From positions 124,001 through 188,000 of the forward strand of contig NC_013422.1 in the NCBI RefSeq assembly GCF_000024765.1: a DNA stretch of 64,000 bases, written 5' to 3'. Of this stretch, positions 1-64,000 are shown piece by piece (position 1 is the first letter of the stretch; each line of letters begins with the position of its first letter). A program made the translations under genes and the position numbers. The notes beneath the pieces were generated by a model, which saw only the letters and a program-made list of their open reading frames with translations, was not told the origin of the DNA and searched no databases. This stretch comes from Halothiobacillus neapolitanus c2. Its GTDB lineage: Bacteria > Pseudomonadota > Gammaproteobacteria > Halothiobacillales > Halothiobacillaceae.

Positions 1-2406
1 GTCGACTTTGCTCGTTTTCGTCTTGCAGGGTTCGGTCAAGCTTCTGAGGGTGCGTTGATCATCAATGGCGGCAGCTTTGTTCAAGATCCCGATACGGGCA
101 CTTTCGGTATCGGTATTTCCGGCGATGCCACGCTGGAGATCAGTAATGGCGGTCAACTGGTGAGTGGATATACCACTCTGGGGCTCAATGCCGACGGCAC
201 GGCAGAAGCATCCATCTACAGCAATGACGCAACCCGCTTATCCCGTTGGCAGGCGAACAACCTGCGTATAGGCGGTGCCGGGCAAGCCGGGTTGGCTATA
301 GGCCAGGGGGCGGTTGTTCACGTGGCCGGTGATGCTTTGATCGGAGATGAAGCCGGTTCACGAGGTACGGTGCTCGTTTTTCGCGAGGCATCAAGCGCAG
401 TGGATGCCGGCATTTTGAACATCGGCGGGGCACTGGCGGTAGGCGAGGGCGGCCACGCCTCATTGTTGATCGGCAATGGCGGTAAGGTCGATGTGGCGGG
501 TGTGGTTGTCATCGCCGATAATGCAAGCGCCTCGGGCAATCTTGTCGTTGGCTCAGCCGGGGAACTCAATACGCATCATGATGGTATTTACGTTGGTGCA
601 TTAGGCGAGGGCGAACTCACGCTGAGCGAGGGTGGCCGCGCGCTGCTCCATGGCGGCGCTGTCACGCTCGGCTTTTTTGCAGGGTCGTCAGGCACGCTCA
701 ATATTGGTGCGGCCGACGGCAGTGATGCCCGAGCGCCCGGTGTCTTGGATGCTTCGAACGTCCGCTTTGGCGCTGGGGCGGGAACGCTCGTCTTCAATCA
801 CACAGGACATGATTATGTGTTCTCCAGTGATATTTCCGGCAATGGCCTCATCAAGCATCGTGCTGGAGGGACGACGCTGACCGGCGATGGCAGTGCCTTT
901 ACCGGAGGTGTGTTTCTCGAAGGCGGTCGACTGAGCGTTAATGGCCTTTTGGGCGGGGGGATTGATGTCGCGGGCGGGACGTTGGCTGGCACAGGACAAG
1001 TGGGTGCTGTGATCTTGCGCCGCGGTAGCCAAATCGCACCGGGTAATTCCATCGGCACACTGAAGGTAGCAGGCGACATCACTATCGCCCTCGGATCAGA
1101 TTATGAGGCAGAGGTCAATGCAGCCGGTGCAAGCGATCTCATTCACGCCACCGGAACGGCCACCATCAATGGTGGCTCGATCAATGTCCTTCCCTCCCCG
1201 GATTTCGCGGTCGGAACACCTTATACCCTGCTCACTGCCGATGGCGGACTGGTCGGTGCGGGATTCGATGCGGTTAACTTCGATTCCCTGTTTGTCTCAC
1301 CGGTTCTTTCGGACGACGCCAATCATGTTTTTTTGACGATTACCCAGACAACCGATTTTGTAGCGGTCGCACGCACGTCCAATCAGGTGGCAGCGGCAGG
1401 CGGTATCCAGTCAGTCGCTAGCGGACTTTTGTTTGGCGCCATTGCCTCGCTTGGTGATGCTGACGAAGCGCGCAGGGCTTTCGATGATATTTCAGGCGAG
1501 GTTCACGCCTCGATCAAGACGGCATTGATCGAGGATACCCGCTTTGTTCGCTCGGCGACGTTGTCACGCCAGATCGGCGAGGGGGAAGATAGCGGTCTGT
1601 GGACCAAGAGTTTCGGCTCATGGGGGCGCTGGGATAGCGATGGCAATGCGGGCGAGCTCTCGCGTCACCTCGGTGGGTTACTGTTTGGCCGGGATAGCCT
1701 CGTGCTGGAGGATATCCAGTTAGGCTGGGTGGCCGGTTATGCCCGCTCGTCGCTCCATATCGATGAGCGCGCGTCAACTTCAACTGCTGACAGTTACACC
1801 CTTGGCGCCTATGTGGGGCGTCGATGGGATGCGTTTTCACTCAAGGGTGGGGTGGCTCATAGCTGGCATCGACTCGATACCGCACGCACGGTGGCTTTCA
1901 GCGGTTTTACCGACAATCTGTCGGCGAATTATAGTGCCCGTGCATTTCAGACCTATGGTGAGGCAGCCTACAGTTTGGATATCGAGGGTGCGCGCATCGA
2001 GCCTTTTACCAACCTGACGTATGTCCATCTGAGTACGGACGTTTACAGTGAAACCGGAGGTGCGGCGGCATTGACAGCGGCAAGTCAAAGTATCGCAGAG
2101 ACATTCACAACCATCGGATTGCGTGGGAAATCACAGTTCGATTTCGGCGGGGCACCGACCCATATCAGTGGCTCGGCCGGCTGGCGACATGCCTTCGGAA
2201 ATACACCAACCGCCACCCATCATTTTTCAGGCGCAGACAACTTCACCGTAACCGGCGTACCCATCGCAGTGGATGCACTTGCACTCGACCTCGGGGTGAG
2301 CGTGAACCTCACTCAAGATGCCACGATTGGGCTTTCTTATCATGGTCAGTTTGGGTCCAGCTTGATCGATCAGGGGCTCAGAGCCTCTCTCAATGTTGCG
2401 TTTTGA
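1..2406 (+). CDS. Autotransporter (type V secretion), 5'-truncated by the window edge
   Basis: The reading frame is open from base 1, so the true start lies upstream; a TTG at 55 is not a convincing start. The visible 801 residues begin with a passenger of glycine-rich repeats built on a GGxLxxxG pattern, as in PEP-CTERM/autotransporter-associated beta-strand repeats, which fold as a beta-helix. From about residue 532 to the end is a typical autotransporter beta-barrel (starting near SGLWTKSFGSWG) finishing in NVAF, with the terminal aromatic residue needed for outer-membrane insertion. The protein probably displays or releases its passenger at the cell surface. Passenger function cannot be read from the repeats. 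Confidence 0.85.
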   Translation, partial: VDFARFRLAGFGQASEGALIINGGSFVQDPDTGTFGIGISGDATLEISNGGQLVSGYTTLGLNADGTAEASIYSNDATRLSRWQANNLRIGGAGQAGLAIGQGAVVHVAGDALIGDEAGSRGTVLVFREASSAVDAGILNIGGALAVGEGGHASLLIGNGGKVDVAGVVVIADNASASGNLVVGSAGELNTHHDGIYVGALGEGELTLSEGGRALLHGGAVTLGFFAGSSGTLNIGAADGSDARAPGVLDASNVRFGAGAGTLVFNHTGHDYVFSSDISGNGLIKHRAGGTTLTGDGSAFTGGVFLEGGRLSVNGLLGGGIDVAGGTLAGTGQVGAVILRRGSQIAPGNSIGTLKVAGDITIALGSDYEAEVNAAGASDLIHATGTATINGGSINVLPSPDFAVGTPYTLLTADGGLVGAGFDAVNFDSLFVSPVLSDDANHVFLTITQTTDFVAVARTSNQVAAAGGIQSVASGLLFGAIASLGDADEARRAFDDISGEVHASIKTALIEDTRFVRSATLSRQIGEGEDSGLWTKSFGSWGRWDSDGNAGELSRHLGGLLFGRDSLVLEDIQLGWVAGYARSSLHIDERASTSTADSYTLGAYVGRRWDAFSLKGGVAHSWHRLDTARTVAFSGFTDNLSANYSARAFQTYGEAAYSLDIEGARIEPFTNLTYVHLSTDVYSETGGAAALTAASQSIAETFTTIGLRGKSQFDFGGAPTHISGSAGWRHAFGNTPTATHHFSGADNFTVTGVPIAVDALALDLGVSVNLTQDATIGLSYHGQFGSSLIDQGLRASLNVAF

Positions 2407-2451
2407 CCCCGAACTGAAGCACGGTTGAACGTGATGATGAGCACAGTGTTG

Positions 2452-2473
2452 CCGCTCGCAGAACAGCGAGCGG
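2452..2473. other. Perfect 8-bp hairpin between convergent genes
   Basis: CCGCTCGC and GCGAGCGG flank a six-base loop between the ends of the autotransporter and the leftward GGDEF operon. No T-run follows on either strand, so it is not a canonical intrinsic terminator, though it may protect or terminate both transcripts. Confidence 0.4.
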
Positions 2474-2493
2474 ATATCGGATCACCTCAGGGC

Positions 2494-2530
2494 GCCTCGA
2501 AAAATCCAGAGGATGGGGTTTTCGTGGTAC
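2494..2530. repeat. Short degenerate copy of the CCTCGAAAAA terminal-inverted-repeat family
   Basis: GCCTCGAAAAATCC is followed after a few bases by GGGGTTTTCGTGG, an imperfect reverse complement. The left arm matches the ends of the elements at 22952, 31166, 52285 and 62911. It lies in an intergenic region, downstream of two convergent genes. Confidence 0.45.
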
Positions 2531-2576
2531 CCATCAGACAATAAGCAGCATATCCCCCCAAAAGCTCGACAGGCTG

Positions 2577-3962
2577 CTAATTTTGCCCCAGCGTGCCGAC
2601 CTGATTTCGCCCGGAAGCCTTGGCTTGATATAGCCCTTTGTCTGCCAGGTTGATCAAGGCGCTGGGTTCGCAGAAGGCGGTGGGGCGCCATTCGCCCACG
2701 CCCAGGCTTGCCGTTACAACGGGCATGACGGTGCTGTCCGGGTGCGGCAGTTCCAGCGACATGACCGCGCTGCGGACGCGTTCGGCAACACTGAGTGCAT
2801 CGGCCAGTTCGGTTTCTGGCAGGATGACGGCGAATTCCTCACCGCCGTAGCGGGCGGCCAGATCCTTGACGCGATACAGGCTGGAACTGACCGCCTTGGC
2901 GACGCGCATCAGTGCGTGGTCACCGGCTTCGTGCCCCAGCGAATCGTTGTAGCGCTTGAAGTAATCGACATCAATCAAGATCAGCGAGACGGGCGCGCCT
3001 TCCTGCTGCGCGCGGCGCCATGTTGTCATCAGGTATTCGTCGAACTTGCGACGGTTGGCAATCGCCGTGAGACCGTCGATATAAGAGAACTGCTTGAGTT
3101 GTCGGTTCGCATCGGCCAGTTGCTGGGTCACCCGGCGCAGATAGACCTGTGTCGCGATACGCGCCAGTGCCACCGGGAAGTCCAGCGGCTTGGCCAGATA
3201 GTCGTTGGCGCCCTGGGTGAGCGCATCGACGATGGTCTCCGAGCCGTGTCGCGCTGTTACCACGATGACGGGCTGTTCGTGGGCAGACGATTTGCTGCGG
3301 ATCTTTGCCAGCACTTCCGTGCCGCTCATGTCGGGCATGAGCCAGTCGAGCAGGATGACGTCAAACTGCTCGGATTCTAGTCGGTCAAGCGCTTCCCGTC
3401 CTGAATTGCTGACGGTGACGCGGTAGCCTTCGCGGATCAGGCGGCGCTGCATCAGTTCGAGATTTTCCTGGCGGTCGTCGACAATGAGCAAATGACCGCC
3501 GGCATGGCCACTGCCGCCTGTGGCATGGGTGGCTGTTTCGCGTGCGTTTTGCTGACTGCGTGCGTCGCCGAGATCGATAGAGGGTTTTGCGCTGAGCGAT
3601 TCGAGTAAAGCGCGCATGTTGCCGATCGCCGAACCGATTTTTTCGACATCGGGGCAGGCTTCCTGCCAGGCATTTTCGATCGTGGACTTCAGGCCGTTGA
3701 AGTCCGCTTCGATTAAGGCCATTTTCGCTCGCCAATCCGGAAACAGGCCATCGAAATGCCCGCTGGACATCGGCGCGGGGCGGTTGATGGTCTCCAGCAT
3801 CCGATAGGCATCATCGAGCAGCGTCTTGAGGCGAGGAGAAAGCAGGTCGTTGCACGTGGGCGGCAGGTCGTCCAGCAGCATTTCCGTGTAGCCGATCATG
3901 TGATTGAGCGGTGTGCGCAGGTCGTGACGGATGTGGGCGTCGCAAGGGTGGGTGTCGGCCAT
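2577..3962 (-). CDS. Diguanylate cyclase response regulator with N-terminal HisKA-like segment (HisKA-REC-GGDEF)
   Basis: Likely makes cyclic di-GMP under phosphorelay control. Residues about 8-60 resemble a HisKA dimerisation helix with the H-box sequence HDLRTPLNHMIGY, but no ATP-binding kinase domain follows. Residues about 152-270 are a receiver domain with the DD pair in LLIVDD, the phosphoacceptor Asp in ILLDW and the Lys in LAKPLD. The C-terminal GGDEF domain has an intact GGEEF active site near residue 373 and an RVKD inhibitory site five residues before it. It is the last gene of a three-gene operon, three bases after the CheY-like gene. The natural phosphodonor is probably the hybrid kinase of the same operon. 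Confidence 0.9.
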   Translation of the reverse strand: MADTHPCDAHIRHDLRTPLNHMIGYTEMLLDDLPPTCNDLLSPRLKTLLDDAYRMLETINRPAPMSSGHFDGLFPDWRAKMALIEADFNGLKSTIENAWQEACPDVEKIGSAIGNMRALLESLSAKPSIDLGDARSQQNARETATHATGGSGHAGGHLLIVDDRQENLELMQRRLIREGYRVTVSNSGREALDRLESEQFDVILLDWLMPDMSGTEVLAKIRSKSSAHEQPVIVVTARHGSETIVDALTQGANDYLAKPLDFPVALARIATQVYLRRVTQQLADANRQLKQFSYIDGLTAIANRRKFDEYLMTTWRRAQQEGAPVSLILIDVDYFKRYNDSLGHEAGDHALMRVAKAVSSSLYRVKDLAARYGGEEFAVILPETELADALSVAERVRSAVMSLELPHPDSTVMPVVTASLGVGEWRPTAFCEPSALINLADKGLYQAKASGRNQVGTLGQN

Positions 3963-3965
3963 GAG

Positions 3966-4337
3966 CTAGTCTCTCTTTGCCATCTGTTGTTCGATCTTTT
4001 CGAGCAGACGGGGGAGATCGACGGGTTTAGTGTCGAAATCGTTGCAGCCTGCTTCAAGTGCTTTGGCCCGTTCGCCATCCATGGCGTGCGCGGTGAGTGC
4101 GATGATGGGGATTGCCTCGGTTGCGGGCTCGGCACGAATGGCGCGGGTGGCTTCCCAGCCGTCCAGCACGGGCAGACTCATGTCCATCAGAATCAGATCG
4201 GGTTGCTGAGATTTTGCCATGGCGACGCCTTCGCCACCATCGACGGCCAGCAGGACCTCATATCCTTTGCGCGCCAGGCGTCGCGAGAGCATGTCCCGGT
4301 TCATTTCGTTGTCTTCGACCAATAATATCCGTGCCAT
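3966..4337 (-). CDS. Single-domain response regulator (CheY-like)
   Basis: A 123-residue stand-alone receiver domain. Visible signature residues are the acidic pair in LLVEDNE, the phosphoacceptor Asp in ILMDMSLP, the Thr in ALTAH and the Lys in DTKPVD. No output domain is present, so it likely shuttles phosphate or binds a partner. It sits between the hybrid kinase (three bases upstream) and the REC-GGDEF protein (three bases downstream). This layout suggests a phosphorelay ending in cyclic di-GMP synthesis. The specific output is not evident. Confidence 0.9.
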   Translation of the reverse strand: MARILLVEDNEMNRDMLSRRLARKGYEVLLAVDGGEGVAMAKSQQPDLILMDMSLPVLDGWEATRAIRAEPATEAIPIIALTAHAMDGERAKALEAGCNDFDTKPVDLPRLLEKIEQQMAKRD

Positions 4338-4340
4338 GTG

Positions 4341-6917
4341 TCATGTCTCCTTGCGTTCGTCGCCATCTGCTGCCTTGCCGGAGGGGGTAGAAGGTATATT
4401 TTTCCGATGCGTGCAGAGTTGTTCGTGCAGACGGCCAACCAGCAGTTCCTCGTTCAAGCCATCACGTTCGATGATGTATTCGACGCGCTGTGAAAGTCGC
4501 TGTCGATCGTCATCGGTCAGTGTCTTGGCGGTGAGTACCAGAACCGGCAAGGAATTGAATTCCGGGCGCTGACGCAGGGCATCGATGAACGCGAAGCCGT
4601 CCATGTTCGGCATCATCAGATCCAGAATCACGAGATCCGGCGCGGCGTGGCTCGATAGCCAGTCCAAACCGGATTGACCGTCAGTGGCTTCATCGACCAC
4701 GGTCCCTTCCGGTTCCAGCACCCGGCGAATCAGATTCCGGTTGTCGGCATCATCGTCGATCATCAAGACGTGGCACCGGTCTGGATGGCGCTTGTACTGT
4801 CGCAGCAGGCCCAGCAGCGCATCCTTATTGACGGGTTTGGTTAGGAACTGGGCGGCACCCAAGGCATAGCCGAGGCTTTTCTCGTTCGTCATCGTGAGGA
4901 CAAACACCGGGATGTCCTTGAGGTCGGGGTCGGCCTTGAGCGAAGTAAGTACGCTCCAGCCATCAACGCCGGGCATCATGATGTCGAGCGTGATGAAGTC
5001 GGGGCGGTCGATGCGCGCCATCGCGAGGCCATCGGTGCCATTGCTCGCGGTGATAACGCGATAACCGGCGCGGCCGAGCGATCGCTTGAGCAGATCGTGC
5101 ACAGATGGGTCGTCGTCGATCACCAGAATCGTTTCGGCTTGTTTATCCAGCGCCGCGTTGGTTGAGGGCGCGGATGGTTGAGACGGGATGTCGGTGGCAT
5201 TGGCGGGCTCCGTCTGCGTTTGCGGTTCGACGGTCAGCGGCAGTGAGACCGTAAACACGCTGCCGCTGCCGGGGGTGCTGGTTGCGGTGATGTCGCCGCC
5301 CATCATGCGGGCGAAATGGCGGGAAATCGACAACCCGAGACCGGAACCGCCGTATTTTCGTGTGGTGGACGCATCGGCCTGGCTGAATACCTGGAACAGG
5401 CGACCGAGTTGTTCCTCGTTCATACCGATACCGGTATCGGCCACGGCAATCGTAAAGTGATCGGTGTCTTCCCGTCGGACGCTGAGCGTGAGCGTTCCTA
5501 CCTGGGTGAATTTGGCTGCATTGCTGATGAGATTGAGCAAAATCTGCCGGAACTTGGTCAGGTCGCCGCGCATGTGTCCGAGCGAATCGTCGCACTCGAA
5601 TACCAGCGAATTTTGATTCTTGTCGATGACGGGTCTGGCGGTGTCGATCACCGTCTGGATTTCGCGACAGATCGGGAAGGACTCCAGATACAGTTCCATC
5701 TTGCCCGCTTCGATTCGGGAAATGTCGAGAATGTCGTTCACCAGCGCCAGCAAGTGCTTGCCGCTGTTGAGGATGCGCTCCAGATCCGGGGCGTATTGCG
5801 TGTTGCCGTCGTCCTCGGACTCTTCGAGCAGAATCTCGCTGTAACCGATGATGGCATTGAGCGGCGTGCGCAATTCATGACTCATGTTGGCAACGAACTG
5901 GCTCTTGGTTTGGTTGGCGTCCTCGGCCTCTTTTCGGGCTTCTCCTGCGATTTTTAGGGCCTGTTCGAGTTCTTCCGTGCGCTGCATGACAGCGGTATTC
6001 AGGTTTTGCTCGCGATCGGCGACTTCGTGCGCCATCGACTGGAAACTGCGTGCCAACTCGCCCGGTTCGTCTCCTCGTCTGGCGAGCTGTTGCATTTGCG
6101 GCTGGTCGAATACCGCCATCTGTTCCCGCGTGGCCGATCCGGTGCCGATCGCACGTGCCGCCGCTGTCAGGCGCTGAATCGGGATGACGACCGTGCGCCG
6201 TATCTGCCAGATCAGCAGGGTGGTGCCCACGGCAAATACGCCGAAGAAGATGCCCATGCTCCACAGAAGGTATTGGTGCCCCTGCGCGAAAATTTCATCG
6301 GAGGGGACATAGATTGTCTGGGCCGAAACGATCTCGCCGAGCTTCCAGCCGAACCCGTTTTTGTCACCGTAGGTGGCGACCAAACTCTTGGGCGCGGCTT
6401 GCGGCGTAGAGTGACATTGCAGGCAGCTCGCCTTGGTGACGGCCAGTGGGCGCGCGGTATAAAACAGGTTTCTGCCGTTGAGCTCCCGGAATCCCGACAA
6501 TATTTTGATCGAGGGGTCGGCCCTGAATTTGGCGACCAGCCCAGATTCGAACGCATCGGCCTGATCGTGCGGGCTGGTCGGGTTCAGCGTGGCTTCCTTG
6601 TAGCGGAAATCGGCAAACGCCGGGTCGTCGCGGAAGGAGTTGAAAATGATCCGTGCGGAAAATGCCGGTACGGTTTCAGAGATGAATTGCTGTTCGGTGA
6701 AAAGCCGTTGCTGGAGTTTCGGGCTGATGTGCAGGCTGGTGTAGGAACGAACGGCGTTCATCATGCGACTCAGCATCTCCGCACGAGTCTGGATTTCTGC
6801 CTCGGCCTTCTTGTTCATGGCGCTGGACAAGAAGAAACCGGATACGGCGATACTGATCAAAAAAGCCAGTATCAGGAAACCGGTCAGCTTGGTGCCAATA
6901 CGCAAATTCTGCAGCAT
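4341..6917 (-). CDS. Hybrid sensor histidine kinase with a c-type-heme-motif sensor domain (DUF3365-HAMP-HisKA-HATPase-REC-REC)
   Basis: Inner-membrane hybrid kinase of about 858 residues. A first TM helix (about 8-30) is followed by a periplasmic DUF3365/Tll0287-like domain containing CLQCH near residue 163, a CxxCH covalent heme attachment motif. Then come a second TM helix (about 220-245), HAMP, HisKA with SHELRTP, an HATPase domain with N-box NLISNAAKF and G-boxes DTGIGM and GGSGLGLS, and two receiver domains with phosphoacceptor Asp in TLDIMMPG and ILDLMMPN. I chose the ATG at 6917 because AAGGA lies upstream; an in-frame GTG at 6944 without a ribosome site would add nine residues. The ligand is probably redox state or a small gas (inference). 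Confidence 0.88.
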
Positions 6918-7114
6918 ATGATGTGTCGTCCTTGAGTTGATCACGCGATGGGCGCCGTTGCGGTATTATCACGCTACGCGGCCGGTTCCATCGCCCGCAG
7001 GTTTCATTAGAAAACCTGATTTACTGGATGTAAATTCAATATGTTGGGTGTAATCAATGCTCATTGTGACATAGAATCGGCTAGTTGTTGAAGGCTGTTT
7101 TCGCCCCGGTAAGG

Positions 7115-7918
7115 ATGCACCGATTGAATGTTGAACTAACCACTGCTCCCGCTCCTGCTCTGGAATTCATGGGCGCTGACCGGCATGTCGGTGGGCGGGC
7201 CTATCAGCAGGATCAGGTGATCTGCCTGTCCACGCCGGATATGAAATATCAGCTTGTGGTGGTTGCTGATGGCGTCGGCGGGCATTGGGGCGGTGAGATG
7301 GCCTCGAAAACGGTGATCGAAGTTGCTCGTCGTTTGTTTCCAGCGCAATTGAACCAATTTCCCGCATCCGGTGGCTTTCTCGAATATTTTTGCCAGACGG
7401 CTAATGACGAGATTCGGGCACGGGCGGCACGGGAGAATCAAGAGGCTTTTTCCACCGTGGTGGCGTTGCTCACCACACCGGGCAGGGCGTATTGGGCGCA
7501 TGTCGGCGATAGTCGTTTGTATGGATTCAAGGGCGCAGAACTGGTGCACCAAACGAACGATCATTCGCTTGTGCAGGCCTTGTTCGATCAGGGGCGAATC
7601 ACGGCAGACGAGCGCCGGGTTCACCCCGAGCGCAATCGGGTCCTCAATGTCCTGGGTCTGAACGACACCGTGCAGCCCACGCTGGGCGAAATCAGTTTGA
7701 CGCCGGATATGGCCTTCCTGCTGTGCACGGACGGGTTCTGGGAGCATGTAGCCGTGTCGGAAATGCCGCTGATACTGGCTGCCGCGGATTTGAGTTTCGC
7801 CGCTTCGGTCTGGGTTCGCCAGGCTGCGCGCCGCGCGGGCGCCGGTGGGGATAATGTCGCGCTGGCCTTATGGCGGTCACCTCCTCGATCCAAACGCGGC
7901 TGGCTTTCGTTTCGATAA
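7115..7918 (+). CDS. PP2C-type serine/threonine protein phosphatase
   Basis: Mn/Mg-dependent phosphatase that removes phosphate from Ser/Thr residues, the antagonist of Hanks-type kinases such as the one at 32405-34078. Metal-binding motifs are present: NQ replaced by QQDQ near the N-terminus, DGVGGHWGG, HVGDSRLY, CTDGFWEHV and GGDNVAL. It is cytoplasmic with no membrane segment, about 267 residues, usual for bacterial PrpC/Stp1. The start is uncertain: ATG 7115 is preferred, a TTG at 7085 is possible, and neither has a well-placed ribosome site. It is divergent from the hybrid-kinase operon, and a small AGGTTT/AAACCT hairpin lies in between at 6999-7017. corA follows 18 bases downstream. Confidence 0.85.
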   Translation: MHRLNVELTTAPAPALEFMGADRHVGGRAYQQDQVICLSTPDMKYQLVVVADGVGGHWGGEMASKTVIEVARRLFPAQLNQFPASGGFLEYFCQTANDEIRARAARENQEAFSTVVALLTTPGRAYWAHVGDSRLYGFKGAELVHQTNDHSLVQALFDQGRITADERRVHPERNRVLNVLGLNDTVQPTLGEISLTPDMAFLLCTDGFWEHVAVSEMPLILAAADLSFAASVWVRQAARRAGAGGDNVALALWRSPPRSKRGWLSFR

Positions 7919-7936
7919 ATCGCCTGGAGTGTTGCC

Positions 7937-9043
7937 ATGAGTTTCGAAAATCGTCGTGTCGGCACAGCGGACCGAGTGGGCATGGCACCCGGTGCATTGC
8001 TGGAGGATACCCATTCTGTTCCTGCGCAGATTGAACTGATTCATTATCGTGAACATGATTCGTCGGCGATTGATCCTGCAAGCTTGCAGGCCATGCAAAC
8101 CGCCATAGCTGCGCATGATGGCGTGACCTGGCTGCACGTGCAGGGTTTGCCCAGCAAGGCCTTTCTGGAAGAAATGGGCGCGCGTTTCGGTCTGCATCCC
8201 CTTTTGCTTGAAGATATCCAGTCGCGAGACCAGCGACCCAAGCTCGACGAATACGTAGAGCATCTGTTCGCTGTTTTTTCTGTGCCTCGCTGGCAGGGGG
8301 ACGGGGCCGTTCTCGAACAGTTCAGCCTGTTGTTGGGCGATGGCTATGTGATCAGTATCCACGATGCCCAGAGCGACATCACCGACATCTTGCGTGCGCG
8401 ATTGGCCCAATCGAGTTCGCGTTTGCGCCAGCATGGCGCGGATTATCTGTTCTATTCGCTGATCGATTTGATCATCGACCAGATCTACCCCTTGCTCGAA
8501 ACCTTCGGCGGTACGGTCGACGAGTTGGAAGAACGCCTTGTAACCAATCCCGGTCATCGTGCCCTGCCGGATATTCAATCTGCCAAGCGCACTCTCAATC
8601 AGCTTCGTCGCCAACTCTGGCCAACGCGTGAAGTCATCAGTCATCTGATTCGTGGCGTCAGTAACGAACCGCTTCTGGAGGCCGGTCTGCGGCCTTATCT
8701 CAATGATCTCTACGATCACACGGTATCCGTGATGGATATGCTCGAAACCTATCGCGATACCGTCACCGGGTTGATCGACATTCATCTGTCGAGTGTCAGC
8801 AACCGCCTGAATGAAATCATGCGCACTCTTACCGTGATCTCGACACTATTCATCCCACTTACCTTTGTCACCGGTATCTATGGCATGAATTTCGGCAACA
8901 ACGCCGATAGTCCATTCGCCATGCCGGAACTGCGCTGGTACTTCGGTTACCCGCTTATTTTATCGGTGATGGTGGCAGTGGCTCTCGGGATGATCCTGTT
9001 CTTCAAGCGCCGAGGTTGGATATTCTCCCGCGATCGTTTCTGA
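7937..9043 (+). CDS. corA: CorA-family divalent metal ion transporter
   Basis: Pentameric inner-membrane channel-type importer of Mg2+ (Co2+/Ni2+ or Zn2+ possible in relatives). The 368-residue protein has a long acidic, helical cytoplasmic domain, and two C-terminal TM helices with the family signature YGMNF at the end of the first. The positively charged C-terminus FKRRGWIFSRDRF is typical. GGAG sits seven bases before the ATG. A hairpin GCCGCG-CTA-CGCGGC at 9059-9073 follows the stop but lacks an immediate T-run. Confidence 0.9.
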   Translation: MSFENRRVGTADRVGMAPGALLEDTHSVPAQIELIHYREHDSSAIDPASLQAMQTAIAAHDGVTWLHVQGLPSKAFLEEMGARFGLHPLLLEDIQSRDQRPKLDEYVEHLFAVFSVPRWQGDGAVLEQFSLLLGDGYVISIHDAQSDITDILRARLAQSSSRLRQHGADYLFYSLIDLIIDQIYPLLETFGGTVDELEERLVTNPGHRALPDIQSAKRTLNQLRRQLWPTREVISHLIRGVSNEPLLEAGLRPYLNDLYDHTVSVMDMLETYRDTVTGLIDIHLSSVSNRLNEIMRTLTVISTLFIPLTFVTGIYGMNFGNNADSPFAMPELRWYFGYPLILSVMVAVALGMILFFKRRGWIFSRDRF

Positions 9044-9185
9044 CGAACTAATGGTTGGGCCGCGCTACGCGGCAAGTGTCTTGTTTTGTTCAAGAAATCG
9101 TCATGGCGCTGTCATGCAGCGGCTCTAAGGTTCGGTCAGGAATCGCGCAATGTGCGCGGTATGGTGCCAAAACCGAGGGCGGGCG

Positions 9186-10403
9186 ATGTATATCAGTCTG
9201 GTGACCGAAACCTTTGATCCCGATATCAACGGGGTGGCGACGACGCTCAAGCAAATACATTCTGCCCTGCTGTCATCAGGGCATCGGGTGCAACTCGTGT
9301 GCCCGAGAGGAAAAACGGCACGGGTACTCGACGACATGCTGGAAGTGCCCGGACTGGCCTTGCCCTTTTATACCGATGTTCGACTGGGCTTGCCCGTGGG
9401 CCGACGATTGAAGCGCCGCTGGCAGAACGAGCGCCCGGATCTCGTGCACATCGCCACCGAAGGGCCACTGGGATACGCCGCCCTGCGCACGGCCAAAGCG
9501 CTGGGTTTGCCGATCACCTCATCGCTGCATACCAATTTTCATACGTATATGCGTTTTTATCGCGTGGGTTGGCTGGCCGCGCCGGTCATGCGTTATCTCA
9601 AGTGGTTTCACAACCGAACTGCGCGCACGTTTATTCCCACCGGGCAGCAGGCAGAAGCACTCGGCTTGAGCGGGTTTGATCGTCTGGCGGTGCTGGGGCG
9701 CGGTGTGGATACGGCCCTGTTCAATCCTGAACGGCGCGATGCTGCCCTGCGCGCGCAATGGAGTCAGCATTCTGGCCGTGCGGCGGGTGATGAGTCAAAG
9801 GTCGCCTTGCATGTCGGAAGACTGGCACCGGAGAAAAATCTCGATTTATTGTTACAAACATTTAATGCAATGCGCGTGGCCCAACCGGATATGATCGGTG
9901 TGGTGGTAGGCGACGGCCCGGAGCGCGCCCGGTTGGAGAAAGCATTGCCCTGGGTCATCTTTACCGGGATGAAGCGTGGCGCGCAGTTGGCCCGACACTA
10001 CGCCAGCGCCGACCTGTTCATCTTCCCCAGTCAAACCGAAACGTTTGGTAATGTGTTGTTGGAGGCCATGGCTTGCGGGTTGATTTGCGTCAGCTTCGAT
10101 TATGCAGCAGGCAAGCACCTGATCCATGATGGAAAAAACGGCTATTTGGTTCCGCTGGGTGATGATGCACGCTTTATTAAAGCGGCAGTCGATCTGATAC
10201 GGGTGGATGGCCCGGAAATACGCCAGATGGGCTCAAGGGCCAGAGACGTGGCAGCCACTTATGATTGGACGCGGGTAACGCGTGCGTTCGAGCAGCACTT
10301 GAAGGACGTGTTGCAGGTTGAATCAGCCCAGTCGGCATCGGATGAGCAGCCTGCTCTGCAGGGATCCGGCAGATCGACGAATCAGGGTAAAACGGGAGTC
10401 TGA
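9186..10403 (+). CDS. GT4-family glycosyltransferase
   Basis: GT-B fold retaining glycosyltransferase of about 405 residues, probably acting on a lipid or surface polysaccharide acceptor at the cytoplasmic face. The N-terminal Rossmann domain starts with TETFDPDINGVATTL, typical of the MgtA/SqdX/PimB-like branch. The C-terminal domain has VGRLAPEKN, VGDGPER and the nucleotide-sugar motif FPSQTETFGNVLLEAMACG with the E(x7)E pattern. The ATG at 9186 is chosen because GAGGGCGG precedes it and because the family N-terminus begins there. The PAP2 phosphatase starts one base after the stop codon, so the pair may handle a lipid substrate together. Confidence 0.85.
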   Translation: MYISLVTETFDPDINGVATTLKQIHSALLSSGHRVQLVCPRGKTARVLDDMLEVPGLALPFYTDVRLGLPVGRRLKRRWQNERPDLVHIATEGPLGYAALRTAKALGLPITSSLHTNFHTYMRFYRVGWLAAPVMRYLKWFHNRTARTFIPTGQQAEALGLSGFDRLAVLGRGVDTALFNPERRDAALRAQWSQHSGRAAGDESKVALHVGRLAPEKNLDLLLQTFNAMRVAQPDMIGVVVGDGPERARLEKALPWVIFTGMKRGAQLARHYASADLFIFPSQTETFGNVLLEAMACGLICVSFDYAAGKHLIHDGKNGYLVPLGDDARFIKAAVDLIRVDGPEIRQMGSRARDVAATYDWTRVTRAFEQHLKDVLQVESAQSASDEQPALQGSGRSTNQGKTGV

Positions 10404-10404
10404 C

Positions 10405-10968
10405 ATGACCGCATTTATTCGAACCGTTCGTAGTTCATCCTTGCTTAACCGGTACCTGCATTGGGAAGAGGTGATCATGTATCGCCTCAATCTTGTCAAT
10501 GCCATGCGTGGCTTGCGTCGATTGTTCGCGATTTGCAGCCGTCTGGGCGATGGTGTTGCCTGGTATGTGGCCGCCGCCCTGATCGCACTGTTCGTCGGGG
10601 AGCAAGCATGGTTGCCCATGAGTGCCATGATGCTTTCCGCAGGTGTCGGATTGGGCATCTATGCTTCCATCAAGCGCCTCACGGCCCGACCGCGCCCACA
10701 TATGGCCCACGACGGATTGGTGCTGAGTGTGGCGCCGTTGGATAAATACAGTTTCCCTTCCGGGCACACCTTGCACGCGGTGAATTTTGCGATTCAGATT
10801 GCCGTCTTCGCGCCGGGTCTTGCCTGGTTGGTCATTCCCTTCGCCCTGATGGTCGCGTTGTCACGAATGGTGCTTGGATTGCACTATCTGTCGGATGTTC
10901 TGGTCGGCGGGGTGATCGGTGCGCTGATCGCGGTGTCCAGCCTTTGGGTGGTGGGTACGCTGTCTTAA
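10405..10968 (+). CDS. PAP2-family membrane phosphatase
   Basis: Probable lipid phosphatase of the phosphatidic acid/undecaprenyl pyrophosphate phosphatase family. The three active-site motifs are visible: KRLTARPRP, FPSGHT and SRMVLGLHYLSDV. Several hydrophobic helices place it in the inner membrane with the active site on the periplasmic side. The ATG at 10405 has GGGAG six bases upstream and follows the glycosyltransferase stop by one base, indicating coupling. Substrate is not determined. The 250 bases that follow, before gspC, show no gene I would support. Confidence 0.85.
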   Translation: MTAFIRTVRSSSLLNRYLHWEEVIMYRLNLVNAMRGLRRLFAICSRLGDGVAWYVAAALIALFVGEQAWLPMSAMMLSAGVGLGIYASIKRLTARPRPHMAHDGLVLSVAPLDKYSFPSGHTLHAVNFAIQIAVFAPGLAWLVIPFALMVALSRMVLGLHYLSDVLVGGVIGALIAVSSLWVVGTLS

Positions 10969-11219
10969 TAAGATCGCATTTCAACTGTCATCGACGATTC
11001 ACGATGTCGACATAATATCCTTCGTCTTTGTGGTGCTTAGAACGACCTTGATTCAGGGCGGGAATGCACTCACTATAGGAAGGATTTTCCGAATGCTCGA
11101 ACCGCCCTCACGACGTTTCGGGCAGTTGCCTGGTTTTAATCGATGGTGTGCCTCAGTTGTCCTGAACCAGATGGGCAGGATTTGGCGCGCATGCCTTGTG
11201 TGGGTATTAAATATTGGTC

Positions 11220-12077
11220 ATGTCTTGGTCGAAGAGCCGTTTCGTATGGATTCCGAGCGCGCTTTTCCTGATTTTACTGGCGACGGCCGGCGTGCTCGCT
11301 GCCCGCATTACCTGGATGTGGCTGGCACCGGCACCTGCCTATGTAGCGCCTCCTGAGTCGGGGGCCGAAGCGAGTGAACAGTCGCAGTCGGCATCGGTTG
11401 AGCAGATCGGCAGTTGGCATCTGTTCGGCCAGGCAGCGACGCCAGACAATCCCACGGCGACAAAAATTTCGGCATCCCAGTTAGGGGCGACGCTCGAAGG
11501 CACCATCAGCGGCTCCCCCTTGCCACTGGTCATGCTGCGGGTTGGTGGCGAGGTGCGGTTACTGCAAGCCGGTGACACCTTGTCCGCAGGGGTTCGCATC
11601 GTTTCGATTGCGCCGGATCGCGTCGTCATCTCGAATCAAGGCCGTCTTGAGTCAATCGCCTTCCCTAAGCCACAGTCGCTTGATCAGGCACCCGCACCGA
11701 GTGCCGCATCGCTGACTACGGCAAACCCACGTGATGTCTCCGCTTCCGCCGTCGCGCCCACTGTTCGGGCGCAGGCAGAAGAAATCCGGCATAACCCCCA
11801 AACGCTGCTGCGTTTTGTGACCGTATCGCCTGTGCAGCAAAATGGCGAGATCAGTGGTTATTCATTGCGTCCGGTACCGGGGCAGGAAGCACTCATGCGG
11901 GCACTTGGGCTCATGCCCGGTGATGTATTGACTTCCGTTGATGGCATGCCTGTCAATGATCCCGCCCTGTTGCCCCGCGTGATGCCGCTGTTGAATTCTG
12001 GCCAGCCGTTACAGGTTCTGGTCGAACGGGGCGGGCAGCCCCTGAGTATGACGATTAATTTGGACTCATTACAATGA
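11220..12077 (+). CDS. gspC: Type II secretion system protein C
   Basis: Inner-membrane connector between the secretin and the inner-membrane platform. A short cytoplasmic N-terminus and one TM helix (about 8-30) precede a homology region around residues 60-140 (GTISGSPLPLVMLRVGG and LQAGDTLSAGVRI). The C-terminal PDZ domain contains GLMPGDVLTSVDGMPVND. The total of 285 residues is normal for the family. ATG 11220 is preferred over a TTG six bases earlier. It is the first gene of the gsp operon and overlaps gspD by four bases (ATGA). No clear promoter was identified upstream. Confidence 0.9.
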   Translation: MSWSKSRFVWIPSALFLILLATAGVLAARITWMWLAPAPAYVAPPESGAEASEQSQSASVEQIGSWHLFGQAATPDNPTATKISASQLGATLEGTISGSPLPLVMLRVGGEVRLLQAGDTLSAGVRIVSIAPDRVVISNQGRLESIAFPKPQSLDQAPAPSAASLTTANPRDVSASAVAPTVRAQAEEIRHNPQTLLRFVTVSPVQQNGEISGYSLRPVPGQEALMRALGLMPGDVLTSVDGMPVNDPALLPRVMPLLNSGQPLQVLVERGGQPLSMTINLDSLQ

Positions 12078-14251
12078 TGAATACCGCTCGCCGCATACGC
12101 GGTCAGGCATCCTCTCTGGTTATCTTTATGGCGCTGACACTGGTCACCGCCGAAGTCCTGATCAACAGCCCGGTCCGGGCTGCTGATGCACCACCACCGG
12201 GTATATCGCGTGTTCAGGGCGACAACTCCGATACGGATAAAGTTACCCTGAATTTCCGTGACATGGATATCGGTGCGCTCATCGAGGCCGTCTCGAAAGT
12301 CACGGGCAAGAATTTCATCGTCGACCCCCGGGTCAAGGCGCGGGTCACGGTCATTTCTGCCAAGCCGATGAGCCCGCAAAAACTCTACGACGTGTTTCTT
12401 TCGATCTTGCAGGTCAATGGCTTTGCTGCGGTACCTGCCGGTGCGGTGATCAAGATCGTTCCGGAAATCAACGCGCGCTCCGACGCCCAGCCGGTCAATC
12501 CCGGTTCGTCGGCGGTCGGGGATCAAATGGTGACCGAGGTCGTTCACCTGCGCTATGTACCTGCGGCGCCTTTGCTGACCGTGTTGCGTCAAATCATGCC
12601 GCAACAGGCCGCGCTTTCCGTGTACCCCGATTCCAATTCACTCGTGATTACCGACCGGGCGGGCAATATCGACCGGCTCAAGAAAATATTGGCCAAGGTG
12701 GATCAACCTGCCGTGGGAGATGTGGAGATCATCCGGCTCAAACGGGCATCGGCTGACTCGGTCGTGTCCACGCTCAAGGCGTTGTTTGGTGCCAGCGGTG
12801 GCGGCGGCGCCAAGGGCGCACCCGTGCCGGGTGGCGGTGCAGGAGGCAATTTTTCCAGCGTGCCTGCGTTCGCCGCCGATGACCGCACCAACAGCGTTTT
12901 ACTGAGTGGCGATGCCGTCTCTCGCGCCAAGATGCGCGCCATCATCCTGAATCTGGACATGCCGCAGACGAATTATGGCAATACGCGCGTGTTCCGACTC
13001 AAATACGCCAATGCCGAAGATCTTGTCGATGTGCTCAAAGGGATCGTGAGCACCAACGGCGCCACATCCACCGGGGCGACGGCCACGAAAGAGGCGACCA
13101 CCAATCCGGACAACAACCAGCTTGAGATCGCCGCCGACAAATCCCTTAACGCCCTGGTCGTGACGGCATCGCCCAGCCGGATGCAGACGGTCGAGTCGGT
13201 GATCGATCAGCTCGATATCCGGCGCAAGCAGGTATTGGTGGAAGCGATTATTGCTGAGGTGTCGAACGGCGTAACCAAAAAGTTGGGCACCCAGTTTCTG
13301 GTCGGTGGCGGCAGCGGTACGGTGCCTATCGGTATTTCCACCTTCAACGGGTTGTTGTCCAGCGTCGCCAGCTCCGCAGCGCAGGCGGGCACAGGCAGTG
13401 TCGGTAGCGCCATTGGTTTGGGTTTGGCCGGGGCGTTGGGCGATGGCGGCAATATCGGCGTGGGGCGGTACGGTCAAGGCGGCGCCGATTTTGCACTGCT
13501 GGTTTCCGCGCTGGCGGGGAACTCGGGTAATAACATTCTCTCCACGCCGAGTCTGCTGACACTGGATAACCAGGAAGCGAGCATCGTGGTCGGCCAAAAT
13601 ATTCCAATCGTCACCGGCTCGTATGCACAGACCGGTTCGGCTACCTCACCCACCAATCCGTTCCAGACCATCACGCGCGAGGACATCGGCGTCAAACTCA
13701 AGGTCACGCCCACCATCAGTCCGGATGGTACCGTGCGTTTGAAGATCGAGCAGGAAGTGTCCAGCCTCGACAGCGCAGCGCAAAGCTCGGCGGGCCTGAT
13801 CACCAATAAACGTAACGTGACCACCACAGTGCAGGTCGATGATGGCGACGTGGTAGTGTTGGGTGGTCTGATCGACGACAGCACCAATTCCAATCAACAA
13901 AGTGTTCCGGGCTTGGGCGACATTCCCATTCTGGGTAATTTGTTCCGCTACCGTTCGGCCAGTACCAATAAGCGTAACTTGATGATTTTCATTCGGCCGT
14001 TGATCGTTGGTGATGGCGGCAAGTTGTCCGAATTCAGCCGTGAACAGTACAACCGCATCCGTCAGAGTCAACAGGATACGTTCGACAAGCGTTCTCTGGT
14101 TAACCCAAGCGATTGGTCCGTTTTATCGCCAGAACAGAATTTCCAACGTAATCTGCCGATCCCGATGCCGCAGAATATCCAGACATTGATGGATCAGGAT
14201 CGGGCTCGCAGCCAAACGGCCAGCGGTCAGACCGCGGCCCCCAGACCGTGA
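12074..14251 (+). CDS. gspD: Type II secretion system secretin GspD
   Basis: Outer-membrane secretin that forms the exit channel. A signal peptide ends near VRAADA. Next come N0-N3 domains, with N0 at VTLNFRDMDIGALIEAVSKV and a Gly-rich linker in N2/N3 (about residues 238-262). The secretin core with VPGLGDIPILGNLFR closes the gate region. At 725 residues it is of usual size. The C-terminal 70 residues may serve as an S-domain, but no pilotin gene is seen nearby. Translation is coupled to gspC by a four-base overlap. Confidence 0.95.
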   Translation: MMNTARRIRGQASSLVIFMALTLVTAEVLINSPVRAADAPPPGISRVQGDNSDTDKVTLNFRDMDIGALIEAVSKVTGKNFIVDPRVKARVTVISAKPMSPQKLYDVFLSILQVNGFAAVPAGAVIKIVPEINARSDAQPVNPGSSAVGDQMVTEVVHLRYVPAAPLLTVLRQIMPQQAALSVYPDSNSLVITDRAGNIDRLKKILAKVDQPAVGDVEIIRLKRASADSVVSTLKALFGASGGGGAKGAPVPGGGAGGNFSSVPAFAADDRTNSVLLSGDAVSRAKMRAIILNLDMPQTNYGNTRVFRLKYANAEDLVDVLKGIVSTNGATSTGATATKEATTNPDNNQLEIAADKSLNALVVTASPSRMQTVESVIDQLDIRRKQVLVEAIIAEVSNGVTKKLGTQFLVGGGSGTVPIGISTFNGLLSSVASSAAQAGTGSVGSAIGLGLAGALGDGGNIGVGRYGQGGADFALLVSALAGNSGNNILSTPSLLTLDNQEASIVVGQNIPIVTGSYAQTGSATSPTNPFQTITREDIGVKLKVTPTISPDGTVRLKIEQEVSSLDSAAQSSAGLITNKRNVTTTVQVDDGDVVVLGGLIDDSTNSNQQSVPGLGDIPILGNLFRYRSASTNKRNLMIFIRPLIVGDGGKLSEFSREQYNRIRQSQQDTFDKRSLVNPSDWSVLSPEQNFQRNLPIPMPQNIQTLMDQDRARSQTASGQTAAPRP

Positions 14252-14261
14252 ACGGGCTGTG

Positions 14262-15770
14262 ATGACTGTGGACGCTGATACCCACGCCCATCTGGCCAAA
14301 ACGTCGCCGCTGTCGTACGGCTACGCACGTCGTTTTGGCGTGCTGATCGAGCCGGATACAACCGCCGAGGCAGCCTGGATCGTGCGGCATTGCAAGCCGT
14401 TGCCGGTATCGGTGTTGGCCGAGCTGGGGCGCAAACTGCCCGATGGCTTTACGCTGGACTGGCTTGAAACTGATGAGTTTGAACGCCGCTTGGCGCGCGC
14501 CTATGAAGGCGGTTCGAGCGTGGCACAAACCATGGTCGATGATTTGGGCGACGGCGGGCTCGATGCGCTGGCCAACACCTTGAACACGCCGATCGACCTG
14601 CTCGAAGCCGACGACGAAGCACCGATCATTCGCCTGATCAATGCGCTGCTTTCCGAAGCCGTGCGCGAGGGTGCATCCGATATTCATCTGGAAAGCTTCG
14701 AAAGCCGCATGGTGGTGCGTTTTCGCGTCGATGGCATGTTGCGCGAGGTGCTCGAACCACCGCGTGCCGTGGCCGGTATCATCGTCTCGCGGATCAAGGT
14801 GATGGCGAACCTTGATATTGCCGAAAAACGCGTGCCGCAGGATGGTCGTATCTCGCTGCGTTTGGCCGGTCGCCCGGTCGATGTGCGTGTATCAACCCTG
14901 CCTTCGGGCCAAGGTGAACGCGTCGTGTTGCGCCTGTTGGACAAAGAAGCCGGGCGCTTGACGCTCGATAACCTGGGGTTAACGCGCGAACTGCAAGCTC
15001 GGCTGAACAAGCTCATCCACCGGCCGCACGGCATTTTGCTCGTGACCGGTCCGACCGGCTCGGGCAAGACCACCACGCTGTATGCCGCGCTGTCGGAGAT
15101 CAACACCCGCGAGCGCAACATTCTCACCGTCGAAGACCCGATTGAGTATTACCTCGACGGCGTGGGTCAAACGCAGGTCAATCCCAAGGTGGAGATGACC
15201 TTCGCGCGCGGTTTACGGGCGATTTTGCGCCAAGATCCAGACGTGGTGATGGTCGGTGAGATTCGCGATGTCGAAACCGCCGAAATTGCGGTTCAGGCCA
15301 GCTTGACCGGCCACTTGGTGCTCTCGACCTTGCACACCAACTCCGCCATTGGCGCGATCACGCGGCTGCGCGATATGGGTGTTGAACCGTTTTTACTCTC
15401 ATCGAGCCTGATCGGCGTGCTGGCGCAACGCTTGGTGCGCCGCCTCGATGCCCGTTACCGTGAAGCCTACACGCCCGATGCGAGCGAATGCGCGCTGCTC
15501 GGCTTGGATGCCAGCCAACCGCCGACGTTGTATCGGGTGAGTGAAGAAGCGCGGCAGCGCGGCCAGGGTTATCTCGGTCGAACCGGCGTGTATGAGCTGA
15601 TCAGCATTGATGCCGACACGCGACGTTTAATCCACGATGGCGCCGCGGAACCGGCCATCGAAGCGCAAGTCCGCAAGCACAGCAGCTCCATTCTGGCCTA
15701 TGGCGCGGCCCTCGTGATGGCCGGCGTCACCACCACAGAAGAATTACTCCGCGTGACGGCGGAAGGGTAA
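14262..15770 (+). CDS. gspE: Type II secretion system ATPase GspE, lacking the zinc tetracysteine motif
   Basis: Cytoplasmic hexameric ATPase that powers pseudopilus assembly. Walker A GPTGSGKTT is near residue 261, the Asp box and Walker B region read RQDPDVVMVGEIRD, and the His box is LSTLHTNSA. The usual CxxC-x29-CxxC zinc subdomain is replaced: the first pair falls in RRLDARYREAYT and the second in EEARQRGQGYLGR, with no cysteines at those positions. The ATG at 14262 is preferred over GTG 14259. It follows gspD by ten bases. Confidence 0.95.
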   Translation: MTVDADTHAHLAKTSPLSYGYARRFGVLIEPDTTAEAAWIVRHCKPLPVSVLAELGRKLPDGFTLDWLETDEFERRLARAYEGGSSVAQTMVDDLGDGGLDALANTLNTPIDLLEADDEAPIIRLINALLSEAVREGASDIHLESFESRMVVRFRVDGMLREVLEPPRAVAGIIVSRIKVMANLDIAEKRVPQDGRISLRLAGRPVDVRVSTLPSGQGERVVLRLLDKEAGRLTLDNLGLTRELQARLNKLIHRPHGILLVTGPTGSGKTTTLYAALSEINTRERNILTVEDPIEYYLDGVGQTQVNPKVEMTFARGLRAILRQDPDVVMVGEIRDVETAEIAVQASLTGHLVLSTLHTNSAIGAITRLRDMGVEPFLLSSSLIGVLAQRLVRRLDARYREAYTPDASECALLGLDASQPPTLYRVSEEARQRGQGYLGRTGVYELISIDADTRRLIHDGAAEPAIEAQVRKHSSSILAYGAALVMAGVTTTEELLRVTAEG

Positions 15771-15776
15771 TTATTC

Positions 15777-17000
15777 ATGGCAGCTTTTGAATACAGCGCG
15801 CTGGATGCCCAAGGCAAAACCCGCAAGGGCGTGATTGAAAGCGACAGCGCGCGCGGTGCCCGCAGCCTGTTGCGCGATCAGGGCTTGGCGCCGCTGACCA
15901 TTGAAGCGGTAGTGGCCGATCAATCCACCGCTGGCGGCATGCAAGGCTGGATGAGCCGTTTTCAATCCTTGAATCCAACGGAACTGGCTCTGTTCACCCG
16001 CCAGATTTCCACCTTGATTGCCGCCGGCCTGCCCATCGATGCGGCGCTGTCGGGGATTATTCGGCAAACGGAAAACCCAAGAATCCGCCGCATTGTCACG
16101 GCGGTGCGCTCAAAAGTGGTTGAAGGGCACAGCCTTGCGCAGGGGCTGGCGACGTTTCCGCGCGCCTTCTCGGAACTGTACCGCGCGACGGTTGCCGCCG
16201 GTGAAGAATCGGGCCATCTCGAAGCGGTGCTCGAACGCCTGGCCGATTACACCGAAGGGCGTCAGGCCACCACGCAAAAGGTGCAGATGGCGCTGTTTTA
16301 TCCCGCATTGCTCACCTTGATGGCCGTGGCGGTAGTTATTGGCCTCGTGACGTATGTTGTGCCGCAAGTGGTGCAAGTCTTCGTGCAGATGAAACAAACG
16401 CTGCCACCGCTGACCCGCGGATTGATTGCGGTGAGCGCCTTTTTGCGAGAACAATGGCCGTGGATTTTATTGGGTATGGCGGCCTTTGCTATTTGGTTTT
16501 ACTGGGCGCTGCGCCAACCAAAATTCGCTTTTCGTTGGGCGCAGATTCAACTTAAATTGCCGCTGATCGGTCGATTGATTCGTGGCTTCAATGCCGCCCG
16601 GTTCGCTCGCACGTTGAGCATCCTGAGCGCCGCCGGCGTGCCGATGCTCAAGGCGCTGACCATCAGTGGCGAGGTGGTTGCTTCTGAGCCGATGCGCCGC
16701 GCTATTAAAGAGGCCACCGACCGCGTGCGTGAGGGCGCGCCGATTGCCCGTTCGCTGGAGCAGTCGCGTTTATTTCCGCCGATGATGTTGCAATTGATCG
16801 CGGCGGGCGAGCAAAGCGGCGCCTTGGGCAATATGCTCGAACGGGCCGCCGTGCAGCAGGAGCGTGAACTCGATACCCTGATCAACGCCTTGCTCGGCCT
16901 GTTCGAGCCGATTTTGATTCTCGTCATGGGCGGGGTCGTTTTGCTGATCGTGCTGGCGATCCTGATCCCGATTTTTGATCTCAACCAAATGGTGCATTAG
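15777..17000 (+). CDS. gspF: Type II secretion system inner-membrane platform protein GspF
   Basis: Polytopic platform protein that couples GspE to pseudopilin extraction. It starts with the family sequence [19 protein letters not shown] and has two T2SSF repeats (about 70-195 and 275-395), the first with [14 protein letters not shown] and [15 protein letters not shown] helices lie near 170-195, 220-240 and 375-400. At 407 residues it is full length. It starts six bases after gspE. Confidence 0.95.
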
Positions 17001-17002
17001 TC

Positions 17003-17503
17003 ATGATGTCTTATTTTTCCTCACGTCTTTCTTCACAGGCGGCGCGTATTGAGCGTGGCAATGGGTTGATTTCCCGTGGTTTTACCCTGATCGAAGTGAT
17101 GGTCGTCGTGGTTATTCTGGCCATTTTGGCGACCATCGTCGTGCCGAAAATCATGGATCGGCCAGACGATGCCCGTATCGCCAAGGCCAAGCAGGACATT
17201 CGGGCCATCGACTCGGCACTGCAACTCTACAAGCTCGACAACCTGACCTACCCGACCACCGATCAGGGGTTAGAAGCGCTGGTCAAACCCCCGGCCAATG
17301 CCAAAAACTGGCGCCAAGGCGGTTACCTCGATCGCTTGCCGATCGACCCGTGGAACAATCCTTATCAATACCTGAGCCCCGGCCAGCACGGCGCATTTGA
17401 TGTCTACAGTCTCGGCGCGGATGGTCAACCGGGCGGCACCGGTGCGGATGCTGATATCGGCAATTGGCAGGAAGAAGGCGGTGCCACGAACACGGGTAAC
17501 TGA
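17003..17503 (+). CDS. gspG: Major pseudopilin GspG
   Basis: Main subunit of the type II pseudopilus. The prepilin peptidase site is [19 protein letters not shown] with Glu at +5. The globular domain contains [17 protein letters not shown] and [13 protein letters not shown], including acidic residues that bind calcium in homologues. With the ATG at 17003 the leader is about 26 residues, longer than the usual 6-10; an internal TTG would give a five-residue leader but has weak signals. The start follows the gspF stop by two bases. Confidence 0.93.
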
Positions 17504-17511
17504 TTCTCATC

Positions 17512-18153
17512 ATGCTTGCGCTCCGTGCCGTGTTGGATGCTCGACATGCGCCCTACGCTGGGCGCCACCAAAGAATGGGTCGGCAGCGCTGCGCTCAGGG
17601 GTTTACCTTGATCGAGCTGATCGTGGTGATTGTGATTATCGGCATTCTGGTCGGTTTTGTGGTGATGAGCATGAATAAACGCGCGCCCGATGATGTGGGC
17701 GTCTGCCAAGCGCGGATGGCCTCTTGGCTGGCGCAACAGGCCGTGGCTGCGAACCGGCTGGATCAAACCATTTATATTCAAAATGCCTCAACAAAATCGC
17801 CCAGCGCGTTTGTATTAAACCACCCGTCGGCACAGCTTCAAACGGCGGCAAGCAAGCAAACAAGCCAAAATGCAAACGAATCCCCAGCCTTCGTTGCAAA
17901 TATCATTAGCCGGTTGGATTGGGATAAAGGCTGCGCCCTTATGGCACGACCCAGCGCCGCGGATACTTTTGCCGCCAAAGACCCGCGCGCAGATGCGGTA
18001 ATTGCCGTCACGCCCGATGGTATCTGGTCGCTGCCATCGGGCGCGCCGCAATCTAAACCGGAAATTACAGTGCGCGGAGACAAGCAGAAAACCCTGCCCA
18101 TCAATCTGTCATCAGGATTCGGTGAGCAGGCCAGCGCTGGTTCTGCCCCGTGA
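17512..18153 (+). CDS. gspH: Minor pseudopilin GspH
   Basis: Minor pseudopilin identified by its place between gspG and gspI and by QG/FTLIELIVVIVIIGILVGF after a basic leader. The body is poorly conserved, as usual for GspH. If the ATG at 17512 is used the leader is 30 residues; an ATG at 17575 would give a normal nine-residue leader. The stop overlaps the gspI start by four bases. Confidence 0.82.
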   Translation: MLALRAVLDARHAPYAGRHQRMGRQRCAQGFTLIELIVVIVIIGILVGFVVMSMNKRAPDDVGVCQARMASWLAQQAVAANRLDQTIYIQNASTKSPSAFVLNHPSAQLQTAASKQTSQNANESPAFVANIISRLDWDKGCALMARPSAADTFAAKDPRADAVIAVTPDGIWSLPSGAPQSKPEITVRGDKQKTLPINLSSGFGEQASAGSAP

Positions 18154-18545
18154 TGACCACGACGACAAAAACCCGTGCGCAAGGGTTTACCTTGCTGGAA
18201 GTGCTGATTGCGCTGGTGGTTTTGGCCATTGCCCTCGCGGCGGTCATTAAAGTGAGTGGTCAAAGCGCACAGACGCTCGATCGGTTGCGTGCCGATACCG
18301 CTGCCACGGTGATTGCCGATGATTTATGCGCCCGATTGCAGCTATCCGCGCAAGCGCCGGAACTGGGCACCCGTCAGTCACAGGTAGAGATAAACGGCCA
18401 GTCCTGGCGTGTGCGCCAAACCGTTTCGGCGGGGCAGGTGCCGGGCGTGCTTAAGGTCGCCTATCTGGTTGAAACCCCCGCCCCGTATGCCGGTCAAGCC
18501 AGTATCGTGACGTACTTTTACCCACCTGCGCAAAAAGCACCATGA
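18150..18545 (+). CDS. gspI: Minor pseudopilin GspI
   Basis: Minor pseudopilin of the tip complex. Leader and processing site are RAQG/FTLLEVLIALVVLAIAL, followed by the IxVSGQSAQTLDRL helix and the short GspI globular domain with INGQSWRVRQTV. 131 residues is the normal length. It overlaps gspH and gspJ by ATGA junctions, so the tip pseudopilins are translated as a coupled block. Confidence 0.9.
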   Translation: MMTTTTKTRAQGFTLLEVLIALVVLAIALAAVIKVSGQSAQTLDRLRADTAATVIADDLCARLQLSAQAPELGTRQSQVEINGQSWRVRQTVSAGQVPGVLKVAYLVETPAPYAGQASIVTYFYPPAQKAP

Positions 18546-19303
18546 GCGTTCACGATTCGCTTATTCAGGGCGTGGGTTCGACTCGATGCTCAATAAAAAG
18601 AGCGGCGAGCGGTTTTACCCTGCTGGAATTGCTGGTGGCGATTGCCATCTTCGCGCTGGTGGCGGTGATGGCCTATGGCGGGCTGAATACCGTGATCAAG
18701 CAAAGCGCGATTGTCGAGGATCAAATGGGCCAGTTGAACGCGATGCAAAATGGCTTGCGGCAAATGCGCGGCGATTTGACCTTCGCGGTGGATCGTTTTG
18801 CCCGTGATGCCTTGGGTGGCGATGTACCCGAGTTCGCAGGCGGCGGCTTGAACCTTCTGACACTGACCCGTTTGGGCGCATCGAATCCTTGGGCGGCAGC
18901 CGAGCCGCAACTGGCGCTGGTGCGCTGGCGGCTTGAAAACGGCAATTTGGAGCGCGCAACCTTCGTGCCGCCCGATGGCGCGGTGGGCAACAGCGCCGAG
19001 CAGCCAGACTGGCGCATCATTTTGCGCAACGTCAGCAAAATTCAGCTGACTTTTTACGATCAAAACAACCAGTCGATGCTCGATTGGCCGCCCATCAACC
19101 AACCCTCGGCGGGCTTGCCCAAGGCGGTCGAAGTGCTGCTGACGGTAAACAACCTTCCCCCCTTGCGCATGACCGTCGCTATGGTTTCGGATTGGCCCGA
19201 GGCCGCTCCTGCCAACCCGCCGGGCGGAACAAATAACGGTGCCGAGCCAGCGACAAGCCCGCAAACTCAAACCCAAACTGAGGTGGAGGCGGAGCGACGA
19301 TGA
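18542..19303 (+). CDS. gspJ: Minor pseudopilin GspJ
   Basis: Tip-complex pseudopilin with ASG/FTLLELLVAIAIFALVAVM after a 24-residue leader. The following region has the family sequence RQMRGDLTFAVDRFARD and LTRLGASNPW. The C-terminus has a low-complexity tail rich in Pro, Thr and Gln. Four-base overlaps connect it to gspI and gspK. Confidence 0.92.
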   Translation: MSVHDSLIQGVGSTRCSIKRAASGFTLLELLVAIAIFALVAVMAYGGLNTVIKQSAIVEDQMGQLNAMQNGLRQMRGDLTFAVDRFARDALGGDVPEFAGGGLNLLTLTRLGASNPWAAAEPQLALVRWRLENGNLERATFVPPDGAVGNSAEQPDWRIILRNVSKIQLTFYDQNNQSMLDWPPINQPSAGLPKAVEVLLTVNNLPPLRMTVAMVSDWPEAAPANPPGGTNNGAEPATSPQTQTQTEVEAERR

Positions 19304-20247
19304 CACGTGTGAATCGCTTTGCCTCGCCGACACGCCAGCAGGGCGTCGCTTTGATCGTGGCCTTGTTGGTGCTGGCCATCGCCACCGGCTTGGCCGCTGC
19401 CGTGATGGTGCGCAATCAAAACGCGCTCGATGCCACCGCCGCCTTCGAAAACGGCGCGCGGGCCGATCAATTGGCTAACAGCGCCTTTCTTCTCGCCAAG
19501 GCTCTGCTGGACCGGGATGATCGCAACAGCGATGGCCCGGCCGACCTCTGGGCGCAGCCGCTGGCGAACATTCCCATTGATGGCGCGACGGTGTCGCTGA
19601 CCATCAGCGATCTGCAAGGCCGTTTTAATATCAATAACCTGCTGCTGCCCGATGGTAAAGTCAACCTGCTCGGTAAAGAGCGATTTGCGCGCTTACTCAA
19701 CTTGCTGAATCTGAGCCCGGATATCAGCAATGAAATCATCGGCTGGATCGATCCGAGTCGTTCGCTTTCGCTTGGATTTAACAGTGCGGCGAGTCGCAGC
19801 GGGAATATGCCTGCCGGTCAGCCGATGATGTCGGTGACTGAACTGCGTTCATTGGCAGGGGTAACGCCCGCCTACTACGATAAACTGGCGCCCTATGTGA
19901 CGGCTTTGCCCATCGGCACGCCTGTCAATCTAAACAGCGCCCCGCCGCTGGTGTTGCAGGCCATCGGCGCCAATGCCGCCAGTTTGCCGGTTGTGGCGGA
20001 TAGCAAAACACCGCCGCCAAATATCGGTTCCGTGGCCGATTTTCTGGCGCGACCGGGCTTCGCAGGCGCAGTCACGCAGCCCGATGGCTTATCGGTAAAC
20101 AGCCAGTTTTTTCTGTGCGCGGTCACCGTGCAGTTCGATCAGGTGGTGCGCCACCGCTATGCCCTGATTTATCGGCCGCAATCCGGCCCATCCCAAGTAA
20201 TCGCCCTGAGTAATGAACCATGTCTGACCGGCTCTTCCTGTTTGTAA
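19300..20247 (+). CDS. gspK: Minor pseudopilin GspK
   Basis: Large tip pseudopilin that caps the GspI-J-K complex. The leader ends RQQG/VALIVALLVLAIATGL, without the +5 Glu, which is usual for GspK. The SAM-like alpha domain contains NINNLL and DWxD-like GWIDPS. The acidic cluster DRDDRNSDGPADLW could bind calcium. 315 residues is typical. Its 3' end overlaps the gspL start by 28 bases, an unusually long overlap for this operon. Confidence 0.92.
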   Translation: MTRVNRFASPTRQQGVALIVALLVLAIATGLAAAVMVRNQNALDATAAFENGARADQLANSAFLLAKALLDRDDRNSDGPADLWAQPLANIPIDGATVSLTISDLQGRFNINNLLLPDGKVNLLGKERFARLLNLLNLSPDISNEIIGWIDPSRSLSLGFNSAASRSGNMPAGQPMMSVTELRSLAGVTPAYYDKLAPYVTALPIGTPVNLNSAPPLVLQAIGANAASLPVVADSKTPPPNIGSVADFLARPGFAGAVTQPDGLSVNSQFFLCAVTVQFDQVVRHRYALIYRPQSGPSQVIALSNEPCLTGSSCL

Positions 20248-21470
20248 CTAATCGTGAAGCCACCGAACTGCATTGGTGGCAACCCGAACACAGCGCGCAA
20301 AGCGCCAGCCCCGCGCTTGGCGATTGGGATGCGTTTGCCGATTGGCAGGCCAAGGCAAACCTGCGCCGCCCCGTGACGCTTTCGGTGTTGCTGCCCGACT
20401 CGGTGTGCAGCCGCTTGATCGTGCCGATTCCCGGTACGCGGCGGGAAAAAGCGCTGCAAGCTCTGCCGTTTGCGCTCGAAGATCTGGTGGCCGATGACCT
20501 GAGTCAGCTATACCCCGTGCTGGCCGAGCGCCCGCTTTCGCCGGGTCGCTGGCCCGTGCTACTGGTGGATGCCGATGTGCGTACCCGTGTGCTAGATGCG
20601 CTGAAAGATCAGGGTCTGGTGCCGCAACACTTGGTTGCCATGGCCGATACCCTGCCTCAACCCGAAATGGGCGAGTTCTGCGTCTGGGTCGATCCGGTTC
20701 AGGAACACATCAGCGTTTTGACCGGCCCGCACGAAGGCATGGCCTTGGCCCCGTCAACGGTACACAATGCCGCCGAACAACTGGCCGAATGGCTGCCTCG
20801 CATGACGCCCGCACCGAATCGTGTGGCATTCCATGTGCCACTGGATCAACCCGCGCACTGGCCGGAGGGCATCGAGTTTACCGCTCAAGCCGCGCCGGAT
20901 TGGGCGCAATGGCATCAACTCTGGCAGGCGGGGCTAGAGCAAAACCGTGCGCTCTCTGCGATCACATCGGCCAAGGCCGTGAACGATCAGCAATGGCAGC
21001 GTCGCTGGTGGCAGGTGGCCGCAGCAGCTGGGGTTGTGTTGGTTTTGCTGCTGGTGGCTCAAGGCATTAAAACGGCGCAAATGAACCACCAAGCCGAGCG
21101 TTTGCAGACTCAAATCACACAGGATTTTCATGCGGCCTTGCCACAGATCACGCGCATGGTAAATGTGCGGGTGCAGTTGCAACAGGCGCTGGATCAGCGC
21201 GTTGGCGCGCATGAAGATACCTTTATGCCCGCGCTGGCTGCCTTTGGTTCGGCTTATCAAGTGGCAAAGCCACAGGATGCGCAGTTGGTGATCAAATCGA
21301 TCCGTTTTGGTGAACAGCAACTGACCGTCGAGCTTACCGCCCAGAAGTATGCGGTGTTGCAGCAATTGCTCGAACACCTTAAAAAGAATGCGCCAGCCGA
21401 AGTAAAACAAATTGATGCAGGCGTCGATGCGGGCGTCGCGCACATGCGCATCGGCATTAAGGCGCTTTGA
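20220..21470 (+). CDS. gspL: Type II secretion system protein L
   Basis: Bitopic inner-membrane protein that recruits GspE. The cytoplasmic actin-like domain begins MSDRLFLFVTN and contains PGTRREKALQALPFALEDLVADDL, the usual GspL signature. A single TM helix lies near residues 262-282 (VAAAAGVVLVLLLVAQGI), followed by a periplasmic ferredoxin-like domain. 416 residues is of normal length. Confidence 0.92.
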   Translation: MSDRLFLFVTNREATELHWWQPEHSAQSASPALGDWDAFADWQAKANLRRPVTLSVLLPDSVCSRLIVPIPGTRREKALQALPFALEDLVADDLSQLYPVLAERPLSPGRWPVLLVDADVRTRVLDALKDQGLVPQHLVAMADTLPQPEMGEFCVWVDPVQEHISVLTGPHEGMALAPSTVHNAAEQLAEWLPRMTPAPNRVAFHVPLDQPAHWPEGIEFTAQAAPDWAQWHQLWQAGLEQNRALSAITSAKAVNDQQWQRRWWQVAAAAGVVLVLLLVAQGIKTAQMNHQAERLQTQITQDFHAALPQITRMVNVRVQLQQALDQRVGAHEDTFMPALAAFGSAYQVAKPQDAQLVIKSIRFGEQQLTVELTAQKYAVLQQLLEHLKKNAPAEVKQIDAGVDAGVAHMRIGIKAL

Positions 21471-21506
21471 GCGCCCGGCAGAAATTAGAAAAAATTTAGG
21501 AAATCA

Positions 21507-22025
21507 ATGATGAAAGCACCTGTTTGGTTTTCCAGCTTCTGGCAGCAGCGCAATCAAAGCGAACGCAGAACGCTCACCTTGGCGGCGATTGCGTTGGTGG
21601 CACTCGTGGGCTACCAGTTTGTTTGGTCGCCCATGCAACAGGCCGTGCAGCGGGCGCATGATCGTCTCGCGCAGGCCGAACAGCTCGCTGCTTTTACCGC
21701 GCAAGCCAAAAAAGCATTGATGCAGGCCGGACCTAAATCGGCACAGCCAAGTGCTGACTCGCCGATGCTTTGGGTGGAACAGGCCGCCCGCACAGTGGGC
21801 ATTGAGCAGCAGTTGGTTCAGCGCCAGCCGGATGGTGACGACCGCGTCCAACTCAAGTTTGCCGCCGTTCCCTTCGATTTACTATTGCGCTGGTTGGCAC
21901 AGGCGAATGACGCGGGGTTGAGCGTGCAGAGCGCCAACATCACGCCCAAAAATGGTGATTCGAGCGATGCTGCTGGGTTAGTGGATGCCGAGATCACCTT
22001 GGCGAAGCGCGCAGCCGCCTCATGA
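21507..22025 (+). CDS. gspM: Type II secretion system protein M
   Basis: Small bitopic platform protein that pairs with GspL. The N-terminus is cytoplasmic, one TM helix covers about residues 24-42, and a periplasmic domain ends with the GspM-type segment on LRWLAQANDAGLSV. AGGAAATCA precedes the ATG. Its stop overlaps the start of gspN by four bases. Confidence 0.9.
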   Translation: MMKAPVWFSSFWQQRNQSERRTLTLAAIALVALVGYQFVWSPMQQAVQRAHDRLAQAEQLAAFTAQAKKALMQAGPKSAQPSADSPMLWVEQAARTVGIEQQLVQRQPDGDDRVQLKFAAVPFDLLLRWLAQANDAGLSVQSANITPKNGDSSDAAGLVDAEITLAKRAAAS

Positions 22026-22858
22026 GCCGAACACCTTTGAAAGAACTGGCGCTGCGCCGCCCGCGCTCCCTGGTTAGGCTGGGCGTGTTCATCGTGCTGG
22101 TGAGCTGGTTTACGGCACTTCTGGCGACCGCACCGATTACTTTGATCCCCGTTTCCCGCCTGACGCTGCCACCCGGTGTGCAGTTGCAACCGCTCGGCGG
22201 TACGGTCTGGCACGGTCAGTGGCGTTTGAGCTTGCCCCGCGCGCCGGACATGACTGTTCAAACCGATTTTCTGCCATCGTCGGTGTTCCGTTTGCAACTG
22301 GCCTGGCATGTACAGGCGCAAACGGACGCGCGTACAAGTCCAACAAATGCGAACCCGAATATAGGAGCCGATCTAGCGATCGGCTTCAAGCAACTCAATG
22401 TTCGAAATTTTCAGGGACGCATGAGCGCTGATAGTCCGTTAATCGCATCGCTGACGGCTTGGCCATTAAGTGGGTTAATTGATTTCAGCGGGGATGCGTC
22501 GCTGGTCAGGACCAAGCGCGGATTCGATCTTCAGGCCGCCCGCGCCACGGCCAACTGGCGAAATGCAGAGATCACGACGACCGAACCGTTAGCACTTGGC
22601 GATCTGGTTTTTGATGCAAAAATCGCCCAAGGGCAACTCAATGCCACAGTTAAACCGGCTCCGAATAATGCCGGGCCTTTGTTGGGCGAGCTTAATCTGG
22701 CGGGAACATGGCCGGTCGCCAAGGCACCCGCCGTGCGGGGTTATGTTCAGCCGACAGCGCGCGCCAGCGCTGCGCTTCGTCAGCAGCTAAGCTTGCTGGG
22801 ACGCCCCGATGCCAGCGGGAAAATCACCATTCAAGGCGTATTGCCCGGCCGCTATTGA
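22022..22858 (+). CDS. gspN: Type II secretion system protein N
   Basis: Single N-terminal TM helix (about 20-42) and a periplasmic beta-rich domain with LPPGVQLQPLGGTVWHGQW, the typical GspN opening. GspN is found only in some type II systems. It is the last gene of the operon; gspO, gspA, gspB and a pilotin gene are not in the window. Two small hairpins (GATAG/CTATC at 22867-22884 and GATTAG/CTAATC at 22901-22918) follow, neither with a T-run. Confidence 0.88.
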   Translation: MSRTPLKELALRRPRSLVRLGVFIVLVSWFTALLATAPITLIPVSRLTLPPGVQLQPLGGTVWHGQWRLSLPRAPDMTVQTDFLPSSVFRLQLAWHVQAQTDARTSPTNANPNIGADLAIGFKQLNVRNFQGRMSADSPLIASLTAWPLSGLIDFSGDASLVRTKRGFDLQAARATANWRNAEITTTEPLALGDLVFDAKIAQGQLNATVKPAPNNAGPLLGELNLAGTWPVAKAPAVRGYVQPTARASAALRQQLSLLGRPDASGKITIQGVLPGRY

Positions 22859-22951
22859 GCCACTCTGATAGGTAGCTAACTATCCTCTATAAGTAAGCTC
22901 GATTAGAAATTCCTAATCAATCGGCTCATTCTAACCACTGACTAAAAGATG

Positions 22952-23060
22952 GGAAGCTCGAAAAACCCGTCATTCCCGCGTAGGCGGGAATCCGGCGCCT
23001 TGATTATTCTGGGTTCCCGCTTTCGCGGGAACGACGAATCACGGATATTTCGAGGTGCCC
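22952..23060 (+). repeat. 109-bp non-autonomous inverted-repeat element, copy 1
   Basis: The element runs from GGAAGCTCGAAAAACCCGT to ACGGATATTTCGAGGTGCCC, whose ends are imperfect inverted repeats. Inside are two perfect hairpins with 8-bp stems and 4-base loops: ATTCCCGC/GCGGGAAT at 22972-22991 and GTTCCCGC/GCGGGAAC at 23013-23032. The reverse complement of 52285-52393 has the same length and differs at eight positions by my count. There is no coding capacity. Confidence 0.85.
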
Positions 23061-23179
23061 AGACAAATATTAAATGAACCCGGAATCCCAATGGTCTGGC
23101 TCTCGCGGACACCAAGCGGTGTACTACACGGGCAGCAGAATTCGAACCGAGGTTCACGAAATACCCAGGAGAAGTTCAG

Positions 23180-23905
23180 ATGTGGCAAACGATCAAAAAT
23201 CTCTGGTTTCAGGATCCGTCCGCCAAACCAATTCTCATCAACGATACCGCGGTGCGCATCCGCGCCGGTATGCTGCTGGCCATCCCGATCTATATGGGGT
23301 TCACGTTATGGTCGGCGCGTTTCGGCGGTCACTGGATCGTTGATGGCGATACCATCCACGATACACTCGATACCGATTGGGATGGCCATATCATCTACTC
23401 GGCCAATGTGATCCGGCGCACCTGGGATTACACCATCCAAACCTATGTCCTGTTTTACGGCCTGTTCGAGATGATCGCCGGGATGTTTGTCTGGACCTCG
23501 CGTCTGTCGCCTACCATCCTGCTGTCCAGTTTTCTGGCCCGCAAACAGCATGCGCTCTGGAAGCCGTTGACGCCAAAACGATATGCCTGGTCACTCGGCG
23601 CGTTCATGATCGCCCTGTGTCTGATCTTCTTCAACCCGAGCACATTCGCCGATTGGGTCAATGCCATCGCAGGCCGCACATTGTTACCGGATACCAGTCA
23701 GTATCTGTCGTACTGGATTCCATCATTGGTGTTCGTTTGCGTCGCCTTCATGTGGCTTGAGGCTGTGCTCGGATTTTGTGTGGGCTGCAAGATCCACTGG
23801 CTGCTGGTCAAGCTGGGCGTTCACAAGGAAGAATGTCTGGCCTGCAACAACATCGACTGGGATGAAATTGCGCGGCGCAAAGCCGAACAAGCGGGTAATG
23901 GATAG
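23180..23905 (+). CDS. DUF4395-like membrane protein with a four-cysteine cluster
   Basis: A 241-residue inner-membrane protein with about five hydrophobic helices. Near the C-terminus is LGFCVGCKIHWLL and then EECLACNN, giving two CxxC pairs typical of DUF4395-like proteins. Relatives are often found near rhodanese or thioredoxin genes, but the biochemical role is unknown to me. AGGAG lies upstream of the ATG at 23180. It stands alone downstream of the 109-bp repeat. A hairpin CCGCAC/GTGCGG at 23966-23983 lies between it and the convergent porin gene. Confidence 0.65.
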   Translation: MWQTIKNLWFQDPSAKPILINDTAVRIRAGMLLAIPIYMGFTLWSARFGGHWIVDGDTIHDTLDTDWDGHIIYSANVIRRTWDYTIQTYVLFYGLFEMIAGMFVWTSRLSPTILLSSFLARKQHALWKPLTPKRYAWSLGAFMIALCLIFFNPSTFADWVNAIAGRTLLPDTSQYLSYWIPSLVFVCVAFMWLEAVLGFCVGCKIHWLLVKLGVHKEECLACNNIDWDEIARRKAEQAGNG

Positions 23906-24000
23906 TTCTTGACAAAGCATGCGTTGGGGTGTCGCATCGCGCAACCTGACTGTATCAGCGCATGTCCGCACGCTGTTGTGCGGCGCAAGCGACGAGTTGC

Positions 24001-25407
24001 TCAGAAATAATAGCCAAGGTTGATATTGAACAGGCGGTTGATCGGTGCATTGCCTGAGCCACGAGCGGGCGCGAGGTTGCCACCCACGAACGGTTGGTTC
24101 TTGCCCTGAACAAAATCAAAGTAGGCAAACACGGGGCCTGCCACAACGGAAACGCCCGACACATTCATCCAGGTCGGATCGATGCCATCATTTTTGTCGT
24201 AAATGCGGCTGAAATCATTGTAGAAGTTGAGTTTGGAGATGGGGCCCCAGTGGACCGGCAACGCGTACGCGACACCAGCGGTAACGGCCTTAGCCGAGGT
24301 CGGCCCGAAACTATTGTATGCGTAGGCCCCATAAACCAGACGTTCGGCCAGTTTGTTGTTCAGGGCGTAATCGTAATCGGCATATTCCAGTTTCAGATTC
24401 CAGCGCTGCCAATCGGCGACCAGATGGGCCGCGTAGGCGTGGTAGTCTCCTTCGCGCTGATTCTGCCCGTACAGGCTACCGCGCATCAACGATAAACCGG
24501 GCTTGAGAGTTAAATCATCGTTGGCTTTCCAGGTGTATTCCGCGCGCCCGACCACGGTATTGATGGGCTTGGCATCGGTGCGTTGGTAGTTCGGGTCACT
24601 TGGATCAAGCCCGTTATCGAAACCCACAACATTTTCACTGTAACTTGAAGTACCAAATCCGTTGGGCTGGGGATTTTTGAGGAAAGCGGCATCAAAGCGC
24701 CAGTTTCCCAGATCGTACGTGGTGCTGAGCCCGAGCTGATAATTGTCTTCAAAGCCTGCGTAAAATAGGGAGCTGAAGTAATAGCTGTTTGAGTTGAACG
24801 GCAAATTGCCAAAGGGCACCTTCACCACGCCAGCGCGCACCAGCCAGTTGGGGGTGAATTTATACCCGACCCAGGCGTGATGGATGACCTGCATGTAGTC
24901 GTAATAACGCCATTCGGCCGAGAGAATCACGTTATCGATTTGACCATCTAGGTTCAGGCGGAAGGTATCAAAATTAAGATCACCAACAGTATTTCTGGAA
25001 TTTTGATTGAATTGCTCAAGCGTGTAATTGAACCGCACCGCACCGCCGACCTTGATCGGTGCCGCGTTTTTTTTCGCCACGGCATCTGCCACCCTTTGAA
25101 TCAGCGATTTGTCGGTCTGACTGGGTTTTGTGGCATCGGGCTTATTATTTACTTTTTTGGCTGATTGATTTTTGCGCTCGGTTTCTTGCTGCGCTTCCAG
25201 TGTTGCATTTTTGGCCCGAACGGCCGCCAGTTTTGCCTGCATGGCCTTTATCTGCGCCTGCATGGTAGCCATGGCCTTTGCCATCTGATCGAGTTGCGCC
25301 TGATCATAAACCGGTGCAACGGGCGCGTCGGCAAGGCTCATTTGCGGCCACCCTGCCAAACCGCCAGCGCAGGCAAGCGTGCACAAGTGAATCGAATTTA
25401 TTTTCAT
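24001..25407 (-). CDS. Outer-membrane porin with N-terminal coiled coil
   Basis: Probable OprP/phosphate-selective-type or general porin. A signal peptide (to about residue 26, SLADA) is followed by a coiled-coil segment (LDQMAKAMATMQAQIKAMQ), a Lys-rich linker and a beta-barrel from about residue 115. The protein ends in NLGYYF, the usual terminal aromatic signature. Length is 468 residues. Such coiled-coil porins form trimers that reach toward the peptidoglycan. Substrate cannot be assigned. Its promoter should be in the long AT-rich region upstream. Confidence 0.8.
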   Translation of the reverse strand: MKINSIHLCTLACAGGLAGWPQMSLADAPVAPVYDQAQLDQMAKAMATMQAQIKAMQAKLAAVRAKNATLEAQQETERKNQSAKKVNNKPDATKPSQTDKSLIQRVADAVAKKNAAPIKVGGAVRFNYTLEQFNQNSRNTVGDLNFDTFRLNLDGQIDNVILSAEWRYYDYMQVIHHAWVGYKFTPNWLVRAGVVKVPFGNLPFNSNSYYFSSLFYAGFEDNYQLGLSTTYDLGNWRFDAAFLKNPQPNGFGTSSYSENVVGFDNGLDPSDPNYQRTDAKPINTVVGRAEYTWKANDDLTLKPGLSLMRGSLYGQNQREGDYHAYAAHLVADWQRWNLKLEYADYDYALNNKLAERLVYGAYAYNSFGPTSAKAVTAGVAYALPVHWGPISKLNFYNDFSRIYDKNDGIDPTWMNVSGVSVVAGPVFAYFDFVQGKNQPFVGGNLAPARGSGNAPINRLFNINLGYYF

Positions 25408-26295
25408 TGAATTGTTCCCGGTAACAGGTTCTGATCAAAAAACCCCGATCAAGCGCCGAAATGGGCATTGCGACGTTTATTCGAATCGTTCTTGAACCTT
25501 AAATCGTAATGAACTTAGTCAGAGGCTCGATTAGGACGCCCACTCGATCGAAGCTGCGCACTGCATTGGGGGTATCGGACAGAGCAATGCTGCATGCTCA
25601 CATCACAATTAACAGATAATGAGAAAATCAGAATCACATTATTGCTTTGCCCGCTCTGAAAATACTTGGGATGAATTTATGGCGGACGCAATCAATTAAT
25701 ACGCTAACAAGATTGAATAGGTGGGTCAAGAAGCGAATTGATGTTTAGCCAGCGCTTTCCTGTGGTTATGATCTGAGGCGGTAGCCAGAGGTCGCTTCAT
25801 TATTTCATTCAATTTTTGCCAAAATTTATCGGAATCAGCGCATCGGTAGCCCGTGATCGGATCAGGGGGTTGGTTAGTCCTGCCTCAGGGGTTTTCGATT
25901 GGAAACATCGCTATTCATGCTGAGATAAGGCACAGTATTTCGGTTGGGTTAAAATATATTAACCATATGAAAATAAATGTTTTTTCTGTGAATTATTCAT
26001 ATTATTGCTCAGAATTCGGCGATGATTCTTCTTCTTGATCTTTGATGGTTTCTCAATTCATATTCGAACCAAATTCTGGATTTTTACTGTTTTAGTGCAA
26101 TCCATTTATGTCGTCTATTCTATCCTCTAAATCGATGGAATTTCCCTATCATTGATTATATAAATTGATTTGATGTGGTATTCGGGTTTGAATTGCCCGG
26201 ACAATCAGGTTAGGGTAATAAAAGCCCCCATCCATTTGCGATTCGCGCCTGGAATGCTTTTAAAGCAATAATCTCAAAAATGAGGACCGCACCCC
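25408..26295. other. 888-bp AT-rich intergenic region between divergent porin and BCCT genes
   Basis: No convincing gene is present; the only open frame (near 25853-26038) has AT-driven composition and no ribosome site. The stretch about 25900-26200 is far richer in A+T than the flanking genes. It must hold the promoters for the leftward porin and the rightward BCCT transporter. A weak TTGATT-N17-TTGAAT candidate occurs near 26166-26194. Confidence 0.5.
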
Positions 26296-28344
26296 ATGTC
26301 CACGAGTGCCCCAAAGAAGTTGAACAGCACGTTGCTTGCGCCCGTGTTCATCCCTTCGATCATTGTGATCACCCTGCTTGTTATCGGCACCGTGGCCGAT
26401 CCCAAGCGCGCCGGTGATGCGTTCTCGGCGACGCTCGCATTCATCACCAACGACTTCGGCTGGTTCTACATGCTGGCCGTGGCCTTGTTCCTGATCTTTA
26501 TCGTGGTTGTTGCCATCTCACCCTGGGGCAAAATCAAGCTGGGGCCCGATCACGCGGAACCGGAATACAGTTTTTCCGCCTGGTTTGCGATGCTGTTTTC
26601 CGCAGGCTACGGCATTGCGCTGTTGTTTTTTGGTGTGGCAGAACCGGTTTTGCACTACGCCGACCCGCCGGTCGGTGATCCGCGCACTATCGAAGCGGCC
26701 CGGCAGTCGATGCAGATCACCTTCTTCCACTGGGGCTTTCATATTTGGGCGATTTACGGCTTGGTCGGGTTGGTGCTGGCCTATTTCGGTTTCCGTCATG
26801 GCTTGCCGTTGTCCATGCGCTCGGCGCTTTATCCACTGGTGGGTGATCGAATCTACGGGCCAATTGGCCACACCGTGGATGTGTTTGCCGTGCTGGGCAC
26901 CATGTTCGGTATCGCCACGACCTTGGGGCTTTCGGTGGCCCAGCTCAATGCGGGGCTCAATTACCTGTGGCCGAGCGTTCCGGTCAATATTACCGTGCAA
27001 ATCATTTCGATTGCGCTGATCACCGCATTGGCGACGCTCTCGGTGGTGGCGGGGATGGACGCCGGCATCAAGCGCCTGTCGCAGTTGAATATGCTGTTGG
27101 CCATCGCCTTGATGCTGTTCGTGTTTGCGGTCGGTCCTACTGTTTTCATCCTTAAAACCTTCATGCAGAACACAGGCAGTTATTTGTCCAACATCGTCGA
27201 GCGTTCGTTCAGCCTCGAAGCCTACACGGGCGGCAAATGGATCGGTAACTGGACGCTGTTCATCTTTGGTTGGACCATTGCATGGGCGCCCTTTGTCGGG
27301 TTGTTCATCGCCAAAATCAGCCGGGGGCGCACCATCCGCCAGTTCGTATTGGGTGTGATGGTCGTGCCCACACTCTTTACCTTTTTCTGGTTTTCCGTGT
27401 TTGGCGACACGGCGCTCCATGCCATCATGGTGGATGGGTACACGCACCTGATCGATCAAGTGGAGCAAAACAAGGCGATTGCGCTGTTCAAGCTGTTCGA
27501 GCATCTGCCGTTCGCGTCGATCACCTCGTTTCTGGCGATCATTCTGATTGTGACCTTCTTTGTAACGTCTGCCGATTCGGGCGCACTGGTGGTCGATTCG
27601 CTCGCATCGGGCGGAGCGTTGCGTACGCCCGTTTGGCAGCGCATTTTCTGGGCGTCCTCACAGGGCGTGTTGGCGGCAGTTCTGCTTCTGGCCGGTGGCC
27701 TGTCGGCGTTGCAAACCGCGTCAATCACGTCGGCCTTGCCCTTTGCGATCATCATGCTGATATCAGCCGTTGGCCTCTGGCGAGCGCTTCAAATCGAGGG
27801 CTATCGTGAAACGAGCCTGCAGCATCACATGAACTCCGGTCGTCATAATCGTTTGGGCGATTCAAATCATTGGGAAAAACGTCTGCGTAATTTGGTTGAT
27901 TTTCCATCGAGAGAAAATGTATCCAAATACATCGAAACCACGGTGGCCGATTCGCTTAAAACCGTTGAAGCTGAGCTCAAAAAGCAAGATTGGCCGGTTA
28001 AGCTCACGCAGAACAAAGAACTTTGCCGATATAAATTGTCTGTGATCAGCGGCGAAGACATGGCCTTTGAATACGAGGTACGATTGCGCGGCTTTGCCAA
28101 GCCAAGTTACGCTTTCCCAGCCATTACTCGCGATAATGATGGCGATGAGCAGTATTACCGTGCCGAAGTGTTTATGCGTCGCGGCGGCCTCGCCTACGAC
28201 GTGTATGGCTACGAAAAAGACCAGCTCATCAGCGATGTATTGGATCACTTTGAGAAATACATGCACTTCTTGCACACCACGCCCGCGATTTTGCCGTGGA
28301 AAGTGGTGGATGATGAAGAGGGCGAAGTGTCGGGCGCGAAATGA
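26296..28344 (+). CDS. BCCT-family transporter with long cytoplasmic C-terminal domain
   Basis: Secondary transporter of the betaine/choline/carnitine family, likely for a compatible solute. Twelve TM helices occupy about residues 15-505, with family sequences FFGVAEPVLHY and APFVGLFIAKISRGR. A hydrophilic C-terminal domain of about 150 residues resembles the osmosensing tail of BetT. Two substrate-site features differ from glycine-betaine carriers: the unwound TM3 motif reads AGYGIAL rather than GMGIG-like, and the signature helix reads GWTIAWAPF with Thr where the second Trp is expected. GAGGA precedes the ATG. A strong terminator follows at 28402. Confidence 0.88.
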   Translation: MSTSAPKKLNSTLLAPVFIPSIIVITLLVIGTVADPKRAGDAFSATLAFITNDFGWFYMLAVALFLIFIVVVAISPWGKIKLGPDHAEPEYSFSAWFAMLFSAGYGIALLFFGVAEPVLHYADPPVGDPRTIEAARQSMQITFFHWGFHIWAIYGLVGLVLAYFGFRHGLPLSMRSALYPLVGDRIYGPIGHTVDVFAVLGTMFGIATTLGLSVAQLNAGLNYLWPSVPVNITVQIISIALITALATLSVVAGMDAGIKRLSQLNMLLAIALMLFVFAVGPTVFILKTFMQNTGSYLSNIVERSFSLEAYTGGKWIGNWTLFIFGWTIAWAPFVGLFIAKISRGRTIRQFVLGVMVVPTLFTFFWFSVFGDTALHAIMVDGYTHLIDQVEQNKAIALFKLFEHLPFASITSFLAIILIVTFFVTSADSGALVVDSLASGGALRTPVWQRIFWASSQGVLAAVLLLAGGLSALQTASITSALPFAIIMLISAVGLWRALQIEGYRETSLQHHMNSGRHNRLGDSNHWEKRLRNLVDFPSRENVSKYIETTVADSLKTVEAELKKQDWPVKLTQNKELCRYKLSVISGEDMAFEYEVRLRGFAKPSYAFPAITRDNDGDEQYYRAEVFMRRGGLAYDVYGYEKDQLISDVLDHFEKYMHFLHTTPAILPWKVVDDEEGEVSGAK

Positions 28345-28401
28345 TTTGATTCATCTCGTCGTGACATGAGGTGCGCACACTGTGTACCTCGAACACTATC
28401 G

Positions 28402-28429
28402 AAACGAATCCAGAACGGATTCGTTTTTT
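28402..28429 (+). terminator. Intrinsic terminator of the BCCT transporter gene
   Basis: AACGAATCC, a five-base loop, and GGATTCGTT form a perfect 9-bp stem (10 bp if the flanking A-T pair counts) that runs into six consecutive Ts. It lies 58 bases after the BCCT stop and before the MFS start. Confidence 0.85.
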
Positions 28430-28451
28430 CGTTCAAAGAAGCGCATTTACT

Positions 28452-29762
28452 ATGTTAAAAACCGTTGTTTCCATTCAAGCCCTGCTATTGGGCATGGCCA
28501 TATTACTGGCGGGCTCCGGCATGCTTTCCACCCTGCTCGGGCTGCGCGCTCAGCAGGAAGGCATGTCCACCACCGTGCTTGGGTTGGTGATGTCCGGGTT
28601 CTATCTGGGTTACATCCTGGGCACGTATCTGCTGCCGTCACTGATTCGTCGGGTGGGGCACGTGCGCGTGTTTGCGGCAATGGCGGCCTTGTCGGCTTCC
28701 GCCGCTTTGCTGCACGGCCTGTGGTTGAACGAGTGGCTCTGGCTCACGCTGCGTGTGATCAGCGGTTTTGCATTGCTGGGACTGTACATGGTGATCGAAA
28801 GTTGGCTGAACGCGCAGATCAGTCATTATCGTGGGCAAATTTTCGGTATCTACATGATGGTCAGCTTGCTGGCGCTTGCTGTCGGGCAATTTTTGATCGG
28901 CATCTACGGTGTCAGCGGTCTGGCTTCATTCATGGTGGTCGCACTGCTTTTTGCACTGGGCTTGGTGCCTGTTGCCTTGACGCGTGCCACCCAGCCGGTG
29001 CCGGTGGAAGCGGCCCGTTTATCGGTGCGCGCGATCTATGACAATGCACCGACAGGGCTGATCGGTTCCCTACTTTCCGGTACCGCGACGGGTGCACTGT
29101 GGGGGCTGGCTGCCGTATATGGCGCGCACATCGGTCTGGATGCCGCGCGAGCGGCTCTATTCGTGGCATTGCTTATCTTCGGCGGCGCGTTGCTGCAATG
29201 GCCGATCGGCAAGCTGTCCGACCACTATGACCGACGCTGGGTGCTTATCGGCCTCGGGCTGGCGGGGATTCTCTCGGGTGGCGTGATGATCGCAATCACG
29301 CTGATTTCAGGCCCTGGGAACATCGCCGATTCGCCCTTGCGCTGGGCACTCTGGATCGGCGGCTTGCTTTTCGGCGGCTTCGTTTTTTCCGTGTACGCGA
29401 TCAGCGTGGCGCAAACCCATGATCGACTGTCCAACGATCAGGTACTGGAAGCGACTCGAACACTACTGCTGGTCAATGGCATCGGCGCATTATTCGGCCC
29501 GCTCTCTGCCGGTATGTTCATGAGCTGGTTTGGCGCAAACGGCCTGATTGGCTTCATTATGTTGGTGTTGAGTGTGCTCGGCCTGTTCACCTATTGGCGT
29601 ATCCGCATCGATCGTCCGGTGCCCGAAGACGAACGGGGCGAATTTGTTGTCACCACGCGAACCTCCGCCGCCGCCGCCGATTGGGATCCGCGCACACCCG
29701 AAGCCGGTGACCGTCTATCCGAGCAGTTTGCAGACGAATTATTGACGACCAAAAGTGGCTAA
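28452..29762 (+). CDS. MFS transporter, YcaD-like
   Basis: Twelve-helix major facilitator protein of about 436 residues, without recognisable substrate signature. The pattern (L.TLLGLRAQQEGMSTTVLGLVMSGFYLGYILGT, seen at about residues 20-55, and ESWLNA further on) matches the YcaD/YfkF branch. The ATG at 28452 is chosen because it begins the first hydrophobic helix and lies after the BCCT terminator; an in-frame start upstream would have to read through the terminator hairpin. It converges on the fsr-like gene with only 11 bases between stops. Confidence 0.75.
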   Translation: MLKTVVSIQALLLGMAILLAGSGMLSTLLGLRAQQEGMSTTVLGLVMSGFYLGYILGTYLLPSLIRRVGHVRVFAAMAALSASAALLHGLWLNEWLWLTLRVISGFALLGLYMVIESWLNAQISHYRGQIFGIYMMVSLLALAVGQFLIGIYGVSGLASFMVVALLFALGLVPVALTRATQPVPVEAARLSVRAIYDNAPTGLIGSLLSGTATGALWGLAAVYGAHIGLDAARAALFVALLIFGGALLQWPIGKLSDHYDRRWVLIGLGLAGILSGGVMIAITLISGPGNIADSPLRWALWIGGLLFGGFVFSVYAISVAQTHDRLSNDQVLEATRTLLLVNGIGALFGPLSAGMFMSWFGANGLIGFIMLVLSVLGLFTYWRIRIDRPVPEDERGEFVVTTRTSAAAADWDPRTPEAGDRLSEQFADELLTTKSG

Positions 29763-29773
29763 CAGCCCGTCGA

Positions 29774-31000
29774 TCAAGTGGGAGACGAAGCCGGTACCTC
29801 ACGAAGATCCGGCAGCAAGAGTGCAATCACGCCAATCAAGGGTAAAAAGCTGCAATAGAAAATCAGGGTATCGATACCGAAATGATCGGCAAACTGACCA
29901 AGCAGGGCAGCGCCGATACCTGCCGTGCCGAAGGCAAATCCGAAGAACAGCCCGGACACGGCACCGATCCGGTTCGGGAACAGTTCTTGTGCGTACACCA
30001 CCATGGCTGGGAAGGCCGACGCCAGCACGAAACCGATGACCAGCAGCAGGATCGATTGCACTTCAAGTCCCATGTGCGGCAGCAGCAGCGTGAACGGCGC
30101 AACACCCAGTATCGACAACCAGATGACGCGCTGACGACCGATGCGATCACCGATCGGTCCGCCCATCAGCGTGCCCGCGGCAACAGCAAACAGCAAAATG
30201 AATAAATGCAGCTGCGCTGATTGCACCGGTAACTCGAAGCGGTGCATCAGGTAGAACGTCAGGTAGTTGTTCATGCTGGCCAAGTACAGGAACTTGGAGA
30301 ACATCAGCGTCAGCAGGCCGAACAAAATCCACAAACGCATCGACCGGGACAGGTCGACTGGCGGCAGATGGCGCGCGGTTTTGGGTTTGCGGTGCTGAAC
30401 GGTCGCCCAGCGCCCCACGAAAAAAAGCACCACCATCGCCAACAAGGCCGCTGCACTGAACCAGGAGATGCTGACCTGTCCGTGCGGAATGACGATCAGC
30501 GCGGCCAGCAAGGGGCCTGCCGCCGAGCCGCCGTTGCCGCCTACCTGAAAGATCGACTGGGCCAGACCGGGCCGTTTCCCCGATGCCATGCGCGCCACGC
30601 GAGAGGATTCCGGGTGGAAAATCGAGGAGCCGATGCCCACCATCGCCGCACCAGCGAGCAAAAAGCCATAACTCGGCGCGAACGCTAGGGTGATCAATCC
30701 ACTGAAGGTAAAGCCCATGCCGAGCACCAGCGAGTAGGGCATCGGTCTGCGGTCGATCGCCTGACCGATCAACGGTTGCAGAATGGAGGCCGTCAACTGG
30801 AAACACAGAGTAATCAGACCGATCTGGGCAAAACTCAAGTCAAAATTGCTTTTGAACAGCGGATAAATCGAGATCATCAACGACTGCATCAGATCGTTGA
30901 GGAAATGTGAAACGCTGATGGCGCCAAGGACGCGGTATTGCGTCTCCACCGGTGCCGCTGGTGACACAGGCTGGGGGGTATCTGTCAGAGTTGTAGACAT
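29774..31000 (-). CDS. MFS efflux transporter, fosmidomycin-resistance (Fsr) family
   Basis: Twelve-helix MFS protein of 408 residues with family sequences HFLNDLMQSLMISIYPLFK, GIGSSIFHPESSRVARMASG and FQVGGNGGSAAGPLLAA, all hallmarks of Fsr. In Escherichia coli Fsr exports fosmidomycin; physiological substrates are unknown. It is likely monocistronic. Confidence 0.85.
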   Translation of the reverse strand: MSTTLTDTPQPVSPAAPVETQYRVLGAISVSHFLNDLMQSLMISIYPLFKSNFDLSFAQIGLITLCFQLTASILQPLIGQAIDRRPMPYSLVLGMGFTFSGLITLAFAPSYGFLLAGAAMVGIGSSIFHPESSRVARMASGKRPGLAQSIFQVGGNGGSAAGPLLAALIVIPHGQVSISWFSAAALLAMVVLFFVGRWATVQHRKPKTARHLPPVDLSRSMRLWILFGLLTLMFSKFLYLASMNNYLTFYLMHRFELPVQSAQLHLFILLFAVAAGTLMGGPIGDRIGRQRVIWLSILGVAPFTLLLPHMGLEVQSILLLVIGFVLASAFPAMVVYAQELFPNRIGAVSGLFFGFAFGTAGIGAALLGQFADHFGIDTLIFYCSFLPLIGVIALLLPDLREVPASSPT

Positions 31001-31165
31001 GGGGTGCTCGATGTGAGGCAGAAGAAAAGTGTGTTGGAACCTATTCTAGCAGCCGGTCCGACGGTTTGTTTGGCAGGATTTTTTGCCGGTCTTGGCACGT
31101 TTTCGACTCTTGCCGCTGGCGGTGGTTCCGAGTAGGCTACGATGCGGAGTTTCACTCTTGGTGAT

Positions 31166-31200
31166 ACCTCGAAAAACCCCACCTTGGTAGTTTTCGAGGT
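31166..31200. repeat. Short perfect hairpin with CCTCGAAAA arms
   Basis: ACCTCGAAAA at 31166-31175 and TTTTCGAGGT at 31191-31200 are perfect 10-bp arms around a 15-base loop. The arms match the terminal inverted repeats of the 109-bp and 133-bp elements, so this may be a collapsed or internally deleted copy. It lies 48 bases upstream of the LysM lipoprotein start and would be within or near its leader. Confidence 0.7.
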
Positions 31201-31247
31201 GCCCGCGAAATGTTTTTGTACGGCAATGGAATGGTAAAAGGTAATTC

Positions 31248-32309
31248 ATGCGCGCTTCGATGGTGTTTTCGTTTCGTACCATGCTCTTGGTCACGTTGCT
31301 GACCTTGGGGGCGGTATCGATTTCAGGTTGTGCCCAAGTGCAAGATTTCGGGAAAATGCTCAAGAACGCGCAGACGTCATCGGCAACACCTTCCAGCGCC
31401 AGTGATGCTGCCACTGGCGTTGGGCAAAAAAAGTCGGCAGACAAGCCTGCACCGTCGCTCAGTCTCAAACAGATTATGTATTTGATTGAAAACGGTGAGC
31501 ACGCTCAGGCACGGGCGGCACTTGAGACCTTCCTCAAGAATGATCCAAAAAACCCGATGGCGCGAAATCTCCAGAAACAGCTGACGATAGACCCGGCCAA
31601 GGCCTTGGGGCCGGCTGTTTCTACCTACACTGTTCAGCCGGGCGATACGCTTGGCGGATTGGCGGCGAAGTTTCTCGGCAATCCAATGGATTTCGTTATC
31701 CTCGGTCGTTATAACGACATCAAGCGGGGGCGGGATCTTCAGGTGGGGCAAACCATCAAGATTCCTTCAAAGAAGAAGCTCAAAGCATTGCCCGACGAAC
31801 CGCAGACCATAAAAGCAAACGAACCCACTGCTGAAACACCAGCCGTCATCCCGGCCACGAGCGAGGGCGCGGAATCTTCCACTTCGACAGAGAAACCGGC
31901 TTTGCCTGCCAGTGAGTCGCAAACCGTGAATTCAACGGTGGTCAAGTCAAATACGCTTGTTAAACCGATATCGCCAGCCGAGGAAGCCAAGGCACTGGCA
32001 GCGCAGCAAGCGGGCCTGGCTGCCATGCAGAAAAATCAGTTGGAGGAAGCGGCGAAAGACTTTTCCAGGGCGTTGGCGATCGACCCCAGTCTTGAGCTGG
32101 CCAAAACGCGCGCAGCGCAGGTGCAACAAAAACGGGTGCAGCAATACCACGAAGCCGCTTTAGTAGCGTATCGCAAACAACATCTGGATGAGGCGATTGC
32201 CTTGTGGGACAAAGCCTTGGCGCTGGATCCTAACTATGAGCCCGCACTGGGTTACCGCGCCCGTGCGCAGGAATTAAAGCGTCGCTTGGGCCAATTAAAC
32301 CAGCAGTAA
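31248..32309 (+). CDS. LysM and TPR-repeat lipoprotein
   Basis: A 353-residue predicted lipoprotein with lipobox SISGC near residue 28. A LysM peptidoglycan-binding domain (about 125-175) starts YTVQPGDTLGGLAAKFLG and ends VGQTIKIPSK. After a Pro/Glu/Thr-rich linker two TPR-like repeats follow (AAKDFSRALAIDPSLELA and EAIALWDKALALDPNYEPA). It likely bridges outer membrane and peptidoglycan and organises partners in the periplasm. It converges on the Ser/Thr kinase gene; a functional link is plausible but unproven. Confidence 0.8.
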   Translation: MRASMVFSFRTMLLVTLLTLGAVSISGCAQVQDFGKMLKNAQTSSATPSSASDAATGVGQKKSADKPAPSLSLKQIMYLIENGEHAQARAALETFLKNDPKNPMARNLQKQLTIDPAKALGPAVSTYTVQPGDTLGGLAAKFLGNPMDFVILGRYNDIKRGRDLQVGQTIKIPSKKKLKALPDEPQTIKANEPTAETPAVIPATSEGAESSTSTEKPALPASESQTVNSTVVKSNTLVKPISPAEEAKALAAQQAGLAAMQKNQLEEAAKDFSRALAIDPSLELAKTRAAQVQQKRVQQYHEAALVAYRKQHLDEAIALWDKALALDPNYEPALGYRARAQELKRRLGQLNQQ

Positions 32310-32404
32310 CCCCATTTTGAATATCGTTTGAGCCCGGATCGAAACAAGCCATCTAGGGCAGATCTGCATAAATCGATACCGCTGTAAGGGCCGGTAGACG
32401 CTAG

Positions 32405-34078
32405 TCATTCAACTGGGTCTTTGACTGTGGCCAGATGTTTATCCACGCCGAGCGGCAGGTCCTGTTCGATTTGCGAAGCATCACGTTGCAACTGCCTAGC
32501 TTCCAGTACGTCGGCCATCGCGTTGTAAGCGGCAAACAAGCGTTCGAAATCGTCTCGTCGGTGCATTCGTATCCGGTGTTCCAAGCGCCCCATTTTGATC
32601 TGATCGAGTGCGTTGGAAACCGCATCCAGCGGCATTTGCAGACGTCTTGTCAGCCAGTAGGTGCCTGCAACCACCACCAAGAGCACAATCGCGAACCAGG
32701 TCAACAGGGTGAGCAGCGTGGTGCGATTCGCGGTTGCCAGCGCGTCCGTCGTTAGGCCGATACGTAACTGGCCGATGGTGTGATTCTGGTAGGTAATCGG
32801 TGTTTCAAAGACATAGAACGGGGCACCGGCGTCCTGTTGAACCGCGTACACGCGTAAATCCCCGCGAGACAGAACGACGTGATCTTCCTTGAGTTGTGCG
32901 GCCATTCTAGCCACGAGTTGGTCGCCTCGCGTCTGCGCTTCGATCTGGCCTTTGTCGCCTCGAATGGCCATGTACACAATCTCGCGGTTATGGCTCATGC
33001 TATCCACCCAGGATTGGAGCGCGAGTTTGTCCTGAAGCAGAAGATCTTCGGCTGTCTGTACTGCAACCCATTCGGACAGGCTGAAGCCATAATCGTAGGC
33101 CAGTTCCGTAATCACGTTGTTCTGTTTGTGATAGACCCAAATCATGCCCAGCACCATGGCGACGGCTACGACCAGCGCCATCAACAGCGGCCAGCGGATG
33201 CGTAAAGGGATGACGCTGCTCGAAAGCCAGCGTTCTGTGCCTTCATTCATACGCTGGGCAATCGAGCGCAAATCGGCCGCAACGCCTGCTGCGGACTGGT
33301 AGCGCCCGTCGGGATCTTTGGCGAGCAGGGTGTTTACCAGCTCGATCAGATCCGGTGGTGTGCGGGGGTTGAGGGGCCTGAGTGTCGGGAGTGGATCTTT
33401 GAGCACCTTTTGCCATACGACCCAGTGGTCATCATCCTGATAGGGGCGGTGTCCGGCCAGCAGTTCGAACAACACAACGCCGAGCGAATACAGATCACTG
33501 CGCCCGTCGATGGGTTGGTCGGTGATCTGTTCGGGTGACATGTACTGGGGCGTGCCGGAAAGGAAAGCGCGCGCGCCCTTGCTTGAGGGGGCATCGGCAT
33601 CGCGGATAATTCGGGCAATGCCGAAATCCATCATTTTGATGTTGAGTTGATCGTGTTGCAGGATGATGTTTTCGGGTTTGATATCCTGATGCACCACGCC
33701 GTGTCGATGAGCGAAATCCAGTGCATCGGCGATTTGTATGGCGAGTTCGACCAGTGTGCCGGGCGGGATGCCTTCGGGGTGGCTTTCGCCGAATTGCCCC
33801 AGCGTCATGCCGGTGAGTAATTCCATGGCGATAAAGGGAATGCCGTCGACCTCACCCACATCGAATATGGTGACGATATGTGGATGGTTTAACGTGCCTG
33901 CCGCCTTGGCTTCGGTAAGAAAACGCTCCCGGTATTCGGCATGGGCGGAGAATTCCGGTCTTAAGGTCTTGATGGCCAGCGTGCGTTCGATTTTTGGGTC
34001 GTAGCCGCGATAGATGATGGCCATCGCGCCGCGTCCCAGCTCGCCCTGGATTTCAAATCGCCCAAACATTTTCGACAT
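32405..34078 (-). CDS. Transmembrane Hanks-type Ser/Thr kinase with C-terminal extracytoplasmic sensor and HAMP domain
   Basis: Residues 7-265 form a protein kinase domain with glycine loop GELGRGAMA, catalytic Lys in LAIKTL, catalytic loop HQDIKPENI, DFG in MDFGIAR and SPEQ in place of APE. The catalytic loop has Gln in place of the Arg of HRD. TM1 (about 295-315) leads to a periplasmic region of about 140 residues, TM2 (about 458-478) and a HAMP domain (RRLQMPLDAVSNALDQIKMG onward) that nearly ends the protein. GGGAG precedes the ATG by five bases. The FHA gene upstream is separated by a terminator. Confidence 0.87.
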   Translation of the reverse strand: MSKMFGRFEIQGELGRGAMAIIYRGYDPKIERTLAIKTLRPEFSAHAEYRERFLTEAKAAGTLNHPHIVTIFDVGEVDGIPFIAMELLTGMTLGQFGESHPEGIPPGTLVELAIQIADALDFAHRHGVVHQDIKPENIILQHDQLNIKMMDFGIARIIRDADAPSSKGARAFLSGTPQYMSPEQITDQPIDGRSDLYSLGVVLFELLAGHRPYQDDDHWVVWQKVLKDPLPTLRPLNPRTPPDLIELVNTLLAKDPDGRYQSAAGVAADLRSIAQRMNEGTERWLSSSVIPLRIRWPLLMALVVAVAMVLGMIWVYHKQNNVITELAYDYGFSLSEWVAVQTAEDLLLQDKLALQSWVDSMSHNREIVYMAIRGDKGQIEAQTRGDQLVARMAAQLKEDHVVLSRGDLRVYAVQQDAGAPFYVFETPITYQNHTIGQLRIGLTTDALATANRTTLLTLLTWFAIVLLVVVAGTYWLTRRLQMPLDAVSNALDQIKMGRLEHRIRMHRRDDFERLFAAYNAMADVLEARQLQRDASQIEQDLPLGVDKHLATVKDPVE

Positions 34079-34108
34079 GACTGCTCCCTGAGGACTCTCC
34101 GGTCAATC

Positions 34109-34138
34109 CATTTTCAATCGCGTATGTGATTGAAAATG
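34109..34138. promoter_or_regulatory. Perfect 11-bp inverted repeat upstream of the Ser/Thr kinase gene
   Basis: CATTTTCAATC (34109-34119) and GATTGAAAATG (34128-34138) are exact reverse complements separated by eight bases, ending about 30 bases before the kinase ATG on the minus strand. The geometry (one-and-a-half to two helical turns between half-site centres) suits a dimeric regulator. A second weaker inverted repeat, GCAAAGC/GCTTTGC, lies at 34141-34170. Confidence 0.6.
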
Positions 34139-34196
34139 AAGCAAAGCAAAAGTGACGCCCTATGCTTTGCGTGCGCTGAGCATTCCAGGATGGAAT

Positions 34197-34214
34197 TATT
34201 CAGAGCTTCCTTAA
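34197..34214. repeat. Half-copy of the TAAGGAA-CTCTGA palindromic repeat
   Basis: TTATTCAGAGCTTCCTTA is the reverse complement of one half of the palindromic repeat seen at 42084 and 51583. It lies between the FHA terminator and the kinase gene. Confidence 0.4.
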
Positions 34215-34222
34215 GTGACATG

Positions 34223-34244
34223 AAAAAGGCGGGGAAACCCCGCC
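34223..34244 (-). terminator. Intrinsic terminator of the FHA gene
   Basis: On the minus strand GGCGGGG-TTT-CCCCGCC forms a perfect 7-bp GC stem with a three-base loop followed directly by TTTTT. It lies about 48 bases after the FHA stop codon. Confidence 0.85.
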
Positions 34245-34291
34245 CTGTATTTTGCCCTGCTTTACTACCCGTTGTATATCGGGGCGAACAA

Positions 34292-34810
34292 TTAGCGCAT
34301 GAATACCCAGCCTAAGGCGACGAGCGCCACGATGCCGATGGCGGCAAAGGCAAGCAGGATATTTTTCCCTGACGAAGCTGTTTTTTTGTTGGCGAGGCCG
34401 GTATGCAGTTGCAGTTCGACGCCACCGAAACGAATTCGGTCGCCGTCCTGCAGGGGCGCTTCGGTAATGCGCGCGTCGTTCACGAAACTACCGTTTGTGG
34501 ACAGGATATTCATGACGCGATACTGACCATTGTCTTCGATGATCCAGGCATGCAGGCTCGATACGCTACCGTCGGCAAGGACGATGTTGTTATCTGCTCG
34601 TCGGCCAATGGTGGTTTTACCCTGACGTAACGTAAATCGTTGATTGATAAAGGGTGGTGTCAGGCCGATCAACGCGGGCTGATCCAGATTGATGTGCGCG
34701 GGTTGTTCGGTTTCATCCAGAGAATGAATACGGTCGTCGTTTTTGGCAACCAAAAGGGTGCCCTGAGTTCCCGCGTATTGGGGTTTGGTCTGGTATTGCA
34801 CGTTTTCCAT
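34292..34810 (-). CDS. Tail-anchored FHA-domain protein
   Basis: Phosphothreonine-binding FHA domain at about residues 55-125, with GRRADNNIVLADGSVSSLHA (Arg, Ser and His of the pThr pocket) and STNGSFVND. A C-terminal hydrophobic helix (about 148-170) ending in FMR should anchor it in the inner membrane with the FHA domain in the cytoplasm. The ATG at 34810 has GGAGG eight bases upstream. It sits just upstream of the Ser/Thr kinase gene, so it is a likely reader or substrate of that kinase (inference). Confidence 0.85.
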   Translation of the reverse strand: MENVQYQTKPQYAGTQGTLLVAKNDDRIHSLDETEQPAHINLDQPALIGLTPPFINQRFTLRQGKTTIGRRADNNIVLADGSVSSLHAWIIEDNGQYRVMNILSTNGSFVNDARITEAPLQDGDRIRFGGVELQLHTGLANKKTASSGKNILLAFAAIGIVALVALGWVFMR

Positions 34811-35003
34811 ACAAGATTCCTCCACGAGCAAGCCATGGCATCGAGTGTATGAAATTTCGATGCGGGCGATAGGCTGATTCTAACTGTCTTTTATGAGGGG
34901 ACGAGCCGCAGACCGCACTTCGGCCTGTAGGAAATTTCTGACTTGCGCCTGGCTACACGAAGCCATAGATGAATTCGTGCAGCAATTTCCGTGTGGAGAT
35001 TGA

Positions 35004-35393
35004 TCAGGGTAAATCGATTTTGGGTGCCGGCGTCCAGCCCGGTTGACGATGCTCGACCACTACATTGGTGTAAATGCCGCCACGCACATTCCACTCGCCA
35101 GTTACCCGCATGAAGCGGGGGGAGATGGCTGCAACCAGATCATTGAGAATGCCGTTGGTCATCGCTTCGTGGAAGCCGCCTTCTTCACGGAATGACCACA
35201 TGTATGTTTTCAGTGACTTGAGTTCAACGCAAAGTTGATCGGGCACAAAGTCGAGGGTGATCGTGGCAAAATCGGGCTGGCCGGTTTTCGGGCACAGGCA
35301 GGTGAACTCAGGGATCGTCATGTGAATGGTATAGTCGCGGTCCGGGAACGGGTTGGGAAAGGTTTCGAGTGTTTTGCTGGGTTGAGTGCTCAT
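35004..35393 (-). CDS. queF: NADPH-dependent 7-cyano-7-deazaguanine reductase (short form)
   Basis: Reduces preQ0 to preQ1 in queuosine biosynthesis. The 129-residue short type has the catalytic Cys in [13 protein letters not shown] and the QueF motif [16 protein letters not shown], with catalytic/binding residues HE in GGFHEA. It is divergent from smc with a 137-bp intergenic region that should hold both promoters. Confidence 0.95.
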
Positions 35394-35530
35394 GAATCAC
35401 CTTGCATCAATATCGGTCTGGTTAAAGGCCGAATTGTATTTATGGTTAAAAGGAATGGAATGAATTCTGGCCGCCAGTATAGAGGTTCGAATCGCAGTGT
35501 GCCGCTTCGATGTGGTTGTGGAGTGGGCGA

Positions 35531-38500
35531 ATGCGTCTGACGCGGCTGTATCTGGCTGGATTCAAATCCTTTGCCGCGCCGACAGAAATCTTGCTGCCGG
35601 CCGAGCGGGTCGCGATTGTCGGCCCGAACGGTTGCGGCAAATCCAATCTCATCGATGCCATTCGCTGGGTGCTGGGCGAGTCTTCCGCCAAGCAGCTGCG
35701 TGGCCAATCGCTTGACGATGTGATCTTCGCCGGTAGCGGCCAGCGTCCCGCGGCGAGCCAGGCCGTGGTTGAGTTGTCGTTCGACAACAGTGCGCGCCGC
35801 CTATCCGGGCCGTTCGGTGCTTATGATCAAATCGTGATCTGCCGCAGTCTTGGGCGGGATGGGCAATCGCGCTACAGCATCAATCAAACCCGCGTTCGCC
35901 GCCGCGATGTGGTGGATCTGTTTTTGGGCACCGGCGTCGGGGCGCGCTCGTATTCTGTGATCGAGCAGGGCCAGATCAATCGGGTTGTCGATGCCAAGCC
36001 GGAAGATTTGCGTGCCTATCTTGAAGAGACGGCCGGCATTTCGCTTTATCGGGAACGCCGTCGCGAAACCGAAAGTCGCATTCAGCAAACTCAGGACAAT
36101 CTCAGCCGCTTAAGCGATATTGCCGACGAGCTGGGTCGTCAGAAAACCCAGTTGGAGCGGCAGGCGCGAACAGCCGAACGTTATCGGGAATTGCAAAAAA
36201 AACGGCGCCGTCAAGTTGTCGAACAAGCTGCGGTACAGGTTGTGCTGACCGAACGCGCCAACGCGGCGTTGGATGCCGAGTGGCAAACCGCCCAGGCACA
36301 CATGACGACGGTGGCCGAACGCATGGCACAAGTTGAATTGCGTTGCGCGCAGGAGGATGAGGCGCGAACGTCGGCCCAGAGCGATCTTCAACAGGTTCAG
36401 GCCCGGCAATATCAACTGGGGGCCGAGCAAGCTCAGTTGCAGGGGCGTCTGGGCGAACTGGCCGCCCGAATCGAATCGGCTGAACAACAGCGCCAGGATG
36501 ATCTTGCCCAGCGAACGCGGTTGGAAGCCGCCTGCACGAGGTTACAGGCTGAACTGTCCCGTCTCGCCGAAGAGCGGCGCACGCTCGAATCACAGCGTCA
36601 GCAAGCCGCGGAGCAACGTGCTAAAGCACAGGCCGAGTTGCGGGCTGCGGATACTCATTTGAACGAAATGCGGGCCGAGTGGGCGCGTTCGCACGACGAT
36701 CTGGCGCGGCCACAGCAGGATTTGGCCGCGGCAAAGGCGGAGCACGCCGCGTTGCTGCGGCAGTTGCAACGGCTTGAGACCGAGCGGGCGAGTGTGACTT
36801 CGAGAGACTTTACCGAGCCGATGGCCGCCTCGATTCAACAGATTCAGGATGCCGAAACCCGTATGGGTGCGCTGGAACAGTCGCATTCCGCTGGCGAGGT
36901 CGTGTTGGCTGAGCAGCAAACGGTTCTGGCTGAACTATCGGATCGCGCCGCCGCTATGCAAAAAGAGGCGCAGACTCTGCGGCAGAATGCCGATGCGTTA
37001 CAGGCCGAACGTCGTGGCCTTGAGCGGGCTCTGGCAGCCCACCAAACATCGAAAGACGATGCGCCCAGAGCCGAGCGACTCATTCAGCGTCTCGCTAAAG
37101 CACATGCCGATGCCTGGTGGGGCCATGCGCTTGGTGCGGGTATCGAAGCGGCTTGCGTGGATGATCTGGATGCACTGATGGTGGCTTGGCGTGCCGATCA
37201 GATACCCGCAACGGGTTGGTGGGTAGCACCGGATTCGCAGCGGTCCGAGCCAAAGTCCGACCTTGAACAGAAGCGCAGTCCAAGTGACGCGCTGGCGCCC
37301 TGGCTTCGCGATTGGCAGCACACGCGCCACCCGGCACCGTCTTTGAACGAGGCATTGGCTCAGCGCCACACCCTGCCATCCGGTCATTGTTTCGTCCTGG
37401 CCGATGGCTGGCAGGTCGGGCGGCACTGGATTGGGCGCGGTGGAAGTGATCAGGCCGCCGTGCGGCTCGCGCAACAAACGCGTCTGGCCGAATTGCAGCA
37501 GGCTGGAACTGAAGCCGAAACCACTGCGGAACAGGCACAGATTGAATACCAGCGGATACAAAATCAGCTGGCTCAGCAGCGCAAGCAGGTCGAGCGACTG
37601 GTGGCCGAGCAACACCAGTTCGAACAGCAGCGTCAGCGCCTGCACTGGTCGCTTGAGGATTTGCGTCGCAAATACCAACAACTTAAACAGCAACAGGCGG
37701 ATCGAGCGGCAAATGTTGCGCGAATGGAGGCTGAGCACAAGCAGTTGAGTGCAGATAGGGGGCAACTGGAGGATACAATCCGCCGTCTTGAACAGATCGT
37801 GGCACAGGCCCGCTCCGCGCGCGATGCGTTCAATGCGCGCCAGCAAACGGCAGAGCAGACCGTGCAGGTATTGCGTCGCCAGGCCGGTGAAGCGGGGCAG
37901 GCGCTCCAGCAGTTGGAGCGGACGGTCGATCGTAACCAGCACCAGTTTGAGCAGGCGCAGCAATCGTTGGCGCGCGACGAGGCGCAAATGGTGCAAATTG
38001 ACCAGCGGTTGGCGCAATTTGCGGATCGATTGGACGGATTGATTACGCAGCAAAGCGAACGGCAGGCCGAGTTCACCGCGCTCAGTGCCCGTCAGCATGA
38101 AATTGCGCAGGCGGAAAAAGCGGCGTTGGCACTCGTTCATGAGCACACGCAGGCCGTTCAGACCGCAGGTGTCGAGCGGCATGAGACGCAGGTCGCCCTT
38201 GAAAAGGCACGCGCGGCGGTTCAGGCGCTGGAGTTGCAGCGGGCGCAATTGGCGGTGCGCGAGGATCACGCGGGCGAGGCGTTGACACTGGCACTCGATC
38301 AATGGCGAGACGATCAGCAATCACTGGATGCCGAAGCCATCAAACGGCTCGCGGACATCCCGAATATCGCCGAGGCGCAGGCAGCCGAGCTGTCAACGCT
38401 GGAACAGCAGATTGCCCGTCTGGGCGCGGTGAACCTCACCGCCATCGAAGCGTTTGCCGAAGCCGAAGCACGCAAGTCCGAACTGGATGGACAGATTGAA

Positions 38501-39034
38501 GACGTTCAGGCAGCGCTTGATCAATTACAGGAAGCCATCCGGACGCTGGATAAGCAGACGCGCGCGCAATTCAGATCGGTATTCGATGCGGTGAATGCGC
38601 GCATCGGCCCCTTGTTCGTGCAGTTGTTCGGTGGCGGCGAGGCTCGGCTGGAATTGAGCGGTGCGGATGATCTGGATGCAGGCGTTCTGTTATTCGCCAA
38701 ACCGCCGGGTAAGAAAGTCACCCAATTATCGTTATTATCCGGTGGCGAGCGGGCGCTGACCGCAGTGGCGTTGATTTTCGCTTTGTTCGAGCTCAACCCC
38801 GCGCCTTTCTGTATTCTGGACGAGGTGGATGCCCCGCTGGATGAGGCCAACGTCGGCCGATTCTGTGCTATGGTTTCGGCCATGTCGGATCGGGTGCAAT
38901 TCCTGTTCGTGACGCACAATAAAACCACGATGGCCAGCGCCTCGGCTTTGGTCGGGGTGACAATGCGTGAAGCGGGTGTTTCACGGATCGTCTCGGTGGA
39001 TGTGGATCGCGCCGTGCAACTATTAGAGTCATAA
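35531..39034 (+). CDS. smc: Chromosome partition protein SMC
   Basis: ATPase of the condensin complex that loops DNA and helps chromosome segregation. Walker A GPNGCGKSN is at about residues 31-39. Two long coiled coils flank a hinge around residues 500-650. The ABC signature LLSGGERALTAVAL is near residue 1069, followed by Walker B FCILDEVDAPLDE. The N-terminus MRLTRLYLAGFKSF is characteristic. The ATG at 35531 has GGAG upstream; a start at 35510 is less likely. At 1167 residues it is typical. scpA and scpB are not next to it. zipA and ligA follow in a tight operon. Confidence 0.96.
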   Translation: MRLTRLYLAGFKSFAAPTEILLPAERVAIVGPNGCGKSNLIDAIRWVLGESSAKQLRGQSLDDVIFAGSGQRPAASQAVVELSFDNSARRLSGPFGAYDQIVICRSLGRDGQSRYSINQTRVRRRDVVDLFLGTGVGARSYSVIEQGQINRVVDAKPEDLRAYLEETAGISLYRERRRETESRIQQTQDNLSRLSDIADELGRQKTQLERQARTAERYRELQKKRRRQVVEQAAVQVVLTERANAALDAEWQTAQAHMTTVAERMAQVELRCAQEDEARTSAQSDLQQVQARQYQLGAEQAQLQGRLGELAARIESAEQQRQDDLAQRTRLEAACTRLQAELSRLAEERRTLESQRQQAAEQRAKAQAELRAADTHLNEMRAEWARSHDDLARPQQDLAAAKAEHAALLRQLQRLETERASVTSRDFTEPMAASIQQIQDAETRMGALEQSHSAGEVVLAEQQTVLAELSDRAAAMQKEAQTLRQNADALQAERRGLERALAAHQTSKDDAPRAERLIQRLAKAHADAWWGHALGAGIEAACVDDLDALMVAWRADQIPATGWWVAPDSQRSEPKSDLEQKRSPSDALAPWLRDWQHTRHPAPSLNEALAQRHTLPSGHCFVLADGWQVGRHWIGRGGSDQAAVRLAQQTRLAELQQAGTEAETTAEQAQIEYQRIQNQLAQQRKQVERLVAEQHQFEQQRQRLHWSLEDLRRKYQQLKQQQADRAANVARMEAEHKQLSADRGQLEDTIRRLEQIVAQARSARDAFNARQQTAEQTVQVLRRQAGEAGQALQQLERTVDRNQHQFEQAQQSLARDEAQMVQIDQRLAQFADRLDGLITQQSERQAEFTALSARQHEIAQAEKAALALVHEHTQAVQTAGVERHETQVALEKARAAVQALELQRAQLAVREDHAGEALTLALDQWRDDQQSLDAEAIKRLADIPNIAEAQAAELSTLEQQIARLGAVNLTAIEAFAEAEARKSELDGQIEDVQAALDQLQEAIRTLDKQTRAQFRSVFDAVNARIGPLFVQLFGGGEARLELSGADDLDAGVLLFAKPPGKKVTQLSLLSGGERALTAVALIFALFELNPAPFCILDEVDAPLDEANVGRFCAMVSAMSDRVQFLFVTHNKTTMASASALVGVTMREAGVSRIVSVDVDRAVQLLES

Positions 39035-39038
39035 AAGT

Positions 39039-42109
<3,071 letters not shown>

Positions 42110-42145
42110 CTACCTAACCCACCCGACATCGAATTAGAGCCTTTT

Positions 42146-43123
42146 ATGCCGAACATGACCGTTGACCAAATTCGAGAACTCGCAGCGCCCGATATGGCGC
42201 GCGTCAATACCGTGATCCAGGCCAAGCTGGCTTCCGATGTCGCGCTCATCAATCAGCTTTCCCAATACATCATCGGCGCGGGCGGCAAGCGCTTTCGCCC
42301 CATGGTGCTGATGCTGGCGGCGCAAGCCTTGGGCGGAACATCCCCTTGGGCCGCGCAAATGGCGGCAGTAGTCGAACTGATTCACACCGCCACCCTGCTG
42401 CACGATGATGTGGTCGATGAATCTACCCTGCGGCGCGGTCGCGATACCGCCAATGCACTCTTTGGCAATGCCGCTTCTGTTTTGACCGGCGATTTTCTTT
42501 ACTCGCGCGCGTTCGAGATGATGGTCGAGGTGCAAGAGCCCCGCGTCATGGCCATTCTGGCGCAGGCTACCAATCGCATTGCCGAAGGCGAAGTGCTGCA
42601 ACTCATGAACATGGGCGATGCTGACGTAAGCGAAGATCGCTACGTCGATGTGATTGTTCGCAAAACCGCCACCTTGTTCGCCGCCGCTACCCAGTTGGCC
42701 GCCGTGCTCGAAGGCCAGCCGGAAGAAGTGGAAGCGGCACTGACCGCGTATGGCCTGCATCTGGGCACCGCGTTTCAGTTGATCGACGACGTGCTCGATT
42801 ACACCGGCGATGAAGCGCACACGGGCAAACACGTCGGTGACGATCTGGCCGAAGGCAAGCCCACCCTGCCCCTGATTATCGCCATGCAGCGGGGCGATGA
42901 AGCCACCGTGGCCATGATTCGCCGGGCGATCACCGAGCAGGATGCGCGTGATATCGAGGCGATTTGTTCGGCGATTGAACACACCGGCGCGCTCGCCTAT
43001 ACTGCGCACCGCGCGCAAGCCGAGGCAGACCGGGCGAAACAGGCCATAGCCGCCGTTCCCGATAGCCCGTTCAAGGAAGCCCTGCTTGCGCTCGCCGATG
43101 CGGCCGTTGTCCGGAATCACTGA
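42146..43123 (+). CDS. ispB: Octaprenyl/polyprenyl diphosphate synthase
   Basis: Makes the long isoprenoid side chain of ubiquinone by successive condensation of IPP. First Asp-rich motif LLHDDVVDES, second LIDDVLDYTGD, and GGKRFRP at the N-terminal conserved region are all present. 325 residues matches IspB; chain length cannot be judged from sequence alone. It is followed by a tRNA gene on the same strand. Confidence 0.93.
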   Translation: MPNMTVDQIRELAAPDMARVNTVIQAKLASDVALINQLSQYIIGAGGKRFRPMVLMLAAQALGGTSPWAAQMAAVVELIHTATLLHDDVVDESTLRRGRDTANALFGNAASVLTGDFLYSRAFEMMVEVQEPRVMAILAQATNRIAEGEVLQLMNMGDADVSEDRYVDVIVRKTATLFAAATQLAAVLEGQPEEVEAALTAYGLHLGTAFQLIDDVLDYTGDEAHTGKHVGDDLAEGKPTLPLIIAMQRGDEATVAMIRRAITEQDARDIEAICSAIEHTGALAYTAHRAQAEADRAKQAIAAVPDSPFKEALLALADAAVVRNH

Positions 43124-43156
43124 ATCCTTGGGAAACGCTTGCCGCACCAGGCACTT

Positions 43157-43233
43157 CGGAGTGTGGCTCAGTCTGGTAGAGCACTACGTTCGGGACGTAG
43201 GGGTCGTAGGTTCGAATCCTATCACTCCGACCA
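43157..43233 (+). tRNA. tRNA-Pro (anticodon CGG)
   Basis: A 77-base cloverleaf including an encoded CCA end. Acceptor arms CGGAGTG/CACTCCG pair fully, the anticodon stem is CTACG/CGTAG with loop TTCGGGA giving anticodon CGG, and the T-loop is TTCGAAT. It reads CCG proline codons. Confidence 0.95.
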
Positions 43234-43255
43234 AATTCAAAAATCAACCAACATG

Positions 43256-43290
43256 ACCCGCCTTGCCATTGACGCAGGCGGGTTTTGGTT
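43256..43290 (+). terminator. Intrinsic terminator after tRNA-Pro
   Basis: ACCCGCCT and AGGCGGGT (43256-43263 and 43276-43283) form an 8-bp GC-rich stem with a 12-base loop, followed by TTT-GG-TTTT. It sits about 22 bases after the tRNA. Confidence 0.75.
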
Positions 43291-43317
43291 TTGATTCTTT
43301 GGCGTTCCTAACCACGC

Positions 43318-43785
43318 TCAATCGGGAATGGGCAGTGAAGTCTTGTCGAGCACCCGCCGCAAAACAAAGCTGGTTTGCACGCCGGTTACGCCTTCGATCC
43401 GCGTGATTTGGTTCAGCAGCAGGATCTGATAGGCATCCATGTCCGTCACAATCACCTTGAGTTGATAGTCGGCCGTCTGGCCGGTAATCAACAGGCATTC
43501 GATTACCTCGGGAAGCCGGGCCACTTGTTGCTCGAAGTGTGCGAACCGCTCCGGCGTGTGTTGATCCATCGAAATATGCAACAGAGCCACGAGATTGAGC
43601 CCGAGTTTTCTTGCATCCAGCAGGGCGCGATACCCCAGAATCAACCCGCTTTCTTCCAATGCGCGCACCCGCCTTAGGCAGGGAGAGGCTGAAAGCCCGA
43701 TAGCATCGGCCAGCTCCTGATTACTGAGTCGCCCGTTTTCCTGAAGCAAAGTCAGGATTTGGCGATCGTAGCGATCTAGTGTCAT
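43318..43785 (-). CDS. Lrp/AsnC-family transcriptional regulator
   Basis: A 155-residue regulator with N-terminal helix-turn-helix (LTLLQENGRLSNQELADAIG) and C-terminal RAM ligand-binding domain containing GYRALLD and TGQTADYQLKV. The ATG at 43785 has AGGGGGAG close upstream. It is divergent from the leuA region, so amino-acid-responsive control of leuA is plausible. Members of this family usually bind leucine or other amino acids; the ligand here is unknown. Confidence 0.9.
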   Translation of the reverse strand: MTLDRYDRQILTLLQENGRLSNQELADAIGLSASPCLRRVRALEESGLILGYRALLDARKLGLNLVALLHISMDQHTPERFAHFEQQVARLPEVIECLLITGQTADYQLKVIVTDMDAYQILLLNQITRIEGVTGVQTSFVLRRVLDKTSLPIPD

Positions 43786-43932
43786 ATCTCCCCCTGGTTG
43801 ACTTTTTTGCCATATTAATCCACTTTTCTGAGTTTTTTTGGAATAAAGTTGCGCACCTGGGGCGTTTTCACTCAAAAATAGCAATCGTCTGCGCGGGCAT
43901 TCTTAATAGAATTTATTCGAGCCCTAGTTAAG

Positions 43933-43949
43933 TTCAAGTCAACCTTGAA
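43933..43949. promoter_or_regulatory. Inverted repeat TTCAAG-N5-CTTGAA between lrp-like gene and leuA
   Basis: A perfect 6-bp inverted repeat with five-base spacer in the region between the divergent regulator and leuA. It is a candidate operator for the Lrp-type protein but could be chance in a 270-bp gap. Confidence 0.35.
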
Positions 43950-44059
43950 TGCGCTTTTCCCCCGTGCAGGCGATCTATCCGGTCGGTTGTGCGGAGTGCC
44001 CCAAAATGGCCGTGGGATGAGGGCCGTCATTTCTTACATAATGCAAGCAGGTCCGAATC

Positions 44060-45853
44060 ATGTTGACGCAGCCCGAACATAAATATCGCCCATCCCCGGT
44101 TGTTCCACTGCCGGATCGACTCTGGCCGAATCGTCGCATAGAGAAGGTACCGGTCTAGTTGAGCACGGACCTGCGTGACGGCAATCAAGCGCTGTTCGAG
44201 CCGATGTCGATTGCACGCAAACATCAGCTGTTTGATCTGCTGTGTGATATCGGTTTCAGGGAGATTGAAGTGGCCTTCCCGGCGGCCTCTCAGATCGAGT
44301 TCGATTTTGTGCGTCAGCTGATTGAGCAACAACGTGTGCCCGATGAGGTCACGATATCCGTCTTGACGCAGGCCAGGCCCCATTTGCTGACTCGCACGCT
44401 TGAAGCCTTGCAAGGTGCTCGCCGTGCCATGGTACATATCTACATGTCGACCGCCCCGTTATTTCGGCAAACCGTGTTCGGCATGAGTCAGGTGCAGATT
44501 TTCGATACTGTGCTGGCCGCAGTCGAGCAGACGCGTGCGCATGCGCGCGCTCATCCTGAAACGGAGTGGATGCTGGAATTCAGCCCGGAAACCTTCAATG
44601 CCACAGAACCGGAGTTCGCAAGAGATCTGTGCGATGCGGTGGTTGCGGCTTGGGGCTGTACGGCGGAGAACAAGGTGGTGATTAACCTGCCCGCCACTGT
44701 CGAGATGTCGACACCGAACGTTTATGCGGATCAAATCGAATGGATGCATCGCCACCTTGCTCATCGTGACCGTATTGTTCTGAGCGTTCATCCGCATAAC
44801 GATCGAGGTACCGCCGTGGCGGCCGCTGAATTGGCGATCATGGCCGGTGCCGATCGCGTCGAGGGTTGCTTGTTCGGTCAGGGCGAACGTACGGGCAATG
44901 TCGATTTGATCACCTTGGCACTTAACCTCTACACACAAGGCATTCACCCGGGACTGGATTTCAGTCAAATAGACGAGGTCGCTCGAATCTGTACCGAGTG
45001 CAGCCAGTTGCCGGTTCATCCGCGCCATCCCTATGTGGGCGATCTGGTGCATACCGCGTTCTCCGGTTCGCATCAGGACGCCATTAAAAAAGGCTTTGCT
45101 GCGCACGGCGTCGACACCGTTTGGCAAATCCCCTATCTGCCGATTGATCCGGTGGATTTGGGGCGAAGCTATGAGTCGGTCGTTCGTGTGAACAGTCAGT
45201 CCGGTAAGGGCGGTATCGCGTATCTGATTGAAACGGCATACGGTCTGCACTTGCCGAGGCGGGCGCAGATTGAGTTTGCCGCTGTCGTCCAGGCGCATAT
45301 GGATCGAGATCACATGGAGATGAATGCCGAAACTTTGATGAGGTTGCTTGACCGGGAATATCTGGCGCAAGACAAGCCGTTGAAACTGATCGAGAGTCGG
45401 TTATCCAGCGTGGAAAACGGAACACAGCAAAGCGTCAACGTCATCATTGAACGTCACAACGAGTGCATCGAGTGTGCCGGTGTTGGCGATGGTCCCATTG
45501 CTGCATTTATTCGTGCCCTGGATGTGCCGATTCGAGTGCAATGGTTTGAGGAGCGCGCGATAGGGCAAGGCACGGATGCACGGGCAGCGGCATTTGTGGG
45601 TATCGCTTCCACGGAGAGGGCGCAGACGGTACTCGGTGCGGGGATTGACTCAAATACCGTTGTCGCCGCCTTCAAGGCAATCGTGTCGGCGGTGAATCGG
45701 TTGCCGTCCATGAGCCCCCCCCCCCGCCGAAGATCAATAACCAGAAGATTTTTATGGGCTGACGAACATCGGAGCACCAACCGGCCATCAAAAAGCGTTA
45801 TCCTTCCGCGCTGTTTATTTTTCCAAGATTTCTCCGTGATTAATTCCTTATGA
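44060..45853 (+). pseudogene. leuA: 2-isopropylmalate synthase (class II LeuA), interrupted by an in-frame amber codon
   Basis: First enzyme of leucine synthesis (acetyl-CoA plus 2-oxoisovalerate). The frame from ATG 44060 encodes KYRPSP and then the run-up to VPV, followed by TAG at 44156-44158, then STDLRDGNQALFEPM. In this enzyme family a Trp precedes STDLRDGNQ, so the TAG looks like a TGG-to-TAG change. Downstream the catalytic RDGNQ, metal-binding SVHPHNDRG and GQGERTGN are intact, along with the regulatory domain. A TTG at 44159 directly after the stop could restart translation without the first 33 codons. Near the 3' end an 11-C tract shifts the tail: as read, it ends at 45853 with an odd basic tail overlapping the next gene. 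One extra C would end it at 45762. Confidence 0.7.
45715..45725 (+). repeat. Homopolymer of 11 cytosines near the leuA 3' end
   Basis: Eleven consecutive C bases follow ATGAG in the leuA frame. As sequenced, the frame continues through a basic, non-conserved tail to 45853. A tract one base longer would read PPKINNQKIFMG and stop at 45762. Such tracts are prone to slippage and also to sequencing error. Confidence 0.8.
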
Positions 45854-47724
45854 TTCAACTTCAATCCGTCAGCCTGCGGCGCGGCACCCAGTTATTACTC
45901 GAAAACGCGAATTTGACGCTTCAGCCCGGCTATCGCCTGGGTTTGGTGGGGCGTAATGGCACGGGCAAGTCGAGCCTGCTGGCGCTGTTGGAAGGCAAGC
46001 TCACGCCCGATGCGGGGAATGTGGATCGGGCCGGTGGGCAACGCTTGGCCACGGTGGCGCAGGAAATGGATGATCTGGACGTGAGTGCCGTGGAAAGCGT
46101 GCTGGCGGGAGATGTCGAATACGATCGAATTTCGAAAGCGATTGCCACAGCCGAGCTGGCCGAAGACGGTATGGCGCTCGCCACGCTGTATCACGATCTT
46201 GAGGCGATTGATGGCTTTACAGCCCGATCGCGCGCGGCGCGGTTGCTCGATGGTTTGGGTTTTGCGCCTGATGCCATCGACCGCCCCGTGCGGTCGTTTT
46301 CCGGTGGTTGGCGGATGCGCATCAACCTCGCTCGGGCCTTGCTTGCGCCCAGTGACATCCTGCTGCTCGATGAACCCACCAACCACTTGGATCTGGATGC
46401 CGTGTTCTGGCTGGAGCAATGGTTGATCAACTATCCCGGCAGTCTGGTGGTGGTTTCGCATGACCGGGATTTTCTGGATCAGGTCTGCACCCACATCGCC
46501 CATCTGGAAAACAAATCGCTCACGGTGTACACCAGCAATTACAGCGGATTCGAGCAGATGCGCGCCGAGCGCCAAGCGCAAAATGCCGCGCTTTCGGCGA
46601 AAATTGAGCGAGAACGCGCCCATTTGACGGCATTTGTCGATCGTTTTCGCGCACAGGCGACCAAAGCCAAACAGGCGCAAAGTCGCATCAAGGCCTTGGC
46701 GCGCTTGCCTGTGCTGGCCGCGACCCATGCCGACAGCACTTTTACCTTTAGCTTTCGCCCCGCGCCGAATTCCCCCGATCCGCTGTTGACGATGGAACAC
46801 CTCGAACTTGGTTACAACGGCAAGGCGTTGCTCAAAAACATCGACCTGACGGTGCGCGCGGGTGATCGTATTGGCTTGTTGGGCGCGAACGGTGCGGGTA
46901 AAACCACCTTGATGCGGGTGTTGGGTGGCGCGGAAAAACCGATGGCCGGTGAGCTCTTTATTTCGGCAGGCGTTCGCGTGGGGTATTACGCCCAGCATCA
47001 ACTGGAGCAACTGGACCCGCGTGATACGCCCATGACGGCGCTCGAGCGCATCGCTGGCCGCGCATCTACGCAAGAAGTGCGTAATTTCCTCGGCGGGTTC
47101 GGTTTTATCGGCGACCGTGCGTTTGAAAACATCGAGCCGTTTTCCGGTGGAGAAAAGGCGCGTCTGGCCTTGGCCTTGCTTGTCTGGCAGGCACCGAATC
47201 TGCTTTTGCTCGATGAGCCGACCAACCACCTCGATCTGGAAATGCGCGAGGCATTAGCGGCGGCACTGCAAACATTCGAAGGCGCGTTGGTGGTGGTATC
47301 GCATGATCGCAGCCTCATCGAAATGGTTTGCGATAACTTTTGGCGCGTGCATGACGGCAAAGTCGGTGTTTTTGATGGTGACCTCGACGATTACCGCCGT
47401 GTGTTGACTGATGAGCGTCGAGCCGCGAACGCACCTGCGAAACCAGCGGAGACGACGAAACCCAAGAGCGAATCGACCTGGCGCCCTGCCACCAAAAAAC
47501 CGGCAGGAAAACCGGACAAACGCACCGATAAGCGCGTTGCGGAGATTGAGCATCGCCTGAGTGCGGTGGTGCTTGCGTTGCAGGCGCTCGATACGCAACT
47601 GGCTGATCCGGACTTGTATGCGGGCCCCGATGCGACCCGTGCAAATGAGCTGACAAGCCAGCGCCAGACGTTGGCAGAGGAGCACGAAGCATTGGAACTG
47701 GAGTGGCTGTCGCTCAACGACTGA
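45850..47724 (+). CDS. yheS: ABC-F family ATPase, YheS type
   Basis: Soluble tandem-ABC protein acting on the ribosome rather than a transporter. Both ABC domains are complete: Walker A GRNGTGKSS and GANGAGKTT, signatures FSGGWRMR and FSGGEKARL, and two LLLDEPTNHLDL Walker B segments. The interdomain linker carries AQATKAKQAQSRIKAL, typical for YheS. The C-terminal extension (about 520-624) is Lys-rich and then coiled coil. 624 residues. Its ATG overlaps the stop of the interrupted leuA frame, with no good ribosome site of its own. Confidence 0.9.
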   Translation: MIQLQSVSLRRGTQLLLENANLTLQPGYRLGLVGRNGTGKSSLLALLEGKLTPDAGNVDRAGGQRLATVAQEMDDLDVSAVESVLAGDVEYDRISKAIATAELAEDGMALATLYHDLEAIDGFTARSRAARLLDGLGFAPDAIDRPVRSFSGGWRMRINLARALLAPSDILLLDEPTNHLDLDAVFWLEQWLINYPGSLVVVSHDRDFLDQVCTHIAHLENKSLTVYTSNYSGFEQMRAERQAQNAALSAKIERERAHLTAFVDRFRAQATKAKQAQSRIKALARLPVLAATHADSTFTFSFRPAPNSPDPLLTMEHLELGYNGKALLKNIDLTVRAGDRIGLLGANGAGKTTLMRVLGGAEKPMAGELFISAGVRVGYYAQHQLEQLDPRDTPMTALERIAGRASTQEVRNFLGGFGFIGDRAFENIEPFSGGEKARLALALLVWQAPNLLLLDEPTNHLDLEMREALAAALQTFEGALVVVSHDRSLIEMVCDNFWRVHDGKVGVFDGDLDDYRRVLTDERRAANAPAKPAETTKPKSESTWRPATKKPAGKPDKRTDKRVAEIEHRLSAVVLALQALDTQLADPDLYAGPDATRANELTSQRQTLAEEHEALELEWLSLND

Positions 47725-47812
47725 CAACCCGTTGCATCATTTTGTCACGATAAGCACAGGGTGATGGTGCTACGATCAAGACACGTTTGCCCAAATGAGA
47801 TTCAAACGCATC

Positions 47813-48319
47813 ATGGATATTTTACTGATTCGTCACGCGCCCGCTGAAGATCGCGAGCAATTTGCCCTCACTGGACAGGCCGATGAACTGCGCCCTTTGA
47901 CACCTCGTGGAATCGAGCGGATGCAGCTGGCGGTGCGTGGCTTGGTGACTTTGGCGCTGCCGATCGAACGCCTGATTACCAGTCCCCTGGTTCGGGCGCA
48001 GCAAACGGCGCAAATCGTGGCGCCCGCCCTTGAGATTCGTCAATTTGACACCGAGGCGATGCTCTCGCCGCAAGTGCCCAACGCCAGCTTGATCGACTGG
48101 TTGCGCAAGCAGCCGCGTGTCGATGGCCTCGCGTTGATCGGGCACGAGCCCAATTTGAGCCAGTTGGCGGAAACCCTACTGTGTGGTTCGGCCAATGGTT
48201 GCATGCCATTAAAAAAAGGCGGTGCGATTTTGTTGCGCTTTGCTGAGGGTATTGCGGCGGGGCAAGGACAACTGATCTGGTCACTGACACCGGGGATTTT
48301 GCGGACTCTGGCGGATTAA
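47813..48319 (+). CDS. sixA: Phosphohistidine phosphatase SixA
   Basis: Histidine-phosphatase-superfamily enzyme that dephosphorylates phosphohistidine in signalling proteins such as ArcB HPt or nitrogen PTS. The catalytic motif is LLIRHAPAED, the second Arg is in TSPLVRAQQTA, and the second His is in LIGHEPNL. An ATG at 47795 would add six residues; the ATG at 47813 fits the family start better. It is about 168 residues. Confidence 0.88.
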   Translation: MDILLIRHAPAEDREQFALTGQADELRPLTPRGIERMQLAVRGLVTLALPIERLITSPLVRAQQTAQIVAPALEIRQFDTEAMLSPQVPNASLIDWLRKQPRVDGLALIGHEPNLSQLAETLLCGSANGCMPLKKGGAILLRFAEGIAAGQGQLIWSLTPGILRTLAD

Positions 48320-48414
48320 GCGCCTCAGCCTTATCGACCGGTATCAATGAGCGGTAGCGTAGGCATACCTCTTCTCATTTGCATGGAATTGACGACACGG
48401 ATTTGGATTTCTGT

Positions 48415-48978
48415 ATGACCGACCGTAACCAAAAGTGGCTTATTTCTTTTCTTGTCGTTGCGATTGCCGTTGCGATCCTGCTGTTACACGGCGGTAATGA
48501 ACTGCGTTACGACCGTGCAGATATTCTACATGGTCAATTCTGGCGGGTATTTACCGGAAATTTCGTGCACGCCAACTGGCGCCATCTTGCCTCTGACATG
48601 GCTGGTCTTTTGATTTGGACGGCATTGGCCGGTTATCTTGAAACACGCCGCAGCTACCTTGTTCTTTTGGCAGGCACCGGTTTGGGGGTCGGGGTGGGAT
48701 TGTTGCTGCTTGATCCGCACGTCGGCTGGTATGTCGGGCTCTCCGGAATTTTGCACGGGCTGTTCGCGGCTAGCGCCATTCGGCTGCTGTCGCGCAAGGA
48801 GTGGTTGGGCGGATTCGCGCTACTGGCGGCGTTGACACTCAAGATTCTTTGGGAACAACGTTATGGTGATCTCGGAACGGCCAAGCTGCTCGGCGTGCCC
48901 GTTCTGGTTGATGCCCATCTGTATGGTGCGGTGACGGGGGCGGTTATCGTGCTGGCACTGTTGTTCTTCCGTCGTTGA
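48415..48978 (+). CDS. rrtA: Rhombosortase (rhomboid-family GlyGly-CTERM protease)
   Basis: Intramembrane serine protease that is thought to process GlyGly-CTERM tails of proteins exported by type II secretion. The catalytic Ser is in VGLSGILHG and the His in DAHLYGAVTG. Six hydrophobic segments in 187 residues match the short rhombosortase architecture, with the conserved H in VHANWRH. The ATG at 48415 begins after an improbable upstream extension. A type II secretion operon in the same window gives the expected partner pathway. No GlyGly-CTERM substrate gene was recognised here. Confidence 0.85.
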   Translation: MTDRNQKWLISFLVVAIAVAILLLHGGNELRYDRADILHGQFWRVFTGNFVHANWRHLASDMAGLLIWTALAGYLETRRSYLVLLAGTGLGVGVGLLLLDPHVGWYVGLSGILHGLFAASAIRLLSRKEWLGGFALLAALTLKILWEQRYGDLGTAKLLGVPVLVDAHLYGAVTGAVIVLALLFFRR

Positions 48979-49037
48979 TTGGTTAGGGTGATGTAGAGTT
49001 TTATTTGCCTTTTTGATTGATCGAAGGAGTGCGCAAA

Positions 49038-50135
49038 ATGTCTCAGAATGATTTGTCGGTATTACACAGCAGTCAGGGGCAAAGTTTGTGGCTGGATAAC
49101 CTGTCACGTGCCTTGCTCAATGAAGGTCAGTTGGCTGAACTGGTGCAAAACTTCGGTATTCGGGGGCTTACGTCCAACCCTTCCATTTTCAAAAAGGCAA
49201 TTGTCGGCAGTCCTTACTACACGGATGACATCGCGGCACTCAAAAAGCAGTACGACGATGTTGAGTCTGTGTACGAACATCTTGTCGTAAAGGATATCCA
49301 ACAGGCCTGTGACCTGCTTCGGCCGATTTTCGACGAAAGCCACGGCGAGGATGGCTGGGTCAGTTGGGAAGAGTCGCCGCGCATCGCGCACAACGCTACG
49401 TCCACAGTGGCCTCGGCCGAGCGGCTGAAAAAACTGACCGACCGACCGAATCTGTTGATCAAGGTGCCCGCCACCGACGAAGGGATTGAAGCCTTCGAGC
49501 TACTGATCGCCCGAGGCATCAGTGTCAATGTCACGCTCATGTTTTCGCTTGATCAGGTCAAGCGCGTCTTCGCCGCGTACGTGCGTGGACTGAAGGCGTT
49601 GCGCGCCAGCGGCGGTGCGGTGAGTCGAGTGCGTGCGGTCGCCAGCCTGTTCATGAGTCGGGTGGATACACTGGTGGATCAGCAGCTCAACGAAATCGGC
49701 ACTGAAGCGGCGCTGCAGCTGCGCGGTAAGGCGGCACTGGCTTTGGGCGGCATGGCCTATCAGCACTATCGAGACGTCTTCGAGGGCGAAGCATTTGCCG
49801 AACTGGCCAAATTTGGTGCGCGTTCGCAATACCTGTTGTGGGCGAGTACGGGCACCAAGAATCCGGATTACTCGGATGTGCTGTACGTTGAAAACCTGAT
49901 CGCACCCAAGACCATCAATACCTTGCCCGAGGCCACATTAAAGGCGTTTGCCGATCACGGACGCATCGCCTCTACACTCAAACCGCGTCTGGCAGAAGAT
50001 AAAAAAGTCTGGGACGCATTGGCCGGCGTCGGCATCGATATGGATGGCGCCGTCGGGCATCAACTGCTGGACGAGGGCCTGGATCAATTCGCCCAAGCCT
50101 TCGAAGACTTGCTAGCCGCGATCGCGCAGAGCTGA
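49038..50135 (+). CDS. tal: Transaldolase
   Basis: Transfers dihydroxyacetone between sugar phosphates in the pentose phosphate pathway. The Schiff-base Lys lies in LIKVPATDEG near residue 141. Other signatures are RGLTSNPSIFKKAI and KDIQQACDLL. 365 residues fits the long form common in cyanobacteria, actinobacteria and some gammaproteobacteria. GAAGGAG lies upstream of the ATG at 49038. It converges on the anti-sigma gene. Confidence 0.93.
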   Translation: MSQNDLSVLHSSQGQSLWLDNLSRALLNEGQLAELVQNFGIRGLTSNPSIFKKAIVGSPYYTDDIAALKKQYDDVESVYEHLVVKDIQQACDLLRPIFDESHGEDGWVSWEESPRIAHNATSTVASAERLKKLTDRPNLLIKVPATDEGIEAFELLIARGISVNVTLMFSLDQVKRVFAAYVRGLKALRASGGAVSRVRAVASLFMSRVDTLVDQQLNEIGTEAALQLRGKAALALGGMAYQHYRDVFEGEAFAELAKFGARSQYLLWASTGTKNPDYSDVLYVENLIAPKTINTLPEATLKAFADHGRIASTLKPRLAEDKKVWDALAGVGIDMDGAVGHQLLDEGLDQFAQAFEDLLAAIAQS

Positions 50136-50195
50136 TTGTCTATCCTGTCGCCCCAGCCGTGGTGGCCGGTGTGGCCGGCCTGGGTGATCCTGCCC

Positions 50196-50966
50196 TCAAA
50201 TCGCCGAATAGCTCCAGCCTTCACGAATCCGTTGGGCAACCTGCTCCACCGCTGAGGACGTGACCCGAACATTAGGCAATAACGCCGCTTTTTGTCCGCT
50301 TTCCTCAAGGTTTTTCAGGCTTGTGCCGCACACCATGAAGTGCAGGTTCGGGTACTTCTTCATCAAGGCTTCGATCTGTTTCGCATAGGGCGACGTATCT
50401 GCCCGCAGGAAGTTAAGCCCATCCGAATTGGCGAGCACCTCCATCTGGAAACCAGGCTGATGAGCCGAGGTTTTCATCACATGCTCAATCCTGTTCAGGG
50501 TTTCTGTGAATTTCCGGGGGGAGTCGGAACCCAGTCGAAGGATGACGTTGCGAGTCTGGGCGGTCGGCGCGCTTGCAAATTCGACATTCTGAATCTGATT
50601 GTTGGCTTGAAGCATGGTTGCGGCATGAGCGCCATCGGTATCGGCAGAAGATATTTTGCTCGCAAACCAACCAGCCAGTGCGCCGACGCTCAGCAGCGCC
50701 ATCGCGGCCAATGCGCCGGGAAGCAGAGCGTGAATCCGCCAATTTGCCTTGGTGTGAGGTGGCTCGGGTACGATCTCATAGGCCTCTTTGATCCAGTCTT
50801 GAACCTGATCGATGTCGCAGATCAATTGCGTCAGTTCCGGGTTTTTCTTCACGTGCTCACGGACGCGCTGCCGGTCTTCGTGAATCAGTTCATCATCGAT
50901 GAACGCATTGATTTCCTCGACGGAGATGGATGTATCTTGGTGTTCGTTTTGCTGAGCATGTTTCAT
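50196..50966 (-). CDS. Transmembrane anti-sigma factor with a periplasmic DsrE-like domain
   Basis: Residues about 14-65 resemble an anti-sigma domain (VEEINAFIDDELIHEDRQRV) without the zinc HxxxCxxC motif. One TM helix lies near 82-104. The periplasmic portion (about 130-254) looks DsrE-like: VILRLGSD start, MEVLANSDGLNFL, and HFMVCGTSLKNLEESG. These align with the exported DsrE-like proteins at 51789 (VEIVAFGPGLRLL, FSACANTIAAMSKKLG) and 58291, including one shared Cys (near residue 213). The ATG overlaps the sigma stop (ATGA) and has GAGGAG upstream. It likely sequesters the sigma factor until a periplasmic sulfur or redox signal acts on the DsrE domain (inference). Confidence 0.75.
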   Translation of the reverse strand: MKHAQQNEHQDTSISVEEINAFIDDELIHEDRQRVREHVKKNPELTQLICDIDQVQDWIKEAYEIVPEPPHTKANWRIHALLPGALAAMALLSVGALAGWFASKISSADTDGAHAATMLQANNQIQNVEFASAPTAQTRNVILRLGSDSPRKFTETLNRIEHVMKTSAHQPGFQMEVLANSDGLNFLRADTSPYAKQIEALMKKYPNLHFMVCGTSLKNLEESGQKAALLPNVRVTSSAVEQVAQRIREGWSYSAI

Positions 50967-51553
50967 ACAACTCTCCTCAGGTGGCACTCGCTTTTGCGGC
51001 GCTCCTCAGTTGCGGCATTTTTCGTTTCGATCAGGAGATTTCGTAAAGACTGGCGGCCACGCGATAGACGGCTCATGATCGTGCCGATCGGCAGGTCGAG
51101 TGTGGTGGCGACTTCCTTATAGGAGAATTCTTCCAGATCGACCAGCGTGACCACAATCCGCTGCATTTCCGGCAAGCGCATCACGGCGCTACGGACGCGT
51201 TCGATCATTTCATCCCGGCCATGCACGCTGTCTGGCGATTGATGCTCGTCGGTTGAGATCGTTTGCTCCATGTCGTCAATGTTCTCGTCGCGAACATGAC
51301 TGCGGACATGATCCATCCACTGATTGGCCAATATGCGGATAACCCAGCGATCCAGAAGTTCTTCATCCCTGAGCTGCGCCTGTTTTTGCAGTGCACGAAT
51401 CATGGCTTCCTGAACCAGGTCTTCTGCCAGATAAGACTCCTTGCACCACGAAAAGGCCAAGCGGTACAGCCGAGGGCGTAGTTGCTCAAGGCGATGATTG
51501 AAGGTCAATCGCCCGAATAGAAATGAGCCAGAAAAAAAGGATGATGGGCCCAC
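50963..51553 (-). CDS. ECF-type RNA polymerase sigma factor
   Basis: A 196-residue sigma-70 family protein with region 2 (EDLVQEAMIRALQ and DRWVIRILANQWMDHVRSH) and region 4 (RIVVTLVDLEEFSYKEVATTLDLPIGTIMSRLSRGRQSLR, the -35-binding helix-turn-helix) but no regions 1 or 3. The predicted start is GTG 51553 with GGGGGG about nine bases upstream. It is cotranscribed with its membrane anti-sigma factor, with a four-base overlap. A candidate self-recognised promoter is at 51625-51652. Confidence 0.88.
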   Translation of the reverse strand: MGPSSFFSGSFLFGRLTFNHRLEQLRPRLYRLAFSWCKESYLAEDLVQEAMIRALQKQAQLRDEELLDRWVIRILANQWMDHVRSHVRDENIDDMEQTISTDEHQSPDSVHGRDEMIERVRSAVMRLPEMQRIVVTLVDLEEFSYKEVATTLDLPIGTIMSRLSRGRQSLRNLLIETKNAATEERRKSECHLRRVV

Positions 51554-51582
51554 TGTTTTTTACCCCCCGATTAAATGGATTC

Positions 51583-51629
51583 TAAGGAACCTCTGATTAA
51601 TTCAGAGCTTCCCTGATTAAATTAGAGAC
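51583..51629. repeat. Palindromic repeat TAAGGAA-CTCTGA...TCAGAG, with extended half
   Basis: TAAGGAACCTCTGA, five bases, then TCAGAGCTTCC form an imperfect palindrome, followed by GATTAAATTAGAGAC that matches the other half of the ligA copy. The right end of the repeat contributes the -10 element of the sigma operon promoter candidate. Confidence 0.6.
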
Positions 51630-51652
51630 GGAATCCACTTGAGTTTTATTCC
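51625..51652 (-). promoter_or_regulatory. Candidate ECF-sigma promoter of the sigma/anti-sigma operon
   Basis: On the minus strand GGAATAAA (51652-51645), N14 and CGTCTC (51630-51625) have the layout of ECF promoters (GGAAT-like -35, CGTC-like -10, 16 bases between hexamers). The same pattern with identical spacing drives the divergent DsrE-like gene. Confidence 0.6.
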
Positions 51653-51697
51653 AAGAGTAATCTCGAAAATTCAAATTGGCGCATTAATTTCATCAAT

Positions 51698-51725
51698 GGA
51701 ATAAATAAAAAAATACACGCGTCTC
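51698..51725 (+). promoter_or_regulatory. Candidate ECF-sigma promoter of the exported DsrE-like gene
   Basis: GGAATAAA (51698-51705), N14 and CGTCTC (51720-51725), identical in both motif and spacing to the minus-strand promoter 45 bases away. The start codon of the DsrE-like gene is 63 bases beyond the -10. Confidence 0.6.
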
Positions 51726-51788
51726 CTCAATAGCCCCGAGCAAATAACGGCGGCAGAAAAACAAATATTTCACCAAAGAGGAAAACCC

Positions 51789-52268
51789 ATGATTCGTCTT
51801 CGACAAAAAATCGTTATGACCGCGCTCTTGCTTGGGCTGATCGGCACCGCGCCAACAGTCATGGCAAATCCAGCCGCGGAACCCGTTTCGCAAGCTGTTC
51901 AGGATAAACCATTTGCCGAGGCGCGCGTGGCCTTGCAAATCAGCGATGCGGCTGGGCCTAAGCAACAGTTGGTGCTCAATGTGGCCAGTAATCTGATCAA
52001 GTTTTACGGCGCGGACAAGGTTGATGTGGAGATCGTCGCCTTCGGGCCGGGGCTGCGTTTGCTGTTCAAAGACAACGCCCTGGGCGATCAGATTCAATCG
52101 CTGGCGGCCGAAGGCGTGCGGTTTAGTGCCTGTGCCAACACGATTGCAGCCATGTCCAAAAAACTGGGGTATGAACCGGAATTGAATCCCGAAGCGCGCA
52201 TTGTGCCTGCTGGCATCGTGCGTTTGGTGCAATTGAACAAGGCCGGATTTTTTGTTTCGCGTCCTTGA
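51789..52268 (+). CDS. Exported DsrE-like protein
   Basis: A 159-residue protein with a signal peptide (MALLLG-type core, cleavage near VMANPAA) and a DsrE/DsrF-like fold: VALQISDAAGPKQQLVLNVA, VDVEIVAFGPGLRLLF and GVRFSACANTIAAM with a conserved Cys. DsrE relatives relay sulfane sulfur or bind thiols; whether this copy does is unknown. GAGG is upstream of the ATG. It is divergent from the sigma/anti-sigma operon, whose anti-sigma carries a related domain, and shares its promoter motif. Confidence 0.78.
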   Translation: MIRLRQKIVMTALLLGLIGTAPTVMANPAAEPVSQAVQDKPFAEARVALQISDAAGPKQQLVLNVASNLIKFYGADKVDVEIVAFGPGLRLLFKDNALGDQIQSLAAEGVRFSACANTIAAMSKKLGYEPELNPEARIVPAGIVRLVQLNKAGFFVSRP

Positions 52269-52284
52269 GCATCAATCCACGCTA

Positions 52285-52393
52285 GGGCACCTCGAAATAC
52301 CCATGATTCGTCGTTCCCGCGAAAGCGGGAACCCAGTAAAACCAAGGCGCTGGATTTCCGCCTATGCGGGAATGACGGGTTTTTCGAGCTTCC
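52285..52393 (-). repeat. 109-bp inverted-repeat element, copy 2 (inverted relative to copy 1)
   Basis: The reverse complement matches 22952-23060 over all 109 bases with eight differences by my count, including both internal hairpins and the CTCGAAAAACCC/CCTCGAAATA ends. It separates the DsrE-like gene from the porin gene. Confidence 0.85.
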
Positions 52394-52451
52394 AGCTAAT
52401 CAAACCAAGAAAGTAAATCCAAGGTAATTAATCAGCAAAAGGAATCCATTA

Positions 52452-53756
52452 ATGAATAATAATATAAGAATATTGCCATCTGCCGTGTCGAAGAAAATCC
52501 TAATCGCTGGATTATGCAGTGGCCTGCTTATTGCCGCGCCTAATGCCTTTTCCGCCAACTGGATTATGTTGCAGGGTACGGAAAAACCTGGCATTGCACC
52601 GCCGGTCAAGTTGTGGGGGTTCATCCAGCCGACCTATCAGAAGGATTTCAGCAGCTCGTACAATGGAAAGTACGTGCCGCCGAAATTGATCGGCCCCAAT
52701 CTGGACTCCCAGTCGTCATTCAACATCATGCGTGCGCGCATCGGGGTGCGCGGCGCGCCGTTTTTCCTGGACGATAAGGTCAATTACTTTCTACTGACCG
52801 AGTTCGGCGACAACGCGATGACCGATGGCGGCCGTTATGGCAGTTACCGGCCCACGTTGACCGACGCCAGCGTGACGCTCAACTACATCAAGGGGGCCCG
52901 CATCCGGTTGGGCCTGTTCAAGTATCCCGGTGCCGAAGAGGGGCTACAGGGTATTGGCAGTCTAAATTACATCAACTATACCGACGTCACCAATCAGATG
53001 TTGTTGGAACGCTTCCCGGATGCCGGCGACAAGAATATTCCGCCTCAGTCCACCCCGAATGCAGATATGAATGCTTTTTCCAATCCGGCGACGGGTTTCC
53101 GTGATGTCGGCGTACAAGTCTTCGATGCGTTCGACGTGGGCAAGTGGGAACACACCTACGCGGTGATGCTGGGCAATGGCAGCGGCGTGCGGATGTCTGA
53201 CGGCAATGCCAGCAAGGATGTTTATCTGTACTGGTCGTCGGCGTATCTGTTCGATAAGAAAAACAAGGGGCCGATGAGTCCAAGCGTCAAGATGTTTTCC
53301 TGGTATCAGAGCGGCAAACGCACCAATGCCTACAACACGGCTCAGGAGCAGGATCGCAAACGCTATGGCGCGGGTGTGACCTACCTCAAGAAACCCTACC
53401 GCGTGACGGCAGAGTACATGTGGGGGAAGGGCATGATTTACCAGGGCGCAAACAACCCGCAAACCCTGTTCAACGATTACAAGGCCAACGGGGGCTATGT
53501 TGAGGGCGGCTGGTTCATCCCCAATACGAAGTGGGAGCTGGATCTGCGATACGACCGCTACCAGCGCAACGTCGATTTACCCACCCAAACCCGGTTCAGC
53601 ACCTGGACAGCGGGGGTGCAATATCATTTCACACCCAAAACCCGTGTCACACTCGATTACGCCATGCGGCGTTACAGCTCGGATGTGGTGCCTCAGAACA
53701 ATCAGCTTCAGGATGTTGGCGGCCGTTTGGCGCTACAGGTGACGGCTATCTTCTAA
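52452..53756 (+). CDS. Outer-membrane porin
   Basis: A 434-residue protein with signal peptide (cleavage near AFSA) and beta-barrel features: KLWGFIQPTYQKDF and IMRARIGVRG early, alternating strands, and a C-terminal LQVTAIF ending in Phe. It looks like the phosphate-selective porin (OprO/P) family without known specificity. AAGGA precedes the ATG. It follows the DsrE-like gene beyond a 109-bp repeat, so co-transcription is uncertain. A strong terminator (53822-53859) lies inside the convergent GGDEF gene. Confidence 0.78.
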   Translation: MNNNIRILPSAVSKKILIAGLCSGLLIAAPNAFSANWIMLQGTEKPGIAPPVKLWGFIQPTYQKDFSSSYNGKYVPPKLIGPNLDSQSSFNIMRARIGVRGAPFFLDDKVNYFLLTEFGDNAMTDGGRYGSYRPTLTDASVTLNYIKGARIRLGLFKYPGAEEGLQGIGSLNYINYTDVTNQMLLERFPDAGDKNIPPQSTPNADMNAFSNPATGFRDVGVQVFDAFDVGKWEHTYAVMLGNGSGVRMSDGNASKDVYLYWSSAYLFDKKNKGPMSPSVKMFSWYQSGKRTNAYNTAQEQDRKRYGAGVTYLKKPYRVTAEYMWGKGMIYQGANNPQTLFNDYKANGGYVEGGWFIPNTKWELDLRYDRYQRNVDLPTQTRFSTWTAGVQYHFTPKTRVTLDYAMRRYSSDVVPQNNQLQDVGGRLALQVTAIF

Positions 53757-53802
53757 GAACAGACCGACCGAGCGTTTTTTTCAGGGAATCCAGTCCCACC
53801 CC

Positions 53803-54861
53803 TTAGGTGTTGTTTTCACCACCGTCGCTCAACCTCCGTGTTGCGCGACGGTTTTTTTTGAGTCGATACATGGCCTGGTCCGCGCGCTCGATCAGTTCGT
53901 CGATATCGTGATCTTCAGGGGTCGAGGTAACGACGCCGATGCTGGCGCCGGGGTAATCGATGATCGTCGACGCCAACGCGAATCGGCCGACGGTCAAGTC
54001 ACTCAGTCGCGCAGCAAAGGCCGCTTCATCCGCAGCAATTGCCGTGTTTTTTGAAATACCGAATGCGACAAACTCATCCCCGCCGTATCGGGCGACGAAA
54101 TCTCCCTCTCGCAGACCGTTGCGCAGAGCGTCAGCGATGGCCTGGAGAAACTGATCACCGGCATCGTGGCCGTGTCGGTCATTAATTTCCTTGAATTGGT
54201 CAAGATCGATAAATGCCAGGTGCAGCACCTGATCCATCCGCCGCACATTGGCCAGCTCACGCTTGAGCGCGCGCCGAAGCGAATACCGGTTCGGCAAGCC
54301 GGTGAGGGCGTCGGTCATAGCCAGTTCACCAATGGCCCGGTTGTCGGCCTGCAAGTGCGTGATCAGGCGCTCGCGGTCGATTTGATGCGCAATGAGGTTG
54401 GCAAACAACTGGACGATCCGCTGGGTGGATGGGCTGATTTCGGTGGAATCTGCGCCGAGCGCGCATAGCGTACCGAAGATTTCCTCATCCGCCAGACGCA
54501 CGGGGGCCGAGAGGTAGGTCTGAATACCCATATCAATCGCCAGGTGTGCATCGGCCCAGTGCTTGGGTACGTCCGGCTCGAAAAAGTGCTGCTCCTCGAT
54601 CGCCCGGCGGCACAGTGTGTGTTCCAGCGGCACTTCCAGCCCTTCTGGAATTACCAACTCGTGGCAGTTGCGGGTGAACATGATCGTTTGAACCTGGTTG
54701 GACCAGTCGATGCGGGTCAGGTACACCGAATCGAGCCCGGTTAGATGCTCCATCAGTTCCAGAAGTGGCCGCACCAGTGTCGCCGTGTCTGTGCTTTTGG
54801 CGAGTACAGAAGCAAGCCGGTCAAGGATTGGATCGAGCGTGTTCTGAGCTTTTTTAGTCAT
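53803..54861 (-). CDS. GAF-GGDEF diguanylate cyclase
   Basis: A 352-residue soluble enzyme making cyclic di-GMP. GAF domain at about residues 20-165; GGDEF domain from about 185. The active site ARYGGDEF is intact and REGD five residues earlier forms an inhibitory site. The start is the ATG at 54861, which overlaps the upstream thioredoxin-like stop by four bases. The signal bound by the GAF domain is not evident. The 3' end of this gene encodes, on the other strand, the terminator of the porin gene. Confidence 0.9.
   Translation of the reverse strand: MTKKAQNTLDPILDRLASVLAKSTDTATLVRPLLELMEHLTGLDSVYLTRIDWSNQVQTIMFTRNCHELVIPEGLEVPLEHTLCRRAIEEQHFFEPDVPKHWADAHLAIDMGIQTYLSAPVRLADEEIFGTLCALGADSTEISPSTQRIVQLFANLIAHQIDRERLITHLQADNRAIGELAMTDALTGLPNRYSLRRALKRELANVRRMDQVLHLAFIDLDQFKEINDRHGHDAGDQFLQAIADALRNGLREGDFVARYGGDEFVAFGISKNTAIAADEAAFAARLSDLTVGRFALASTIIDYPGASIGVVTSTPEDHDIDELIERADQAMYRLKKNRRATRRLSDGGENNT
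53822..53859 (+). terminator. Intrinsic terminator of the porin gene, overlapping the convergent GGDEF coding tail
   Basis: CCGTCGC and GCGACGG (53822-53828, 53845-53851) pair, extended inward by CAAC/GTTG across one mismatch, and are followed by eight Ts. It lies within the last codons of the GGDEF gene. Confidence 0.85.
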
Positions 54862-55517
54862 AGGCCGAGCCACCACAGGCGCAAACGGATGCCCCAAGGG
54901 CTTGTGATGCCGGTTTCGGCCATCGCGATGCGGCCATCGGGCGCAATGAAAAACAGGGTCGGCGTGACTGAGACACCGAATTTTTTGGCTATCTGCCCGT
55001 CGGGGTCATTGATGACGGGCAGGTGATCGAGCTGATTCTTGTTCAGATATTGGCGCACGGCATCGGCGCTGCCCGATTGCATCGCGACGGTAATGATGCG
55101 GTGCGTTTTGGCCAGTTCATTGAGCCAGGGTAGTTCGACATGGCAAACGCCGCACCAGGTGGCCCAAAACACCAGCGCCGTGGGCCGAGGGTTGCTGCCC
55201 AAGGTTATTGTGCCCGGCCCCGTGGTGCCATTGGTCAGTGTTGGGAAGGTAATGGCAGGTAAGGGCGCATCCGCAAAATCGGTTGGAATGGCAGGCGCCA
55301 TGTACGCGCGTACCGCCAGCAACACGCCGACAAACACCGCGATTTCAATCAGCCATCTGCGCCAGCGTCGTCGTTTCTTTGGTGATGTTTCGGGTGGTTT
55401 TTCTGGCGGTGTTTCTGGTGTTTTTTCGGGCGAGTTTCGGGGCGAGTTTCCAGATGAATCCGGAACACCGTGGGGTGTGCGATCGTGTTTGTCGTCAGGG
55501 GGCGCTGATCGGGTCAT
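54858..55517 (-). CDS. Membrane-anchored thioredoxin-like protein (TlpA/DsbE type)
   Basis: A 219-residue protein. The N-terminal 48 residues are low-complexity Pro/Glu/Thr/Lys repeats (PEKTPETPPEKPPET), followed by a basic patch, one TM helix (about 52-72), and a periplasmic thioredoxin fold with active site WATWCGVCH. A cis-Pro is in VTPTLFF. It probably reduces periplasmic disulfides, for example in cytochrome c maturation. It overlaps the GAF-GGDEF gene downstream by four bases and is divergent from coaBC. Confidence 0.82.
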   Translation of the reverse strand: MTRSAPPDDKHDRTPHGVPDSSGNSPRNSPEKTPETPPEKPPETSPKKRRRWRRWLIEIAVFVGVLLAVRAYMAPAIPTDFADAPLPAITFPTLTNGTTGPGTITLGSNPRPTALVFWATWCGVCHVELPWLNELAKTHRIITVAMQSGSADAVRQYLNKNQLDHLPVINDPDGQIAKKFGVSVTPTLFFIAPDGRIAMAETGITSPWGIRLRLWWLGL

Positions 55518-55573
55518 GGCAGGCGCTGGGTTCTCCGGTGGTGCTGGTACACTATGGACTGTAAGGCATGCCT

Positions 55574-56782
55574 ATGGCAACAAAGACGAGCACACATATT
55601 ATGCGGATTTTAGTCGGGATCAGCGGCGGCATAGCGGCCTATAAATCCATCATCTTGATCAGGCGCTTGCGTGATGCGGGCGCCGAAGTCCGCGTGGTGC
55701 TCACGGAAAACGCCGCGCAATTCGTGACGCCATTGAGCCTGCAAGCCGTCTCCGGCCAGCCGGTGCGGACGCATTTGTTCGATCCCGAAGCGGAAGCGGG
55801 CATGGATCACATTGCGTTGGCTCGCTGGGCCGATGTTATCGTTATCGCACCCGCATCGGCGGATATTTTGGCGCGGATGGCATCTGGCATGGCCAATGAC
55901 CTACTCACCACGCTCGTGCTGGCGACGACCGCGCCGGTCACGGTCGCACCGGCCATGAATCAGCAGATGTGGGCGCATCCGGCGGTGCAGGCCAATTTGA
56001 ATACGCTGGAAAAACGCGGTGTGCGCGTGATCGGCCCGGCATCCGGCACGCAGGCTTGCGGTGAAGTCGGTGCCGGGCGCATGGTCGAGCCGGAGGAAAT
56101 GGCAACCCAGATTCTGCGTGCTCGATCATGCGTTGATTGGCGGGGTAAACAGGTGGTGATAACCGCTGGCGGCACCCGCGAGCCGATTGATCCGGTGCGG
56201 TTTATTGCCAATCGCTCTTCTGGGAAAATGGGTTTTGCAATGGCGGCGGCGGCGCGTGAGGCCGGGGCAGAGGTAACCCTGATCTGCGGGCCGAATGGTC
56301 TGCCTGCACCCGCTGGCGTTCATCGCGTTGATGTCGAAACCGCCGTTGAGATGCAATCGGCCGTGGCTGCGGTTGAGCGGATGGATGTGTTTATCGGCGC
56401 GGCTGCCGTGGCCGATTACCGCGTGCAAACGCCTGCCGAGCACAAACTCAAAAAGTCCGCCGAATTCGATTCGCTGACACTCACGCTGGTGAAAAATCCG
56501 GATATTATTAGCGAAGTGGCCCGTCGAGTCCCGAAGCCCTTTGTGGTTGGTTTTGCGGCCGAAACCGAGAATCTACAGACCTATGCCGAACAAAAACGCC
56601 GCGCCAAGGGCATGGACGTGATTTGTGCCAATGCCGTGGGCGAAGGGTTGGCTTTTGATCAGCCCGATAATGCCTTGAGTGTGATCTGGTCGGGTGGCGT
56701 GCATCACTTTGAGCGCGCGGAAAAAACGCAATTATCGGCGCATCTAATTGAATTAATTGATAAAATAATGAGTAGGGAATAA
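55574..56782 (+). CDS. coaBC: Bifunctional phosphopantothenoylcysteine decarboxylase/synthetase
   Basis: Two consecutive coenzyme A biosynthesis steps. The N-terminal CoaC flavodomain starts [15 protein letters not shown] with catalytic His in MDHIALARW, substrate loop APAMNQQMW and Cys in GTQACGE. The C-terminal CoaB domain has [12 protein letters not shown] and [11 protein letters not shown] with the catalytic Lys. The ATG at 55574 has AAGG seven bases upstream; an ATG six bases earlier lacks room for a site. It is followed closely by dut (four bases). Confidence 0.94.
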
Positions 56783-56786
56783 GCAT

Positions 56787-58197
<1,411 letters not shown>

Positions 58198-58290
58198 TGG
58201 CGTGTTTCGCGTTGCCCGCGCAATAAATAGCAAAGCAAATTGTTTTGGATTAGTCTTGACGTGCCTATTCTGATAAGAGGAGCACTCAAG

Positions 58291-58836
58291 ATGCATCACA
58301 CAAAATCAATTCAAATACTCGGCCTGGCCGGTCTGCTCGGCTTGTCCGTTGTGTTGCCTGTCAGTGGTTATGCCGCCCCACCGGAGCATGCCGCCCATGT
58401 CGATGTCGCGGCACTGACCAAAGCCGCAAACTATCCCGAGGCCGAGTCGATTGCCGCCATCAAGGCAAAAACTGCGGATGTCAAAGCACGCTACGTGTTG
58501 CAGATCAGTGACGCCGATGCGCAAAAACGCGGCATGGATATGAAAGTGGCATCCCACCTGCTCAAGTATTACGGCAAGGGCAAAGTAGACGTAGAAATTG
58601 TCGCGTTCGGTCCGGGTCTCAAGCTCTTGTTGGCGGAAAACAACCCACAAGCGCCGATGATTGCCAAGTTGAGTGCCGAAGGTGTCCGTTTCTCTGCCTG
58701 CGGAAATGCCATTCACCACGCGACGCAGATGCTGGGCTACGCGCCCAAATTAGTTCCGGCAGCGCGCGTCGTGCCTGCGGGCATCGTTCGAGTGCATGAT
58801 CTGGCTGTAGCCGGGTATTTTGCCGACAAACCTTGA
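58291..58836 (+). CDS. Exported DsrE-like protein (second copy)
   Basis: A 181-residue protein with signal peptide (SGYAAPP) and a DsrE-like fold. VDVEIVAFGPGLKLLL and GVRFSACGNAIHHAT with the conserved Cys match the copy at 51789. This copy has a longer linker after the signal. GAGGAG lies upstream of the ATG at 58291; an upstream TTG would remove the signal sequence. I saw no GGAATAAA-N14-CGTCTC pattern in the 93 bases upstream, so it may not belong to the same sigma regulon. Confidence 0.78.
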   Translation: MHHTKSIQILGLAGLLGLSVVLPVSGYAAPPEHAAHVDVAALTKAANYPEAESIAAIKAKTADVKARYVLQISDADAQKRGMDMKVASHLLKYYGKGKVDVEIVAFGPGLKLLLAENNPQAPMIAKLSAEGVRFSACGNAIHHATQMLGYAPKLVPAARVVPAGIVRVHDLAVAGYFADKP

Positions 58837-58846
58837 TGCGAGTGCT

Positions 58847-59512
58847 CTATTTGCCTGCTTGATCTAAAGGTTTGCCTTTGGCTTGTAATTGTTCCAAGCG
58901 CTGAAGATCTTCAGCGAACCTTTTGGACGTCTCGTCGCGACGCTCCTGAAGATCAAACAGGTTCTTGCGCAATTGGATCACATCTTTAAACGCCGCTTTT
59001 TGCTCCGATGAAGCTTGAGCGTGTTTTGATCGCTCATTGGCGCGATCCAGTGCATTTTGGTTTTGTTTGATCAGGGCATCGATTTCGTCCAGCCTTTGCT
59101 TTCGTGCCCGTTCCAGATCGGAGGTATTGCTGTAAAGATCCAGCAGCATGCGATCGCGTTGGGCTTGAGCTACTTCTTCTGCCCGTTTTTTTTCTTCCGC
59201 CGTTTTGGCGGCAGCTTCGGCGGCGAGTTCCTGCGGTGTCCTCGCCCGGTCGATGTGCCGGATCACTTCGCCGGTCGCCGGGTTGATCAAATCATAACCT
59301 TCCAGGGCTTGCGATGACGGCATGTTATCGCCGTAATGCACCATCCCGTCCTTGGTTGTCCAACGATACAAATCTGCGTGAGCGACAGACACAAAGCCTG
59401 TGCACATCATCGTGATCGAAACCACAAAGACATGAGAAAAGCATAAAGTTCGAAAGCGAGGAAGTAGTGGCAACGGTGAAGAAAAACCGGTGTGGATTTT
59501 CACAGAACTCAT
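58847..59512 (-). CDS. DUF4124-domain protein with coiled coil
   Basis: A predicted periplasmic protein of about 221 residues. Signal peptide, then a DUF4124 segment (ADLYRWTTKDGMVHYGDNMP, the usual YKW-type repeat) at about residues 48-75, then a long charged coiled coil (about 90-215) rich in Ala, Glu, Lys and Arg. Function is unknown. The ATG at 59512 has AAGGA nine bases upstream. It converges on the DsrE-like gene with ten bases between stops. Confidence 0.75.
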   Translation of the reverse strand: MSSVKIHTGFSSPLPLLPRFRTLCFSHVFVVSITMMCTGFVSVAHADLYRWTTKDGMVHYGDNMPSSQALEGYDLINPATGEVIRHIDRARTPQELAAEAAAKTAEEKKRAEEVAQAQRDRMLLDLYSNTSDLERARKQRLDEIDALIKQNQNALDRANERSKHAQASSEQKAAFKDVIQLRKNLFDLQERRDETSKRFAEDLQRLEQLQAKGKPLDQAGK

Positions 59513-59707
59513 GAGCGCATTCCTTTGCCAAACAATCATGTCAGTTTGCCTAATCACTTGCCGTTATTCAACTTGATCGGGCAATCAGCCCGTGTAAAGC
59601 GGAGTTAACAAGACGTGGCATTCACCCTGTTGAACGAAAAATCACCAAATCGATATTATGATTTCCTTTGATTACAAGGCAACCTATTGTTATTGAATGG
59701 GTAATTT

Positions 59708-60925
59708 TTATTGGCTTTCATTTGCAACCACGGCCGCCCATAACCCGGAGGCGGCCATGGACAATCCAACCAGCCAAAAGGGCAGCAAAATTCCACCACT
59801 CCATTGCGCTGTCAGGCCGAGGAGCAACCCGCCTACGGCGTAGCCCAAATCCCGCCAGAAGCGATAAATACCCAGAATGCTCGCCCGTTGGGCCGGTTCT
59901 GCCTGATCGGCCACCGCTGCGCCCAGAGTGGGATAGAGCATCGCCATGCCAATGCCGATCAATCCCAGCTCCAACCCCCAAAGCACGATTGAGTGGCTCA
60001 AACTGACGGCGACCACACCCAAGCCACAAAGCCACATGCCGCCGACGATCATGATCGTTCGGCCGATTCGGTCCGACAAGGGGCCGGTAATCAGTTGTCC
60101 TGCGCCCCAAACCACGCCGTAGATGGCGATCAACGAACCGGAGGCGACCAATGACAATCCTTTGCCCATAAAAAATACCGGAAAAAACAACCAGACCATG
60201 GCATCGGTGAATTTTTCCACCATACCGGCTTGATTCAGGGCCAGCAGTGATCGATTTTTCCAACTGGCATAAGCAAACAAGGCGCGCATTCCAATTGGCT
60301 CGATCGTGGGATTGCCCTGATGCAACATGGCCCAGGGACGGGTTTCCCGAACCGCCGCCAGCGCGATCAACAATGCCAGCACGATAATCGCTAGCGTAAA
60401 GATGAACAGCCCAGTGCGCGCACCAAGGGCATGAACGGCCAGGGCCGACAGCATGCCGGCAATCGCCACGCCGCCATATCCAGCAAACTCATTGAAGCCA
60501 TTGACCAGCCCGCGTTGACGCGCATGGGTGAGATCCAGCTTGCTGTTCAAGGCCATGGACCAGCTCAGACCCTGATTAATGCCCAAGAACACGGTGGCAA
60601 GAATGATCCAGCCCCAATTCGGGCCGTACAGGATGAGCAAGGGAATGGGCAAGGCACTCACCCATCCGGCGATGAGCACGCGCCGCCGTCCCCAGCGATC
60701 CGACAAAGAGCCTGCGAATAAATTCAAGAGCGCTTTGACCAGCCCAAACACGACGACAAAGGTGGCCAGCGCCAAAAAAGATCCCGCCGTCAAACCAAAG
60801 TCGGACTCAGCCAGTTCCGGCAGCACGGTTCGGGTCATCCCCACCAGACTGCCCACCAGAAATACCTGAAGCAATTGCAGCATAAACTGAGCCGCATTGG
60901 GGCGAATACCGTGGACAGGCGTCAT
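59708..60925 (-). CDS. MFS transporter
   Basis: A 405-residue 12-helix major facilitator with the loop signatures GSLSDRWGRRRVL (TM2-3) and GPLSDRIGRTIM (TM8-9). Substrate is not recognisable. AGGA precedes the ATG. It is divergent from the ArsR-rhodanese gene and may be a target of that regulator (inference), since inverted repeats are located in the shared 318-bp region. Confidence 0.8.
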   Translation of the reverse strand: MTPVHGIRPNAAQFMLQLLQVFLVGSLVGMTRTVLPELAESDFGLTAGSFLALATFVVVFGLVKALLNLFAGSLSDRWGRRRVLIAGWVSALPIPLLILYGPNWGWIILATVFLGINQGLSWSMALNSKLDLTHARQRGLVNGFNEFAGYGGVAIAGMLSALAVHALGARTGLFIFTLAIIVLALLIALAAVRETRPWAMLHQGNPTIEPIGMRALFAYASWKNRSLLALNQAGMVEKFTDAMVWLFFPVFFMGKGLSLVASGSLIAIYGVVWGAGQLITGPLSDRIGRTIMIVGGMWLCGLGVVAVSLSHSIVLWGLELGLIGIGMAMLYPTLGAAVADQAEPAQRASILGIYRFWRDLGYAVGGLLLGLTAQWSGGILLPFWLVGLSMAASGLWAAVVANESQ

Positions 60926-61243
60926 ATGTGGTTTTTCCTGATAAACGACAATGAGGTTTCGTGCAGTATGAAATATCTCCTAAAAACACTCAATAGACTG
61001 ATTGAATGTTTGGCGTGTCAGGATACAAACATCTCTTATCTGAGGAGTCGCATCTTTTTTTGATCAGGTTGCCCGTGGAGGGTCGTCTTAGTTCTGCCGG
61101 CCCGGTTCTCTCGTCAAGCGATGGCAACCTGCGCCAAAAATGCCTTCCTCGACGCAGATGAAGCGCCTTAAAAGCACGCCCATATTGATCAATATTCTTC
61201 AATATGATTGAATGCTTGAATAAACGCTGCCAACGGATCACTC
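60926..61243. promoter_or_regulatory. Divergent control region with three inverted repeats
   Basis: TCAAT-AGACTG-ATTGA lies at 60990-61005, near the MFS gene. ATATTGATCAATAT (61182-61195, a perfect 14-bp palindrome) and TTCAAT-ATG-ATTGAA (61198-61212) lie upstream of the ArsR-rhodanese start. These resemble operators of ArsR-type homodimers. No other features were seen. Confidence 0.55.
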
Positions 61244-61927
61244 ATGGCTTTCAAACAAGACCTCAACGACCAATTCGCGCGCATGGGCAAAGTGCTCGGC
61301 AGCGGTCGTCGGCTGGAATTGCTCGATTACCTCGCCCAAGCCCCGCGCTCGGTCGAGCAATTGGCTGAGGTCAGCGGGTTGACGGTTGCCAATACCTCGC
61401 AGCATTTGCAGAAAATGCAGCAAGCGGGCCTCGTGCGGGCGAACCGTCAAGGTAAATACATCATCTATCAGCTTGCTGATGGCGAAGTGGTTACCTTGCT
61501 CAATACGCTGCACACTTTGGCCGATCGGCATTTGGCCGAAGTTCGAGCGCTGGTGGCCACACACCTGGCGCCACGAGATGCGCTCGCGCCCATCACGCTG
61601 GACGAACTGCGGCCGCATATGGCATCGGGCGACATGACGCTGATCGATGTGCGCCCACCGCAGGAGTTTGCAGCGGGCCATTTGCCGAGCGCGGTGAATA
61701 TTCCGCCGGATCAACTCGCCTCTGCACTCGACCGACTTGACCCCAAGCGCCCCGTGGTGGCCTACTGTCGGGGGCGTTATTGTGCTTTTTCTTATGATGC
61801 CGTGGCCGCTTTGCGTGAGCGCGGCTTTAGTGCTCGACGGCTCGCTGTTGGCTTCCCCGAATGGCAGTTGGCCGGGCACCCTGTAATCTATCCTGCGACT
61901 TCACCGACCAATCAGGCTTCCTTATGA
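61244..61927 (+). CDS. ArsR-family regulator fused to a rhodanese domain
   Basis: Residues 1-105 form an ArsR winged helix (LAEVSGLTVANTSQHLQKMQQAG). Residues about 115-220 form a rhodanese domain with the active-site loop AYCRGRYCAFS. The ArsR part contains no Cys, so sulfide or persulfide sensing would have to involve the rhodanese Cys pair (inference). The gene overlaps the MoxR ATPase start by four bases (ATGA). Confidence 0.88.
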   Translation: MAFKQDLNDQFARMGKVLGSGRRLELLDYLAQAPRSVEQLAEVSGLTVANTSQHLQKMQQAGLVRANRQGKYIIYQLADGEVVTLLNTLHTLADRHLAEVRALVATHLAPRDALAPITLDELRPHMASGDMTLIDVRPPQEFAAGHLPSAVNIPPDQLASALDRLDPKRPVVAYCRGRYCAFSYDAVAALRERGFSARRLAVGFPEWQLAGHPVIYPATSPTNQASL

Positions 61928-62892
61928 CCGAACCCACTGCCATCGCCGCGCTCAGAACGCACCTCGCTCACCACATCGTCGGCCAAGCCGCGCTGGTTGA
62001 TCGGTTATTGATTGGCTTGCTGACCGGTGGGCATTTGCTGGTCGAAGGGCTACCGGGCCTGGCGAAAACCACGGCGGTCAAGGCATTGGCCGAGGGCGTG
62101 CATGCGCGTTTTAAACGCGTACAATTCACGCCCGATCTGTTACCGGCCGACTTGCTGGGCAATGAGATCTATCACCCGGAAACCCGCACGTTTACCTTCG
62201 AGGCGGGGCCGCTGTTCAACGAAATCATTCTCGCCGATGAGATCAACCGCGCGCCGGCAAAGGTGCAATCGGCGCTGCTCGAAGCCATGGCCGAACGGCA
62301 GGTAACGGTGGCGGGCGAGAGCCGCAAATTGCCGGCACTGTTTTTGGTGATGGCCACGCAGAACCCGCTGGAGCAATCGGGCACTTATCCGCTGCCCGAG
62401 GCGCAACTCGATCGCTTCATGTTGCATGTTTCGCTTAGCTATCCCGAGCGGCAGGATGAATACGACATTCTGGCGCGCACGCTGGCAGGCACTTTGGGTC
62501 GAGATGATGACGAGGCGACGGGTTTGACCGTTGATGAAGTGCTTAACGCCCGTGCCGATGTACGAGCCGTGCATTGCGATGCCGCTTTGCAGCGCTGGGT
62601 GGTGGATGTGGTTGCCGCCACGCGCGCGCCTGAGAAGGCATCGGATGCGCTCGAATCGCTGGCAGGCATGGTTCTGGTTGGCGCATCCCCGCGTGGGGCG
62701 CTGGCCTGGGTGCAATCGGCACAGGCGCTGGCTTGGCTCAACGGGCGTGATTTTATCGTGCCGGATGATTTGCTGGAATTGGCCGGTGATGTGCTGCGCC
62801 ATCGTTTGATCTTAAGCCCGAAAGCGCTGGTTTCGGGATTGAGTCGGGATGCCATCATCACACGGCTGTGCGCTGAAATTCCTTTCCCGTGA
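61924..62892 (+). CDS. MoxR-family AAA+ ATPase
   Basis: A 322-residue ATPase that probably acts as a chaperone with the DUF58/VWA-type partner encoded next. Walker A is GLPGLAKTT, Walker B IILADEINRAP, and sensor 1 MATQNPLEQSGTYPLPEAQLDRF, the MoxR signature. It starts inside the stop of the ArsR-rhodanese gene. It is separated from the DUF58 gene by a 133-bp TIR element. Confidence 0.9.
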   Translation: MTEPTAIAALRTHLAHHIVGQAALVDRLLIGLLTGGHLLVEGLPGLAKTTAVKALAEGVHARFKRVQFTPDLLPADLLGNEIYHPETRTFTFEAGPLFNEIILADEINRAPAKVQSALLEAMAERQVTVAGESRKLPALFLVMATQNPLEQSGTYPLPEAQLDRFMLHVSLSYPERQDEYDILARTLAGTLGRDDDEATGLTVDEVLNARADVRAVHCDAALQRWVVDVVAATRAPEKASDALESLAGMVLVGASPRGALAWVQSAQALAWLNGRDFIVPDDLLELAGDVLRHRLILSPKALVSGLSRDAIITRLCAEIPFP

Positions 62893-62910
62893 TGCCCGCG
62901 CTTAAGGGTG

Positions 62911-63043
62911 CCTCGAAAAACCGTTACGAGCATGTTCGAGTGCAAGGAGCCGCGCAGTGAGCAACGAGACATATCAAATAGATAGGCGAGGCGTGAACGA
63001 GCACGTGACGCCGCAATCGGACAGCGCAGTAGGTTTTTCGAGG
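62911..63043. repeat. 133-bp element with perfect 12-bp terminal inverted repeats
   Basis: CCTCGAAAAACC (62911-62922) and GGTTTTTCGAGG (63032-63043) are exact inverted repeats. The interior does not resemble the 109-bp elements and has no coding capacity. The element sits between the MoxR and DUF58 genes. Confidence 0.8.
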
Positions 63044-63054
63044 TGCGCTGAACT

Positions 63055-64000
63055 GTGAATACACTCCGTTATCTTTTCCATTCCTTGAAAAACCGCAGCA
63101 CACATCATGCGGCGGGCGAGCCTGTTGATGCCGTAGCGCCCACCTCCGCGGTCATTGAAACCGCATGGCAGCTCGGTGGGCAGCTCCCGCCACTCGCCTC
63201 TGAACAACTGCCCGCCGCGGTCTGGTTTCCGGGCGATCAGCGTGCGGTGCGGCTCGGGCAGGGCATGGATTTCGAGTCATTGCGCGCCTATCAACCGGGC
63301 GAGCCATCGCATCTGATCGATTGGCGCATCTCCGCGCGAACGCCGGAACCCGTGGTGCGGGTTTTCCGTGAACCGGCCCAGCGCCAATGCCATATTGTGC
63401 TCGATACCAGCGACTCGATGTTCTTCGGCACGCGCCGTCAGCTCAAAATAACGCAGGCGCTCACCGTGGCGCATCTGTTGACGGCCGCCGCACTGCACCA
63501 GAACTTATCGGTAGCCCTGCACACGCCGGGTTTGGCGAACCGCGTGCCGCGTCATCCGGCAACAAGCCGAGCCGCGCTGCTCAATCAGCTTCAAGAAATT
63601 GGCCAGTGGTTAGCGCCACCGGCCACGCCGCAACCGATCGACTGGACGGGTTTTCGCGGCCGGATGCAAGGCTGCCTGCCCGAGGGGCAAATCGTCATCG
63701 TGCTCAGCGATTTTCAAACCGACTTTACCGAAGATGCCAGCTTGATGGGCTGGTTACCCCTGGCGAAAAAGCAGCGCTTGATGCTGCTGTCGGTGATCGA
63801 TCCCGCCGAACGCCTGCTGCCAGATATGGGTGCGGTTACCTTCATGGCCCAACCGCCGCAACGGCTCGACACCCATGACCCCGCCGTCCGCGCCGAACTG
63901 AGCGAGCGATTCACCCGTCGCCAGTCCGCCGTTCGCGCGTTTTGCCAAGGGGTTGGCGGATTGTTTGATGAAATCCAGACCGTCACCGATGTGCCTGCAC
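63055..64000 (+). CDS. DUF58-family protein, 3'-truncated by the window edge
   Basis: The frame begins at GTG 63055 (an in-frame stop lies just upstream) and is open to base 64000. The visible 315 residues contain the DUF58 core: FESLRAYQPGEPSHLIDWR, ARTPEPVVRVFREP and the VWA-like metal site IVLDTSDSM. DUF58 proteins usually pair with MoxR ATPases, as here. The DUF58 start lies immediately after the 133-bp element, so its own promoter or ribosome site may be altered. No good ribosome site was seen. Confidence 0.8.
   Translation, partial: MNTLRYLFHSLKNRSTHHAAGEPVDAVAPTSAVIETAWQLGGQLPPLASEQLPAAVWFPGDQRAVRLGQGMDFESLRAYQPGEPSHLIDWRISARTPEPVVRVFREPAQRQCHIVLDTSDSMFFGTRRQLKITQALTVAHLLTAAALHQNLSVALHTPGLANRVPRHPATSRAALLNQLQEIGQWLAPPATPQPIDWTGFRGRMQGCLPEGQIVIVLSDFQTDFTEDASLMGWLPLAKKQRLMLLSVIDPAERLLPDMGAVTFMAQPPQRLDTHDPAVRAELSERFTRRQSAVRAFCQGVGGLFDEIQTVTDVPA

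Follow-up and report, generated by a model that had tools for sequence, protein, structure and literature searches.

The locus considered here raises the question of which genes are controlled by an ECF sigma factor whose operon faces a gene for an exported DsrE-like protein, and of what kind of signal such a system may respond to. It lies in the window, i.e. the whole 64,000-nucleotide stretch of Halothiobacillus neapolitanus c2 that was analysed, within a genome that consists of a single contig of 2,582,886 bp and whose nearest named relatives belong to Halothiobacillus and Guyparkeria. The sigma factor gene (50963..51553, minus strand) encodes 196 amino acids from a GTG start at 51553, preceded by a GGGGGG Shine-Dalgarno-like stretch, and its product matches PF04542 (48.5 bits, cut-off 24) and PF08281 (52.9 bits, cut-off 25.7); it is of the ECF type, being a short protein with sigma-70 regions 2 and 4 and without region 3. 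The gene for a membrane anti-sigma factor of 256 amino acids (50196..50966, minus strand) overlaps it by 4 bp, and the gene for the exported DsrE-like protein of 159 amino acids (51789..52268, plus strand; signal peptide at 51789-51866, about residues 1-26) is transcribed in the opposite direction. These three genes and their divergent arrangement are as an earlier sequence-only reading of this DNA had described them. That reading set the boundaries of the unit at 50196 and 52268, of which the latter falls short, since the gene for an outer-membrane porin (Porin_O_P; 52452..53756, plus strand; PF07396, 57.7 bits, cut-off 20.9) follows dsrE and is part of the unit in relatives.

About 33 of the fetched loci contain a homologue of this porin, in most cases as the gene immediately following dsrE, and this adjacency indicates that the unit is a sigma/anti-sigma operon facing a dsrE-porin operon, longer than first proposed. 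The arrangement is variable: in two loci (L120 and L126) it is the porin gene that diverges from sigma, and in another (L047) all four genes point the same way, in the order dsrE-porin-sigma-anti-sigma. Two further loci (L123 and L128) carry two sigma/DsrE-anti-sigma operons in tandem, with one dsrE gene divergent and another downstream, and, as another recurrent neighbourhood, a GroEL gene (L121 and L137), a glnE-like gene (L122 and L129) or both stand beside the system in several genomes with no adjoining dsrE. At L144:2289-4460 (minus strand) the gene divergent from sigma encodes a distant SoxB-like protein of the 5'-nucleotidase family (724 amino acids) and has a matching promoter site. 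Within the window, a palindromic repeat, CGTTCCCGCGAAAGCGGGAAC, is located between dsrE and the porin gene (52312-52332, plus strand), and a second exact copy lies 29 kb away (23013-23033, minus strand). The window also contains a second exported DsrE-like gene (58291-58836, plus strand), which shares 51% identity with the gene at 51789 and is situated after an argB-like gene.

With regard to transcription, the same candidate promoter, GGAATAAA-N14-CGTCTC, precedes both operons, at 51625..51652 on the minus strand for sigma/anti-sigma (letters GGAATAAAACTCAAGTGGATTCCGTCTC) and at 51698..51725 on the plus strand for dsrE-porin (letters GGAATAAATAAAAAAATACACGCGTCTC), and both sites are conserved in relatives. 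The identity of the two motifs, their opposite strands and the 45 bases between their -35 boxes had been stated correctly beforehand, and a search of all 2,582,886 bp of the genome returned these two sites only, both at the divergent promoters. The expected count in the shuffled window was 0.00 and the reversed pattern had 0 sites in the whole genome; these null counts, together with the retention of the motif in relatives, rule out a chance origin, and since the spacers of the two copies differ, the pair is not a duplicated inverted repeat either. A search allowing one mismatch gave 59+45 matches against 42+47 for the reversed control, so that no further targets can be claimed in this genome. 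No GGAATAAA-N14-CGTCTC site precedes the second exported DsrE-like gene, and the whole-genome search found none before the sox genes of this organism, which suggests a local regulon of just two operons.

Comparison of neighbourhoods, which had been proposed as a check on the promoter pair, located the head-to-head sites at the same place in relatives of the family, and the motif faces itself at the equivalent locus across many genera; two genomes (G012 and G019) even possess a second dsrE-porin unit, each with its own motif copy. In a wide set of loci, examined within 450 nt of the gene, GGAATA-N15-17-CGTC occurs upstream of 44 of the 56 sigma genes and of 28 of the 45 dsrE genes, for which 0.04 and 0.08, respectively, are expected in shuffled sequence. 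Similarly, GGAATAA-N14-15-CGTCT is present at 52 sites in 24 genomes with the system (5 for the reversed pattern in the same genomes) and at 4 sites in 24 SoxB-positive control genomes without a full-length anti-sigma factor of the DsrE type. The conserved promoter pair, the high proportion of sigma and dsrE genes with a site and the rarity of the motif in genomes that lack the system make it very probable that both the sigma operon itself and the dsrE gene are driven by this sigma factor, as had been suggested, and the wiring in terms of gene order and promoter pair is strongly supported by these sequence comparisons. It is conceivable that another ECF factor acts at the dsrE promoter motif and that the adjacent sigma gene is uninvolved, given that elements resembling GGAAT/CGTC may be recognised by further ECF factors and that the ECF26 factors of Sinorhizobium meliloti cross-activate one another (PMC6180224), but the motif and the system co-occur across genomes and in many genera the two sites stand face to face at this locus, which leaves this explanation very improbable.

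How the sigma factor may be held in check, and what may release it, depends on its partner. The N-terminal half of the anti-sigma protein is homologous to the anti-sigma regions of other ECF systems in searches of the class and the phylum. Its own Pfam and NCBIfam matches were set aside as a basis for its identity, all of them, including zf-HC2 at 14 bits, being below cut-off and uninformative. A transmembrane segment is placed at 50661..50729 (minus strand; about residues 80-102) by a hydropathy maximum of 2.02 at residue 80, with a predicted helix at residues 86-104 of low confidence. The protein thus has the layout of a membrane-bound anti-sigma factor, namely a gene overlapping the 3' end of the sigma gene, an N-terminal domain, one transmembrane helix and an extracytoplasmic domain, and is a putative inhibitor that would bind the sigma factor. 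The earlier account had recognised it as the operon partner and had missed what its extracytoplasmic part (50199..50555, minus strand; residues 138-256) resembles. The window protein gives no PF02635 match and no significant Pfam match after the transmembrane helix. Its C-terminal part matches DsrE-family genes by sequence, one of them in the window genome, and alignment of this domain with the exported dsrE family by hhalign (E 3.8e-12, 109 columns) brings the cysteines of the two into register. Cys213 of the anti-sigma factor (codon 50328..50330, minus strand), a cysteine in 56/56 homologues, aligns with Cys115 of the exported protein (codon 52131..52133, plus strand), a cysteine in 45/45 dsrE genes near such systems. 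Furthermore, the domain profile matches PDB 1L1S with an E of 2e-12, and the AlphaFold model (pLDDT 76-93 after residue 140) matches the same structure in Foldseek (E 4.9e-9, TMt 0.87). By sequence, profile and predicted fold, then, the extracytoplasmic part of the anti-sigma factor is DsrE-like.

The exported protein scores 17.6 bits against PF02635, below the cut-off of 22.7, and its profile matches 1L1S (E 8.6e-11); its AlphaFold model has a pLDDT of 89.7 and finds 1L1S, DsrEFH and TusBCD in Foldseek. Both proteins can accordingly be placed in the DsrE fold superfamily on the grounds of profile and fold matches to solved structures and a conserved cysteine. Neither DsrEFH nor TusBCD in the strict sense is present at the locus, as these consist of three cytoplasmic subunits encoded together and the gene here is a single exported one beside a porin.

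In a tree of both kinds of domain, those of the anti-sigma factors mostly stand apart from the dsrE genes, and 3 changes suffice to explain the pattern against 35 in shuffles, which argues for an old and rare fusion and not a recent one. A single origin was not upheld, since the tree needs 3 changes and a few fusions are possible. A diverged anti-sigma homologue in a betaproteobacterial genome (L088) passes the Pfam DsrE cut-off, with 31.7 against 22.7 bits. The C-terminal domain of this protein (L088:3977-4663, plus strand) is nearer to exported DsrE genes (E 1e-27) than to other anti-sigma domains (E 1e-10), and by this sequence likeness it may represent a separate fusion. Another homologue (L041:765-1478, plus strand) lacks, in frame, about 24 N-terminal anti-sigma residues.

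The presence of two such domains at one locus also allows them to be understood as partners, with the DsrE domain of the anti-sigma factor sensing no small molecule itself but offering a surface on which exported DsrE docks in mixed oligomers, and with the exported protein as the true sensor. The homology of the two domains, the periplasmic location predicted for both and the adjacency of the genes in most loci speak for this, and according to PDB titles the DsrE-fold proteins DsrEFH and TusBCD form mixed oligomers; on the other hand, about a third of the loci read outside the Halothiobacillaceae have no dsrE gene nearby and yet Cys213 is invariant, so that docking is rather unlikely.

The nature of the signal was approached through the distribution of the system. 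A class-wide sample of 369 Gammaproteobacteria genomes included 65 with the full-length anti-sigma factor, in about 40 families, and SoxB, a component of thiosulfate oxidation, was present in 64 of these 65 as compared with 86 of the 304 without it (Fisher p 1.9e-28, a value that is not corrected for shared ancestry); the single genome with the anti-sigma factor and without SoxB was G081. In addition, the motif is located 47-50 nt before soxB in three genomes (G106, G230 and G335), before soxX in two (G106 and G192, the latter with soxY following) and in front of further dsrE genes in two more (G182 and G270). Other sites, found once or in one genus, precede ribosomal protein S1-like, NUDIX-like, PstS-like, COX1, TPR and HAD genes and were regarded as chance or unproven, as were some sites in system-bearing genomes with no sensible gene behind them.

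The association with SoxB and the motif before sox and dsrE genes point to sulfur oxidation rather than to envelope stress, the function under which the locus had initially been labelled. In that interpretation the anti-sigma factor would sense envelope damage or redox imbalance, and DsrE and the porin would be remodelled under stress, which is in line with the common role of ECF systems with membrane anti-sigma factors, as known from the family, with porins as common envelope-stress targets and with the fact that DsrE and the porin both act in the envelope. However, almost all genomes of the class sample that carry the system also bear SoxB, the only recurrent extra targets found are soxB, soxX and more dsrE genes, and no typical envelope-stress targets were present among the recurrent motif sites examined. 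From gene content, a general envelope-stress system is therefore unlikely, and the label is weaker than a sulfur-responsive one.

A related view concerns what takes place at the cysteine. Since oligomerisation is another possible role of DsrE domains, Cys213 might respond to oxidants or to nothing. It has to be considered that the DsrE domain cysteine responds to an oxidant such as peroxide, hypochlorite or disulfide stress, the exported DsrE acting as a sacrificial or repair thiol protein. That each of the two proteins has just one invariant cysteine on the periplasmic side would suit such a role, as would the gene for a DsbH-like thioredoxin behind one motif site in G151, but the tight association with Sox metabolism and with soxB promoters speaks against it, and we consider oxidant sensing quite unlikely.

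Taken together, the locus is probably, though by no means certainly, an autoregulated ECF sigma/anti-sigma switch for sulfur-compound metabolism in which a periplasmic DsrE domain would control the sigma factor. The cytoplasmic N-terminal domain of the anti-sigma factor would tether the sigma factor to the inner membrane, and a periplasmic reactive sulfur species (sulfite, persulfide/sulfane sulfur or a thiosulfate intermediate) would be sensed by modification of Cys213, either directly or by sulfur passed on from another carrier. Once modified, Cys213 would allow the sigma factor to be freed and to start transcription, at GGAATAAA-N14-CGTCTC, of the operon that encodes it and of the dsrE-porin operon facing it. 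The porin would admit the substrate through the outer membrane and the exported DsrE protein would bind or carry sulfur through Cys115; given the homology between its domain and that of the sensor, it may also damp the sensor. In certain other lineages soxB, soxX and further dsrE genes would be transcribed from this promoter as well. In this scheme, sulfur sensing via Cys213, release of the sigma factor and the handling of the same compound by DsrE and the porin are what we infer from family knowledge and genome association.

The regulators' sensing of external sulfur has been described as poorly understood (PMC11582611), and how anti-sigma factors sense sulfite has been named as an open question (PMC6527743). 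In this regard, the DsrE-anti-sigma fusion with one invariant cysteine provides a concrete sensor candidate in oxidisers that drive the sulfur cycle, and a candidate regulator of dsrE-porin operons, and in some lineages of sox genes, for about 40 sampled bacterial families; the system may thus be how sulfur-oxidising bacteria sense sulfur outside the cell. If this is true, the sensor and its sulfur-carrier output share one fold. By its domain composition, the DsrE-domain anti-sigma factor appears to be a variant of ECF systems for which no description was found in the literature searched, a search of titles and passages that had the main ECF classification papers outside its range. The broader proposal of a so far undescribed and widespread ECF class in Sox-type oxidisers, with a fused DsrE persulfide/sulfite sensor and with the homologous exported DsrE and a porin as main output, joined in some lineages by sox genes, stands at about even chances.

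Among known systems, the closest likeness is with RpoE4-EcfR4 of S. meliloti and SigE of Starkeya novella, ECF26 factors that respond to sulfite and drive sorT and sorAB, respectively (PMC3511301, PMC6527743). The consensus of the sorT and sorA promoters is -35 GGAAT and -10 CGTC (PMC6527743) and the mapped rpoE4 promoter reads TCATGGAATAAGCGAGGCAGCTCGCTCGTCTCTACGCCG (PMC6180224), so that the GGAATA and CGTC elements found here, with their spacing, agree with the ECF26 consensus (PMC6180224, PMC6527743) and the pattern GGAATAA-N15-CGTCT is that of the mapped rpoE4 promoter (PMC6180224). The systems also share a sigma/anti-sigma operon that is autoregulated (rpoE4), a link to inorganic sulfur compounds, and an anti-sigma factor with a cytoplasmic domain, a transmembrane helix and a periplasmic domain. 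They differ in that the C-terminal domain of the sulfite-responsive anti-sigma factors of S. meliloti has been likened to RsiW (PMC6180224), whereas the periplasmic domain here is DsrE-like and not of the COG5662/RsiW-like kind, and in that their targets are sulfite dehydrogenases, as opposed to dsrE-porin here and sox genes elsewhere. As the S. meliloti anti-sigma factors, going by their description, lack a DsrE domain, the sulfite precedent is not simply transferable to a DsrE sensor. The window sigma factor is 39% identical (E 4.7e-27) to a pSymA ORF taken as RpoE6/SMa0143 of S. meliloti, an ECF26 member, and its best plasmid matches are sigma genes, some of them with neighbours of the kind reported for ECF26 (S8 peptidase, DUF305-YncE). 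In a small tree the four ECF26-type plasmid sigma rows grouped in a clade that excluded the DsrE-type rows, and a strict assignment was not reached; by analogy the system would work like ECF26, with a different anti-sigma domain.

An ECF factor that positively controls a sox gene cluster is also known from Arcobacter butzleri (ECF sigma-2, AB1044), although this is an epsilonproteobacterium with a broad and different regulon, and the paper names neither DsrE nor ECF26 (PMC3445524). As regards fold and profile, MTH1491 (PDB 1L1S), YchN, ST0148, DsrEFH and TusBCD resemble the anti-sigma domain as well as the exported protein, which are distinguished from them by a predicted periplasmic location and by occurring as a single exported protein or fused to an anti-sigma factor. 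Finally, sulfane-sulfur sensing controls thiosulfate oxidation in Hyphomicrobium denitrificans through SoxR and sHdrR (PMC10451225, PMC12423496); these are cytoplasmic ArsR-type repressors, whereas the candidate described here is a membrane anti-sigma factor with a putative periplasmic sensor.
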